DNA of 51,257 nucleotides from Pseudomonadales bacterium (lineage in GTDB: Bacteria; Pseudomonadota; Gammaproteobacteria; Pseudomonadales; Azotimanducaceae): contig JANQKS010000017.1 in NCBI GenBank assembly GCA_028281005.1, positions 1 through 51,257 on the forward strand. The letters run 5' to 3'. This document shows positions 1-51,257 of this stretch, piece by piece. Under the pieces are notes generated by a model that saw nothing but the letters and a program-made list of their open reading frames with translations, ran no database searches and had not been told where the DNA came from. A program made the translations under genes and the position numbers. The first letter of the stretch is position 1; the number at the start of each line of letters is the position of its first letter.

Positions 1-144
1 GCCAACGCAGCCCAGCGCACGCGCCAGTGCCTCCCAGCGGGCGTGCCATACGGCGCCTGTGGACTTCGTTGCGCCCCTTGGCAAGGTACCTACATTGCCG
101 GCGGGACGCGCCTTGCCACAGACGCCGTATGACACGCTGAGCAC
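1..144. other. Left edge, unassigned sequence upstream of amiB
   Basis: No product can be assigned. On the plus strand one frame stays open from the edge and stops at 146-148, overlapping the amiB start codon as ATGA, which would fit the end of an upstream coupled gene; tsaE is the usual neighbour in gammaproteobacteria, but the translated residues do not resemble TsaE. On the minus strand a frame reading ...GAVWHARWEALARALG... also runs off the edge and looks protein-like, so a divergent gene is an alternative. Neither can be settled without the flanking sequence. Confidence 0.2.
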
Positions 145-1497
145 ATGAGACTTATGCAGAGGCTCCCTAGCTTGCTTCCAGTTTGCGCCGCGTTTCGAGG
201 GTGGTGTGCCCTGCTGTTGCTGGCGCTGGCCCTGCCGGTCTCGGCCACCCAGCTGCAGGGTGTGCGTATGCACGAAGCACCGGACTCAACACGGGTGGTG
301 TTCGATACCGATGCCAAAGTGTCCTACAAGGTATTTACCCTGGAGAACCCGCATCGCGTTGTTGTGGATTTAGCCGGTGTGTCACCACAACCTGGTTTTG
401 ATCCGGCCGTGGCGGCGGTGGGGCGTGATCGCGTACGCAGCTTACGCGCGGCTAATCGGAACGGCGACTACCGTGTAGTCATTGATACCACCACCGCTTT
501 GCAACCCAAGGCTTTTACACTGCAGCCGATACAACCCTACGGTCATCGCCTGGTGGTGGACTTAATTGACCCGAATGGCGCTAGGCCCAATACACAGATC
601 ACCGCGCCGGCCAAAAACCGTGATGTCATCATTGCCATAGATGCCGGTCATGGCGGCGACGACCCCGGTGCGATTGGGCCTAACAAAATTTTTGAAAAAC
701 ATGTTGTGTTGCAGCTGGCGCGAAAGGTGCAGCGCCGCATCAACGCCATCGAAGGTTTTTCCGGCGTGCTGGTTCGGACCGGCGACTACTACTTGCCACA
801 CCGTAGACGGACCCAGTTGGCACGAGACAGGCGCGCTGACTTGTTTGTCTCGATCCATGCTGATGCGTTTAGGGAGGCCAATGTCAGCGGTGCTTCGGTG
901 TATACCTTGTCTGACCGCGGCGCCACCAGTGAAACGGCGGCTTGGCTGGCGGAACGCGAAAATCGAGCGGACCTGCTTGGCGGGGTAGGCGACGTGAGTT
1001 TAGACGACAAAGACCCGGTGCTCGCACACGTTCTGCTTGACCTTTCCATGGATGCCAATCGATCACAAAGCATCTCCGCGGGCGAGGCGGTGTTGGCCAA
1101 TTTGGGTAGAGTCACCAAGCTGCACAAACGCCGCGTGGAGCAAGCGGCTTTTATTGTGCTGAAGTCGCCGGACATGCCTTCCATATTGGTCGAGACCGGT
1201 TTTATCTCCAATCCCACCGAAGCGCGGCGGTTGTCCCAGGCGGAACATCAGCATAAGGTGGCTGCTGCCATCGCCGACGGTGTGGAGCAGTACATGCGCA
1301 ACAACCCACCGCCGGGTACCTTGCTTGCCGCAAACGCCGGTACCCGTCCGGAGATGCGTTACACCATTGTCCGCGGCGATACTTTATCCACCATTGCAAT
1401 GCGGTACGGGATCAGCTCGAAACTTCTCAAAACCAAGAACGGCCTGCGCAACGACAAAATTAAGGTGGGTCAGGTATTGGTTATTCCGGGCGCCTGA
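145..1497 (+). CDS. amiB: N-acetylmuramoyl-L-alanine amidase AmiB
   Basis: Periplasmic zinc amidase that cleaves the bond between N-acetylmuramic acid and the peptide stem of peptidoglycan during daughter-cell separation. The 450-residue product has a signal peptide (about 1-34, ending near PVSA), an AMIN septal-targeting domain (about 36-140), an Amidase_3 catalytic domain from about 160 and a C-terminal LysM peptidoglycan-binding domain (about 404-449, YTIVRGDTLSTIAMRYG). Zinc-site residues are visible in DAGHGGDDPG (His169), IFEKH (Glu184) and SIHADAF, and the catalytic Glu in ILVETGF. The LysM end and the position directly before mutL argue for AmiB rather than AmiA or AmiC. mutL begins within about 8 bp of the stop, so the two genes are probably cotranscribed. 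Confidence 0.95.
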   Translation: MRLMQRLPSLLPVCAAFRGWCALLLLALALPVSATQLQGVRMHEAPDSTRVVFDTDAKVSYKVFTLENPHRVVVDLAGVSPQPGFDPAVAAVGRDRVRSLRAANRNGDYRVVIDTTTALQPKAFTLQPIQPYGHRLVVDLIDPNGARPNTQITAPAKNRDVIIAIDAGHGGDDPGAIGPNKIFEKHVVLQLARKVQRRINAIEGFSGVLVRTGDYYLPHRRRTQLARDRRADLFVSIHADAFREANVSGASVYTLSDRGATSETAAWLAERENRADLLGGVGDVSLDDKDPVLAHVLLDLSMDANRSQSISAGEAVLANLGRVTKLHKRRVEQAAFIVLKSPDMPSILVETGFISNPTEARRLSQAEHQHKVAAAIADGVEQYMRNNPPPGTLLAANAGTRPEMRYTIVRGDTLSTIAMRYGISSKLLKTKNGLRNDKIKVGQVLVIPGA

Positions 1498-1504
1498 TTT
1501 GCAC

Positions 1505-3355
1505 GTGCAACCACCACCGCCGCGGGTTAAACGCCTCTCCGCCTTTGTCGCGGATCAGATTGCCGCCGGCGAGGTGGTGGAACGCCCGGCGTCCATCGTC
1601 AAAGAACTGCTGGAAAACAGCCTGGATGCCGCGGCGTCGCAGATTGATGTGCGTACAGAGCAAGGTGGTGTTGGGCTCATCTGGGTGCAGGATGACGGCC
1701 ACGGCCTGTTGCCGGAAGACCTGGAATTGGCCTTGGAACGGCACGCCACCAGCAAAATTCACGATGCTCAAGACCTGCTTGGCGTAGGCAGCCTTGGCTT
1801 CCGTGGCGAGGCGCTGGCGAGTGTGGCATCGGTGGCGCGGGTGCGCCTGAGTTCGGCCACCCGTAACGCGCAGATGGGTGCGGTGCGGGAAGTTCACGGT
1901 GGCGCCTTGGTAGAACAAGCGCCCATTGCCCATAACCCCGGTACCACGGTCGAAGTGCGGGACCTGTTTTTTAACACCCCGGCGCGGCGCAAATTCCTAA
2001 AAACAGAGCGCACCGAGATGTCGCAGATCGACCAGGTGGTGCGGCGCTTGAGTCTTGCCCACATGCAAGTCGGATTTTCCTTGCGCCAAGCGGGCAGCAA
2101 TGCCAAACAAGCCCGCGCCTTGTCATTGCCGGCCGGACGTATAGAAGAACGTTTGGGGCAGGTGCTCACCCCAGACTTCGTGGCGCAGTCGGTGGCTGTG
2201 GATGAAGCGCGTGGGGGGATGCGTTTACATGGCTGGGTGGGTTTACCACAACACCACAGGCGACTGGCTGATCAGCAGTATTTTTATGTGAACGGCAGGG
2301 CCATCCGCGACAAATTGGTCGGCCATGCGGTGCGCCAAGCGTACCGGGATGTCATGTTTCACGGTCGCCATGCGGTGTTTGTGTTGTTTTTGGAATTGCC
2401 CCAGGATGCGGTCGACGTCAATGTCCATCCGACCAAACACGAGGTGCGTTTCCGCGAATCTCGCAGCGTGCACGACTTTGTTTTTGGCAGTCTCAATCGT
2501 GCGTTACGTGAGGTGCGGCCCGCTACCGTTGACCACGACCTGAGTTCGCGGCCACCCCCAAACGGCGCGTTAGAAGAACCCAATGACTGGGCGCATAGAT
2601 CTGCGCGCGACCCGGGACGGCTGCAAGCGCCGCTTTCGCTGCCAAGTTCAAGTGGGACGTACGCGGGGGTTAAGCCGTCCGACGCTCCGGGTGGCTTAGC
2701 CCAACTGGTAGCAGAGCAGTCACCAGGCTGGGCACAGCCTGGGCCATCCGACCCCGCGCATGATGCGGCCGATGCACCCATGGGATATGCCTTGGGTCAG
2801 CTGCATGGTGTCTACATTCTGGCGCAGAATTCTGCAGGTTTGGTGATTGTGGACATGCACGCGGCGCACGAACGCATCACTTATGAAAAACTCAAGCAGC
2901 AGTTTGCGGCCGCGGATATTCCGCGACAGCGGTTGCTGGTGCCGATAGGTATGGATGTGACGGCCGCGGAAGCGGATCTGGTTGAAGAGATGGCCAGCGA
3001 ACTTGCAGCGGCTGGCCTCGTGATCGAGCGCACAGGTGTGCAAAGCGTCAGCCTGCGCGAAGTCCCGGCGTTGCTCAGCAATCAGGATTTGCATGCCATG
3101 TTGCGTGATTTCTTGGCTGAGCTGATGGCCTACGGCAGCAGTGATCGGCTGCAGCGGGGGCAGTTCGATTTGTTGGGGAGCATCGCCTGTCATGGTTCAG
3201 TGCGCGCCAATCGTAATTTGACCTTAACGGAGATGAACGCCCTGCTGCGCGCCATGGAAACCACGGAAAACGCAGGCCTGTGCACCCACGGTCGCCCCAC
3301 CTATCACGTGCGTTCCATGGATGAGCTCGATCAGCTGTTTTATCGAGGCCAATAA
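1505..3355 (+). CDS. mutL: DNA mismatch repair protein MutL
   Basis: ATPase that links MutS mismatch recognition to strand incision. The N-terminal GHKL ATPase shows ELLENSLDA, QDDGHG and GFRGEALASV; a low-complexity linker spans roughly the middle third; the C-terminal dimerisation domain carries DMHAAHERITYE, close to the DQHA(X)2E(X)4E nuclease motif of endonuclease-type MutL but with Met in place of Gln, as in some pseudomonads, so nicking activity is plausible without MutH. The open frame extends back to 1280 inside amiB, but homology begins at RVKRLSAFVADQIAAGE. I chose GTG at 1505, just after the amiB stop; TTG at 1499 is an alternative. Neither has a strong ribosome binding site, which suggests coupling to amiB. 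Predicted 616 residues, normal for the family. Confidence 0.93.
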   Translation: MQPPPPRVKRLSAFVADQIAAGEVVERPASIVKELLENSLDAAASQIDVRTEQGGVGLIWVQDDGHGLLPEDLELALERHATSKIHDAQDLLGVGSLGFRGEALASVASVARVRLSSATRNAQMGAVREVHGGALVEQAPIAHNPGTTVEVRDLFFNTPARRKFLKTERTEMSQIDQVVRRLSLAHMQVGFSLRQAGSNAKQARALSLPAGRIEERLGQVLTPDFVAQSVAVDEARGGMRLHGWVGLPQHHRRLADQQYFYVNGRAIRDKLVGHAVRQAYRDVMFHGRHAVFVLFLELPQDAVDVNVHPTKHEVRFRESRSVHDFVFGSLNRALREVRPATVDHDLSSRPPPNGALEEPNDWAHRSARDPGRLQAPLSLPSSSGTYAGVKPSDAPGGLAQLVAEQSPGWAQPGPSDPAHDAADAPMGYALGQLHGVYILAQNSAGLVIVDMHAAHERITYEKLKQQFAAADIPRQRLLVPIGMDVTAAEADLVEEMASELAAAGLVIERTGVQSVSLREVPALLSNQDLHAMLRDFLAELMAYGSSDRLQRGQFDLLGSIACHGSVRANRNLTLTEMNALLRAMETTENAGLCTHGRPTYHVRSMDELDQLFYRGQ

Positions 3356-3369
3356 ACACGTAAACAAAA

Positions 3370-4344
3370 ATGGTAGCGCACGCATCATCACGAGAGATTG
3401 TGTTGGTCACCGGACCCACTGCCGTTGGCAAAACGGACGTGGCTTGTGCCCTGGCCGACGAACTGGGCGGTGAGCAACAGATCAGTTTGATCAGTGTGGA
3501 CTCTGCCATGGTGTACCGCGGCATGGATATCGGTTCCGCCAAACCTTCCGAGGCAGACCTGCAACGTTATCCACATGCCTTAATCGATATACGCGAACCC
3601 GAAGATACCTACACCGCCGCGGACTTTGTGGCGGATGCGGATCGCTACGTCATACAAGCCTTCGCAGACGGAAAACTGCCCATTTTAGTAGGTGGCACCA
3701 TGCTCTACGCTAAGCGGTTTATCGAAGGCATAGCGCATTTACCGTCGGCAGACCCCAAATTGCGAGAATCCCTTGCGCAGCAACTTGCAGACCAAGGCGG
3801 CGATGCTCTGCATGCGCAATTGGCCGCGCTTGACCCAACCGCAGCGGCCAAAATCCACCCCAACAACCCACAGCGTCTGCTGCGGGCGCTGGAAGTTGTA
3901 CACCTTACCGGGCGCGCTTTGAGTGACCAATGGCAGGAACTTAACGGCCGCCCGGCAGTCGAAAGATTAGACGCCGAGGTGAACGTTTATGCGGTGCTGC
4001 CGGATAACCGGCAAGCACTGCATGAACGCATCGCGCAGCGCTTTGATGTCATGCTCAACAGCGGATTTGTTGACGAGCTCAAGAGATTACAGGCGCGCCC
4101 GCAATTCAGCCGCGATTTACCCTCGATGCGCGCGGTGGGTTATCGCCAAGGTATGGCGTATTTGGCCGGTGAGGTGGATGTGGACGGGTTTCGCGAAAGC
4201 GCGGTAACCGCCACGCGGCGCTTGGCCAAGCGGCAGCTCACCTGGCTACGCAGCTGGCCGGATTTGCAGGCATTGACGTGGGACAACCCAGTCAAGCTGG
4301 CGCGGCAGATTTTGCGGCGTCAGCCAGCAACCGCGCCGCGGTAG
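3370..4344 (+). CDS. miaA: tRNA dimethylallyltransferase MiaA
   Basis: Transfers the dimethylallyl group of DMAPP to N6 of A37 in tRNAs that read UNN codons, the first step of ms2i6A formation. The 324-residue protein has the P-loop GPTAVGKTDVA near the N-terminus, the substrate motif DSAMVYRGMDIGSAKPS, and PSMRAVGYRQ in the C-terminal half. It starts 14 bp after the mutL stop and precedes hfq, the standard amiB-mutL-miaA-hfq order. The length is typical and there is no sign of damage. Confidence 0.96.
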   Translation: MVAHASSREIVLVTGPTAVGKTDVACALADELGGEQQISLISVDSAMVYRGMDIGSAKPSEADLQRYPHALIDIREPEDTYTAADFVADADRYVIQAFADGKLPILVGGTMLYAKRFIEGIAHLPSADPKLRESLAQQLADQGGDALHAQLAALDPTAAAKIHPNNPQRLLRALEVVHLTGRALSDQWQELNGRPAVERLDAEVNVYAVLPDNRQALHERIAQRFDVMLNSGFVDELKRLQARPQFSRDLPSMRAVGYRQGMAYLAGEVDVDGFRESAVTATRRLAKRQLTWLRSWPDLQALTWDNPVKLARQILRRQPATAPR

Positions 4345-4486
4345 CCGCTCGAAACAGGATGCGTTGGCTTGCATTACGCAAGCTGAGCATACGTGGTAGG
4401 CTTGCCCGGCAGCGTCTTTAGAACAATAACTGGCTTTTTTTACGTAGCCAGACTTAGAAGACGCCAAGCCGATAAAGGAGACTGCA

Positions 4487-4723
4487 ATGTCAAAAGGGCA
4501 CAGCTTACAAGACCCTTATCTCAATGCACTACGCAAGGAGCGGGTACCGGTATCGATCTATCTGGTTAACGGCATTAAATTGCAGGGTCAGATCGAATCG
4601 TTTGATCAATTTGTCGTGCTGCTGAAAAACTCAGTCAGCCAGATGGTCTACAAACACGCCATCTCCACCATTGTCCCGGCGCGCAATGTAAAGCTCGCCC
4701 CAAGTGGCAGCGAACAGGAATAG
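4487..4723 (+). CDS. hfq: RNA chaperone Hfq
   Basis: Hexameric Sm-like RNA chaperone that pairs small RNAs with mRNAs. The 78-residue protein contains Sm1 ([20 protein letters not shown]) and Sm2 with the [10 protein letters not shown] signature that builds the proximal RNA-binding face. The C-terminal tail after about residue 70 is short and acidic (APSGSEQE), as in many gammaproteobacteria outside the enterics. An AAAGGAG ribosome binding site lies just upstream. The 142-bp gap after miaA holds a hairpin with a T-rich loop (4430-4451) and a weak TTGCCC-N17-AATAAC promoter-like pair (4402-4430), so hfq may have its own promoter as in E. coli. Confidence 0.97.
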
Positions 4724-4832
4724 CTCGTCAGCAAACTTTTTGAACCGCTGCGATTTGGGTCGGGAGCGCTCGTAGATAGGCGTCGGTTTTACTGACTTGA
4801 ATTTTGGACCCAGAACTCGCACATAAGTAGTT

Positions 4833-6143
4833 ATGTTGTTTGAACGCCCAGAAGCCGGCCGTCATGCGGTGATACTGCATGTAGAATTGCATGGCCAGGC
4901 TAACCCAGACTTAGGTGAATTTGCTGAACTGGCCGGTTCGGCGGAGATGGATGTGGTGGATACGGTGTCTGCACACCGCGACCAGCCACAGCCGCGGACC
5001 TATGTGGGTTCAGGCAAGGTAGCCGAAGTGCGTGAAGTGCTGCGCGCCGCTCAGGCTGATTTGCTGTTGATCAACCACGAACTGACAGCGGGCCAACAGC
5101 GGAATTTGGAAAGAGATTTAAACTGCCGGGTGATTACCCGTACCGAGCTGATCCTCACCATCTTTGCTGACCGCGCACGCAGTCACGAAGGCCAGTTGCA
5201 AGTGGAGTTGGCACAGCTCAAACACGCACAAACGCGACTGGTTCGGGGCTGGACTCACCTGGATCGCCAGAAGGGCGGGATAGGGCTGCGCGGCGCGGGT
5301 GAAAAACAGATCGAACTCGACCAACGCATGTTAGGTGAGCGCATCAAGGCCACCGAAAAGAAGCTCACCACCGTCAGCAAGCGACGCACCCAGAACCGGC
5401 GCGGACGCAACCGCAGGGGCACTCCGACGGTGACGCTGGTGGGGTATACCAATGCAGGTAAGTCGACCTTATTTAACAAAATGACCAACGCAGACGTATA
5501 CGCGGAGGACCAGCTGTTTGCAACGTTGGATCCCACCATGCGCCGCATCGAGGTGCCCGGCATCCGTGATGCGGTGTTGGCGGATACGGTAGGGTTTGTC
5601 AGTTTATTACCACACGCGTTAGTTGAGGCGTTTAAAGCAACTCTCGAAGAGGTGGTGCATGCAGACTTATTACTGCACGTCGTGGATGCTGCTGATCCGT
5701 TGAAAGATGAACGTATGCAACAAGTTCGCGATGTGCTGCGGGAGATCGGGGCGCAGGACGTACCAGAGCTGTTGGTGTTTAACAAAGTTGACTTGCTCAG
5801 CGACACAGCGCTTGGCGCGGGATGCCTGGTTGATTGCCCGCAGTCAGGGGTGTACCCGGTGAGCGCGCTGAATGGTAGTGGCATTGCGGCGCTGATTGAC
5901 GGTATAGCGGATGCATTAGGCGTCGCTGCGCCCCATGAAGTGGTGCTGGATTCCAGCGATGGCCGCACGCGCGCGTGGTTGTATCGCTCCGGCGCGGTAC
6001 TCGAAGAACAAACGATGGAAGACGGTAGTCTTCATCTTACGTTACAGGCGGACGACGCCTTGCTGGCGCAGTTGCAACAGTCCGATGATGTTGTGTTGCA
6101 CCGCAATGACGGCGTCCATAAAATTTCAACAATTACGAACTGA
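4833..6143 (+). CDS. hflX: Ribosome-associated GTPase HflX
   Basis: GTPase that binds the 50S subunit and splits stalled 70S ribosomes under stress. The 436-residue protein has an N-terminal HflX domain (about 20-190, including a GPGE-like RGAGEKQIELDQR region), then a G domain with G1 GYTNAGKST, G3 DTVGF and G4 NKVD, and a C-terminal beta-rich domain. It follows hfq after 109 bp and precedes hflK by 68 bp, so it belongs to the hfq-hflX-hflKC group. ATG at 4833 has little Shine-Dalgarno signal but fits the family N-terminus. Confidence 0.95.
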   Translation: MLFERPEAGRHAVILHVELHGQANPDLGEFAELAGSAEMDVVDTVSAHRDQPQPRTYVGSGKVAEVREVLRAAQADLLLINHELTAGQQRNLERDLNCRVITRTELILTIFADRARSHEGQLQVELAQLKHAQTRLVRGWTHLDRQKGGIGLRGAGEKQIELDQRMLGERIKATEKKLTTVSKRRTQNRRGRNRRGTPTVTLVGYTNAGKSTLFNKMTNADVYAEDQLFATLDPTMRRIEVPGIRDAVLADTVGFVSLLPHALVEAFKATLEEVVHADLLLHVVDAADPLKDERMQQVRDVLREIGAQDVPELLVFNKVDLLSDTALGAGCLVDCPQSGVYPVSALNGSGIAALIDGIADALGVAAPHEVVLDSSDGRTRAWLYRSGAVLEEQTMEDGSLHLTLQADDALLAQLQQSDDVVLHRNDGVHKISTITN

Positions 6144-6211
6144 TTCGTGGAACTTATGTGCAAACTAGCTGCACTAAAGCGGATCGGTAACGACATGTTT
6201 GGAGAAAGTTA

Positions 6212-7357
6212 ATGGCGTGGAATGAGCCAGGTGGCGGTGACAACAAAGACCCGTGGGGTAACCGCGGTGATCAAGGGCCACCAGATCTGGATGAGGCAAT
6301 TCGCAAGCTGCAAGCTCAGTTGTCCGGTATTTTTGGTGGCAAAGGCGGCAGTGATGGCGGCGGCGGTGGTGGTGCCACCATCTCCGGCGGTGTGTTGGGT
6401 TTGGTCGCATTTGCGCTGTTGGCCGTCTATGCCTTTGCCGGTATCTACCAGGTGGACCAGCAGGAACGTGGGGTGGTGTTTCGTTTTGGCGCGGCACTGG
6501 AAGGGTTACGTGAACCCGGGCTGCATTGGAACCCGCCCTTTATCGACGAAGTGCAGTTGGTGAATGTCACTCAGGTGCGCTCTCACAGCCACCAGGCGCT
6601 GATGTTGACCGAAGATGAAAACATCGTTGATGTGAGCATGACTGTGCAGTGGGTGGTAGACGACGCGTTAAATTTCTTGGTTGAGGTCAGAAGTCCGGAG
6701 TTGAGTCTGGACCAGGCGGCAGAGAGTGCATTGCGTCATGTGGTGGGTAGCGCCTCGATGGACGAAGTCATCACCGACGGCCGTGAGGCGATTGCTGCGG
6801 AAGTACAGACACGCCTGCAGCGCTACTTGAGCAGTTACGGCACCGGCATTTTTGTGCGCAAAGTCAACATTGATCGCTCGGCGCCTCCCGCGCAGGTGGC
6901 TGATGCCTTCAACGACGTACAAAAAGCCTTGGAGGATCGACAGCGTTTCATTAACCAAGCCACTGCATACCAACAGCAGGTGGTGCCGGAAGCGCGCGGT
7001 CGTGCGCAAAGGCAGATAGAAGAAGCAAACGCCTACCGCGACCAGGTTGTGGCAAGAGCGACTGGTGAGGCCCAGCGCTTTGAGAAGCTCTTGGCGGAGT
7101 ACCAACAGGCGGAAAGAGTCACGCGTGATCGCCTTTACATTGATGCCATAGAGTCCGTGCTGAGCAATGCCAGCAAAATCATGGTGAACGTCGAAGGCAG
7201 TAATAACATGATGTATTTACCGCTGGATCAGCTGACTCGCCGCTCTGGTGAAGGAGGCATTCAAATTGATCAATCCGCGGTTGATCAAGCGGTGGAGCGT
7301 ATCCTGCGCGAAGTTAACGCCGCGCGTTCAAACAACTCGCGCATACGCGGTAACTAG
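6212..7357 (+). CDS. hflK: FtsH protease modulator HflK
   Basis: Inner-membrane SPFH/prohibitin protein that with HflC forms a large periplasmic cage around the FtsH protease and limits its access to membrane substrates. The 381-residue protein starts with the HflK-specific polar stretch MAWNEPGGGDNKDPWG, followed by a Gly-rich linker, one membrane helix (about 68-88, GLVAFALLAVYAFAGIYQV) and an SPFH domain beginning VDQQERGVVFRFG, then a long coiled-coil (YQQQVVPEARGRAQRQIEEANAYRD). It lies 9 bp upstream of hflC, so the two subunits are cotranslated. An AAAG-rich site (ggagaaagtta) precedes the ATG. Confidence 0.96.
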   Translation: MAWNEPGGGDNKDPWGNRGDQGPPDLDEAIRKLQAQLSGIFGGKGGSDGGGGGGATISGGVLGLVAFALLAVYAFAGIYQVDQQERGVVFRFGAALEGLREPGLHWNPPFIDEVQLVNVTQVRSHSHQALMLTEDENIVDVSMTVQWVVDDALNFLVEVRSPELSLDQAAESALRHVVGSASMDEVITDGREAIAAEVQTRLQRYLSSYGTGIFVRKVNIDRSAPPAQVADAFNDVQKALEDRQRFINQATAYQQQVVPEARGRAQRQIEEANAYRDQVVARATGEAQRFEKLLAEYQQAERVTRDRLYIDAIESVLSNASKIMVNVEGSNNMMYLPLDQLTRRSGEGGIQIDQSAVDQAVERILREVNAARSNNSRIRGN

Positions 7358-7366
7358 GAGAACAAC

Positions 7367-8230
7367 ATGTCAGCTAAAACACTTGTAGGTTTGGTGATTA
7401 TTCTGGTGGCGGTTGGGCTGGCCAGCCAAGCGCTGTTCCGAGTGCAAGAAACCGAGCGCGCCATCTTGTTGCAGTTTGGTAATTTGGTACAGAGCGACTT
7501 AGATCCCGGTTTGCACTTTAAGCTGCCCATCGCGCAGGAAGCCAAAAAGTTTGATGCGCGGGTATTAACCTTAGATTCAAATCCAGAGACGTACTACACG
7601 CTGGAGAAAAAGCCGCTGATCGTGGACTCCTTTGTTAAATGGAAAGTATCTGATGTTGCTTCTTTTTACGAAAGCGCGTCATTTGATATTCGCCGCGCCG
7701 AGCGGTTGCTGCAGGAACGGGTCAACGAAGGTTTGCGCAACCAGATCAGCCGCCGTGACATGCATGAAGTGGTGTCTGGTGAGCGCGATCAGCTCATGGA
7801 GGAACTTCGCGGAGATCTAGACGGCGTTATGCGCGGTTATGGCGTGGAAGTAGTAGACGTGCGTGTCAAAAGGATTGATTTGCCAGTGGAAGTGTCTTCT
7901 TCCGTATACGATCGCATGAACTCTGAACGTGAAATTGAGGCACGGCAGTATCGCGCTGAAGGCCAAGAACAAGCACTGGCGATTCGTGCCGGCGCAGACC
8001 GTGAAGCGGTGGTGATCGAAGCCGAGGCCTATCGGGAAAGTGAAAAGATCCGCGGTGATGGCGACGCCGAGTCCGCTGCCACTTACGCATCAGCGTTTGA
8101 GCGTGATCCGGATTTCTATGAGTTTTACCGCAGCATCAACGCTTACGTAAACGTATTTGGCGATAAAGGCGATCTGATGGTGCTGGATCCGAACAGTGAG
8201 TTTTTTAAGTATCTAGAGAGCGACGGCTGA
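7367..8230 (+). CDS. hflC: FtsH protease modulator HflC
   Basis: Partner of HflK in the membrane complex that regulates FtsH. The 287-residue protein has one N-terminal membrane helix (about 4-22), then an SPFH domain (VQETERAILLQFGNLV, DLDPGLHFKLP) and a helical region with EIEARQYRAEGQEQA. It is preceded by a clear AGGAG site ending at the hflK stop. Length and motif order are normal. Confidence 0.96.
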   Translation: MSAKTLVGLVIILVAVGLASQALFRVQETERAILLQFGNLVQSDLDPGLHFKLPIAQEAKKFDARVLTLDSNPETYYTLEKKPLIVDSFVKWKVSDVASFYESASFDIRRAERLLQERVNEGLRNQISRRDMHEVVSGERDQLMEELRGDLDGVMRGYGVEVVDVRVKRIDLPVEVSSSVYDRMNSEREIEARQYRAEGQEQALAIRAGADREAVVIEAEAYRESEKIRGDGDAESAATYASAFERDPDFYEFYRSINAYVNVFGDKGDLMVLDPNSEFFKYLESDG

Positions 8231-8280
8231 GCCAAAGCCGGGTAGAATCGCGCTTGATCGCGAACTGCTAGAACACCCTC

Positions 8281-9462
8281 ATGAGAACACACTGGCGCCT
8301 GCCGCGTGGCGTGGACGAATTGCTCCCGCCTGCGGCATGGGAACTCGAACTGCTGCGACGAAAAGTGCTCGACGTTTTTGTCAGCTGGGGGTTCGAGTAC
8401 GTTGAGCCGCCTGTTATCGAATATCTAGAATCGCTGCTGGTGGGCAGCGGTGAAGACTTGGATCTGCAGACGTTAAAGGTCGTGGATCAGGTCAGCGGCA
8501 AGCAACTTGGCGTGCGTGCGGATATGACCTCCCAAGCGGTGCGTATTGATGCGCACAGTTTGGTGACCGACGATGTCCAGCGTTTGTGTTACGCCGGTCC
8601 GGTGGTTTTTGCCAATCCACAAATTGCCATGACCTCGCGCGTGCCCTACAAAGCCGGTGCGGAAATTTTTGGTGCCGCGAGCATCGACGCGGACGCTGAA
8701 GTGGTTGGCCTCATGCTGGAAACCATGGCTACCGCTGATATCGCGGAACCGGTGCTGTTGCTTGGCCACATGGGTATTTACCATGGTTTGGTCGATGCTT
8801 TGTTAGAGCAAGGCGTATTGCAGCCTGAAGATGAACGTGAGTTGTTCCTCTGTGTACAACGCAAATCTCAGTCAGACATTGCCGCGCTTTTATCTCCCTC
8901 TGTGTTAACCGACATGATGGTGGCGTTACCTAATTTAATGGGGGATGCCAACGTATTGGACGCTGCGCGGGTGAAGTTAGGCGCGGCTCCTGCTGCGGTG
9001 CTTGCCGCCATTGACCAATTACAAGAGCTGGTGAGTTTAGTAGCACAACACAATCAAGGTGGGGTGCGCGTGGATGTGTCTGAATTGTCGGGGTACGGCT
9101 ACCACAACGGGCCGGTGTATGCGGTTTATCATCCCCAACACGGGCAAGCTTTGGCGCAAGGTGGCCGCTACGATGGGGTCGGAGAGGTGTTTGGCCGCAG
9201 TCGGCCTGCCACCGGCTTTGACGTCAACCTCAAGGCGCTGATCGGCGCGCATAGTGAGCCGGGCAATATTTTTGCACCCTACGTGGATGATGCCGACCGC
9301 CCAGGGTTGGCCCAAGCGGTGGCTGCGTTGCGGGCACAAGGTGAGCGCGTGTGTTTTGCGCTAAGTCCTGACGAACAACCGGCAGCGACGTGCCGCGGTA
9401 TGTTGCGCTGGGCGGATGGACAGTGGCACGTGGTAGACATCAACCAGGCACAAACGACATAG
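8281..9462 (+). CDS. hisZ: ATP phosphoribosyltransferase regulatory subunit HisZ
   Basis: HisS-like regulatory subunit that activates the short-form HisG, the first and feedback-controlled enzyme of histidine biosynthesis. The 393-residue product resembles a class II tRNA-synthetase core (WRLPRGVDELLPPAAWELELLRRKVLDVF, LRVRADMT-like LGVRADMTSQAVRID) but lacks the anticodon-binding domain of HisRS. Its position between hflC and purA is the usual gammaproteobacterial location. It implies a short-form HisG elsewhere in the genome. Confidence 0.93.
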   Translation: MRTHWRLPRGVDELLPPAAWELELLRRKVLDVFVSWGFEYVEPPVIEYLESLLVGSGEDLDLQTLKVVDQVSGKQLGVRADMTSQAVRIDAHSLVTDDVQRLCYAGPVVFANPQIAMTSRVPYKAGAEIFGAASIDADAEVVGLMLETMATADIAEPVLLLGHMGIYHGLVDALLEQGVLQPEDERELFLCVQRKSQSDIAALLSPSVLTDMMVALPNLMGDANVLDAARVKLGAAPAAVLAAIDQLQELVSLVAQHNQGGVRVDVSELSGYGYHNGPVYAVYHPQHGQALAQGGRYDGVGEVFGRSRPATGFDVNLKALIGAHSEPGNIFAPYVDDADRPGLAQAVAALRAQGERVCFALSPDEQPAATCRGMLRWADGQWHVVDINQAQTT

Positions 9463-9468
9463 ACCTAG

Positions 9469-10779
<1,311 letters not shown>

Positions 10780-10790
10780 CGAGGTTTGTC

Positions 10791-10982
10791 ATGGATACAA
10801 AGCTGTTAGAAATGTTGGTTTGCCCGGTGAGCAAAGCCAGCTTGCATTACAAAAAAGAACAGCAAGAATTGTGGTGCCGAGTCAGTCGTTTGGCGTACCC
10901 GATACGGGATGGATTTCCGGTCATGATTGAAGCTGAAGCACGCGCTCTTACGGATGAGGAAACTGCGAGTCTGCCCACGTAA
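10791..10982 (+). CDS. Trm112/YcaR-like (UPF0434) small protein
   Basis: 63-residue protein of the Trm112p-like/UPF0434 family (E. coli YcaR), recognised by [11 protein letters not shown]...[25 protein letters not shown]. The family normally has CPxC at the first zinc knuckle; here the second cysteine is serine (CPVS), so zinc binding may be weakened or lost. In many proteobacteria the gene sits by lpxK-kdsB; here it follows purA by 11 bp and may be cotranscribed with it. The cellular role of the bacterial family is poorly known. Confidence 0.8.
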
Positions 10983-11049
10983 ACGGTCAGCCGGATACAA
11001 CAACAAAACCATTCGCCACCCATTCGCTTAAAGAGTTAAGAACGCCATC

Positions 11050-12171
11050 ATGCACACAGTTGTCATCAGCGGTACCGGGTTGTGGAAACCCGAAGAGTTT
11101 GTCACCAACGATGAGTTAGTCGCCTCATATAACGCCTACGCCTCGCGCTTCAATGAACAATATGCCGAAGCCATAACGTCCGGCGACACGGCGGAACTAC
11201 CGCTGTCCAGTGCGGAATTCATCGAGAAGGCCAGCGGCATCAAACAGCGCTACACCTACTGTAAAGAAGGGATCCTCGATATCGATCGTATGCGCCCGCT
11301 GCTGCCCGTACGCGCTGATGATGAACTGTCTCACCAGGCAGAAATGGCGGTGTATGCGGCGCGTCAAGCCATGACTGTGGCCAACAAAACCGCGGCGGAC
11401 ATCGATATGGTGATTGTGTCGTGTGCCTATACCCAGCGCGCGTATCCCGCCATAGCGATAGAAGTGCAACAGGCGTTGGGAATTGAAGGGTTTGGTTTTG
11501 ATATGTTGGTGGCATGCTCTGCGGCAACCTTCGCGCTGCATCGGGCCTATGATGCGGTGGCAGCCGGTTCAGCGCGTTGTGTACTGGCGATCAATCCAGA
11601 ACTCACCACACCACAGATCAATTTTAAAGACCGGGATGCTCATTTCATATTTGGTGACGTCAGCACGGCGGTCATCATGGAGTCGAGTGATACCTGCACC
11701 TCCGACAACGGTTGGGAAGTGTTAGGTACCCAGGCGGTCACCCAGTATTCGAACAACATACGTTCCAACTTCGGCTATTTGTCTTATGCCGACGACACGG
11801 ATCCTTATGCCGATGACAAGCTGTTCCACCAAAACGGCCGCAAAGTGTTTAAAGAAGTTTGTCCCATGGCTGCGGAACACTTGCGCACCCAGGTCGAGAA
11901 ACTCGGCTTCAGCGTGTCCGACATCAAACGTTGGTGGCTGCACCAAGCCAATATCAACATGAACGAGTTGATTGCGCGCCGCCTGTTGGGTCGTGACCCA
12001 GACACAAACGAGGCGCCGATTGTGCTGGATGAATACGCCAATACCGCGTCCGCCGGATCTATTATTGCGTTTAATCTGTACAACGAAGACTTGGTGAGTG
12101 GTGACCTGGGTGTGATTTGTTCCTTCGGCGCCGGCTACTCAATCGGTTCGTTAGTTGTAAAAAAACGTTAG
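11050..12171 (+). CDS. Beta-ketoacyl-ACP synthase III (FabH2-like)
   Basis: Thiolase-fold condensing enzyme of 373 residues, longer than housekeeping FabH (about 317). Active-site Cys lies in LVACSAATFALH, the His in RWWLHQANINMN and the Asn in DEYANTASAGS. The extended N-terminal region (MHTVVISGTGLWKPEEFVTNDELV and a long insertion before IKQRY) resembles the Pseudomonas PA3286-type KAS III, known to prime fatty-acid synthesis from medium-chain acyl-CoA taken from beta-oxidation. That function is inferred by resemblance only. It stands alone: 67 bp after the small protein and 150 bp before the next gene. Confidence 0.82.
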   Translation: MHTVVISGTGLWKPEEFVTNDELVASYNAYASRFNEQYAEAITSGDTAELPLSSAEFIEKASGIKQRYTYCKEGILDIDRMRPLLPVRADDELSHQAEMAVYAARQAMTVANKTAADIDMVIVSCAYTQRAYPAIAIEVQQALGIEGFGFDMLVACSAATFALHRAYDAVAAGSARCVLAINPELTTPQINFKDRDAHFIFGDVSTAVIMESSDTCTSDNGWEVLGTQAVTQYSNNIRSNFGYLSYADDTDPYADDKLFHQNGRKVFKEVCPMAAEHLRTQVEKLGFSVSDIKRWWLHQANINMNELIARRLLGRDPDTNEAPIVLDEYANTASAGSIIAFNLYNEDLVSGDLGVICSFGAGYSIGSLVVKKR

Positions 12172-12254
12172 TACTGCGGGTGGGGTAAGTCCTGCCCGGC
12201 CAGTACATCCTTCGCCCTGGATGTGAAGAAGTTGTGAATGTTAATTCAGAAACT

Positions 12255-12287
12255 TTGACACAGCATTCACCAACACATCTCCATTCT
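12255..12287 (+). promoter_or_regulatory. Candidate promoter of the DUF4397 lipoprotein gene
   Basis: A perfect -35 hexamer TTGACA (12255-12260) lies 62 bp upstream of the GTG start. The best -10 matches downstream are poor (CATTCT at 12282-12287 with a long spacer), so only the -35 half is convincing. Confidence 0.3.
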
Positions 12288-12321
12288 GCGCACCTCATGT
12301 TTTCAGCAAGGAGAAATCCCA

Positions 12322-13758
12322 GTGCGCTTCGGAATATTTTTAACGCTGGCGCTGACGGTGTTGGGTGGATGCGGAAGCAGCTCGTCTAGCCGTCCAGTTC
12401 AGAACCCCGATCCAGTAGACCTGACCCAGGTTGTTTTTGAGCTGGTTCATGCGTCTCAAGATGCACCGCCGGTTAACCTCACGGTGGGCGGCTCAAGCAT
12501 CGCCAGCGGCGCGGACTTTGGACAAGCCGCATTTGTGACCACCACGGCAGGAGAAATCACCGTGGAAGTTGAAGGGATCATCCCTTCCGGTAATGCAACG
12601 GTGATTACTCGCACTGCAGATTTTGCGGATGGTCAGCGTGTAACCATCTTCGCGACCGACGAGGTGGCCAATATCGATGGTGCTGTGAGCCCTATCATCA
12701 TTATTGATGACCAGCCCGAGATTGCACCGACGGAAGTTCGATTGCGCCTGGTCCACGCGGCTTCAAACGTCACGGCGATTGCGCCCATGGTAGACGTATA
12801 CATTTCTGGCCCCACGGATCCCCTGCCGGCAGCGCCAACCACAACGTTTATGTTTGGTGACGTGGTCGAGTTAGCTGCACCCGTCCCGGCGGGTGATTAC
12901 CGTGTGCGCGTGACACCGTCGACGTCGACCACGGTCGTCTACGACTCCGGCACTCTCCCGCTAGCTGGCGGTAGTGACCTGGTAGTGGCTGCGATTGCCA
13001 ATGTGGGTCCCGGCGCTGCACCGATTCAGCTGTTGGCCCTAACCGGCAGCGAAGCGTTGTCGTTGCCCTCTGCGGGTGATGTGCCGACGCCGGCAGATCT
13101 GCGTGTGGGTCATATTGCCGCTGACGTGGTACCGGTGGACGTAATCGCCAATGACGATTTGGTGAACCGCCCGGTCGAAGACCTCGAATACGGCGACGTG
13201 ACTGACTACTTGCCGATCCCAGCTGGACCGATCAACTTTAAGGTAGTCGGCGCTGGGACCGATGGCCCTGCCGCGATCGACACGTTGGACACGGTAGATC
13301 TAGTGTCTGGCACCACCTACTCGGTGTTTGCGGTAGGTTTGGCAAACGCAGACCCGGCCAGTGATGAAGCGTTAACCGCGCGGATTTACGAAGACAACCC
13401 GCGCCGGATCAGTACCGAAGGCCGCGCGCGCATTTTCCACGGGTCACCTTCTGCCGGACCGGTGGACATTTATGTGGTTGAAACGGGTACCGACATTACT
13501 GACCTCACTGCTGATTTCTCCGGCGTAGAATTTCTTGGTGAGACAGGCTACGTTTCCTTGGAGGTTGGCGTGGACTACGATGTGATCGTCACGGGTCCTG
13601 GCAGCAAAACACCGGCTATCCCGGTGGTGACCATTCCGCTAGACATCGGCGTGGGTGGCGGTGTTGAAGGTGACACGATTTACACTGCGATTGCAGCCGA
13701 CGCACCTGGCGGTGGTGCGCCAATGGGCTTGATCCTGGCGGATGACCTGGATCCTTAA
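12322..13758 (+). CDS. DUF4397-repeat lipoprotein
   Basis: Predicted outer-membrane or periplasmic lipoprotein of 478 residues. The signal peptide ends in a lipobox (TVLGGC, Cys at about residue 17) followed by a Ser-rich tether. The remainder is about four consecutive DUF4397-like beta-sandwich repeats, each starting with a (V)xLxHAS/xHIAAD-type strand: FELVHASQDAPPVNL, LRLVHAASNV, LRVGHIAADVVPVDV and ARIFHGSPSAGPVDIYV. The start is GTG at 12322 with an AAGGAG site 8 bp upstream. A strong terminator follows, so the gene is a single transcription unit. DUF4397 proteins have no established biochemical role; a surface or matrix structural role is only a guess. Confidence 0.82.
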   Translation: MRFGIFLTLALTVLGGCGSSSSSRPVQNPDPVDLTQVVFELVHASQDAPPVNLTVGGSSIASGADFGQAAFVTTTAGEITVEVEGIIPSGNATVITRTADFADGQRVTIFATDEVANIDGAVSPIIIIDDQPEIAPTEVRLRLVHAASNVTAIAPMVDVYISGPTDPLPAAPTTTFMFGDVVELAAPVPAGDYRVRVTPSTSTTVVYDSGTLPLAGGSDLVVAAIANVGPGAAPIQLLALTGSEALSLPSAGDVPTPADLRVGHIAADVVPVDVIANDDLVNRPVEDLEYGDVTDYLPIPAGPINFKVVGAGTDGPAAIDTLDTVDLVSGTTYSVFAVGLANADPASDEALTARIYEDNPRRISTEGRARIFHGSPSAGPVDIYVVETGTDITDLTADFSGVEFLGETGYVSLEVGVDYDVIVTGPGSKTPAIPVVTIPLDIGVGGGVEGDTIYTAIAADAPGGGAPMGLILADDLDP

Positions 13759-13789
13759 AGAGCCGAAAGGGCGAGAAATGCTCTAATGA

Positions 13790-13817
13790 AAACCGGCCTT
13801 CGGGCTGGTTTTTTTTT
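13790..13817 (+). terminator. Rho-independent terminator after the DUF4397 gene
   Basis: Stem AACCGGCC / GGCTGGTT closed by a TTCG tetraloop, followed by a run of about nine T. It begins 32 bp after the lipoprotein stop codon. Confidence 0.9.
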
Positions 13818-13916
13818 GGGGCCGCGTTTAGACGATCCAGGTAGAATAACGCGCACAGCGAGCGACTTGTAAGAGTAGCGAGATGCTACAAAGATTGATC
13901 GATGTTTTCGGCGAGC

Positions 13917-13946
13917 CGAAAAACTCGCTAAGCTCGCATCGCGAGC
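13917..13946 (-). terminator. Candidate terminator of tRNA-Leu
   Basis: On the minus strand, just past the tRNA CCA end, CTCGC and GCGAG can pair around a 12-nt loop and run straight into TTTTT. An alternative hairpin GCTCGC-GAT-GCGAGC (13932-13946) competes with it. The stem is short, so this is a candidate only. Confidence 0.45.
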
Positions 13947-13950
13947 GGCA

Positions 13951-14037
13951 TGGTGCCCAGGAGAGGACTTGAACCTCCACGGGGTTACCCCCACTAGCAC
14001 CTGAAGCTAGCGTGTCTACCAATTTCACCACCTGGGC
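13951..14037 (-). tRNA. tRNA-Leu (anticodon CAG)
   Basis: The reverse strand gives an 87-nt tRNA with encoded CCA. The acceptor stem is GCCCAGG paired with CCTGGGC, the discriminator base is A, the D-arm is GTGAAATTGGTAGACAC, the anticodon arm GCTAGCTTCAGGTGCTAG exposes CAG, the long variable arm is built on GGGGTTACCCC-type pairing, and the T-arm has GGTTCAAGTCC. The long variable arm and the sequence match class II tRNA-Leu(CAG). It is divergent from rnr. Confidence 0.96.
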
Positions 14038-14050
14038 ACAGGGGGTGCGG

Positions 14051-14080
14051 ACTGTACTGAAATCTTAAGGTAGGTGTCAA
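14051..14080 (-). promoter_or_regulatory. Promoter of tRNA-Leu, inside the start of rnr
   Basis: On the minus strand a perfect TTGACA (-35, 14075-14080) is separated by 18 bp from TACAGT (-10, 14051-14056). Transcription would begin about 6-8 bp before the mature tRNA end. The stretch after the -10 is very GC-rich (ccgcacccc), as expected for a stringently controlled stable-RNA promoter. The -35 hexamer overlaps the GTG start codon of rnr. Confidence 0.75.
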
Positions 14081-16320
14081 CGTTGCCAAAACGGCGAAAG
14101 GCTCCACGCAAACATTCCAACCGATTCACCGCCACGGAAATCACCACGCTGCTCCGCGAACAAGCGGGTCCGGTGAGTTGGCGGGTGCTCATCGACCTGA
14201 CCGGTGCAGACGAACCGCGCGCCATTACCCAATTGCGGCAGATGCTCAAAGGTCTCGAACGCAGCGGCGAGTTGCTGCGCGATCATCAAGGTACCTACCA
14301 TCTGCCGGATGCCGGTACCGCGCAGGAGGCGTTGGTAGAACGCAACGGCAAACAGTTTACCGCTGCTGGCGCGGTGATTGAGGACGCACAAAGATTCTCT
14401 CTGCGCGAAGGGGATGCCGTAGAGCTGCGCGTGGTCAACGGCCAAGCGCACGTGCTGCGAGTGATTAGCCACGCGGATACTCCCGTAACCGGTGTGTTGC
14501 GCAAGCGCGGTCGTTACCCCTTTGTCGAGGGGATTGGTAGCTACCGAGGGCACGTGTCCTTATTGGAACCGCCCGCCCAGGGCGAAGATGGCGATACGGT
14601 ACATGTCCGCATTGTGGATCGTGATCGACGCGGTTTGGTTGGCATCGTGGAAGATGTGCTGGAGCACACGAGCGTGCTTGAACAAGCCATTGCCACCGCT
14701 GTCGCCAGCGCACAAATCCCCCACGAGTGGCCGGAGGCGGTGACCGCAGCGGTAAACAAACTGCCCAGCAGCGTAAATCCCAAGCGACATCCGCAGCGTG
14801 AAGATCTGACCGCTTTACCCTTGGTCACCATTGACGGTGACAGTGCGCAAGACTTTGACGATGCGGTGTATGCTGAGCCCTTGCCCGGCAAACGCGGCGG
14901 CTTCCGCTTGGTGGTAGCCATCGCAGACGTGGGCCATTACGTGAAGCGCGGCGGTGCGCTGGATTTGGAAGCGGTTCAACGCGGCACCTCGGTTTACTTC
15001 CCCACCACCGTCATACCTATGTTGCCGGAACATATTTCTAACGGTTTGTGTTCGCTGCGACCGCTCACCCCACGCTTAAGTCTAGTGTGCGACATGCAGC
15101 TAGACGCGCATGGGCAAGTAGATCGCTACAGATTCTATGAGGCGGTGATTTTCTCGCATGCTCGGCTGACGTATTCCCAGGTACAGGCTTTTCTTGAGGG
15201 CACCGATGAGCTACCAGTGGAGGCTGCTTACGCGACTCAGGTCGGCAAGTCGGTACAGGTATTACGCCAGGTGTATGCGTTGTTGCGACAGGCCCGAGAG
15301 CAACGCGGGGCGCTGGATTTTGCCACGCGGGAAGCGCAGTTGGAGCTGCAGGCTGGGCGTGTCATCGGAGTGCAACCGGTTGAGCGGCTGCTGGCGCATC
15401 AGTTGATCGAAGAAGCCATGATAGCGGCCAATGTAAGCGCCGCCCGTTATCTGGAAGAGCACCATACGCCGGCTTTATACCGCGTGCATGAACCGCCCGA
15501 CCCAGACAAAATGGAGGAGTTGCGCCATGCACTGGCGTACGCCGGTGTACGGTTGGCGCCGGGAGACGTTGCACCCAAGGCGCTGCAGGCGGCACTAGGT
15601 AGATTGCCGCAGCACGCGGACCAGTGGTTGTATGCGCAACTGGCTCTGCGCACTTTGCAGCAAGCGGTCTACTCGCCTCGCAACCAAGGTCATTATGGTT
15701 TGGCCTTGGAGCGCTACATGCATTTCACTTCCCCCATCCGGCGCTACCCAGACCTGGTGGTGCATCGAGCGATTAAGGCAGTGCTTGCCAAACAGGCGGG
15801 AATCTCAGCGAAGCGTATCCCCAGTTTGGACGAGCTGCACGTCTTGGGTGAACAGTGCTCTTCCCATGAACGTCGCGCGGAAAACGCAGGTTGGTCGGTG
15901 GATGCATGGCTGAAGTGCGACTACTTGCTGTCGGAGATCGGTGCTCGTTTTGACGGTGTGGTTGCGGGAGTCACCGAATTTGGCCTGTTTGTGGAACTGC
16001 AGGGTTACTACGTGCAGGGCCTATTACACATCTCCAATTTGGGTGAAGACTACTATATCTTTGAGCCGCGTACGCTTGCCCTGGTGGGTGAACGCAGCGG
16101 CCGCCGTTTTGCCCTGGGTGATCGTTTGGACGTCATGATTCGCGACATAGACCCGCCTCAAGGCAAAATTGATCTGGTGTTGGCCCAACCCACGAAACGC
16201 AACAAACGCGGTAAACAAGGGGGTAAACAGAAGGGCGAACAGAGAGACAAACAAAGAGACCAACGAAGAAAAGGTGAGCGGCAAGGTGGCACCGGCGGCC
16301 AGACCCGGCGTAAACGTTGA
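14074..16320 (+). CDS. rnr: Ribonuclease R
   Basis: Processive 3'-5' exoribonuclease that degrades structured RNA and acts in trans-translation and rRNA quality control. The 748-residue protein has an N-terminal winged-helix region (about 17-75), cold-shock domains, an RNB catalytic domain with DGDSAQDFDDAVYAE and FTSPIRRYPDLVVH, an S1 domain (ARFDGVVAGVTEFGLFVELQG) and a very basic Lys/Arg/Gln-rich tail, typical of RNase R. The listed start is GTG at 14074; TTG at 14083 has a better spaced AGG and keeps the PKRRK start, so the first few residues are uncertain. rlmB follows with overlapping TGATG. Confidence 0.95.
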   Translation: MSTLPKRRKAPRKHSNRFTATEITTLLREQAGPVSWRVLIDLTGADEPRAITQLRQMLKGLERSGELLRDHQGTYHLPDAGTAQEALVERNGKQFTAAGAVIEDAQRFSLREGDAVELRVVNGQAHVLRVISHADTPVTGVLRKRGRYPFVEGIGSYRGHVSLLEPPAQGEDGDTVHVRIVDRDRRGLVGIVEDVLEHTSVLEQAIATAVASAQIPHEWPEAVTAAVNKLPSSVNPKRHPQREDLTALPLVTIDGDSAQDFDDAVYAEPLPGKRGGFRLVVAIADVGHYVKRGGALDLEAVQRGTSVYFPTTVIPMLPEHISNGLCSLRPLTPRLSLVCDMQLDAHGQVDRYRFYEAVIFSHARLTYSQVQAFLEGTDELPVEAAYATQVGKSVQVLRQVYALLRQAREQRGALDFATREAQLELQAGRVIGVQPVERLLAHQLIEEAMIAANVSAARYLEEHHTPALYRVHEPPDPDKMEELRHALAYAGVRLAPGDVAPKALQAALGRLPQHADQWLYAQLALRTLQQAVYSPRNQGHYGLALERYMHFTSPIRRYPDLVVHRAIKAVLAKQAGISAKRIPSLDELHVLGEQCSSHERRAENAGWSVDAWLKCDYLLSEIGARFDGVVAGVTEFGLFVELQGYYVQGLLHISNLGEDYYIFEPRTLALVGERSGRRFALGDRLDVMIRDIDPPQGKIDLVLAQPTKRNKRGKQGGKQKGEQRDKQRDQRRKGERQGGTGGQTRRKR

Positions 16321-17087
16321 TGAGTGATGTCTACGGCATTCAAGCAGTGCGTTCGGTGCTGCGCGAAACCCCTGATCGAGCTCGGCGCCTATATATCCAG
16401 CGCGGCCGCAGGGATGCGCGCATCAGTGAGCTGGTGGCGCTTGCCCGGGAAGCTGGTGTGCGGTACCAGGCTATGGAGGCCCAGTGGTTTCGCCGTCGGG
16501 CCGGCGAGGTTGCGCACCAGGGTGCGCTGTTGGAATGCCACGAAGCGGCGCTTGCCGGTTTGGACGATCTGCTACAACGCTGGGATAGCTTCGGACCCGA
16601 ACCGCTTTTGTTGATTGTCGATGGGGTGACCGATCCGCGTAATCTTGGCGCCTGTTTGCGTTGCGCCAGCGGCGCCGGTGTCGATGCGGTGCTGTTGCCG
16701 AAACACCACAGCGCGCCGCTCAGCGCAGTGGCTTTAAAGACTGCTCAAGGCGGAGTAGAAGATCTATACCTCGTAGAAGTCACTAATCTGGTTCGCGCTA
16801 TGAAAAAACTACAAGAGCGGGATGTTTGGATTGTTGGCACCGAAGGTGATGCGCCGAATGCATACACGCAAATACGCGCTCAAGGTCCGCTGGCCTTGGT
16901 CATCGGCGGTGAAGAAAAGGGCATGCGGAGGCTAACGCGTGAACAGTGTGACGAACACGTGCATATACCGATGCGCGGCAGCGTCAGCAGCCTCAATGTA
17001 TCGGTTGCCGCAGGCATTGTGCTGTATGAAGCTCTGCGACAAAGATCCATCACCGCTGGCGAAACGTCGGTGGACAAGCCCGCGTAG
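16320..17087 (+). CDS. rlmB: 23S rRNA (guanosine-2'-O-)-methyltransferase RlmB
   Basis: SpoU-family (SPOUT) methyltransferase that makes Gm2251 in the ribosomal P-loop of 23S rRNA. The 255-residue protein has an N-terminal substrate-binding domain (MSDVYGIQAVRSVLRETPDRA) and the knotted catalytic domain with DPRNLGACLRCASGAG, IGGEEKGMRRL and the C-terminal SLNVSVAAGIVLYE. The ATG shares its first base with the TGA of rnr, so translation is coupled. The open frame can be read from an upstream TTG at 16317, which is less likely. Confidence 0.95.
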   Translation: MSDVYGIQAVRSVLRETPDRARRLYIQRGRRDARISELVALAREAGVRYQAMEAQWFRRRAGEVAHQGALLECHEAALAGLDDLLQRWDSFGPEPLLLIVDGVTDPRNLGACLRCASGAGVDAVLLPKHHSAPLSAVALKTAQGGVEDLYLVEVTNLVRAMKKLQERDVWIVGTEGDAPNAYTQIRAQGPLALVIGGEEKGMRRLTREQCDEHVHIPMRGSVSSLNVSVAAGIVLYEALRQRSITAGETSVDKPA

Positions 17088-17100
17088 CGCCAAATGCCGC

Positions 17101-17129
17101 TTGCGCGGAGACCTCTTCCTCCCTAAAAT
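17101..17129 (+). promoter_or_regulatory. Promoter of the rpsF-rpsR-rplI operon
   Basis: TTGCGC (17101-17106) and TAAAAT (17124-17129) are spaced by exactly 17 bp. Transcription would start near 17136 and leave a leader of about 90 nt before rpsF. Confidence 0.7.
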
Positions 17130-17145
17130 GCGCACCCCCACCACA

Positions 17146-17213
17146 GGTGGTTAACTCACTTGCCTCACGCGTTGATGCGGAGGCTAAGCATCCTGCAACT
17201 GCGGGTGTGAACC
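17146..17213 (+). promoter_or_regulatory. Candidate S6:S18 autoregulatory leader
   Basis: The leader of rpsF can fold into a closing stem (GGTT 17149-17152 with AACC 17210-17213, then CAC 17157-17159 with GTG 17205-17207) enclosing two hairpins: GCCTC/GAGGC with an inner CGC/GCG (17162-17184) and CCTGC/GCGGG (17192-17205, its last base shared with the outer stem in this draft model). Many bacteria carry an mRNA leader here that binds the S6:S18 dimer and represses the operon. The fold was drawn by eye and not scored against the family model. Confidence 0.4.
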
Positions 17214-17226
17214 ATAAGGAGAACAT

Positions 17227-17706
17227 ATGCGACATTACGAAGTCGTGTTTCTGGTGCATCCAGACCAGAGTGATCAAGTCCCTGGCATGATCGAGCGTTA
17301 CCACAGCATGATCGAGCGTGGCAACGGTGCCGTGCACCGCACCGAAGATTGGGGCCGCCGGCAGTTGGCTTTCCCCATCGCCAAAGTACACAAAGCCCAC
17401 TATATCCTCATGAACATTGAGGTCGGCCAAGACGTCTATGACGAACTGCAGAGCGCATTTCGCTTCAACGACGCGGTCATACGTAGTCTTATTATTCGTC
17501 GCGATGGCCCGGAAACCGGTAACTCCAAAATCTACGAAGAAGAACTGCGTGAGCAGGAAAAAGACCGCGAGCGTGAGCGTCGTCGTGAAGAAGAGTACGC
17601 CGCGCGCGCCTCACAAGGGGAGGAATCAGCAGAAAGTGGCGTCAGCGAAGCTGATGCCGATACGCAGAGCAATGCACCCGCAGTGGAAGAGGAGCCCAGC
17701 ACATGA
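17227..17706 (+). CDS. rpsF: 30S ribosomal protein bS6
   Basis: Small-subunit protein that binds the central domain of 16S rRNA together with S18. The conserved core runs from [18 protein letters not shown] through [12 protein letters not shown] and ends near residue 100. The 159-residue product has an unusually long highly charged C-terminal tail ([16 protein letters not shown], then acidic) that is longer than the E. coli protein. An AAGGAG site precedes the ATG. The stop overlaps rpsR by four bases. Confidence 0.97.
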
Positions 17707-17912
17707 GCCGTCGTCGCATGCAACAAGCCCAGCAAGAAGGGGCAATCGATTACAAGGATCTGGATACGCTGCGGCAGTTCATCGGTGAAACCGGTAAAAT
17801 TGTACCCAGCCGTATTACTGGTGCGTCCGCCCGCTTTCAACGGCATTTGGCCAAAGAGATCAAGCGTGCCCGCTATCTAGCGCTGCTGCCTTATACGGAT
17901 CAGCACAAATAA
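17703..17912 (+). CDS. rpsR: 30S ribosomal protein bS18
   Basis: 69-residue partner of bS6 on the platform of the 30S subunit. The family core [23 protein letters not shown] and [17 protein letters not shown] is intact. It overlaps rpsF through ATGA and precedes rplI by 15 bp. Confidence 0.97.
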
Positions 17913-17927
17913 GCATCGGAGAACCTC

Positions 17928-18377
17928 ATGAATGTAATTTTGCTGGAACGGGTTAACAACCTCGGTGACCTCGGTGACGAAGTCAGCGTCAAAGGGGGTT
18001 TTGCACGTAATTTCCTGTTGCCGCAGGGTAAGGCGGTGCAAGCCAATGCAGCCAACCGGGCTGTGTTTGAGGAACGCCGTGCAGAACTACAGGCTGCAGC
18101 GGATGATAAATTGGCGGCCGCCCAGGCGCGCGCAGAAAAACTCGCGGACACCGTCGTTACCATGGTCGTCAAAACCGGTGAAGAAGGCCGCTTGTATGGT
18201 TCGGTGGGTACGCAAGACATTGCCAATGCTCTGGTAGCCGAAGGTCATGACGAGTTAGTGCGCTCTGAAGTACAGATGCCCGAAGGGGTAATCCGCGTCA
18301 TTGGTGAATACGACATTGGCTTGCAACTGCACTCCGATGTGACCGTCGACATCAAAGTAAACGTGGTGGCGGAGTAA
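17928..18377 (+). CDS. rplI: 50S ribosomal protein bL9
   Basis: 149-residue two-domain ribosomal protein. The N-terminal domain has MNVILLERVNNLGDLGDEVSVKGG and ARNFLLPQGKA, followed by the long connecting helix (Ala/Glu/Arg-rich) and the C-terminal domain ending in DVTVDIKVNVVAE. A terminator about 95 bp downstream closes the rpsF-rpsR-rplI operon. Confidence 0.97.
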   Translation: MNVILLERVNNLGDLGDEVSVKGGFARNFLLPQGKAVQANAANRAVFEERRAELQAAADDKLAAAQARAEKLADTVVTMVVKTGEEGRLYGSVGTQDIANALVAEGHDELVRSEVQMPEGVIRVIGEYDIGLQLHSDVTVDIKVNVVAE

Positions 18378-18470
18378 GCACTCACCCAATTTGCTAGGTG
18401 ATAAGCCCCAGGCAATAAGAACAATTTGAAAGAAGAAAGAAAATAAGAAGCACATTAATGTGCCACATTG

Positions 18471-18498
18471 AAAGGGTCCTTGTTTGGACCCTTTTTTT
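18471..18498 (+). terminator. Rho-independent terminator of the rpsF operon
   Basis: Perfect stem AAAGGGTCC / GGACCCTTT with a TTGTTT loop and a run of T. It separates the ribosomal operon from dnaB. Confidence 0.92.
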
Positions 18499-18561
18499 GC
18501 CTGCATAACCCCGGCGGCGATCTCCGGCATTGCTCGTCGCACATCGATTTAGCCTTTTCCC

Positions 18562-18585
18562 GTGGATGCGCACAAAATATCCACA
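18562..18585. promoter_or_regulatory. DnaA-box-like inverted repeat upstream of dnaB
   Basis: ATATCCACA (18577-18585) differs from the DnaA box TTATCCACA at one position. It forms an inverted repeat GTGGAT-N11-ATCCAC with 18562-18567. The location about 80-100 bp upstream of dnaB makes DnaA-linked regulation conceivable, but a chance match is possible. Confidence 0.35.
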
Positions 18586-18594
18586 GCTTCTCAA

Positions 18595-18624
18595 TTGCAC
18601 AGCCGGGCCTTAGGGTCGTAACCT
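18595..18624 (+). promoter_or_regulatory. Candidate dnaB promoter
   Basis: TTGCAC (18595-18600) and TAACCT (18619-18624) with an 18-bp spacer, about 40 bp upstream of the dnaB start and downstream of the rplI terminator. The -10 is moderate. Confidence 0.4.
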
Positions 18625-18664
18625 ACAGGGGTAAACCCCCAGCGTAATGTAATCCCCTTGGTCG

Positions 18665-20041
18665 ATGTCTGAATACGCCCCTGAGCCCGATGGTCCTGTG
18701 AATTTGAAAGTCCCTCCCCATTCCATGGAAGCGGAACAATCCGTATTGGGCGGATTGATGTTGAACAACGAAGCTTGGTTTGACCTTGTGGAAATTGTCC
18801 GCCCGAGTGACTTTTACCGCACCCAACACCAGATCATTTTCGAAGCCATGATGGACTTGGCCAACGCCGATGAACCCCAAGATGCGGTGACTGTGTCTGA
18901 GCGCTTGCGCTCACAGGGGCTGTTGGAGAAGGCGGGTGATGTTGTCTATCTGGCGGAGCTTGCGGAGTCGACCCCCGGCGCCAGCAACATCCTGGCGTAC
19001 GCCAAAATAGTGCGTGAACGCTCGGTGATGCGCCAGCTCATCGGTGCGGCTAACAAGATAGCCGACGCTGCATTCACGCCGGATGGGCGCGACAGCGATG
19101 CGCTGTTAGAACTGGCCGAAAAGTCGGTGTTTGAAATTTCCGAGCAGTCCAGCAAAGACGGCGGACCAGAAAAGGTGGCGCCGCTGTTGTCCCGGGCGGT
19201 TGAGAAGGTGGAGTTTCTGTACAACTCCAAGGGTTCAATCACCGGCGTGGCCAGCGGCTTCACAGATCTCGACAAGAAAACCGCCGGCCTACAACCCTCC
19301 GATCTGGTGATCGTTGCGGCCAGACCCTCCATGGGCAAGACCGCTTTTTCGGTCAATATCGTGGAGCACGCGGTTATGAACGGCGAGGCGGTTTTGTTGT
19401 TCAGCATGGAGATGCCATCAGAACAGATTGTCATGCGTATGTTGTCCAGCCTCGGCCGCATTGACCAAACTCGCCTGCGCACGGGAGAACTGCAGGACGA
19501 TGATTGGAATCGTTTTACCGGCGCGGTGGCGCAGCTGCGCGACAAAAAACTTTATGTTGACGATACACCCGCTCTGACGCCCAGTGATGTGCGCTCCAGA
19601 GCCAGGCGCGTGTCGCGGGAAGCTGGCGGGCTTGGCCTCATCGTGGTGGATTATCTGCAACTCATGCGCACGGCGGACAAAGCCGAATCCCGCGCCGGAG
19701 AGATATCGGAAATTTCCAGATCGCTAAAAGCGCTGGCAAAAGAAATGCGCTGCCCGGTGATTGCGTTGTCGCAGCTAAATCGTGCGTTAGAGCAGCGTCC
19801 GGATAAACGTCCCATGATGTCTGACCTTCGTGAATCCGGTGCAATTGAACAGGATGCAGACGTCATCTTGTTCATCTACCGTGATGAAGTCTACAACGAA
19901 GACACCGAAGACAAAGGTATCGCCGAGATTATCATCGGCAAACAACGTAACGGGCCGATCGGCAAAGTCCGCCTGTCCTTTATCGGCAACCTCACCAAAT
20001 TCGAAAACCTGGCATCAGACATCTACTCCGACTTTGTTTGA
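18665..20041 (+). CDS. dnaB: Replicative DNA helicase DnaB
   Basis: Hexameric 5'-3' helicase of the replication fork. The 458-residue protein has the N-terminal primase-interacting domain (VPPHSMEAEQSVLGGLM), the linker and a RecA-like motor with Walker A ARPSMGKTAFS, Walker B LIVVDYLQLM and the C-terminal SDLRESGAIEQDADVILF with the arginine-finger region. No intein is present. It stands between rplI and radA, without the alr gene that often follows in this class. Confidence 0.97.
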   Translation: MSEYAPEPDGPVNLKVPPHSMEAEQSVLGGLMLNNEAWFDLVEIVRPSDFYRTQHQIIFEAMMDLANADEPQDAVTVSERLRSQGLLEKAGDVVYLAELAESTPGASNILAYAKIVRERSVMRQLIGAANKIADAAFTPDGRDSDALLELAEKSVFEISEQSSKDGGPEKVAPLLSRAVEKVEFLYNSKGSITGVASGFTDLDKKTAGLQPSDLVIVAARPSMGKTAFSVNIVEHAVMNGEAVLLFSMEMPSEQIVMRMLSSLGRIDQTRLRTGELQDDDWNRFTGAVAQLRDKKLYVDDTPALTPSDVRSRARRVSREAGGLGLIVVDYLQLMRTADKAESRAGEISEISRSLKALAKEMRCPVIALSQLNRALEQRPDKRPMMSDLRESGAIEQDADVILFIYRDEVYNEDTEDKGIAEIIIGKQRNGPIGKVRLSFIGNLTKFENLASDIYSDFV

Positions 20042-20071
20042 TACCTTGTTAACCCTGCAGCGGAGTCCTTA

Positions 20072-21436
20072 GTGGCAAAAGCAAAAACTAAAACTGCATA
20101 CGTGTGCAGCGAATGCGGTGCGGAGCATGCCAAATGGCAAGGCCAGTGCAACAGCTGCTCCGCATGGAATACCTTGTCCCGGGTCTCCATCGGCCCCATC
20201 AAGGAACCCCGGGTGGGGTTTGCCGGGGCCACCGCCGCCATCAAGAAGCTCAACCAAGTTGAAGCCCAGGAAGCGCAGCGCATCGGCACCTCCTTTGCTG
20301 AGTTTGACCGCGTGCTTGGTGGCGGACTGGTCCCCGGTTCGGTGGTGTTGATCGGCGGTGATCCGGGTGCCGGTAAAAGCACCCTATTGCTGCAGGTGTG
20401 CACGCAATTAGCGCAAAACCGCAGTGTGCTCTACGTCACCGGTGAAGAATCCCTGCAACAATTGGCGCTGCGTGCAAAGCGTCTGCAACTGCCGCTAGAC
20501 GGCCTCGATGTTGCCTCGGAAACTCGGGCTGAAGTCATCGCCGCCCACATCGAAACCAACAAACCTGACGTCGTGGTATTGGATTCGGTGCAGGTGATGC
20601 AAATGGAGGGCATTGACTCCACGCCTGGCTCGGTGACCCAAGTCCGCGAAACGGCCGGCTTTTTTACCCGCCTGGCAAAGCTCACCGACACGGTGATCAT
20701 CTTAGTGGGCCACATCACCAAGGAAGGCGGGCTAGCCGGGCCTAAGGTGCTAGAGCACATGATCGACTGTTTTATGATGCTCGACAGCCCAGCTGGCAGC
20801 CGCTATCGCACTCTGCGCGGCCATAAGAACCGCTTTGGTGCGGTGAATGAGCTGGGGGTGTTTGCCATGTCGGATCTCGGCATGAAAGAAGTTGCCAATC
20901 CCTCCGCGATCTTCCTGCAGCGCGGGGAAGTGGATTCCCCCGGCAGTGTTGCCACGGTCACCTGGGAAGGTACACGGCCGTTGTTGGTTGAACTGCAAGC
21001 CCTGGTAGATGAGTTGGCGGGCGGTTACCCCAAGCGCGTGGCGGTGGGATTGGATCAACAACGGTTGGCCATGCACCTCGCCGTATTGCACCGGCATTGC
21101 GGTATAACGTTAGCGGATCAAGATGTGTTTGCGAACGTGGTTGGCGGCGTACGCATTGCCGAGACCGGTGCGGATCTGGCCATTCTGTTGGCGGTGTTAT
21201 CTTCGTTTCGAGATCGTGTGTTACCGCGTGATCTGCTGGTGTTTGGCGAATTGGGTCTAACCGGGGAAATTCGTCCAGTTGCCAATGGCCAGGAGCGCTT
21301 GCGTGAAGCCGCCAAACACGGTTTCAAACGCGCCATTGTACCGTTTGCTAACCGCCCGCAGGAACGCCTGCCTAACATGGCGGTCCACGGGGTGAAAAAC
21401 TTGAGTAGCGCTCTGGAGGTGGTCGCCGCTCTATAG
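20072..21436 (+). CDS. radA: DNA repair protein RadA
   Basis: RecA-like helicase that drives branch migration in recombination. The 454-residue protein has a C4 zinc finger (CSECGAEHAKWQGQCNSC), Walker A GGDPGAGKSTLL, the RadA-specific GHKNRFG motif and a C-terminal Lon-protease-like domain (ELGLTGEIRPV). The start is GTG at 20072 with GGAG upstream, 30 bp after dnaB. Confidence 0.96.
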   Translation: MAKAKTKTAYVCSECGAEHAKWQGQCNSCSAWNTLSRVSIGPIKEPRVGFAGATAAIKKLNQVEAQEAQRIGTSFAEFDRVLGGGLVPGSVVLIGGDPGAGKSTLLLQVCTQLAQNRSVLYVTGEESLQQLALRAKRLQLPLDGLDVASETRAEVIAAHIETNKPDVVVLDSVQVMQMEGIDSTPGSVTQVRETAGFFTRLAKLTDTVIILVGHITKEGGLAGPKVLEHMIDCFMMLDSPAGSRYRTLRGHKNRFGAVNELGVFAMSDLGMKEVANPSAIFLQRGEVDSPGSVATVTWEGTRPLLVELQALVDELAGGYPKRVAVGLDQQRLAMHLAVLHRHCGITLADQDVFANVVGGVRIAETGADLAILLAVLSSFRDRVLPRDLLVFGELGLTGEIRPVANGQERLREAAKHGFKRAIVPFANRPQERLPNMAVHGVKNLSSALEVVAAL

Positions 21437-21918
21437 CTGCTCAATATGCACGGTTCGACCCTGAGCGGGCTAGAGATCCGGTTGCTGGGGTTATCTACTT
21501 GGTCTCGCTAGTCGCATTTGCGGCCGTGCCCGCGCTCGCGTTCCTAAAAAAGTAACGCCTGGATTTGGCCGGCTCGGATTGTCCCGAATCGCGCAAGCAG
21601 AGTTATCCAAGAGCTGCCGTCACCCAAATATCGGCATACCGTTTCAGACATCCAACGTTCGGGTACGAGCTCTATTGCGGGGTCGAGATCGCGCTTAGCG
21701 ACAGGGGCAAGCCAACCCATGATTCGATGAAGTACAAATATATCGGTTTCGCGGCGTTCGCAGAGGCTCTTCTATGACTCGAATTTGGCAGTTAGTCCGC
21801 AGTCTGCTCGCCTAAACCGATTTGTCAGCAATGATTGTCTGCTAGCTATAGGAAACAAGTCGTAGAAATCCCGAGATACACCCAGCTGTTTTGACGTGGT
21901 TCGGCCGGAATGAGAAGT
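21437..21918. other. Gene-free stretch downstream of radA
   Basis: 482 bp with no gene I can support. One open frame (21565-21777, plus) begins with TTG and its 70-residue translation matches nothing I recognise. No clear terminator hairpin was seen after radA. The stretch marks the left border of the accessory island between radA and ettA. Confidence 0.5.
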
Positions 21919-22677
21919 TCACGTTCGCCGCCTTAGATCCTCTAGAAAGCGTTGCAACCAGTCTTCGTTGATGTCATCCGATGTCACCGAGAGGAGCGGC
22001 ACAGGGATCGTCGGGACATCATCACTCAAGTGTAGATGCGACAGCACAGCACGTACGGTGGCTTCGTAGTTGGCGACGAAATCCTCATAGGTCACCGCCA
22101 TCGGCGTTGCGGAGAGGCTGCGTAGAAGTTCTTGGGTTCCTGCCTCCCTTTCTACGCTCTCAAGCACAAGGTTCCGGATCGCTCTGAAATCGTAGGAATC
22201 CGCCAAGTTGCTTGGTGACGAGGGTACACTCTCCTGCCAACGCAACGGTGCGCCATCTTGGCTCAGATGCCACGGTCCACCCTGGATTGACTTCCACCAC
22301 GATATCGCCAACCTGAATTTGTTGCGCCGCGTCATCACGATGTGACGACAGTTTGGAAACACCGACTCCCATGTTTCTTGCGGGTCCAGATGACCATCGT
22401 CATCGTACTTCCCAAAGACTTCAAAAAACCGCCGAATGTTCGGTTCGTAGTAGCTGAATTTGATGCCTAGGACACCATTAACCGTGGTCTGCTTCTGCCA
22501 AAGCTCGGATCGAAGCTCCTCAGCGTTAACGGACTCGCCGTTGAGAACTTCCTCAGGCCACTCCACTGGGTGTCCCGCCACTCTGGTGGCTTCAAGTGTT
22601 GTGCACATGAGTGAACTGCCCGTTCGCTGGGTATGCCAAACGATGTATGAGCTGAGGGGTTTCTGAGACTGCACCAA
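21919..22677 (-). CDS. Stf0-type sulfotransferase family protein
   Basis: PAPS-dependent sulfotransferase-like protein of about 252 residues. The 5'-phosphosulfate-binding motif is TQRTGSSLMC near the N-terminus, after YIVWH, and the 3'-phosphate-binding region is HIVMTRRNKFRLAISWWKS. The pattern YxVxxTxRTGSSLxC...GHPxEW resembles trehalose 2-sulfotransferase Stf0, but the substrate cannot be told from sequence. The start is uncertain: TTG at 22677 or GTG at 22674, with no clear ribosome binding site. Neighbours are remnants and the gap after radA, so it looks like an acquired gene without a pathway context. Confidence 0.78.
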   Translation of the reverse strand: MVQSQKPLSSYIVWHTQRTGSSLMCTTLEATRVAGHPVEWPEEVLNGESVNAEELRSELWQKQTTVNGVLGIKFSYYEPNIRRFFEVFGKYDDDGHLDPQETWESVFPNCRHIVMTRRNKFRLAISWWKSIQGGPWHLSQDGAPLRWQESVPSSPSNLADSYDFRAIRNLVLESVEREAGTQELLRSLSATPMAVTYEDFVANYEATVRAVLSHLHLSDDVPTIPVPLLSVTSDDINEDWLQRFLEDLRRRT

Positions 22678-22753
22678 TCTGTTAATCCGAAGCGGTCGCT
22701 TTCTACACTACCACCATATCGAATGGCGGTAATGGAATGGGTCTCGATGTTGC

Positions 22754-23433
22754 CTATTTTGTTGTGCAGAGCAAGATAATCGCAGGAGAGTCAGCGGAAT
22801 AGAGCGCATTCTCAAAGTGAGCATCACCGTGAACGAATGTATCTGCTCGTATCTCCTGTGGATTGATCCGTTCGTAAAGGTCGCTTAGCCCCATTAGGAA
22901 ACTCTCGATATCGTGATCTACCCGTTCACGGATCGTCTTGATGAATGGCTCCAAGGCAAGCCGAAAGAAGCTCAGCCTTTGTTCCATAGTTTCTGCCGGA
23001 AGACCTTTGCCGGTTTTCGTCCAAGTTTTTCGGATTGTTGAGTCACTAGACGTAAGACCATGCAGGACCGCCAATGCCTCCACTAAGCACCGGCATTGGG
23101 CACGGGTGGGCTTGCGCTTATTGCCCGGGGATGTGTATCGGCTAAGTCCTCGATGAACAGCTTGTCAGCGAGATTGTCTCCATCCACGATCAATCGACAC
23201 TTGGGTACAAACCAGTTCGGCAAGACCAGAACTGTCGGAAACGCCCGATTTTTAAGAATCAAGCTGGTGGAGGAAGAATCTACCCGAGTTCGGTAGACCT
23301 CAGAATGTGCAAGGGTCTGCAGAGGCACGACCTGAATGTTCTGCAGGGAAAGTCCTCTGCAGTCTTCGAGCGATCTGAGGTCGCTGTAGACCTCCTCAGT
23401 CACCCTATCCCGGAGTTGGTCACTTTCATCCAT
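22754..23433 (-). pseudogene. Frameshifted and truncated APH-type phosphotransferase
   Basis: The N-lobe is read from ATG at 23433 (MDESDQLRDRV ... LILKNRAFPT ... KLFIEDLADTHP) and the C-lobe continues in another frame from about 23127 (KPTRAQCRCLVEALAVLHG ... RADTFVHGDAHFENALYS). FVHGDAHFEN is the APH/ecdysteroid-kinase catalytic loop. Restoring one C in the CCCC run (GGGG at 23127-23130 on the plus strand) rejoins the frames as THPPGNKRKPTRAQC. The DxD-type IDWQ motif expected soon after the catalytic loop is missing and the frame stops, so the 3' third is lost. The gene is almost certainly nonfunctional even if the frameshift is a sequencing error. Confidence 0.72.
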
Positions 23434-23518
23434 CGTTGCATTGTAAGCTCAAGAGAACGAATGGCTTGTTACACCCGGTACCGAGTTTGTCAGAACAAAT
23501 GCTTGACGAGGTTCGCGA

Positions 23519-23942
23519 CTACAAACAACACGATTTGACGAACGCAACCATTTCGTCAATCGCCGTTATTGCTTCGGGCGCCTCAACCCCGCTATCGATG
23601 AACCGCACAGCCTTTTGCGGAAAATTGTCCGGGTAATGCATGCGCCAAGGACCGTTAAGTATCCAGATATGCTCGGCATCCGGGTACTCAGTGATAGTCA
23701 CGGGTACACCTACGGTGCGTGCAGAAGCAGCAAGTCGGACGCTGTCGTCATGACACACATCGCGCCCAGCCGCCTGGATGAGAAGCGGCGGCTACTTTGC
23801 TCGGTTGGTATCCGCCGGGACCCATGAGATGTTTTTACACTGCAAGCTCATCCCGTTTGAGGGTTACGCCTTCCGGCTCGGTTATAAGCGGGCCAAATAG
23901 CGGCTGCTGCTCATTAATCTGTTCCTGCAATTCGGGCGTCAT
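23519..23942 (-). pseudogene. Alpha/beta-hydrolase remnant with internal deletion
   Basis: The C-terminal part of an alpha/beta hydrolase is read from about 23785 to 23519: PPLLIQAAGRDVCHDDSVRLA, ITEYPDAEHIWILNG and a final helix. The Asp and His of the triad region (RDVCHDD, DAEHIW) are recognisable. A stop (TAG) precedes it in frame. Further upstream on the same strand, ATG at 23942 with a GAGGGGG site opens a 35-codon frame (MTPELQEQINEQQPLFG ... VTLKRDELAV, stop 23835) that resembles a hydrolase N-terminus. I infer one gene that lost its middle, including the nucleophile elbow. The link between the two parts is inference. Confidence 0.5.
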
Positions 23943-24025
23943 TGCTCCCCCTCGTATCTATGGAATAGCCTTGGTTGAGATTCCGGCGCCCCACATTGCC
24001 GTCGTGTTGGGGAGAGTTGCGACGC

Positions 24026-25696
24026 TTAATCCCGATGGATCGGCTTGTACTGCATGCGGGTCGGCGTAGCATCCCCCACGCGGCGTTTGTGATCCGCCTC
24101 GTAGTCGGTGTAATTGCCCTCAAACCACTCAACATGGCTGTCTCCCTCAAACGCTAAGATGTGCGTGGCCACGCGGTCTAAGAACCAGCGGTCGTGCGAA
24201 ATCACCAGCACGGTACCGGCAAAGTTAAGTAAGGCTTCTTCAAGCGCACGCAGCGTCTCGACATCGAGGTCATTGGTTGGCTCGTCCAACAGCAGCACGT
24301 TGGCGCCGCTGCGTAACAACTTGGCCAGATGTACGCGGTTACGCTCGCCGCCAGACAGATCACCCACGTGTTTCTGTTGCTCTGAACCTTTAAAGTTGAA
24401 GCGGCCGACATAAGCGCGTGTCTGGATCTCGTGTTTGCCGATGCGCATCACATCCAAGCCGTCGGATATTTCCTGCCACACTGTGTTGTCGTTGTTGAGT
24501 GCATCCCGGCTTTGGTCAACAAAGGCCATCTGTACTGTTGAGCCGATGTCTATCTCTCCTTTATCCGGCGTCTCCTGTTGGGTCAGCATTTTGAAGAAAG
24601 TCGACTTACCGGCGCCGTTGCCGCCGATGATGCCGACGATGGCCCCTTGGGGAATAATGGCATCGAGGTTGTCGATCAGCAGGCGTTCACCAAACCCTTT
24701 GCTCAGGTGGTGCAGCTCAATGACTTTGTCACCCAGGCGTTCGCCCGTGGGAATAAACAGTTCCGCCGTTTCGCCACGCGCTTCGTTCTCCTGATTCACC
24801 AATTCGTCGAATCGAGCCAGACGCGCTTTCGATTTCGATTGACGCGCCTTGGGGTTGGATCGGACCCAGTCCAGCTCCGATTTGATGGCTCGTTGGCGGG
24901 CTTTCTCTTGTGAGGCTTCCTGCTGTAGGCGTTGATCCTTGGTTTCCAACCAGGCGCTGTAGTTGCCCTCAAAAGGAAATCCGCGGCCACGGTCGAGTTC
25001 CAAGATCCACCCAGCGACGTTGTCCAGGAAGTAACGGTCGTGGGTCACCGCCACCACGGTGCCCGGGTACTCGTCGAGGAAACGCTCCAACCAGGCAACA
25101 CTTTCCGCATCCAGGTGGTTGGTGGGTTCGTCAAGCAACAGCATGTCGGGTTTGGACAACAACAACGCACACAGCGCGACACGGCGGCGCTCCCCACCGG
25201 ACAACACATTTACCGGTGTATCCCAAGGCGGCAGGCGTAAGGCGTCGGCGGCGATATCGAGGGTGCGGTCGATGTCCCAGCCATCCACCGCATCTATCTG
25301 CGTGGCCAATTCACCTTGCCGCTCCAACAGTTGGTTCATCTGGTCGTCGTCCATGGGTTCGGCGAACTTGTCCGAAATTTCGTTGTACTCGTTCAGCATG
25401 GACATAATCTCGCCAACGCCTTGCTCGACGTTGCCGCGAACGTCCAGGTTGTCATCGAGCTGAGGTTCTTGGGGCAGATAGCCGACGTTGATGTCTTTCT
25501 GCGCGCGTGCTTCACCCTCAAACTCGGTGTCGACCCCAGCCATAATGCGCAGCAAGCTGGATTTACCGGAGCCGTTTAAACCCAGCACGCCGATTTTGGC
25601 GCCGGGGAAAAACGACAGGGAGATGTTTTCCAGAATGGTGCGTTTCGGGGGCACTACCTTGGTGACACCCTGCATGGTGTAAACGTACTGAGCCAT
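24026..25696 (-). CDS. ettA: Energy-dependent translational throttle protein EttA (ABC-F)
   Basis: ABC-F ATPase that binds the ribosomal E site and gates entry into elongation according to the ATP/ADP ratio. The 556-residue protein has two ATPase cassettes: Walker [18 protein letters not shown] and [15 protein letters not shown], signature [12 protein letters not shown] and [13 protein letters not shown], and Walker [12 protein letters not shown] and [11 protein letters not shown]. The linker and RMQYKPI C-terminus are EttA-like. The frame extends to 25744, but [19 protein letters not shown] at 25696, preceded by TTGAGG, is the family start. Transcription runs against glyA, with the repeat elements between. 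Confidence 0.95.
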
Positions 25697-25728
25697 CGTG
25701 AACCTCAAAATCAGAAGCGGCGCATTAT

Positions 25729-25931
25729 AGCGAAATGCTGCCAAGCCCTCTCATCTTTGGAAGTTGCATTAATCCGGCAGCGCTGGGGTGAGACCCCTTT
25801 CAGGACCGCTGCAAGTCCATCCATGGACGCTGGCGCTGCGACATCCCTGTCGCAGAGCCTCCTGAAAGGGGTCTCACCCCAGCGCTGCCTACCTGCTCCC
25901 GAGCGTCCGAAGAGCTTGGCAGCATTTCGCT
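25729..25931. repeat. Nested inverted-repeat element A (between ettA and glyA)
   Basis: A 203-bp structured element. An outer perfect 18-bp inverted repeat (25729-25746 with 25914-25931) encloses an inner perfect 28-bp inverted repeat (25778-25805 with 25860-25887). The 54-bp centre holds two more hairpins: GTCCAT-CCATGGAC type pairing and CTGCGACA-TCCC-TGTCGCAG. The centre is homologous to element B at 26016-26126 read on the opposite strand. It is neither a terminator (no T-run) nor a coding region. It resembles a REP/MITE-like repeat family, but no transposase or target duplication was seen. Confidence 0.85.
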
Positions 25932-26015
25932 TTGACTAACCAAAGCCGAATCACTAGCCCACTCTAACCAAGGATCTGCGTTCTATCTGTTCGCACCGAA
26001 TCTTGTGATAACACA

Positions 26016-26126
26016 GGCCTGAGGGAGGGTGAACCCGGTCAGGAGGCTCCGAGCCAGGACGGCGAGGCGCCAGCGCCCATGGATGGGTTCACAGCGGTCC
26101 TGAACGGGTTCACCCTTCCTTGGGCC
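26016..26126. repeat. Inverted-repeat element B, relative of element A
   Basis: Arms 26016-26044 and 26098-26126 form a 29-bp inverted repeat with only a few differences, most of which keep G-U pairing in RNA. Read on the minus strand, the centre aligns with the centre of element A (shared TCAGGACCGCTG, CCATCCATGG, CGCTGGCG and GAGCCTCCTGA). Several differences sit on both sides of stems, for example GTCCAT/ATGGAC in A against ACCCAT/ATGGGC in B. The gap from 25745 to 26302 otherwise contains no gene. Confidence 0.8.
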
Positions 26127-26302
26127 GGCCATGTCCAACATTCAGACTGACTCTAGCGGTTAATACTGCCTTTGAGGGAAAGCGATTCAGCTTCCACATG
26201 AATGGTTCTACTAAAACCCTCCATACCTTTTCAGTTACAATACGCGCTTTACTGGATACCACTCGAACCCAGTTCCCATAAGTTCAAACCACAGGGCAGA
26301 CG

Positions 26303-27562
26303 ATGTTTGCAGGAAACGAAACCATTGCCGGCTTCGATGATGAATTGGCGTTGGCCATAGAAGAAGAAAACCGACGTCAGGAAGAGCACATAGAGCTGAT
26401 TGCCTCAGAAAACTATGCCAGTCCACGGGTGCTTGAAGCCCAAGGCAGTGTGCTCACCAATAAATACGCGGAAGGGTATCCACACAAGCGCTACTACGGT
26501 GGTTGTGAATATGTCGACAAAGTAGAAGTGCTGGCCATCGACCGTGTGAAAGAATTGTTTGGTGCCGACTACGCAAATGTGCAGCCGCATTCCGGTTCCC
26601 AGGCAAACGCGGCGGTGTATCTGGCGTTGTTGGAAGCGGGTGATACCGTGCTGGGTATGAGCCTTGCCGATGGTGGCCATCTGACCCATGGCGCGGCGGT
26701 GAATTTTTCCGGGCGTATCTACAACGCCGTGCAATACGGCATAGACGCCAGCACCGGTGAAATGGACTACGACGCCATCGCCGGTATTGCCCGTGAGTGT
26801 CAACCGAAGATGTTGATGGCGGGTTTCTCTGCGTATTCACGTACGGTGGATTGGCACAAATTCCGCGATATCGCGGACAGCGTTGGCGCTTACCTGGTGG
26901 TAGACATGGCGCACGTGGCCGGCTTGGTGGCGGCCGGGCTGTATCCCAACCCGGTGCAGGTGGCTGACGTTACCACCTCCACCACCCACAAAACCCTCGG
27001 TGGTCCACGCGGTGGCATCATTCTGGCCCGATCCAACCCCGAGATTGAAAAGAAGCTGAATTCGGCTCTGTTCCCCGGCAGCCAGGGTGGCCCTTTGATG
27101 CATGTGATTGCCGCCAAGGCAGTGTGCTTCAAAGAAGCCATGAGCGAAGAGTTTAAAACCTATCAAGCACAGACCTTGGCGAATGCCCGCACCATGGCCA
27201 ACGGTTTTATTGAGCGGGGGTTTAATGTTGTGTCCGGCGGCACCGACAACCACCTGTTTTTGCTGGATCTGATCGACAAAGACATCACTGGTAAAGATGC
27301 CGATGCTGCTCTGGGTCGGGCCAACATAACGGTGAACAAAAACGCGGTGCCAAATGATCCGCGCTCACCGTTTGTCACCAGCGGTTTACGCCTAGGCTCA
27401 CCGGCGGTGACGCGCCGTGGATTCAAGGAGCAGGAGTGCGCCACCCTAACGGATTGGATGTGCGATATCTTGGAAGATATTGAAAACGACAACATGATTG
27501 GCAGCGTGAAACAGCGTGTGGTGGAGTTGTGCCGCCAGTATCCGGTTTATCCGGCCGCCTAG
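26303..27562 (+). CDS. glyA: Serine hydroxymethyltransferase
   Basis: PLP enzyme that interconverts serine and glycine with tetrahydrofolate, the main source of one-carbon units. The 419-residue protein has the N-terminal [21 protein letters not shown], the GGYSAYSR-type AGFSAYSR segment, the PLP-lysine motif [15 protein letters not shown] and [12 protein letters not shown] near the C-terminus. A TACAAT -10-like hexamer lies at 26236-26241, with no good -35. It heads the group glyA-nrdR-ribD-nusB-thiL-pgpA. Confidence 0.97.
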
Positions 27563-27590
27563 CTTAGCGGGTATTGGGCCTTAGGCAGCT

Positions 27591-28064
27591 ATGCATTGCC
27601 CTTTCTGTTCAGCCGACGACACGAAGGTCATTGACTCACGTTTGGTGGCGGATGGTGACGCTGTGCGACGCCGCCGTGAGTGCCAGGTCTGCGGCGAACG
27701 CTTTACCACGTTTGAAACTGCCGAATTGGTGATGCCGCGCTTGATCAAGCGCGACGGCAGCCGCGAACCGTTTGATGATGAAAAGCTCAAAGTCAGCCTC
27801 ACCAAGGCATTGGAGAAACGTCCGGTCAGCGTTGATCAAATCGAGACGGCGCTAAACCACATCAAGCACCGTCTGCGCTCCACCGGCGAGCGGGAGTTAC
27901 CCTCACTCACGGTTGGCGAAGAAGTCATGACGGAGCTGCGCTCGCTTGACCCGGTCGCGTATGTACGCTTCGCCAGCGTCTATCGGGATTTTCAGGACGT
28001 CAGTGAATTCACCGAGGAGATTCAGCGGCTCGCCACCGAGCAACCCGCGGATGAACGGCTGTGA
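27591..28064 (+). CDS. nrdR: Transcriptional repressor NrdR
   Basis: Represses ribonucleotide reductase genes by binding NrdR boxes in response to ATP/dATP through an ATP-cone. The 157-residue protein has the zinc ribbon [17 protein letters not shown] ... [12 protein letters not shown] and the ATP-cone from about residue 49 ([20 protein letters not shown]). The stop overlaps the ribD GTG start (GTGA). The glyA-nrdR-ribD order is common in proteobacteria. Confidence 0.97.
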
Positions 28065-29161
28065 TTGAATCTGATCGCCTGTTTTTGCAGGCTGCCATCG
28101 ATCTGGCTGAAAAAGGCCGCTTTACCTGTGCGCCAAACCCCACCGTAGGGTGTGTCATCGTTCAACAAGGCCGCATTGTTGGCCGTGGATATCACGCGCG
28201 CACCGGGGAGGCCCATGCCGAGGTGAATGCCATTCGCGATGCCGGCGGGGACATTGCTGGCGCAACGGTTTATGTCAGCTTAGAACCCTGTTCCTTTGTT
28301 GGCCGAACCCCAGCGTGTGCGCAAACGCTCATTGATCGACAGGTGGCCCGCGTGGTGGTGGCGGCGGAAGACCCACACCCCAACGTCGCCGGCGCAGGGA
28401 TCGACATGATGCGCGCCGCGGGTATCGACGTTGCCTTGCTGGTACAGCCCGCTGCCCTTGATCTCATTGCGGGCTATTCTAAACGCATTGTTCACGGGGT
28501 TCCCTATGTGCGGGTTAAGACCGCCAGCAGCATTGATGGCGCCACAGCCTTAGGCAACGGTGAAAGCCAGTGGATTACCAGTGCGGCAGCGCGTGCCGAT
28601 GTGCAGTATTGGCGCGCGCGGAGCGACGCGATTATCACCGGCGTGGCCACGGTGTCGGCAGACAACCCGCAACTCAACGTTCGGGACGAGCAATACCTAC
28701 CCTGTAAACAACCCCTGCGCGTGGTGCTGGACAGCAACCTAAACACACCGCCGCAATCCACCGTGCTGTGTGACGGGGGTGAAACTTTGTTGATACACCA
28801 TCCGGACGTGGCGGTGCCCGAGCATATGCAGCAGTTGCCTGGTGTGAGTTGCTACGCACCCTCGGGTGGTCCTGCAGACCTAAGCGCTGTCCTCACCTAC
28901 CTCGCCGAGTGGGGGTGCAACGAAGTATTGGTAGAAGCGGGCGCCAAGGTGTGCGGCAGTTTTGCCGAGCAGCAACTGTGGGATGAGTGGCTCTGTTACG
29001 TGGCGCCGAAATGGTTAGGCGCCGGCAGTCGGGTGTTGGCCGAATTCCAGGTACAAGCGCTGGCGCTTGCCCCCCAAGGCAACATAAAGTCGGTCACCAT
29101 GGTTGGGGATGATGTGCGGATACAAGTTGCCCAAGCGCAAGTTGAGTGGGGTGACGCATGA
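28061..29161 (+). CDS. ribD: Riboflavin biosynthesis deaminase/reductase RibD
   Basis: Bifunctional enzyme: deaminates and then reduces the pyrimidine intermediate of riboflavin synthesis. The deaminase zinc site is HAEVNAI and [15 protein letters not shown]; the reductase domain starts at about 150 ([24 protein letters not shown]). Length 366 residues, start GTG at 28061 overlapping nrdR by four bases. The stop overlaps nusB by four bases. The usual following genes ribE, ribBA and ribH are absent here. Confidence 0.95.
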
Positions 29162-29607
29162 GCGGCAAGACAAATGTCTGGGCGCGGCGCAAAGCGCGGC
29201 GCGCCTTGTTGCAGGCGGTTTATCAGTGGCAGTTGTCGGGCAACGAGCTGGCGGCTATTCATGCGGATTTTCATGACGGGGAGGCGCTCAAAAAAGCGGA
29301 CACAGACTTTTTTGATGAGTTGTTAAACAAAGTAGTACGTGAAAGCGCGGCGTTGGATGCCGCATACGCTGCATCGCTAGACCGGCAGGTGGAGCAGTTG
29401 GATCAGGTGGAGCGGGCCCTTTTACGGCTCGCAACCGCCGAATTTATGTGTCGCATCGACATCCCTTTTCGTGTGGTCATCAATGAATATGTAGATCTGG
29501 CTAAGTCCTTTGGCGCCACCGATTCTTTCAAGTACATCAATGGTGTGTTGGATAAAATCGCGGCAAACCTGCGCGCGGTGGAGGTAGAGGCGGCGGCGCG
29601 TGGATGA
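29158..29607 (+). CDS. nusB: Transcription antitermination factor NusB
   Basis: All-helical protein that with NusE (S10) binds boxA and supports antitermination on rRNA operons. The 149-residue product shows the family start WARRKARRALLQAVYQWQ and VVINEYVDLAKSFGATDSFKYINGVLDKIA. It overlaps ribD by ATGA and thiL by eight bases, so the block is translationally coupled. Confidence 0.95.
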   Translation: MSGKTNVWARRKARRALLQAVYQWQLSGNELAAIHADFHDGEALKKADTDFFDELLNKVVRESAALDAAYAASLDRQVEQLDQVERALLRLATAEFMCRIDIPFRVVINEYVDLAKSFGATDSFKYINGVLDKIAANLRAVEVEAAARG

Positions 29608-30493
29608 ATTTTCTCTCATCAACACCGTTGTTGCGCAGTTAGGAGAGCAAGCCCAGGGGAGGTGGGTGCGACTCGGCCCCGGCGACGATGCCGCGGTGAT
29701 TGAACAATCACCGGACTGTGAAGCCGTTGCATCCATCGATACGCTTGTGGGAGGTGTGCATTTCCCTCTGGGCTCGACGCCGCTGCAGGTTGGTTATCGT
29801 GCGCTCATGGTGAGTCTCTCGGATCTAGCTGCGATGGGTGCAGAGCCACGTTATGTGCTGGTGGCTTTAACACTACCTCAAGCCGACGCGGCCTGGGTCA
29901 GCCATCTAGCCCAAGGTATGGCCGAAGCAGCGGTGGCTTGCGATGTGTACCTGTGCGGCGGGAATTTTGCCAAAGGACCGCTGAGTTTAACGGTCAGCGT
30001 ACACGGGGAGATCCCCATGGGGCAGGCTGTGACCCGCAGTGGTGCCCGAGTTGGAGACGGTGTTTTTGTCAGCGGTGATGTAGGTGGTGCCGGCGCTTGT
30101 GTACGGCAACAAGATTGGGATTTTTCCATACCGTTGAGCCCCGGGCAGGAGCGCTACTTGCGCCCGCGGGCCCGCTTTGATCTGTGCGCTCATTTAAGAG
30201 AACACGCCCATGCAGCCATCGATGTTTCGGATGGCTTGGTGGCGGACATGTCGCACATCTGCACGGCGTCGGATGTCAGCGCGCAGCTGGATCGCACCGC
30301 CATACCGTTGTCTCCTGGCGCGGTGCTGGAAGATGCTTTGTATGGGGGTGACGATTATCAGCTGCTGTGTACCGCAGCCACCGACAAACTTCCCGGTTTC
30401 ACCTGTATCGGTGAAATCACGGTAGGTTCTGGCGTTTGGTTGGATGGTGTGCAGCTCGAACCCCGCGGGTACAACCACTTTGGCGCTGCCTAA
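29600..30493 (+). CDS. thiL: Thiamine-monophosphate kinase ThiL
   Basis: Phosphorylates thiamine monophosphate to the active cofactor thiamine diphosphate. The 297-residue protein carries LGPGDDAAVIE, ASIDTLVGGVHFP, the Mg/ATP-binding DVSDGLVADMSHI and GGDDYQLL. The start is GTG at 29600 (VDEFSL), within the nusB end. The next gene pgpA starts at the thiL 3' end. Confidence 0.95.
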   Translation: MDEFSLINTVVAQLGEQAQGRWVRLGPGDDAAVIEQSPDCEAVASIDTLVGGVHFPLGSTPLQVGYRALMVSLSDLAAMGAEPRYVLVALTLPQADAAWVSHLAQGMAEAAVACDVYLCGGNFAKGPLSLTVSVHGEIPMGQAVTRSGARVGDGVFVSGDVGGAGACVRQQDWDFSIPLSPGQERYLRPRARFDLCAHLREHAHAAIDVSDGLVADMSHICTASDVSAQLDRTAIPLSPGAVLEDALYGGDDYQLLCTAATDKLPGFTCIGEITVGSGVWLDGVQLEPRGYNHFGAA

Positions 30494-30971
30494 CGCGGCG
30501 CGCACCAACCCTGCGCTGATCTGGGCGAGCGGCTTAGGGCTTGGCTACCTGCCCAAGGCGCCGGGTACCTGGGGGTCTTTGGGGGCCTTGGCGGTGTGGT
30601 GGTGGCTGTTGGCTGATTTGTCGGTGCTGCTGCAGCTTGCCATCGCCGCGGTCTACTTCTTCAGTGGTTGGTGGTGCAGCAGTCACATCACCGCGCGTTA
30701 TGAAGTTGAAGATGCCGGTGAGATTGTGGCCGATGAAATTGTCGGCATGTGGCTGGCGCTGGCGTTGTTACCCAAAGTCTGGTGGTTGGCTCTGCTGGCC
30801 TTCGTTTTGTTTCGGCTGTTGGACATTGCCAAACCGGGCCCGATCGGCTGGCTGGATCGGGAAGTGAAAGGCGGTCTGGGGGTGATGCTGGATGATGTTG
30901 TGGTGGGAGCTGTCGTAGCAAGCGTGCTGTATGTCTCATTTCTGATGCTGCAAAGCGCCGGTCTTGTGTAG
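30480..30971 (+). CDS. pgpA: Phosphatidylglycerophosphatase A
   Basis: Inner-membrane enzyme that dephosphorylates phosphatidylglycerophosphate to phosphatidylglycerol. Family motifs are LGYLPKAPGTWGSLGAL, YEVEDAGEIVADEIVGMW and FRLLDIAKPGPIGWLDREVKGG, with several membrane helices between. The start is unclear: the frame is open from ATG 30444 inside thiL. TTG at 30480 leaves a family-like 163-residue protein with a 14-base overlap and is my choice. Confidence 0.9.
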   Translation: MALPNAARTNPALIWASGLGLGYLPKAPGTWGSLGALAVWWWLLADLSVLLQLAIAAVYFFSGWWCSSHITARYEVEDAGEIVADEIVGMWLALALLPKVWWLALLAFVLFRLLDIAKPGPIGWLDREVKGGLGVMLDDVVVGAVVASVLYVSFLMLQSAGLV

Positions 30972-31025
30972 GTTAGGCGCTCAGCGGCTAAACTAATGTG
31001 GTTATCCCTCTGGCGGAATAGATTG

Positions 31026-31688
31026 ATGCGTACTGCCACCCTGTTAATTCGAAATAGATTTGTAGTGTTGCTCATGGGTGCTCTGCTCATGCCGTCTGCG
31101 TTGGCGGCATCGCCGGTAGAAGCGGTCGCTTTGTTTAAAGACCGCGCAGTGGTGCGCACTGTACAAGGCGAAGAGATGCTTAAGGTTGGCGAAACCTCGA
31201 AGACAGGCGTGACGCTATTGGCGGCGACACCGGTAGGTGCCACCGTACGTTATCGAGACGAAATCTATGAGCTGGACCTAAGTACACGGGTGGCGGGATC
31301 GTATGCCAAACCCAAAGAAGATGTTGTCAGGATCAGTCGCGATGAGTGGGGCCAATATCGCATGCGCGGAGCGATCCACGATCAGCCGGTGAACTTTTTA
31401 GTCGATACCGGGGCCTCGGTTGTGGCCATGAGCGAAGTACACGCATCGAACTTGGGCTTAAACTATCAGGCGGGGCAGAAGGGGTTTGTGCAAACCGCAC
31501 AAGGTACCGCCAACGCCTACTTTTTAACCTTGGACAAAGTGACATTGGGCAGCATTACTCAACACAAAGTGCGCGCCACGGTCATAGAAGGGACTTACCC
31601 GGTAGATGTGCTGCTTGGCATGTCGTTTCTAAACGGTGTGAATCTACAGGACAGCGCTGGCGTGCTGACGCTCACCGCCCGTTTCTAG
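31026..31688 (+). CDS. Periplasmic retropepsin-like aspartic protease (clan AA)
   Basis: Predicted exported protein of about 220 residues. The signal peptide (MRTATLLIRNRFVVLLMGALL...ALA) is followed by an SH3-like segment and a retropepsin-like domain with VNFLVDTGASVVAMS (catalytic DTGA) and the DVLLGMSFLNG flap-partner motif, matching the TIGR02281-type family. I chose ATG at 31026 because it gives a clean signal peptide; ATG at 30996 is possible. It converges on ispA with a four-base overlap of the stops. The substrate is unknown. Confidence 0.82.
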   Translation: MRTATLLIRNRFVVLLMGALLMPSALAASPVEAVALFKDRAVVRTVQGEEMLKVGETSKTGVTLLAATPVGATVRYRDEIYELDLSTRVAGSYAKPKEDVVRISRDEWGQYRMRGAIHDQPVNFLVDTGASVVAMSEVHASNLGLNYQAGQKGFVQTAQGTANAYFLTLDKVTLGSITQHKVRATVIEGTYPVDVLLGMSFLNGVNLQDSAGVLTLTARF

Positions 31689-32572
31689 TGATCTCGTTCC
31701 ACCACCAAGTGTGCAATATTGGACAATATGCCGCTATCCAGGCGGGTGCGTGTCAGCAGGGCCTGAGCCTCATCAATCAGCGTAAACGCCAAATCTTTGG
31801 CTTGCTCGGTACCCATCAACTTGGGGAACGTGTTTTTATCCAGCGCTTCGTCTGAGCCCGCGGGTTTACCGAGCCGCTCCGTGGTTTGGGTGACGTCCAG
31901 GACATCGTCCATCACTTGAAAAGCCAGGCCTACGCGGTCACCAAACTCCGACAACAGCAGAAATTGCTCTTCGCTAATTTCCTCGGGTTGCGCACAGAGT
32001 GCACCCAGTTGCACAGAAACCCGAATCAAAGCCCCGGTTTTGGCGCCATGCAATGCCTGCAGCTCAGCCAGTCCTAGCTCGCGGCCCTCAGCCTCTATGT
32101 CGAGGCACTGTCCACCCGCCATGCCAGCCCAACCGGCGGCTTGGGCGAGGAGTTCGATCATTTTCAGACGCGTAGTGCTGCTGTAACCGGGCGCTGCGGC
32201 GATGGTTTGAAAGGCCAGCGAATGCAAACTGTCACCGGCTAGGATGGCGTTGGCCTCGCCGTATTTGATATGCGCACTCGGTAGGCCATGGCGAATGTCG
32301 TCGTCGTCCATGGCGGGTAGGTCGTCGTGTATGAGGGAGTAGGCGTGGATAAACTCTAACGCGCAGCCGATGGGCAAGGCGCCGGTGATACCCGCGCCAA
32401 CCGCGTCCGCGGCGCCACAGACCAACATGGGTCGTACACGTTTACCGCCACCCAGTACCGCGTGGCGCATGGCGTCGGTAACGGGTTGCGCGATGCTGGA
32501 TGTTTTCGGTAAGTGGTGATCAAGCGCGAGATTAATTTGTTCGCGCAATGCCACCAAGTCAGGTGTCATCAA
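31685..32572 (-). CDS. ispA: Polyprenyl synthetase (farnesyl diphosphate synthase)
   Basis: Makes farnesyl diphosphate by chain elongation of IPP with DMAPP/GPP. The 295-residue protein has FARM DDLPAMDDDDIRHG and SARM FQVMDDVLDVT, and the FxQ-type GLAFQ before it. It lies directly after xseB with a 14-base overlap, as in the xseB-ispA-dxs order, but dxs does not follow: the convergent protease gene does. Confidence 0.94.
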   Translation of the reverse strand: MMTPDLVALREQINLALDHHLPKTSSIAQPVTDAMRHAVLGGGKRVRPMLVCGAADAVGAGITGALPIGCALEFIHAYSLIHDDLPAMDDDDIRHGLPSAHIKYGEANAILAGDSLHSLAFQTIAAAPGYSSTTRLKMIELLAQAAGWAGMAGGQCLDIEAEGRELGLAELQALHGAKTGALIRVSVQLGALCAQPEEISEEQFLLLSEFGDRVGLAFQVMDDVLDVTQTTERLGKPAGSDEALDKNTFPKLMGTEQAKDLAFTLIDEAQALLTRTRLDSGILSNIAHLVVERDH

Positions 32573-32840
32573 ACTCTTCGGCGTCTAAATCGACTAACTC
32601 TCCGTCGTCGCGCAGCGCTTGTACTTTGAGCTCCGCCTCCGACAATGCCTTGGAACATTGGCGGGTCAGTGCAATACCGCGTTCAAACGCCTTGAGGGAG
32701 TCATCCAGGCTTAAGTTGCCGCTCTCCATTTGCGCGACCAGCGCTTCCAGCTCTTCCAAGGCTGCTTCAAATTGCAGGGTTTCCTCTTCCGTTGCTGGGT
32801 TGGCCGCTGGTGTCGCGTTGTCTTGTTTAGCTTTTGCCAT
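32559..32840 (-). CDS. xseB: Exodeoxyribonuclease VII small subunit
   Basis: Small subunit of the ssDNA exonuclease VII. The 93-residue protein has FEAALEELEALVAQMESGNLSLDDSLKAFERGI, the family signature. I placed the start at MAKAKQ (32840); an upstream in-frame start at 32861 is possible. It is translationally coupled to ispA. Confidence 0.93.
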   Translation of the reverse strand: MAKAKQDNATPAANPATEEETLQFEAALEELEALVAQMESGNLSLDDSLKAFERGIALTRQCSKALSEAELKVQALRDDGELVDLDAEEFDDT

Positions 32841-32931
32841 GACACGCAAGGTAGCAAGCAACGTCGGTGGTGAAAAGCCCCGGGCGATGCGAGACTGCCT
32901 ATTACTTTAAATCACTATGGGGAGATTGCTG

Positions 32932-33291
32932 ATGGATGAAACAGAAAAGCTGCGCTTGGCACGGTTGTTTACCGAAACGCTCGCCACGCCGGAAGAGATC
33001 CGTGATGACTGGGGTAAACTCATTGTCGAGACTGTGTTGCCGGAAGGGGTGTGGTCGCGCCCCGGCCTGTCTGCCCGCGACCGCAGTCTGATCACCATTG
33101 CTTCGCTGACCGCGTTGCACCGACCTAACGAGCTACGTCTGCATATCCCGCGCGGCCGGCATAACGGTCTTAGCCGGGAAGAGATATGTGAGGTCATCAT
33201 GCATATGGCGATTTATGGGGGCTTCCCGGTGGCCGTGGAGGGTATGGCGGTAGCCAAGGAAGTGTTTGATGCGGAGGACGCAGACGCCTAA
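32932..33291 (+). CDS. Carboxymuconolactone decarboxylase family protein (PcaC-like)
   Basis: 119-residue all-helical protein of the CMD/AhpD superfamily. The pattern LSARDRSLITIASLTAL, RPNELRLHIPRGRHNGLSREEICEVIMHMAIYGG matches gamma-carboxymuconolactone decarboxylase-type members. The CxxC redox pair of AhpD is absent, so it is not a peroxidase-type member. GGGGAG stands 8 bp before ATG 32932, which favours this start over ATG 32917. It lies alone between xseB and a convergent esterase, so its substrate is unknown. Confidence 0.82.
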   Translation: MDETEKLRLARLFTETLATPEEIRDDWGKLIVETVLPEGVWSRPGLSARDRSLITIASLTALHRPNELRLHIPRGRHNGLSREEICEVIMHMAIYGGFPVAVEGMAVAKEVFDAEDADA

Positions 33292-33293
33292 GG

Positions 33294-34940
33294 CTAGGGA
33301 CCCGTAAAGCGCTGGTCCCACAAGTCAAGCACTGCTCGCCGCACGCCGGCGACGGTGTGCGCAGCTGGCCGCAACAGTAGCGTGTGATGATCTGTTGTGT
33401 TGTACGGTTGCCATTCGGGCAGTCCTTCACCGTTTGGGTTGGCATGTTTGGCAAAGTTGGTCCAGTAGCGGGTGATCAACGCCGCCAGGTCGTGGTCGTC
33501 TTGGCGCCAGTCCAGGCCAACTTTATGCGTATTGCCAAACACATAGGCCAAGTCGCCTGAGTGGTAGGCGCCGGCACTGCGGGGGCCATCCGGTAACCCC
33601 AGGTCGGCATTCTCCGGCCAATACAAACGAAACGCGGGGGTTGGGTGATCCAGAAAGTACAAATAAGTGGGCTGCTGGATGGCCGCTTGGTAACCGGCCC
33701 AGCGACGCATGCCGTAAGCCATAAACAAGTCTGTGCGAATCTCTCGTTGGGCAAGGCCCGGAGATTGCGCGGCTTGGTCTTGATATTGCTGGAGCAGTGC
33801 GGACGCTAAATCGGCCCCAATCAATCTTATGGCATCAGCCTCTAGTTCCGCTTGTGTGAGGTCTTCTTTGAGAGGCAGCAGCATGTGTCCTTCGTTGGCC
33901 AACGAGCCTAACAGCAATGGCACTTTGGCTTGCTGTGCAGATGCGTACAGTGCATCCGGTGCTGCTGGGATTACCCAGCCGTCTACTACGATACGCGATT
34001 GGGTCGCCCAGCCACTGCGCTCACTGGCGTCCAGTATTTGTTGAGGTGTGGCCGCCCGCATCGCCTCGAGGGTGCCGTTTCCACCGAGCTCAGCGATCAG
34101 TCGCTCACCGCGGCGCATTCCGTCCGCGTCCGGAGCCGGTAGCGGATTAACACATGCGGCAGACTGGCCGATGGCTTTATGAAACAAACCCCGCGCCAGC
34201 GGCGAGACCATCAGAGAGCATACACTTTGTGAACCCGCTGACTGTCCAAATATAGTGACGTTGCGCGGATCACCGCCAAACTGCGCGATGTTGTCGCGCA
34301 CCCAGTTTAACGCGGCAATTTTGTCTAACAGCCCATAGTTGCCGGCACTGTTGTGGCTGGATTTTTGTGCCAACGCAGGATGGGCGAGAAAGCCAAACGG
34401 CCCGAGCCGATAGTTCACCGTGACCACTACTACCCCGAGCTTGGCCAGTTCGGCGCCGTCAAAAATGGGTTCGTGGGCCATCCCTACCGTGTGCGCACCA
34501 CCGTGGAACCACACCATCACAGCCTGGTTGGAGGCTTCGTGATCACTCCAAACGTTCAGGTAGAGGCAATCTTCGCTGCGCGGGAATTCTCCGCGACTCC
34601 ATACAAAAGCCTCCGAGTTCACCGCTTGCCAGCATGCCGCACCCGCATGTGTGGCTAAGCGGGGTTCAGTCCAACTGTGGGGTGCCTGGGGTGGTTGCCA
34701 ACGCAGCTCGTCTAAGGGTGGCCGTGCGTAAGGCAGGCCGAGAAAAACGCGAGTTTGGCGGGCGTCGTCTGCCCAAGCCCCACGTACGGTGCCCTGGTAG
34801 GTCACCACGTCTAACGGGTTTGGCATAGGGGTTGTATTGTTTCCAGGTAGCGGATCTTGCGTCTCAGCAGGTGCCATCTCTGCGGCGGAGCCGCAGGCCA
34901 TTAACAAGAATAGTATCCAAATTGGCAGGAAGTGGCGCAT
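33294..34940 (-). CDS. Type B carboxylesterase, lipoprotein
   Basis: Secreted alpha/beta-hydrolase of about 548 residues in the carboxylesterase/cholinesterase family. The lipobox LLMACGS predicts a lipid-anchored protein. Family motifs: VFLGLPYARPP, SEDCLYLNVW, the oxyanion hole VWFHGGAH, the nucleophile elbow IFGQSAGSQSV, an acidic residue in LANEGHM and the His in GAYHSGDLAYVFGN. ATG at 34940 leaves a compact signal peptide; ATG at 34970 adds ten residues. Its stop lies 2 bp from the convergent CMD gene. The substrate is not predictable. Confidence 0.88.
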   Translation of the reverse strand: MRHFLPIWILFLLMACGSAAEMAPAETQDPLPGNNTTPMPNPLDVVTYQGTVRGAWADDARQTRVFLGLPYARPPLDELRWQPPQAPHSWTEPRLATHAGAACWQAVNSEAFVWSRGEFPRSEDCLYLNVWSDHEASNQAVMVWFHGGAHTVGMAHEPIFDGAELAKLGVVVVTVNYRLGPFGFLAHPALAQKSSHNSAGNYGLLDKIAALNWVRDNIAQFGGDPRNVTIFGQSAGSQSVCSLMVSPLARGLFHKAIGQSAACVNPLPAPDADGMRRGERLIAELGGNGTLEAMRAATPQQILDASERSGWATQSRIVVDGWVIPAAPDALYASAQQAKVPLLLGSLANEGHMLLPLKEDLTQAELEADAIRLIGADLASALLQQYQDQAAQSPGLAQREIRTDLFMAYGMRRWAGYQAAIQQPTYLYFLDHPTPAFRLYWPENADLGLPDGPRSAGAYHSGDLAYVFGNTHKVGLDWRQDDHDLAALITRYWTNFAKHANPNGEGLPEWQPYNTTDHHTLLLRPAAHTVAGVRRAVLDLWDQRFTGP

Positions 34941-35041
34941 GGGCAGCGAGTATTGTCGATAAATGCGCATACTCGATGAGCAGCAATAAAAAGTATAGCG
35001 GCTCGGGCAAGCGCCGCGTTGTTGAATTTGGCCGGCGGCGT

Positions 35042-35236
35042 TTAGCTGCCGTTAGCGCGTTTGGGTGCGTTTTGCTCTTCTTGGATGCGCTGGTAGATTT
35101 CTTCGCGGTGCACCGCAACGTTGCGCGGTGCCCCCACGCCTACCCGAACCTGGTTACCTTTCACCCCAAGCACGGTCACCGTGATGTCCTCTCCAATCTT
35201 GATTGTCTCGCCCACGCGGCGGGTCAGTATGAGCAT
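35042..35236 (-). CDS. csrA: Carbon storage regulator CsrA
   Basis: Dimeric RNA-binding regulator that binds GGA motifs in mRNA leaders. The 64-residue protein has [34 protein letters not shown] and [11 protein letters not shown], with Arg44-type RNA-binding residues ([12 protein letters not shown]) intact. The leader on the minus strand holds several GGA triplets (in AGGAGCA, AGGAGCG and GGGACAC near the start), a possible autoregulation site. A TAAAAT -10-like hexamer lies at 35317-35322. The alaS gene that often precedes csrA is not here. Confidence 0.96.
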
Positions 35237-35462
35237 GTGTCCCTCACTTTTTACCTGTGTTGCGCTGTGTAGCGCGCTCCTAGTCGGTTGCTCCTGATAA
35301 CGCCCGACCCCCAGTGATTTTAGCAGGCGTTCTCCATCAGACTACAGAGAAATGATTCATATCTACAGTAGTGTTGATAACGAATTATGGTACAGGACCC
35401 ACTTAAACTGCAAGAAATCTGAAGAATATTAAAACGCCTGTTTAGGCTTGAAACAGCTAAAG

Positions 35463-35490
35463 CTAAGTTTTCAAGTGGTTTGAGCACTAG
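35463..35490 (-). repeat. 28-bp dispersed repeat, copy 1
   Basis: Perfect 28-bp match, in inverted orientation, to 51159-51186, 15.7 kb away. The minus-strand copy begins within the TAG stop codon of the hydrolase gene and reads into its 3' flank. The core contains an AGTG-N7-CACT short hairpin. Flanks do not match. Confidence 0.9.
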
Positions 35491-36515
35491 TTCACAGGCA
35501 AATGTCGCTGCAGCCAGGCTTTCTGCCACGCCACGGCGTTTTGATAGCCTGCGCCGCTGTAGACGTCGTAGTGTTTACCGTCGATGGTTTTGTAGCTGGA
35601 CGGCAAACGATCTTTGATCTGCGCGTAGAGGTAGGCGCCATTCTCCTGAATATCGAATAGCTCCTCCTCCGCGGCATCGACGATCAAGGTGGCTGCGGAG
35701 AGATTGTCGAGATTTGCCATGGGGTCGTAACGGGTGAAATCCGGCCAGTCCGGGTATCCCTGCAAACCGGGTTGCGGCTCTGAAGGAAAAGAGGGTGCAT
35801 CACCCCGGGCGATTGCACCGCGCCACGCAACCATGTTGGCGGGCGATAACGGATTGTCTTCGCTGGTTGCCGGCGCTGCATCGATGCCGCGCGGGTTCAC
35901 CGAACCCACTTGGCTGATCAGCACCTTAATCTGTGGGAACTCAATGGCGGTGGCTAAAGCCAACCCACCGCCGAGGCTGGAACCCCACACTGCTACTCGC
36001 TGTGGGTCGACGTTGGGGTCGGTGGTGAGATAGGCAAATGCCGCGCGGATATCGTCCTGCTGCTCTAACGGATTTACAATGCGGCGCAACTCTTGCACCT
36101 CTGTGGTATAGGTTTGCGGTGTTTCGGCTCCGTTCGCACTTTGCGGGCGTTTACCGCTGCGAATCAGGAACCCTTCGCTTTCGCCCCAACCGGTGTAGTC
36201 AAAGGTCAAAACCACGTATCCCATCTCGGTAAATTGTGGGGCGTAAGCTTGGTTAAGGTGGGATTTGAGGCCGCCCCAGCCGTGCACCATGAGGATGGCC
36301 GGGCGCTTTTCGTCTGCCTTTAAGTCCGCTGGTTTCCAAATATCTCCCGCGAGCCGGATACCATCGCTGTATAGGGTTATCGCCTCACGCTTGGCCTCCG
36401 CCGCAGCCGTGTTGGTGAACACCGTGCTGATCACCAGCCCAGCGACTAGCAGCAGATGGCGCAACATTGTGCCTTTAAAGTTCTCACCCATCTTCAGTCC
36501 CATCTTTACGCCCAT
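35487..36515 (-). CDS. Secreted alpha/beta hydrolase (prolyl-oligopeptidase/DLH-like fold)
   Basis: Predicted exported hydrolase of 342 residues. After a short N-terminal extension, a signal peptide (MLRHLLLVAGLVISTVFTNTAAA) leads to an alpha/beta-hydrolase core: ILMVHGWGG (oxyanion side), the nucleophile elbow VAVWGSSLGGGLAL, an acid in IVDAAEEELF and His in IDGKHYDVY. ATG at 36515 has GGGGAG 8 bp upstream; ATG at 36467, right before the signal peptide, has AAAGG and may be the true start. It is divergent from the TetR gene, which is a likely regulator. The substrate is unknown. Confidence 0.82.
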   Translation of the reverse strand: MGVKMGLKMGENFKGTMLRHLLLVAGLVISTVFTNTAAAEAKREAITLYSDGIRLAGDIWKPADLKADEKRPAILMVHGWGGLKSHLNQAYAPQFTEMGYVVLTFDYTGWGESEGFLIRSGKRPQSANGAETPQTYTTEVQELRRIVNPLEQQDDIRAAFAYLTTDPNVDPQRVAVWGSSLGGGLALATAIEFPQIKVLISQVGSVNPRGIDAAPATSEDNPLSPANMVAWRGAIARGDAPSFPSEPQPGLQGYPDWPDFTRYDPMANLDNLSAATLIVDAAEEELFDIQENGAYLYAQIKDRLPSSYKTIDGKHYDVYSGAGYQNAVAWQKAWLQRHLPVN

Positions 36516-36518
36516 CTT
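36483..36518 (-). repeat. Three 12-nt tandem repeats at the hydrolase N-terminus
   Basis: AAGATGGG followed by four variable bases occurs three times in a row with period 12. It encodes a repeated (K)MG-x pattern before the signal peptide and supplies three in-frame ATG codons. Confidence 0.7.
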
Positions 36519-36604
36519 CACGTCTCCCCTGTATATATTTGTGTAGTTGACTATCGCATTGATTCCGGCATATTGACAACTCCTTAAGCACGTTTCCTTT
36601 TGTC

Positions 36605-37219
36605 ATGAGCACCTCCCAGTTTCCACTGCGCGAAAAGCGTAAGGCTGCAACGCGCGGCAGCCTCATACGCTCTGCACAAACGCTGTTTGCTGCTCAAGGC
36701 TACGATGCCACGACGCTGGAAGAAATTGCTGAACATGCGGGTTTGCATGTGCAGACGCTCTACCGGCATTTTGCGAACAAACAAGAGTTAGCGACGGCCG
36801 GAGATGAAGACTCACTTGAGCTGTTTCGTCAAGCCATCACCAATCCGCAGCGCGAAACGGACACGTTTACTTTCTGGCGTGAGTGGGTGCGCGCCGCCAC
36901 ACAAAGGGTGACCCAAGAGGACGGTGGTCAAGGGTATCGGGCGTTCTTGTTGCAGCGATGGACACAACCCTTGGTCTCTTCGCAACTAATTCGCATCGCG
37001 CAACAATATGAAGACCTCTTAACTGAATCGCTGGCTAAAGATTTTGGCGTACCGTCTGCTGGCATTGGCCCTCCTAGATTAGCGGCGACCGCTTTGTGGG
37101 GCATCAACGCTTACGTGCAACGCTTGCACGCTTCCCAGGAGGATTTTGATCTGATCACGCAGATCATCGACGCCATAGACCTGGTGGAAACCCAGTTTGG
37201 CCACCTGATACGGAAATAG
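36605..37219 (+). CDS. TetR/AcrR family transcriptional regulator
   Basis: 204-residue regulator. The HTH domain reads AATRGSLIRSAQTLFAAQGYDATTLEEIAEHAGLHVQTLYRHFANKQEL, the classical TetR signature; the C-terminal ligand domain is not diagnostic. It is divergent from the secreted hydrolase (90 bp) and upstream of an RND efflux remnant, so it may once have controlled the pump and now perhaps only the hydrolase. The intergenic region holds TTGAC/GTCAA half-sites around 36548-36590 that could be operator sequence. Confidence 0.88.
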   Translation: MSTSQFPLREKRKAATRGSLIRSAQTLFAAQGYDATTLEEIAEHAGLHVQTLYRHFANKQELATAGDEDSLELFRQAITNPQRETDTFTFWREWVRAATQRVTQEDGGQGYRAFLLQRWTQPLVSSQLIRIAQQYEDLLTESLAKDFGVPSAGIGPPRLAATALWGINAYVQRLHASQEDFDLITQIIDAIDLVETQFGHLIRK

Positions 37220-37234
37220 GACGGGTCTAGTGCG

Positions 37235-37800
37235 TTGAAACGCGCTCGTGCTGCGGTGGCGCGCGCCGCCACCCAGTTGGAAACAGAAAGTGCGCTGGGG
37301 GGTACGCAAAAGGAGATTATGAGCGCTTGCGCCGTATCAACCCGGACACCGGTCCGGCGTCAGAGCTGGCGCTGCGGAAACCACAAATGCGCGAAGCCCT
37401 GGCAGAGCTGCAAAGTGCTGAAGCGGATTTAGAGCAGGCGTTAGGCGACCTGGACCGCACGGTGATACGCGCCCCCTACGACGGTCTGGTAAAAGAAAAG
37501 ATTGCGGACGTTGGGCAATTTGTTGCGCTCATATCCTGGTGTGACGGTGCAACTCGGCGGCAGCTCAAGAGATGAAATGCTCGGGGTTAGAGATTTCATT
37601 ACCGCCTTCATTGCTGCCTGTTTCGGCATTTATGCATTGATGGCAGTCCCGTTACGCTCTTACCTGCAACCGTTGGTGATTATGAGCGTCATCCCGTTCG
37701 GTATTGTCGGCGCAGTGATTGGGCACTGGGTCATGGGTATGGCGGTCAGCAGCTTGTCTTTGTTTGGCATCATTGCCTTGGCCAGCGCGCCTACCTCAGC
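37235..37800 (+). pseudogene. RND efflux system remnant (MFP fused by deletion to RND permease)
   Basis: Three frames together give parts of an efflux pump. Frame one has an MFP coiled-coil piece (KRARAAVARAATQLETESAL); it shifts at a GGGGGG run near 37300 into GDYERLRRINPDTGPASELALRKPQ ... DRTVIRAPYDGLVKEKIADVGQFV, a typical HlyD/AcrA barrel segment. Near 37515 a third frame takes over with LRSYPGVTVQLGGSSRD ... LMAVPLRSYLQPLVIMSVIPFGIVGAVIGHW ... SLFGIIALA, the membrane part of an RND permease. The MFP ends, the permease N-terminus and the permease C-terminus are missing. TetR lies directly upstream, as in acrR-acrAB units. Confidence 0.8.
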
Positions 37801-38300
37801 TCAAACTTAAAGCTGCGTTGCGGCCGATCTGCTGCCGGAGCGGGTGCCGGCGCCGGTTTGTGGTCGGGGTAATGCGGGTAATCCGGGTGATAAGAGCGGC
37901 GTGGATAGAAAAACCGCGGTTCGTACTGGCGCTCTAAGTCTTGCTGGCGTTGCAACAATGCCTGATTGCGCCTTTGCTCTGCCTCGCGTTGAGCGACCCG
38001 CTCGAGGCGCTGTGCTCTACTCTGCTCGCGCGCTTGGCGAGCGATGGCCAATTCGTCTGCTACCTGCAGCATCAACGCCACTTGTTCCGCGGAACTGGTT
38101 GGGTGGCTTGGGTAAGCCAGATTGGAAACGGGTTGGGCCAGGGTGATGAGCGATGCATCGCGACTGGGTACATCCGAGAAAGTGACCTCTCCATGTTCGC
38201 CGATACCGCGGTAGGCGTGTGTATCCGCACCGGCGGCAGCGGCCAAACTCAATAGGACCGCGGCAACCAGGATTTTATGGCTGAAGTCAAAATATCCCAT
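37791..38300 (-). CDS. DUF4124-domain periplasmic protein
   Basis: 169-residue exported protein. A signal peptide (KILVAAVLLSLAAAAGA) is followed by a DUF4124-like segment (DTHAYRGIGEHGEVTFSDVPSRD), a long Arg/Gln/Glu-rich helix and a Pro/His/Tyr-rich tail. Usual DUF4124 cysteines are absent. Function unknown. Its 3' end abuts the efflux remnant. Confidence 0.7.
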   Translation of the reverse strand: MGYFDFSHKILVAAVLLSLAAAAGADTHAYRGIGEHGEVTFSDVPSRDASLITLAQPVSNLAYPSHPTSSAEQVALMLQVADELAIARQAREQSRAQRLERVAQREAEQRRNQALLQRQQDLERQYEPRFFYPRRSYHPDYPHYPDHKPAPAPAPAADRPQRSFKFELR

Positions 38301-38352
38301 GGCTTGAAACTAGCCTGTCTGGGCTCGCCGAGCAAGCGCTTGTCCAACAGGC

Positions 38353-38390
38353 AAAAAAAGCCGCTGGCGTGTAAATCGCGCCAGCGGCTT
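38353..38390 (-). terminator. Rho-independent terminator of the redoxin/heme/PHM gene
   Basis: On the minus strand the 12-bp stem AAGCCGCTGGCG / CGCCAGCGGCTT is followed by a run of T. It lies about 20 bp after the stop of the 38409-40196 gene. Confidence 0.9.
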
Positions 38391-38408
38391 CTTGACGGCT
38401 AGCGCGGT

Positions 38409-40196
38409 TTAGCGCGCGCTGGCGAGGTCCTGGTTGCCGCGCTTCGCAGCAGACTCTTCGTCCGTTAAGAAGCGGTACAGGATGGCGCCGAACAGCATTT
38501 CTTCCCAGCTTTGCTCACCCCAGGTGACCTCAATGGTCGGATCGGGGTTGGCGGCGTTTTGTGCTGAGTTATCCCACCAGTTGGTTTGAATCAAAGTGGT
38601 GCCCGCGGGAATAAACTTGGGCTCTTTGAATTCATAGTCGGTTTGCCAGTTAAAGTCGTAGTTGGGGATGTTCAACAGGACTTCTTCGGTACCGTCAGGA
38701 TAACGCGCCACAAACTTAGCAGCTTTGCCGCGATAGTGGGCGTGGGCCATTAAGTTGTACAGCAATGCATCCTTGGGGATGACTTGTTCAACAGACTCGG
38801 CGTGATTCTTCGCATGGGGAGGAATCCGAATCTTGTTGTTGGCCATAAAGCGCGAAATGATGTGGTGGTGGGGTGGCTCATCGTATACCCATACGCCCAT
38901 CTTGGACTCGTCTACCGTCGCACGACCCACAGGGGTGTAGTGCATCTGGAACTCGATGGTGGTATCCGCCGGTAAGAAGGTGCCGGTATCTTGCGGATAA
39001 GCCTGATTGGTCAAGCCGGGGGCGTAGCCACGCAGACCACCTTTGTACTTCAGGCGCCCTTTGTATTTACCCTCGGTGATTTCATCGCCGAATGCGGTAA
39101 TGGTGTGGTGCAGCACTGCACGGTCACCGGGCATGATTTCCGCGGCTCTCACCCACACGTCTTTGCCGATGGGGTTACGCACGTGATGGTACTGGTAGTC
39201 CACCACGCCGGTGGCCGGGATTTCCATGGCCGGGATGTCGATGATGTAGTCGGGTTCACCCAGCTCTTCGGCAGCGACCCATTCCGGATAGACCACTTCG
39301 CTGGTGGCGAGCAGGTCTTCACCTTCACCGCGCGGCGCGCCGGCTTCGATCCAGTGCACGAGCGTTTGGATCTCTTCGCTGCTCAGCGAGCGGTCATTAC
39401 CCCAATCACCGTGCAGCGGATCAGCGTGCCATGGCGGCATGCGTTTGGTGCGAATCACTTCGCGAATCATCAGGGAAAAGCCACGCACAACGTTGTAGTC
39501 GGTCATGGCAAAAGGACCAATGCCGCCTTCGCGGTGACAACTCACACAGTTGTCCATCAGAATGGGCGCCACATCTTCGCTGTAGGAGATGTTGGCATGC
39601 TCGGCGCGGGCGGTTTTAGACGGGAAGTTGATCAGGCAGCCGAGCGATTCGGTGCTTGCCACCGCAATGGCTTGACCGGTCAGCATGCTGTCGATGGCGT
39701 CTTTCAGATAGTGATTGGACGCTTCTTTGCGCTGCACTTCGTAGTCCAAGCGGTCGTCGATGGCACCGGTGTAGGTGACTTTCCAAGTCTTCGGATCGAG
39801 CACAAACACCGCACCGGTGCGCACCAAATCCAGAGACTCACCGATGATCTGGGTTTCATCCACCAGAATTGGTATGTCGTAGCGGTAAGTGGCGGCTTCC
39901 TTGGCCACACTGACGCGATTGTCTTGCAGGTTACTGTTCAGCATGAAGAACTGTACACCCTGCTCAGCATATTCCTCGGACAGCTCGGTGAAACGTGGTA
40001 CGGCGTTGCGCACGATTGGGCAACCATTACCCTGTACCATAAACACCACAGCCTTGGCGTCGTCATAATAGTAAAGTTCATGAGAACCACCTTGGTGGTC
40101 GAACAGGCGGAAATTTTCCACCCGCTCATCTACCTTTAGGCCCCATGCAGAGGCGGCCATGGACATGGCCAGCACAAACGAAAGAATGCGGGTCAT
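38409..40196 (-). CDS. Redoxin / c-type heme / PHM-like copper monooxygenase fusion protein
   Basis: Predicted periplasmic multidomain protein of 595 residues. Signal peptide 1-18; AhpC/TSA-like redoxin domain (about 20-170) with a single Cys59 in QGNGCPIVRN; a c-type heme motif CVSCH (217-221) with a likely axial Met in KRMPPWH (253); and a C-terminal domain (about 310-565) resembling type II copper ascorbate-dependent monooxygenases, with HH at 363-364, MHY at 418-420 and HAH at 485-487 as candidate copper ligands. Such fusions occur in planctomycetes and marine gammaproteobacteria; no substrate is established to my knowledge. It is a single-gene unit with a palindrome upstream and a terminator downstream. 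Confidence 0.82.
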   Translation of the reverse strand: MTRILSFVLAMSMAASAWGLKVDERVENFRLFDHQGGSHELYYYDDAKAVVFMVQGNGCPIVRNAVPRFTELSEEYAEQGVQFFMLNSNLQDNRVSVAKEAATYRYDIPILVDETQIIGESLDLVRTGAVFVLDPKTWKVTYTGAIDDRLDYEVQRKEASNHYLKDAIDSMLTGQAIAVASTESLGCLINFPSKTARAEHANISYSEDVAPILMDNCVSCHREGGIGPFAMTDYNVVRGFSLMIREVIRTKRMPPWHADPLHGDWGNDRSLSSEEIQTLVHWIEAGAPRGEGEDLLATSEVVYPEWVAAEELGEPDYIIDIPAMEIPATGVVDYQYHHVRNPIGKDVWVRAAEIMPGDRAVLHHTITAFGDEITEGKYKGRLKYKGGLRGYAPGLTNQAYPQDTGTFLPADTTIEFQMHYTPVGRATVDESKMGVWVYDEPPHHHIISRFMANNKIRIPPHAKNHAESVEQVIPKDALLYNLMAHAHYRGKAAKFVARYPDGTEEVLLNIPNYDFNWQTDYEFKEPKFIPAGTTLIQTNWWDNSAQNAANPDPTIEVTWGEQSWEEMLFGAILYRFLTDEESAAKRGNQDLASAR

Positions 40197-40216
40197 CTAG
40201 ACTCTCCCATCTCGTC

Positions 40217-40230
40217 TAAGAAATTTCTTA
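40217..40230. promoter_or_regulatory. 14-bp palindrome upstream of the redoxin/PHM gene
   Basis: Perfect palindrome TAAGAAATTTCTTA, 20 bp upstream of the ATG at 40196. It is a candidate operator; it matches no regulator that I can name. Confidence 0.4.
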
Positions 40231-40385
40231 AAGAATTCTATTTCTAACGGTTTTTAACAAGGTTAGATACCTTTCGACGTTACCAAAATACCCGGATTGA
40301 GAACAGTGTTTAACGTCAACAATTCGTAACTTCACGTTGAAGGTTATACTCGCGGTGGTTAAGTCGCATGCGCGGGAGAATAAGT

Positions 40386-41582
40386 TTGAGTGAGTTGGAA
40401 TATCCGCTTGCGGGGTTGAAGGTGTTGGATTTTTCGCGTGTGTTGGCAGGTCCGTTTGCCGGCCGTATGCTCAGCGACCTAGGTGCGGACGTCGTCAAGG
40501 TAGAACCGCCGGATGGTGACGTGACCCGCTTGTGGGGACGCGTGCGCGGTGGGGTACCGGGCTACTATCACCAGCAGAATGCGGGGAAACGTAACATCAG
40601 CATCGATTTGCGGGCCCCGGGTGCCACCCAACTGGTGTTCGATCTGGTCGCGCAAGCGGACATTCTGGTAGAAAACTACCGTCCGGACGTGATGGCGCGG
40701 CTCGGCTTGGGTTACGAGGCGCTGAGCGCGGTAAATCCGCGCTTGATCATGTTGTCCATTTCCGGCTTTGGTCACAACGGCCCCGAGTCTCATCGTCCGG
40801 CGTATGCGCCCATTGTGCACGCTGAAGCGGGTTTAATGCACAGACAGGCGCGCCGCGCCGATTTGCCGTACGCGGAATTACCGCTGTCGGTAGCGGATAC
40901 CAATGCGTCTTTGCACGGTTTGGTGGCGGTCCTCGCCGCAGTCATAGCACGACACGGCAGTGGGCATGGCCAACACATCGACATAGCCATGATGGACGCC
41001 ACCATCGCCACGGACGATCAAATCCACTACGACTTAGAAGACAGTGAAGACACCGGTCCGTTGGCCAACGACACGTATGAAACCGGTGCGGGCGCAGTGC
41101 TGGTGTCGGCAGACTTTCGCTACCTTTGGGCCCAATTGGTGAAAGTCCACGGTGTTGTTGATCCTGCGGATAAAACCACGCCGCTCGCAGAGAAGATTGA
41201 GCTGCGCAGGCGGTGTGTGACGCAATATATGCAGGCGCTGGGGTCATGGTCGGAAGTGGAAGCGGTGATGGCTGCCATGAACATCGCCTGGGGAAAGATA
41301 CGTGCCGCCGCGGACATGCGCGAACAGCCCACCATAGCTGCACGTGGCGCAATTGTTGAAATCGACGATCGTGCCGGTGGTACGCGGCCTATCGTGCAGT
41401 CCCCGTATCGATTCTCTGCGGCGCAAAGCGGTGTACGCGGCGTGGCGCCTCATCGGGGGGAACATAATTACAGCGTGCTTGAGGAGTGGCTGGGCACATC
41501 TGCAGCGGACGTAACCAAGCTGTTGGACACGGGTGTACTCAGTGCCCCTGCGGCGCATGCTGAGCGCGCCGTCGATGACTGA
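40386..41582 (+). CDS. Family III CoA transferase (CaiB/BaiF-like)
   Basis: Moves CoA between acyl groups, or acts as an isomerising racemase. The 398-residue protein starts with YPLAGLKVLDFSRVLAGPFAGRMLSDLGADVVKVEPPDGD, the CaiB/BaiF signature, followed by NAGKRNISIDLR and DILVENYRPDVMARLGLGY. TTG at 40386 has GGAG 8 bp upstream; ATG at 40368 would overlap that site. The patatin gene begins inside its 3' end, so the two are coupled. The substrate is unknown; the neighbours suggest fatty or isoprenoid acyl-CoAs. Confidence 0.9.
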   Translation: MSELEYPLAGLKVLDFSRVLAGPFAGRMLSDLGADVVKVEPPDGDVTRLWGRVRGGVPGYYHQQNAGKRNISIDLRAPGATQLVFDLVAQADILVENYRPDVMARLGLGYEALSAVNPRLIMLSISGFGHNGPESHRPAYAPIVHAEAGLMHRQARRADLPYAELPLSVADTNASLHGLVAVLAAVIARHGSGHGQHIDIAMMDATIATDDQIHYDLEDSEDTGPLANDTYETGAGAVLVSADFRYLWAQLVKVHGVVDPADKTTPLAEKIELRRRCVTQYMQALGSWSEVEAVMAAMNIAWGKIRAAADMREQPTIAARGAIVEIDDRAGGTRPIVQSPYRFSAAQSGVRGVAPHRGEHNYSVLEEWLGTSAADVTKLLDTGVLSAPAAHAERAVDD

Positions 41583-42507
41583 AAACCGCCGTATTTCCTT
41601 GGCGCTCAGCAGTGGCGGTGCGCGCGGTCTGGTTCACATCGGCGCCATTCAGTGCTTGGAGGCGCAAGGGTACGAGATATGTTGTGTGTCCGGGTCTTCA
41701 ATGGGCGCCTTAGTGGGGGGCATCTACGCGCGCGGCGAACTTGATGCCTTTGCGCAATGGGTGCGCGCCTTAACCCGCAACGACGTAGTGCGTTTGCTCG
41801 ATATCGGCTGGGGTTTCGGTGGTGGGTTGTTTAAAGGCGAGCGTATTATCGAGGTGCTTAAAGAACTCATTGGGGACGCCGCCATCGAAGACCTTCCGAT
41901 CAACTTCACGGCGGTGGCGACGGACATCAACCGTAAACGTGAAGTGTGGATGGAACGCGGGCCATTGTTTGATGCCATACGCGCCTCGATTGCCATCCCG
42001 ATGGTATTTACACCCGTGCGCCGTGGCCGTCAGCTCTTGATCGACGGCGGCGTACTCAATCCCTTACCGATCGCGCCGACGCTTAAGGACGATACCGACT
42101 TGACGGTTGCAGTTGATGTCAACGGTTTGGACACACGGCCCTTGAACATACGTCTGCCGCTCGATGAGGCGTCCGCGGCACCAAGTGAGGAACAAAACCC
42201 CGCGAGTGAGGCGGAGCCCACGGCGCGCCAGGCGATCGCCGAGTTCATAGAGGGTTTGTGGCCAGGCAACAGCAGTGAACCGCTACCCGAGCAACAAGAT
42301 CGCAATATGTTCGACATCGCCATGGAAGCCATGGATTCTATGCAGGTCACCATCTCTCGATTAAAGTCTTCAGTGTATACACCGGATGTGCTGGTGCAGG
42401 TACCCCGTAATGTGGCGCACTTCTTCGAGTTTGAGCGTGCCGGTGAGCTAATTGATATGGGCTACGAACTGATGGAACAGGAATTGACCGCGCCCGAGCA
42501 ACCTTAA
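41575..42507 (+). CDS. Patatin-like phospholipase family protein (RssA-like)
   Basis: Serine acyl hydrolase of about 310 residues with a Ser-Asp dyad: glycine-rich oxyanion loop SSGGARGLVHIGA, nucleophile GSSMGALVGG and DGGVLNPLP with the catalytic Asp. The N-terminal 180 residues form the patatin domain; the C-terminal part (from about 200) is less conserved and ends in FELIDMGYE-like FERAGELIDMGYELM. ATG at 41575 overlaps the CoA transferase stop by eight bases. Cytoplasmic, with no signal peptide. Confidence 0.88.
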   Translation: MTENRRISLALSSGGARGLVHIGAIQCLEAQGYEICCVSGSSMGALVGGIYARGELDAFAQWVRALTRNDVVRLLDIGWGFGGGLFKGERIIEVLKELIGDAAIEDLPINFTAVATDINRKREVWMERGPLFDAIRASIAIPMVFTPVRRGRQLLIDGGVLNPLPIAPTLKDDTDLTVAVDVNGLDTRPLNIRLPLDEASAAPSEEQNPASEAEPTARQAIAEFIEGLWPGNSSEPLPEQQDRNMFDIAMEAMDSMQVTISRLKSSVYTPDVLVQVPRNVAHFFEFERAGELIDMGYELMEQELTAPEQP

Positions 42508-42521
42508 AACGGAACACAGAT

Positions 42522-43142
42522 ATGCACAACCGTCTCGAGATCGATGTCTTTACCGACTACGTCTGACCGTGGTGTTACCTCAGTACCGGGCGTATTGAAA
42601 AACTAAAAGCAGAACACGACGTGAAAATAAACTGGGTGCACTTTCCGTTACACCCGCAAACGCCTCCAGAAGGGCAGTCCATCGCTGAGCTATTTGCCGG
42701 ACGCGACGTTGACCTTGCGGCCATGTATACGCGTATGAAAGCGCTGATGGATGAAGAGGGTTTACCCTACGGGCAGCGCACCCATACCTACAACAGCCGC
42801 CTTGCCCAGGAACTGGGTAAATGGGCGGACACCCAAACCGGTGGTGAAGCGGCGCACGATGCGCTGTACAAAGCCTACTTTGTTGAGGGGCAAAACATCG
42901 GTGATATAGACGTGCTGTTAGAAATAGCTGACGCGGTCGGCTTGCCGGTGGAGGCGGCGGGTACGGTATTAAGGGAGCGTACGTTTAAAGCGGCCGTGGA
43001 CGAAGATTGGCAGAAGTCGCGCCAATACGGCATTACCGGCGTACCGACGTATGTGGCCGGTGGTTACGGGGTGACCGGTGCACAGCCTTACGCCACCTTG
43101 GTGAAGTTTGTGCAGCACGTAGCCAATGAGACGGCGTCGTGA
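42522..43142 (+). CDS. FrnE/DsbA-family oxidoreductase, probable selenoprotein (UGA at codon 15)
   Basis: Thioredoxin-fold protein of the FrnE/DsbA type (COG2761), 206 residues if UGA is recoded. Read through, the start is EIDVFTDYV-U-PWCYLSTGR, where the family has CPWC; the TGA (42564-42566) falls exactly on the first redox cysteine. The rest is intact: KINWVHFPLHPQTPPEG, the helical insert and the cis-Pro loop GITGVPTYVAGG. A hairpin just downstream fits a bacterial SECIS (see 42580-42598). The gene begins 14 bp after patatin, and its stop overlaps the next start (GTGA), so ribosomes reaching the true end would be expected. Alternatives are a nonsense mutation or sequence error, or initiation at GTG 42621, which would lack the redox motif. 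selA, selB, selC and selD are not in this window. Confidence 0.78.
42580..42598 (+). promoter_or_regulatory. Candidate bacterial SECIS hairpin
   Basis: Seven-base-pair stem TCAGTAC / GTATTGA (one G-U pair) with the five-base loop CGGGC. The loop begins 23 nt after the U of the UGA codon, and G stands at the second loop position. This agrees with the published general pattern for bacterial SECIS elements: short apical loop with G in the first two positions, 16-37 nt from the UGA. The fold was found by eye. Confidence 0.65.
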
Positions 43143-44224
43143 AACATCTGCCCTTGCCTAAGTTGCCGGATGGCCTCACCCCCGAGTGGCTGACGACTGC
43201 TTTGCAGAACTGCGGTGTGTTGCAAGGCAATGCCACGGTAACCGCGGTTCAATGCCAGCAAGTAGGTGAAGGGGTGGGGATGATGAGTGAACTTTCCCGC
43301 GTTGTTTTGCAATACGGCGGCGACCCTGGAGAGGCACCCACCAGTTTTGTGGCCAAATACCCGTCACAAAACCCCACCAACCGGGGAGTGGCGATGTCGT
43401 TCAATTTATATGAGCGGGAAGTACGTTACTTTGCTGAGCTCGAAGCCTTAACCACCGCGCAGTCGCCGCGCGCCTATATCGCCGAGATCCGGGACGACAA
43501 TTTTTTGCTGCTGTTGGAGGATCTGGGCGATTACCGCACGGGGGATCAGATTGCAGGGGCGGATCTGCATGACTCTAGCGCTGCAGTTGCCGAGTTGGCG
43601 AAATTACACGCGGCGTTTTGGAATCAAGTGGATGGCATTGATTGGATTCCGCACATCTACAAAAGTTATCACGCCGACAACATGTTGGCCGGCACCGCGG
43701 CTGGCTGGGCAAATATGGTGGTTGTGTTCGGGGAATTTTTACCGGCCGACATTGCCACGCTCCAGCCCCGGTTCAGTGCAGCGTTGCCGGGTCTACAACA
43801 AGCCATGGATGCTGCGCCGATCACATTGATACACGGCGACTACCGCATGGAAAATTTCCTGTTTGGCACCCGACCCGGGCACCACCCGTTAGCCATCATT
43901 GATTGGCAGGGGCCGTTGCTCGGCCGCGGTATGGTCGATGTTGCTCTGGTGTTGGGGCAAAGCACCCGGACAGACATCCGGCGCGAGCACGAACATAGCC
44001 TAGTCGAGCAATACGTGCGCGACTTGCAGCAGTTGGGCGTGGCCTATGCTTTTGAGCAGGCTTGGCAGGATTACTTAACGGCCCTGCTGTATAACTGGTG
44101 TTACGTAGCGGTGGTAGCCGGCACCCTAGATGCCCGCAACGAGCGCGCGTTTGCGTGGATGTCGCAAATGGTGGCGCGCCAAGTGGCGGCCACCCAAGAC
44201 CATAATCTGCTGGCTCGCCTCTAG
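43139..44224 (+). CDS. APH-like phosphotransferase family protein
   Basis: Kinase-fold protein of 361 residues from the aminoglycoside phosphotransferase/ecdysteroid-kinase-like group. N-lobe YEREVRYFAELEAL and LLLLEDLGDYRTGDQ; catalytic loop LIHGDYRMENFLFG; Mg-binding AIIDWQGPLLGRGMVDVA. Such genes often sit beside acyl-CoA dehydrogenases and CoA enzymes and may act on a lipid or terpenoid alcohol, but that is inferred. GTG start at 43139 overlaps the FrnE stop by four bases. An intact relative of the degraded kinase at 22754-23433. Confidence 0.88.
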   Translation: MKHLPLPKLPDGLTPEWLTTALQNCGVLQGNATVTAVQCQQVGEGVGMMSELSRVVLQYGGDPGEAPTSFVAKYPSQNPTNRGVAMSFNLYEREVRYFAELEALTTAQSPRAYIAEIRDDNFLLLLEDLGDYRTGDQIAGADLHDSSAAVAELAKLHAAFWNQVDGIDWIPHIYKSYHADNMLAGTAAGWANMVVVFGEFLPADIATLQPRFSAALPGLQQAMDAAPITLIHGDYRMENFLFGTRPGHHPLAIIDWQGPLLGRGMVDVALVLGQSTRTDIRREHEHSLVEQYVRDLQQLGVAYAFEQAWQDYLTALLYNWCYVAVVAGTLDARNERAFAWMSQMVARQVAATQDHNLLARL

Positions 44225-44245
44225 ACGCGTTGGTTAGCCTCTATT

Positions 44246-44271
44246 CAACCGGGCCAAGCAACCGGGCCAAA
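44246..44271 (+). repeat. Tandem 13-nt repeat upstream of the enoyl-CoA hydratase gene
   Basis: CAACCGGGCCAA plus one base is repeated twice with period 13, ending 14 bp before the ATG. It could be a duplicated operator or a slippage product. Confidence 0.6.
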
Positions 44272-44285
44272 ATGGGGATCGATTA

Positions 44286-45062
44286 ATGAGTGACTACCAG
44301 ACAATTTTGTACGCTGAGCAGGACGGCGCGGCAACCGTCACGCTCAATCGGCCGCAGCGGCTGAACGGCATTATCAATACCATGATGCGGGAGTTGTATA
44401 CCGCTCTGGCGGATGTGGCAGAAAAGGACCACATCAAAGTGGTACAGCTGACGGGTGCCGGAAAAGGGTTTTGTCCCGGCGCGGACTTAAATGCTTACTC
44501 CAGCGATACACCGCAGGAGCGGCTCAACAAACAACATTTCCACATCACCACTCTGCTGCACGAAATGCCCAAGGTGACCGTGGCGGCCATCAACGGCGCC
44601 TGCGCCGGCGCGGGTTTCGGTTGGGCATGTGCTTGCGACTTACGATATGCCGCGGCGGGCGCCTCATTTAACAGCGCGTTTTTGGATGTGGCCATATCTG
44701 GTGACATGGGTGGGCCATGGACTTTGCCGCGTATTGTGGGCGCGCAACGCGCTCGAGAGTTGTACTTTATGCCGGGGAAGTTCAGCGCCGAAGACGCCTT
44801 ACAGATGGGATTGGTTGCGCGGGTCTTTGCTGATGATGACTTTCGGCGCGAAGTTGCATCGATTGTGGAGCGGTTGGCCGCATCCGCCCCGTTGGCGATT
44901 GCAGATATGAAAAAGAACTTTGCCGATGCGGAGCGCATGGGTTTACGCGATTACATTGAGTTAGAAACAGAGCGGCACCAGCGTGTTGGCGCCAGTGGCG
45001 ATACCCAAGAAGCTTTTAAGGCTTTTGTCGAGAAACGCACGCCGCAGTTTAAGGGTCGTTAG
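44286..45062 (+). CDS. Enoyl-CoA hydratase/isomerase family protein
   Basis: Crotonase-fold enzyme of 258 residues that acts on acyl-CoA double bonds. The CoA and oxyanion-hole segments are LTGAGKGFCPGADLNAY and NGACAGAGFGWACACDLRYAA, with ISGDMGGPWTLPRIVG near the active site. The Asp in GDMGG takes the place of one of the usual catalytic glutamates, so the exact reaction (hydratase or isomerase) is uncertain. It follows the kinase gene by 61 bp and is part of the acyl-CoA cluster. Confidence 0.88.
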   Translation: MSDYQTILYAEQDGAATVTLNRPQRLNGIINTMMRELYTALADVAEKDHIKVVQLTGAGKGFCPGADLNAYSSDTPQERLNKQHFHITTLLHEMPKVTVAAINGACAGAGFGWACACDLRYAAAGASFNSAFLDVAISGDMGGPWTLPRIVGAQRARELYFMPGKFSAEDALQMGLVARVFADDDFRREVASIVERLAASAPLAIADMKKNFADAERMGLRDYIELETERHQRVGASGDTQEAFKAFVEKRTPQFKGR

Positions 45063-45065
45063 CCC

Positions 45066-45505
45066 TCAACGACGCGCCACTTCTTCAGCATCCGCGGGGG
45101 TCACTTTGACAATTTTGCCGCCGCTGGTGGGCCAACAACAGATACAGTTCACCGGCGGGCCCTACCTCTACGTCACGGATGCGTGCAAGGCTGTCGATCA
45201 ACACTTCCTTGTAGACAAACTGATTGTCCTTTAGGCGAATGCGGTAAAGGTCGGCGGCTTTTAACGAACCAACAATGAGATCGTCCCACTCCAGTTCTAG
45301 CTCGGCCCGGTGTTGGTTAACTTCGGTGCCGTCATAGTGTTGCGGTTGAACTCTAATCCCTGAGGGCTGTGCGGTGACCGTAAGTCCAAATGGTGGGCAA
45401 CGCCCCTGGCTGGTCTACAAAGGGGTTGTCCGCAGGGATACGGCCATCGTCGTGGAGGCGGTGCGTTTTGCTGTCGGGCATGATCACCGTGTAGGAGATC
45501 TGTGC
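45066..45505 (-). pseudogene. PQQ-dependent sugar dehydrogenase-like remnant
   Basis: Conceptual translation on the minus strand gives pieces of a glucose/sorbosone dehydrogenase-type beta-propeller: THRLHDDGRIPADNPFVDQPGALPTIWTYGHR, then after a frameshift PQGLEFNR, then EWDDLIVGSLKAADLYRIRL, ARIRDVEVGPAGELYLL and, after a further shift, SGGKIVKVTPADAEEVARR to a TGA at 45066-45068. The N-terminal half, the HEHGPRGGDE segment and the reading frame are lost. It is convergent with the enoyl-CoA hydratase gene. Confidence 0.78.
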
Positions 45506-45522
45506 AGCATTGATCCGCTTCT

Positions 45523-45536
45523 TAGAACATGTTCTA
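45523..45536. promoter_or_regulatory. Palindromic operator candidate TAGAACATGTTCTA
   Basis: Perfect 14-bp palindrome 36 bp upstream of the PPOX-class gene start. It fits TNNAACNNGTTNNA, the pattern known for the TetR-family lipid/steroid regulator KstR in actinobacteria. No such regulator lies in the window, so this is a candidate site for an unknown repressor of the downstream genes. Confidence 0.5.
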
Positions 45537-45572
45537 TTTGTGCGCTGTGATCTATTGAAATGGGAGAGGCGT

Positions 45573-46166
45573 ATGTCTAGCGAAGAACATGAAGTTGTGT
45601 CGATTTATCCGTTTACGGATGATGAACGGGAGGAGCTGTTAACCAAGGCTCGGGAATGCGTGTTTAACTGGTCCACCAAAGACGGTTGGCCAGTGGGTGT
45701 GGTGCATGCCTTTGTGTGGCGCGATGGCCGCGGGTGGATCACTTGTGGGGCCCATCGTCACCGGGTGTCCGCCATCAAACGTGACCCACGCTGTTCTGTG
45801 GTGGTCAGCGGTGTCGCAGCGCCCAATGGGCCAAACGGTGCCATTACCTTCAAAGGCCGCGCCATCGTCCATGACGATGAAGAAACCAAGAAGTGGTTTT
45901 ACCCGGCGTTGGCACGCGGCCCGTACACGGGTATGGACGGTGAACTGACCCCGGAGCAGGAAGCCCAGGCCAAGGCGTTTGAAGAACGTCTGGACTCACC
46001 CCTGCGGGTCATCATCGAGATTGTCCCGGAGAAGTGGATCATGCTCGACAGCGATAAGATGGCCAAAGATACGGCCGGCCAGCTCAGTGACGACGAGCGT
46101 GGGCCGTTGTTGGAGTCGGATGCCAAGCGTATGCAGGCGGAAATGGAAAAACGCGGCATCAGTTAA
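45573..46166 (+). CDS. PPOX-class (pyridoxamine 5'-phosphate oxidase-like) flavoprotein
   Basis: Split-barrel flavin-binding family protein of 197 residues. Features are STKDGWPVGVVHAFVWRDGRGWITCGAHRHRVSAIKRDPRCSVVV-type strands (an FMN/F420-binding split barrel) and a helical C-terminal tail. ATG at 45573 has GGGAGAGG upstream; the frame is open further back without support. It precedes the MDR reductase by 48 bp, and a palindrome lies upstream of both, suggesting a two-gene unit. The substrate is unknown. Confidence 0.8.
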   Translation: MSSEEHEVVSIYPFTDDEREELLTKARECVFNWSTKDGWPVGVVHAFVWRDGRGWITCGAHRHRVSAIKRDPRCSVVVSGVAAPNGPNGAITFKGRAIVHDDEETKKWFYPALARGPYTGMDGELTPEQEAQAKAFEERLDSPLRVIIEIVPEKWIMLDSDKMAKDTAGQLSDDERGPLLESDAKRMQAEMEKRGIS

Positions 46167-46214
46167 GCATGCCGAACATGCCGCAACAAAGTGAGTTGAA
46201 GGGAACGAATTAAC

Positions 46215-47249
46215 ATGTCGAATAGAAACAACGGTCAATGGCGGCTGAAATCCCGGCCTGTGGGGATGGTCAAGGAAACGGATTTTGAATACATCGAAGA
46301 ACCGCTGGCGGATCTCAGTGCTAACCAGTTCCTAGTGCGGAACCTGTACTTTGCTTTTGAGCCCGCCATGCGCGGTTGGCTCAACGACGTTAAGAGTTAC
46401 GTGCCGCCGGTGGCCATTGGTGAAGTGATGCGCGCCTCCACGGTCGGTCAAGTGGTGGAGTCCAACAACCCGGACTTTCAACCGGGGGATTATGTGCAGG
46501 GTATGCTTGGCTGGCAGGAATACGCGGTCACTGACGGCACACCTGGGGTCATGGGTGCGGTAAACAAAGTCCCCGAGGGCATTCCACCCTACCTGGTGCT
46601 CAGCGCGCTTGGCGGTACGGGCCTCACCGCCTATTTTGGACTATTGGATGTCGGTCAGCCTGAGCCGGGAGATGTCGTTGTGGTGTCTGGTGCGGCCGGC
46701 GCTACCGGCTCGGTAGCAGGCCAAATCGCCAAAATCAAAGGCGCGTCGAAAGTGGTGGGTATCGCCGGTGGGCCTGAAAAGTGTGCATGGTTGACCAACG
46801 ATCTGGGTTTTGACGCCGCCATTGATTACAAATCAGAAGATGTTAAAGCACGTTTAGAAGCCGAGTGCCCCAAAGGCATCAACGTGTTTTTTGACAACGT
46901 TGGCGGCGACATTCTTGATGCGGCGCTGCTTAACATGGCCATGAACGGGCGAGTGGTGCTGTGCGGGGGGATTTCTTCGTACAACGAAGAAGATTTACCG
47001 CCGGGACCCAAAAACTACATGCAACTGGTCATCCGTCGCTGCCGTATGGAAGGGTTTATAGTCATTGACTATATGGATCGAGCCGGTGAAGCGATCGCGG
47101 ATCTGTCTGCCTGGATTGCCAGCGGCCAGATCAAGCATGGTGAAGACATACAGGAAGGCATTGAAAACACGCCGAAGACTTTCTTGCGTTTATTTGAAGG
47201 CAAAAACAAAGGTAAGCAGCTGCTGAAGATTGCTGATCCGCCGTTGTAG
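46215..47249 (+). CDS. NADP-dependent MDR-family oxidoreductase (CurA/PTGR-like)
   Basis: Zinc-free medium-chain reductase of 344 residues. N-terminal NGQWRLKSRPVGMVKETDFEYIEEPL and YFAFEPAMRGWLND, the nucleotide-binding GAAGATGSVAGQIAKIKGA and GINVFFDNVGGDILDAAL are typical of the leukotriene B4 dehydrogenase/curcumin reductase/2-alkenal reductase group, which reduce alpha,beta-unsaturated carbonyls. AAGGGAACGAAT precedes the ATG. It is probably cotranscribed with the PPOX gene. Confidence 0.92.
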   Translation: MSNRNNGQWRLKSRPVGMVKETDFEYIEEPLADLSANQFLVRNLYFAFEPAMRGWLNDVKSYVPPVAIGEVMRASTVGQVVESNNPDFQPGDYVQGMLGWQEYAVTDGTPGVMGAVNKVPEGIPPYLVLSALGGTGLTAYFGLLDVGQPEPGDVVVVSGAAGATGSVAGQIAKIKGASKVVGIAGGPEKCAWLTNDLGFDAAIDYKSEDVKARLEAECPKGINVFFDNVGGDILDAALLNMAMNGRVVLCGGISSYNEEDLPPGPKNYMQLVIRRCRMEGFIVIDYMDRAGEAIADLSAWIASGQIKHGEDIQEGIENTPKTFLRLFEGKNKGKQLLKIADPPL

Positions 47250-47267
47250 CGGCAAGGCGCGGCAACC

Positions 47268-47711
47268 ATGAGAGCTTTTGTGCTTGTGCTGCTATGCGCG
47301 ATGATGGTAAGCGGCGCAAACAGTGCGGATAAGCCTACCCATCACGGCGCCAACGGTTTCGTTAACCCGTACATGGAAGAGGCCCACCCGGGTTTATGGA
47401 GTTTTATCCGCGCTCGTCTATTCAGTGGTGAATGGGCATCCTGGGTCATCGAGTGGTCTGATTTCACCACCTGGTTCGGAGGGGATACGGGCTATAACAC
47501 AGTGCAGTTTGCGCAGATCGGCGAGGCGTTTCCCAGTATTGATCTCGGCATTATCCCCATTGGTGCGCATTGGGAAGGAGTCGCACGCCCGCAGATGTCG
47601 CCGGCCTCAAACACCAACGGCGGTAAGCGCCTCCACCACGGCGTGAGCAGCGGAGCTGACCAACACGGCTTGGAACGCCCAAACATGAGCCACCAGCAGG
47701 TGCGCGACTAG
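47268..47711 (+). pseudogene. MBL-fold (NAPE-PLD-like) hydrolase remnant with internal deletion
   Basis: A signal peptide (MRAFVLVLLCAMMVSGANS) and the family N-terminus THHGANGFVNPYMEEAHPG are joined directly to a late segment, FGGDTGYNTVQFAQIGEAFPSIDLGIIPIGAHW, which in NAPE-PLD-like metallo-beta-lactamases comes about 150 residues later. The HxHxDH metal site between them is gone. After about residue 110 the frame is unrelated and runs into the 3' end of the M56 gene on the other strand. The deletion is in frame, so the ORF looks intact to a gene finder. Confidence 0.72.
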
Positions 47712-48554
47712 AGAGGGTGTGTTGCCGTTGGCTTGTGTCGCCGCAACGCGCGCTTCGGCTTGATCGCTGCCGAAACTCAACTGACGTCCAGCGGCGCTTG
47801 GCTGCGGTTGCTGTGCCATCATTTCCACCACTTGCTGAAACAGTGCAGGGGCGCCACGCGCCGCGATGGCATCACAGCAGGCTTCGTTATCTGCGCTTAA
47901 GTCACTTGTGATCTGCTTGCGCAGATGCGGTAGCCACAATCCCGTGGACCAGCGAGCGGCGACATTGCGCAAGTTATCCAGCCGTGCTGCGTGCGCGCGT
48001 TCGTGAGCTAGGATGACGTTGACTTGGTTGTTATTGAACTGTTCCAACAGTGCGCTAGACAGAATGATCTGGGGCCGCAAAAGGCCACAGCACCAGGCCA
48101 GAGGTTGGTCGCTTTGAATGACTACATAGTCTTTTTGTTGATTGCCGAGATTGAATAATGTGAGCAATTGCCCTCTGCTGGTTAGCAACACTTTGCACAC
48201 GCCAACCGCAAGGCCAAACAGCAACAATGCAGTGCCCGCAACCAGGCTTATATGGCCCACCGATCCTACCCCCAGCAATGGAGCGTGGCTTGCGCATTGG
48301 CTGCCGTGGCAGTGTTCGAACACAAACCATTGCGCTGCACCCGGTAGAGAGTTGGTGAGCGAGGCGATCAGGCCGACCGCGGGTGCGATCAGCGCGTAGC
48401 CTAATCTCGCCGCGGCGCGGGTGTGAGGGTTAAACTGCGCGATAAAGCGGCGGAACGGCGCGTAACACATGCTGCAAAAGATCGACGACAGCAACGTCGC
48501 TACCAACAAGACACCACTCAGCTGATAGAGCAAAACCACTAACTCATTCACCAC
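47607..48554 (-). CDS. M56-family (BlaR1-like) membrane metallopeptidase
   Basis: Predicted zinc protease of about 315 residues with several N-terminal membrane helices (LLYQLSGVLLVATLLSSIF, YALIAPAVGLIASL, LVAGTALLLFGLAVGV) and the catalytic HExxH in ILAHERAHAARLDN. In the bla/mec systems the M56 protein senses a signal and destroys the BlaI-type repressor. No C-terminal penicillin-binding domain is present here. The start is GTG at 48554 or 48551, overlapping the end of the blaI-like gene, so the pair is coupled. The open frame extends to 48716 without support. Confidence 0.85.
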   Translation of the reverse strand: MVNELVVLLYQLSGVLLVATLLSSIFCSMCYAPFRRFIAQFNPHTRAAARLGYALIAPAVGLIASLTNSLPGAAQWFVFEHCHGSQCASHAPLLGVGSVGHISLVAGTALLLFGLAVGVCKVLLTSRGQLLTLFNLGNQQKDYVVIQSDQPLAWCCGLLRPQIILSSALLEQFNNNQVNVILAHERAHAARLDNLRNVAARWSTGLWLPHLRKQITSDLSADNEACCDAIAARGAPALFQQVVEMMAQQPQPSAAGRQLSFGSDQAEARVAATQANGNTPSLVAHLLVAHVWAFQAVLVSSAAHAVVEALTAVGV

Positions 48555-49005
48555 CGGGCTCCGCTGGATCAATTGGTTGTGCTGGTGCCTGCTCCGTTTG
48601 TCCAAGCACACGCAGCAATTCTTGTTCGATGTCTGCGTCGTCGCGGGCCAGGAACCCCGCAAATCCTGAGATGATGGGTGCCAAATCTCCGCGGCCAACG
48701 TCCCGGGCCAAATCATTCAACACGCGGCTGACAATCTCTGCGCGGGTTAAGCTCGCGCGGTAAAAAAACGCACGGCCCGTTTTACGCCGTTCCACCAGTT
48801 CTTTGCGGTGCAACCGTTCCAACGTGCTTTGCACCGTGTTCAGTGACAGGTTGGTCGCCAGGTAGGCGTGTAACTGCTGAGCAGATAACTCTTCGTGCCG
48901 CCATAGATGGTCCAGTACGTCTAGCTCACGTGGGCCGAGCGCGGGCATCTGCTTGTTGCGGATGCCCGCCAGCCAGTTGGTGAAGATGTTTTTGGTCAGC
49001 GTCAA
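48544..49005 (-). CDS. BlaI/MecI/CopY-family transcriptional repressor
   Basis: Winged-helix repressor of about 153 residues: LGPRELDVLDHLWRHEELSAQQLHAYLATN-x-SLNTVQSTLERLHRKELVERRKTGRAFFYRA is the BlaI signature with recognition helix LNTVQSTLERL. The start is uncertain: TTG at 49005 or ATG at 48948 (MPALGPREL). It is divergent from the TonB receptor with a 23-bp inverted repeat (49011-49033) between, and paired with the M56 protease downstream. I infer that it represses the receptor and itself. Confidence 0.88.
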   Translation of the reverse strand: MTLTKNIFTNWLAGIRNKQMPALGPRELDVLDHLWRHEELSAQQLHAYLATNLSLNTVQSTLERLHRKELVERRKTGRAFFYRASLTRAEIVSRVLNDLARDVGRGDLAPIISGFAGFLARDDADIEQELLRVLGQTEQAPAQPIDPAEPGGE

Positions 49006-49010
49006 AACTT

Positions 49011-49033
49011 AACACCGAGGCGTTATCGGTGTT
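49011..49033. promoter_or_regulatory. Inverted-repeat operator candidate for the BlaI-like repressor
   Basis: AACACCGA-N7-TCGGTGTT, eight perfect base pairs, located between the divergent blaI-like and TonB-receptor genes. The position is ideal for joint repression. The half-site differs from the TACA/TGTA sites of classical BlaI. Confidence 0.6.
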
Positions 49034-49076
49034 CCTGATCTCCCCTAGTATGAGCGCGCAGTATGGATGGGGTGAT

Positions 49077-51140
49077 ATGCAAAAGAAAGCTTTGGCTATG
49101 ATGCTGGCGCTGGCGCCGTGGACAGTGGTGAGTGCTGCGTCGGCTGCGGAGAACAATGCCGGTGATCACGTTGCTGACCCAGGCCACGTGGAAGAAGTGG
49201 TCGTTTATGGTCGCGCCATGCGCCAGCTTGGTATGGCGACTTCCGCCTCGGAAGGTTTGGTGGGTTATGACGACATTCAACTGCCACCCATGCTGCGCGT
49301 TGGCGAATTGGTGGAAGCGGTACCGGGTATGGTGGCGACACAACATTCCGGCACTGGCAAAGCGAACCAATATTTCATCCGCGGATTTAACCTCGATCAC
49401 GGCACTGACTTTGCCGTTTCGGTGGAAGGTGTACCGATTAACATGCGCAGCCACGGGCACGGTCAGGGTTACCTCGATCTGAACTTTCTGATTCCGGAGC
49501 TGGTGCAGACAACGCGCTATCAGCGCGGTCCATACGCCGCTGACGTGGGTGATTTTTCTTCCGCCGCCAGTGTCGATTTTGAGCTGTATGAGCGGCTTGA
49601 TGAAAATCTTCTTTCGTTGTCAGCCGGAGAACATGGCTACTATCGCGCCTTAACCGCGGGTTCTGCAGAGTTAGCAGATGGTGCGGTGACCGGCGCGTTG
49701 GACCTCACTCGGTATGAAGGTCCCTGGTCGCTGGATGAAGACCTTGAGCAACTGAAACTATTTGTGGCCTACACAGGCAGCCTCGGCGATGCCGATGTTC
49801 GGGTGACTCTGCAAGGTTATGACAGCGAGTGGAATTCAACCGATCAGATTCCCCAACGGGCGGTGCGTTCGCGCTTGATTGGATTACGCGGCAATCTGGA
49901 TGATGACCTAGGGGGCGAAACGTCGCGTTATGCGCTGACCGCACGCTTCAACTTCAGCAATTTGGCGCTGACCGCTTACGCCATCGATTATGATTTTACC
50001 CTGTACTCTAACTTCACCTACTTCCTCGACGATCCCATCCTCGGTGATGAGTTTGAACAACGCGACCAACGCCGCATATATGGACTCAACCTCCGTGGTG
50101 GCGCGCCTGCGGATGGCATCGATGGTTTGGTCCTGCGTTGGGGGGTGGATGTTCGCTTTGATGACATCGATGAAGTTGGGTTGTTCGGTACTGACAGCCG
50201 CATCAGAACCGACACCGTGCGTGATGATCAGGTGGAAGAGTTGTCTCTCGGTGCCTGGGGTGAAGCGGTGTGGCAGCTAAATGACAGCCTGCGGGCGATG
50301 CTGGGCGCGCGGGTGGATTGGTATGACTGGGACGTCAGGGCGTTTCGACCGGCCAATTCCGGTAGCGGCAACGACAGCATCGTCAGCCCAAAAGCCGCTT
50401 TGGCTTGGCGTTTTTCCGAGCGTGCGGAAGCTTATGTTAACTATGGTCGCGGATTTCATTCCAACGACGTGCGCGGCGCGGCCATCAGCATTGATCCCGC
50501 CAACGGCGATGCGACCGATGATGTACCAGCGCTGGTCCGCTCTGACGGCGCTGAACTCGGCGTGCGTTTCGAGAACGGTGAGCGGTTCAACGCCACCGTA
50601 ACCGCATTCTGGTTGGAGCTGGATTCCGAGCTGGTTTATGTCGGTGATGCGGGTGCCACAGAAGTTAACGACGCCACCGAGCGTCTTGGGTTCGAAGGTG
50701 CCCTGTTTTGGCAAGCCACGGACTGGTTGGCGTTGAATGCGGCATACACCGTGACAGATCCGGAGTTTAAGCAAGATCAAGGCGGTGGACGGGAAATCCC
50801 CGGTGCGGTGGAGTCTACCTTTACCTTTGGGGTAAACGCCGCCTGGCAAAATGGATTGTCCGGCAGCCTACGCCTACGCTGGTTGGATGAAGCACCGTTG
50901 GTGGAAGATGATTCGGTGCGCTCGGATGCATCGTTGCTGGTCAACGCTGGCTTGGCGTACCGCAGCGGTGCTGCGCAGTGGCGTTTAGATGTGTTTAACG
51001 TGTTCGACAGCGAAGATGATGACATCGCCTATTTTTACGGCTCACGTTTACCCGGAGAGGCAGCGGACGGGGTCGAGGATATACATTTCCATCCGCTCGA
51101 ACCGCGCAGTGTGCGCGCATCGGTGACATGGCATTGGTAA
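49077..51140 (+). CDS. TonB-dependent outer-membrane receptor
   Basis: Ligand-gated outer-membrane channel of about 687 residues energised by TonB. After the signal peptide (MQKKALAMMLALAPWTVVSAASAA) comes VEEVVVYGR, a TonB-box-like segment, then the plug (GELVEAVPGMVATQHSGTGKANQYFIRGFNLDHGTDFAV) and a beta-barrel that ends with aromatic Trp (SVTWHW). ATG at 49077 has GGATGGGG upstream; the frame is open from 49029. No ligand can be assigned: the plug resembles uncharacterised receptors rather than known siderophore types. Control by the divergent BlaI-like repressor is likely. Confidence 0.92.
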   Translation: MQKKALAMMLALAPWTVVSAASAAENNAGDHVADPGHVEEVVVYGRAMRQLGMATSASEGLVGYDDIQLPPMLRVGELVEAVPGMVATQHSGTGKANQYFIRGFNLDHGTDFAVSVEGVPINMRSHGHGQGYLDLNFLIPELVQTTRYQRGPYAADVGDFSSAASVDFELYERLDENLLSLSAGEHGYYRALTAGSAELADGAVTGALDLTRYEGPWSLDEDLEQLKLFVAYTGSLGDADVRVTLQGYDSEWNSTDQIPQRAVRSRLIGLRGNLDDDLGGETSRYALTARFNFSNLALTAYAIDYDFTLYSNFTYFLDDPILGDEFEQRDQRRIYGLNLRGGAPADGIDGLVLRWGVDVRFDDIDEVGLFGTDSRIRTDTVRDDQVEELSLGAWGEAVWQLNDSLRAMLGARVDWYDWDVRAFRPANSGSGNDSIVSPKAALAWRFSERAEAYVNYGRGFHSNDVRGAAISIDPANGDATDDVPALVRSDGAELGVRFENGERFNATVTAFWLELDSELVYVGDAGATEVNDATERLGFEGALFWQATDWLALNAAYTVTDPEFKQDQGGGREIPGAVESTFTFGVNAAWQNGLSGSLRLRWLDEAPLVEDDSVRSDASLLVNAGLAYRSGAAQWRLDVFNVFDSEDDDIAYFYGSRLPGEAADGVEDIHFHPLEPRSVRASVTWHW

Positions 51141-51158
51141 AAGCCGTCGATTTACTGG

Positions 51159-51186
51159 CTAGTGCTCAAACCACTTGAAAACTTAG
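51159..51186 (+). repeat. 28-bp dispersed repeat, copy 2
   Basis: Reverse complement of 35463-35490 with no mismatch. It starts 18 bp after the TonB-receptor stop codon, in the same orientation relative to the upstream gene as copy 1. The rest of the right edge (51187-51257) shows no gene. Confidence 0.9.
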
Positions 51187-51257
51187 GATCAGAGTTCGCC
51201 AGCTTTGGGCTGGCAAGGAAGAGTGAGGAGTAATATCTGGATATTGCGACGAGCAAT

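Follow-up and report, generated by a model that had tools for sequence, protein, structure and literature searches.

DsbA-like selenoproteins have been in print since 2005, when a "DsbA-like protein" represented by nine sequences and assigned to COG2761 appeared among the new selenoprotein families of the Sargasso Sea survey, with a SECIS element predicted for it (PMC1088965). COG2761 is also the group given for frnE of Deinococcus radiodurans (PMC1978522). Later sources list four DsbA-like selenoproteins (2006 survey; PMC1794560), a "DsbA 1" family of 63 sequences with pfam01323 and a UxxC motif (Global Ocean Sampling; PMC2398784), a DsbA-like protein in 41 organisms (2016 survey; PMC5029168), and PF01323 proteins with UxxC in reviews of 2022 (PMC9312934) and 2026 (PMC13188914). 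The most recent review splits DsbA-like selenoproteins into form 1 (UxxC) and form 2 (DxxUP). The word FrnE is absent from the main text of PMC13188914, PMC2398784, PMC9312934, PMC5029168 and PMC1794560. A literature search combining selenoprotein with FrnE did not have PMC1088965 among its results, and a search combining selenoprotein with COG2761 returned that paper as its only result.

FrnE reduces insulin and DTNB and has disulfide isomerase activity, and its mutants are sensitive to diamide and cadmium (PMC8945050). A C-terminal CX4C motif is present in many, not all, FrnE proteins (PMC8945050), and in the Deinococcus enzyme this motif has been proposed to recycle the enzyme.

The gene described here lies in a window of 51,257 nucleotides (the whole stretch of DNA analysed) and is a well-supported further example of the known DsbA-like selenoproteins. 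The sequence-only reading of this DNA had flagged it as a possible new case, which does not stand because DsbA-like selenoproteins under COG2761 have been published since 2005 (PMC1088965, PMC1978522).

Gene Structure and Protein Family

Translation of the gene gives a frame that is broken, as had been reported from the letters alone, by a single internal stop, the TGA at codon 15 in the context TDYV-TGA-PWCY (Table 1). The frame after this codon was also said to be intact over 190 codons; no decay is indeed seen, although the count is 191. Under translation table 11 the open reading frame in the same frame has 173 codons for amino acids and lacks the active site, in agreement with the expectation that a standard gene caller would yield a shortened protein without redox activity. 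The same probably holds for the 50 other TGA genomes found. The flanking genes are as close as claimed, with a patatin-like frame ending at 42507, 14 nt before the ATG, and a kinase-like frame starting at GTG 43139, which overlaps the stop of the selenocysteine (Sec) gene by 4 nt. In-frame TGA sites followed by at least 60 open codons number 129 in a scan of the window.

Table 1. Features of the Sec-containing FrnE/DsbA-like gene (window positions).
Feature	Position	Strand	Basis
Sec-containing FrnE/DsbA-like gene; 206 residues, U at codon 15, terminal TGA 43140-43142	42522..43142	+	PF01323, 130.3 bits
UGA probably read as Sec, first residue of UPWC	42564..42566	+	codon column in relatives, SECIS
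Cys18 codon, second (resolving) residue of UPWC	42573..42575	+	invariant in alignment A2
SECIS; arms 42580-42586 and 42592-42598, 5-nt loop 42587-42591, invariant G 42588	42580..42598	+	
Truncated frame without redox motif, expected from a standard caller	42621..43142	+	table-11 ORF
GVPT, residues 173-176, Pro175 invariant	43038..43049	+	translation, alignment A2

The PF01323 score compares with a curated cut-off of 25.6 bits, and no NCBIfam model exceeds its cut-off. Among solved structures FrnE, whose subfamily of DsbA carries the labels COG2761 and cd03024, is the closest fold (5cnw, 5coh and others). Residues 15-18, the CP(W/F)C site, are invariant in the 44 sequences of alignment A2 when U is counted as C, and Pro175 is taken to occupy the cis-Pro position of DsbA folds. 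The C-terminal CX4C motif was found in none of the 53 TGA forms and none of the 79 Cys forms examined. It is not a required feature of FrnE, since the S. roseofulvus FrnE also lacks it.

The UGA Codon across Relatives

The family sample comprised 200 genomes, the genome of the window (G000) included, of which 96 yielded matches at E 1e-20. With the codon read in each sequence, TGA occupies the Sec column in 52 gene copies from 51 of these genomes, G000 among them. Counting re-fetched copies, the 150 loci have TGA in 68 cases, TGT in 43 and TGC in 39, which answers the question raised earlier of whether homologues hold Cys or Sec at this column; the residue is Cys in every other relative read. 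Two genomes whose matches were flagged as containing one TGA (G121 and G077) have Cys at the column, the TGA sitting just before the start codon, and one locus nested among the TGA forms (L141, in G034) has TGC. A scan of wider genome contigs gave 80 loci, four of them with TGA (L043, L045, L046 and L084). The 90 nt compared in L043 and L046 match loci of G016 and G018 exactly, so that these two are probably not independent; L084 lies in a metagenome-assembled genome titled Deltaproteobacteria and labelled Myxococcota in the tree. Within the window's own genus the TGA form occurs in 4 of the 34 genomes drawn (G000, G103, G186 and G187), so that its presence is patchy. A quick tree of 130 rows, from which L066 and L111 were left out because of unknown letters, requires five Sec/Cys changes, three of them forced by starred branches, with the direction left unassigned.

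The stretch downstream of the TGA is under purifying selection. Across 13 hand-picked pairs of TGA forms, dN/dS beyond the stem ranges from 0.03 to 0.30, with synonymous sites near saturation (pS 0.62-0.72) in four of these pairs, two of which involve the window gene. UGA thus occurs in close homologues whose downstream region is constrained, the reverse of the pattern that the sequence-only reading had named as counting against it. These observations bear directly on the explanation that the gene is a pseudogene with a nonsense mutation, in which UGA would be a real stop and either the 173-aa redox-dead fragment from GTG 42621 or nothing would be made. The standard meaning of the codon in table 11 and the open short frame would fit such a gene, but the same TGA recurring in 51 of 200 genomes, with selection maintained after it, would not.

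Two further homologues were observed. One genome carries a second TGA copy (L142, G020:C30) with 40% identity to the window protein and with both TGA and stem intact. G000 itself has a second, distant FrnE-like gene (L150, contig C88, 16335-16952) with 31% identity, a plain CPWC and no in-frame stop.

A Conserved Stem-Loop Downstream of the UGA

With the T of TGA taken as column 1, columns 17-23 pair with columns 29-35 around a loop of five nucleotides, and the spacing from UGA to loop is 20 nt. G is the second loop base in every one of the 51 distinct TGA sequences; a G in a small apical loop is stated to be a bacterial SECIS feature in PMC1088965. The complete stem of seven pairs is present in 49 of the 51 distinct TGA sequences versus 1 of 73 distinct Cys sequences, and it arises in 0.08% of synonymous-codon shuffles. 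This near confinement of the SECIS-like stem to TGA forms also argues against a nonsense mutation.

The two arms covary. Pair 19-33 is A-U in 44 sequences, U-A in four, G-C in two and unpaired in one, while pair 21-31 is U-A in 49 and C-G in two. Cells changed on both sides number 8 against a shuffled mean of 0.5, a value reached in none of 500 shuffles, in a stem that was chosen by inspecting the same sequences and with kinship inflating the covariation counts. Of the five covariation measures, two are weak: the observed value is reached in 208 of 500 shuffles for "further pair types" and in 15 of 500 for "pairs with a change on both sides". When the partner is slid by one to three columns, paired cells fall from 99.4% to 26-42%. 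RNAalifold recovers the same stem without being given it, and the window sequence folds with this stem in both its minimum-energy and its centroid structure. The stem codons are fixed beyond the needs of the protein: of the 49 TGA forms with Leu at the first stem codon, 47 use CTC. The stem is preserved even where the residues differ, one position holding Ser, Cys, Asn or Gly and others Gly-Arg or Val-Ser. A SECIS model built from the family has one strong match in the genome, at this site (71.7 bits), the next reaching 18 bits at E 0.1.

Overall folding of the region is not unusually stable, with z +0.56 against dinucleotide shuffles and a mean z of -0.31 against synonymous shuffles. Folding energy by itself fails to single out the SECIS; what carries the case is this particular stem, together with its covariation and its absence from Cys forms. 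In the proposed SECIS check the conserved stem-loop with its loop G was found, and an Rfam search of 42300-43300 at E up to 1 gave no match. A Cys (TGT) homologue with 64% identity, L047, keeps LNTGRIE and five of the seven stem pairs (around position 1003), which may be a SECIS relic left after a Sec-to-Cys change.

Selenocysteine Machinery

The assembly of G000 (5.1 Mb, 135 contigs, 98.67% complete) contains all four genes that the sequence-only reading had proposed to look for. selA (537 bits), selB (451 bits), selD (277 bits) and tRNA-Sec (71.7 bits), the last with anticodon TCA according to ARAGORN, lie within about 13.4 kb of contig C47. The selD gene has no in-frame stop, and no formate dehydrogenase alpha subunit (TIGR01553) exceeds the cut-off in G000, where one match of 113.5 bits without an in-frame stop was found. 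Elsewhere in the window, 29645-30322 (+) matches the selD profile weakly (63.7 bits, under the cut-off), and its product is presumably a related AIR-synthase-type enzyme.

Among the 51 TGA genomes, selB is over the cut-off in 41. The other ten are drafts, 71-96% complete, so that the machinery may be missing from the assemblies rather than from the genomes; G016 and G074 have selA fragments and tRNA-Sec, G018 a selA fragment and G041 tRNA-Sec, while neither selA nor tRNA-Sec was detected in the drafts of G187, G069, G079, G087, G117 and G143. Sub-threshold matches to the selB profile in G143, G018, G079, G087 and G074 (E 5e-60 to 1e-53) could be fragments or other GTPases. The 6 of 51 TGA genomes with no detected selA or tRNA-Sec would fit a true stop codon, but the complete machinery in the gene's own genome adds to the codon and stem evidence, and a pseudogene is judged very improbable.

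Co-occurrence adds little to this assessment. selB is over the cut-off in 158 of the 200 family genomes and does not track the gene inside the family (41 of 51 genomes with it, 117 of 149 without it); being nearly universal there, it makes co-occurrence uninformative. In a class-wide sample of 274 genomes, selA (E 1e-60) occurs in 12, G000 included, and the gene (E 1e-40) in G000 only, so that the wider test has no power. In a comparison of named genomes limited to 27 genomes and 27 of the 80 loci, selA is over the cut-off in two of the four with the Sec form, just under it as a fragment in one and absent from one; with the Cys form it is found in 10 of 23. Set side by side, selB in 158 of 200 family genomes and selA in 12 of 274 class-wide mark a Sec-rich lineage.

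If UGA were decoded as an amino acid other than Sec, through a general change of the code or through leaky suppression, the frame would likewise be open, but this is even less probable. The end codons of the 68 TGA loci are TAG in 25, TGA in 23 and TAA in 19, with one cut off, so UGA still serves as a stop, and the presence of selA, selB and a tRNA-Sec with anticodon TCA, together with Cys at this position in all other relatives read, points to Sec. A sequencing or assembly error at a Cys codon has a negligible probability: a lone TGA/TGC difference would be an error of the usual type, but the same TGA in 52 copies from 51 family genomes and in the four metagenome-assembled loci makes error implausible.

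Predicted Function and Genomic Context

The gene is thus, with high confidence, assigned to a predicted cytoplasmic FrnE-type (DsbA-fold) thiol-disulfide oxidoreductase with UPWC at its active site, its UGA presumably recoded as Sec through SelB and the stem-loop. The computation provides a conserved UGA, a conserved covarying stem-loop, complete Sec machinery in the genome, the FrnE fold and purifying selection, and the proposal that the codon encodes the U of UPWC is supported by the sel genes, the undecayed UGA homologues and the SECIS. In the predicted mechanism, a ribosome reaching UGA 42564 would receive Sec-tRNA-Sec from SelB bound to the stem-loop, and the second UGA, at 43140, would terminate translation. 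The selenolate, as the nucleophilic first active-site residue, would attack substrate disulfides, and Cys18 would resolve the mixed selenosulfide. By analogy with FrnE, the predicted role of the enzyme in the cytoplasm is the reduction or isomerisation of disulfides, which is more likely than oxidation.

The surrounding genes were not used to infer function, since the context is not conserved. When eight neighbour proteins were compared with the 150 loci at E 1e-8, the only matches besides L013, which is the window itself, were CaiB-like proteins with 23-31% identity at five loci. When 718 neighbour ORFs from 132 representative loci were clustered, none of the 30 largest clusters was common to most TGA forms; the biggest one made up solely of TGA forms covers 13 of 53, in a set where many flanks are only 1.5-3 kb long and more distant neighbours could be missed. 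A function or operon deduced from the patatin, kinase and enoyl-CoA hydratase setting was therefore dropped. Further along the window, 47268-47711 holds a 147-aa frame that by eye resembles a secreted protein of the metallo-beta-lactamase fold from which a large internal part has been deleted, after which the frame enters unrelated sequence; this is possibly a decayed gene.

A more speculative and rather unlikely proposal is that these proteins form a cytosolic, Sec-dependent branch of FrnE that functions without a C-terminal CX4C relay, spread through one family with nearly universal Sec machinery, including at least one genome without TIGR01553 over the cut-off. Sec might then make a second redox pair unnecessary, with recycling directly by glutathione or thioredoxin. 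Existing knowledge of selenoproteins is unchanged by the window gene. With a clean covarying SECIS in the 51 distinct TGA sequences, and with matched Cys homologues, the family is suited to tests of the contribution of Sec to a FrnE enzyme.

Comparison with Known Systems

HCCA isomerase and kappa-class GST show 15-18% identity to the window protein, and UPWC/CPWC, unlike their active site, presumably points to disulfide chemistry. Cys homologues from Alphaproteobacteria (Rhodospirillaceae-like, SAR116), some Gammaproteobacteria and Thermodesulfobacteriota are about 42-65% identical to it, and those of Chloroflexota 34-36%. These homologues carry CPWC in place of UPWC; of the 73 distinct Cys sequences, 72 lack a complete stem. 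FrnE of Deinococcus radiodurans has Cys as the first active-site residue and a C-terminal CX4C, whereas the window protein has Sec and no CX4C.

The closest counterparts are the Sargasso DsbA-like family (PMC1088965), "DsbA 1" (PMC2398784) and form 1 (PMC13188914), which, by description rather than by sequence, share with the window gene PF01323, UxxC, a bacterial SECIS with an apical-loop G and Cys homologues. The window protein agrees with form 1 as defined in PMC13188914 (PF01323 with UxxC), and its DYVUP, compared by printed motif alone, also fits the DxxUP of form 2. The Sargasso (PMC1088965) and "DsbA 1" (PMC2398784) sets come from marine metagenomes, whereas the window gene belongs to a near-complete genome with Sec machinery.
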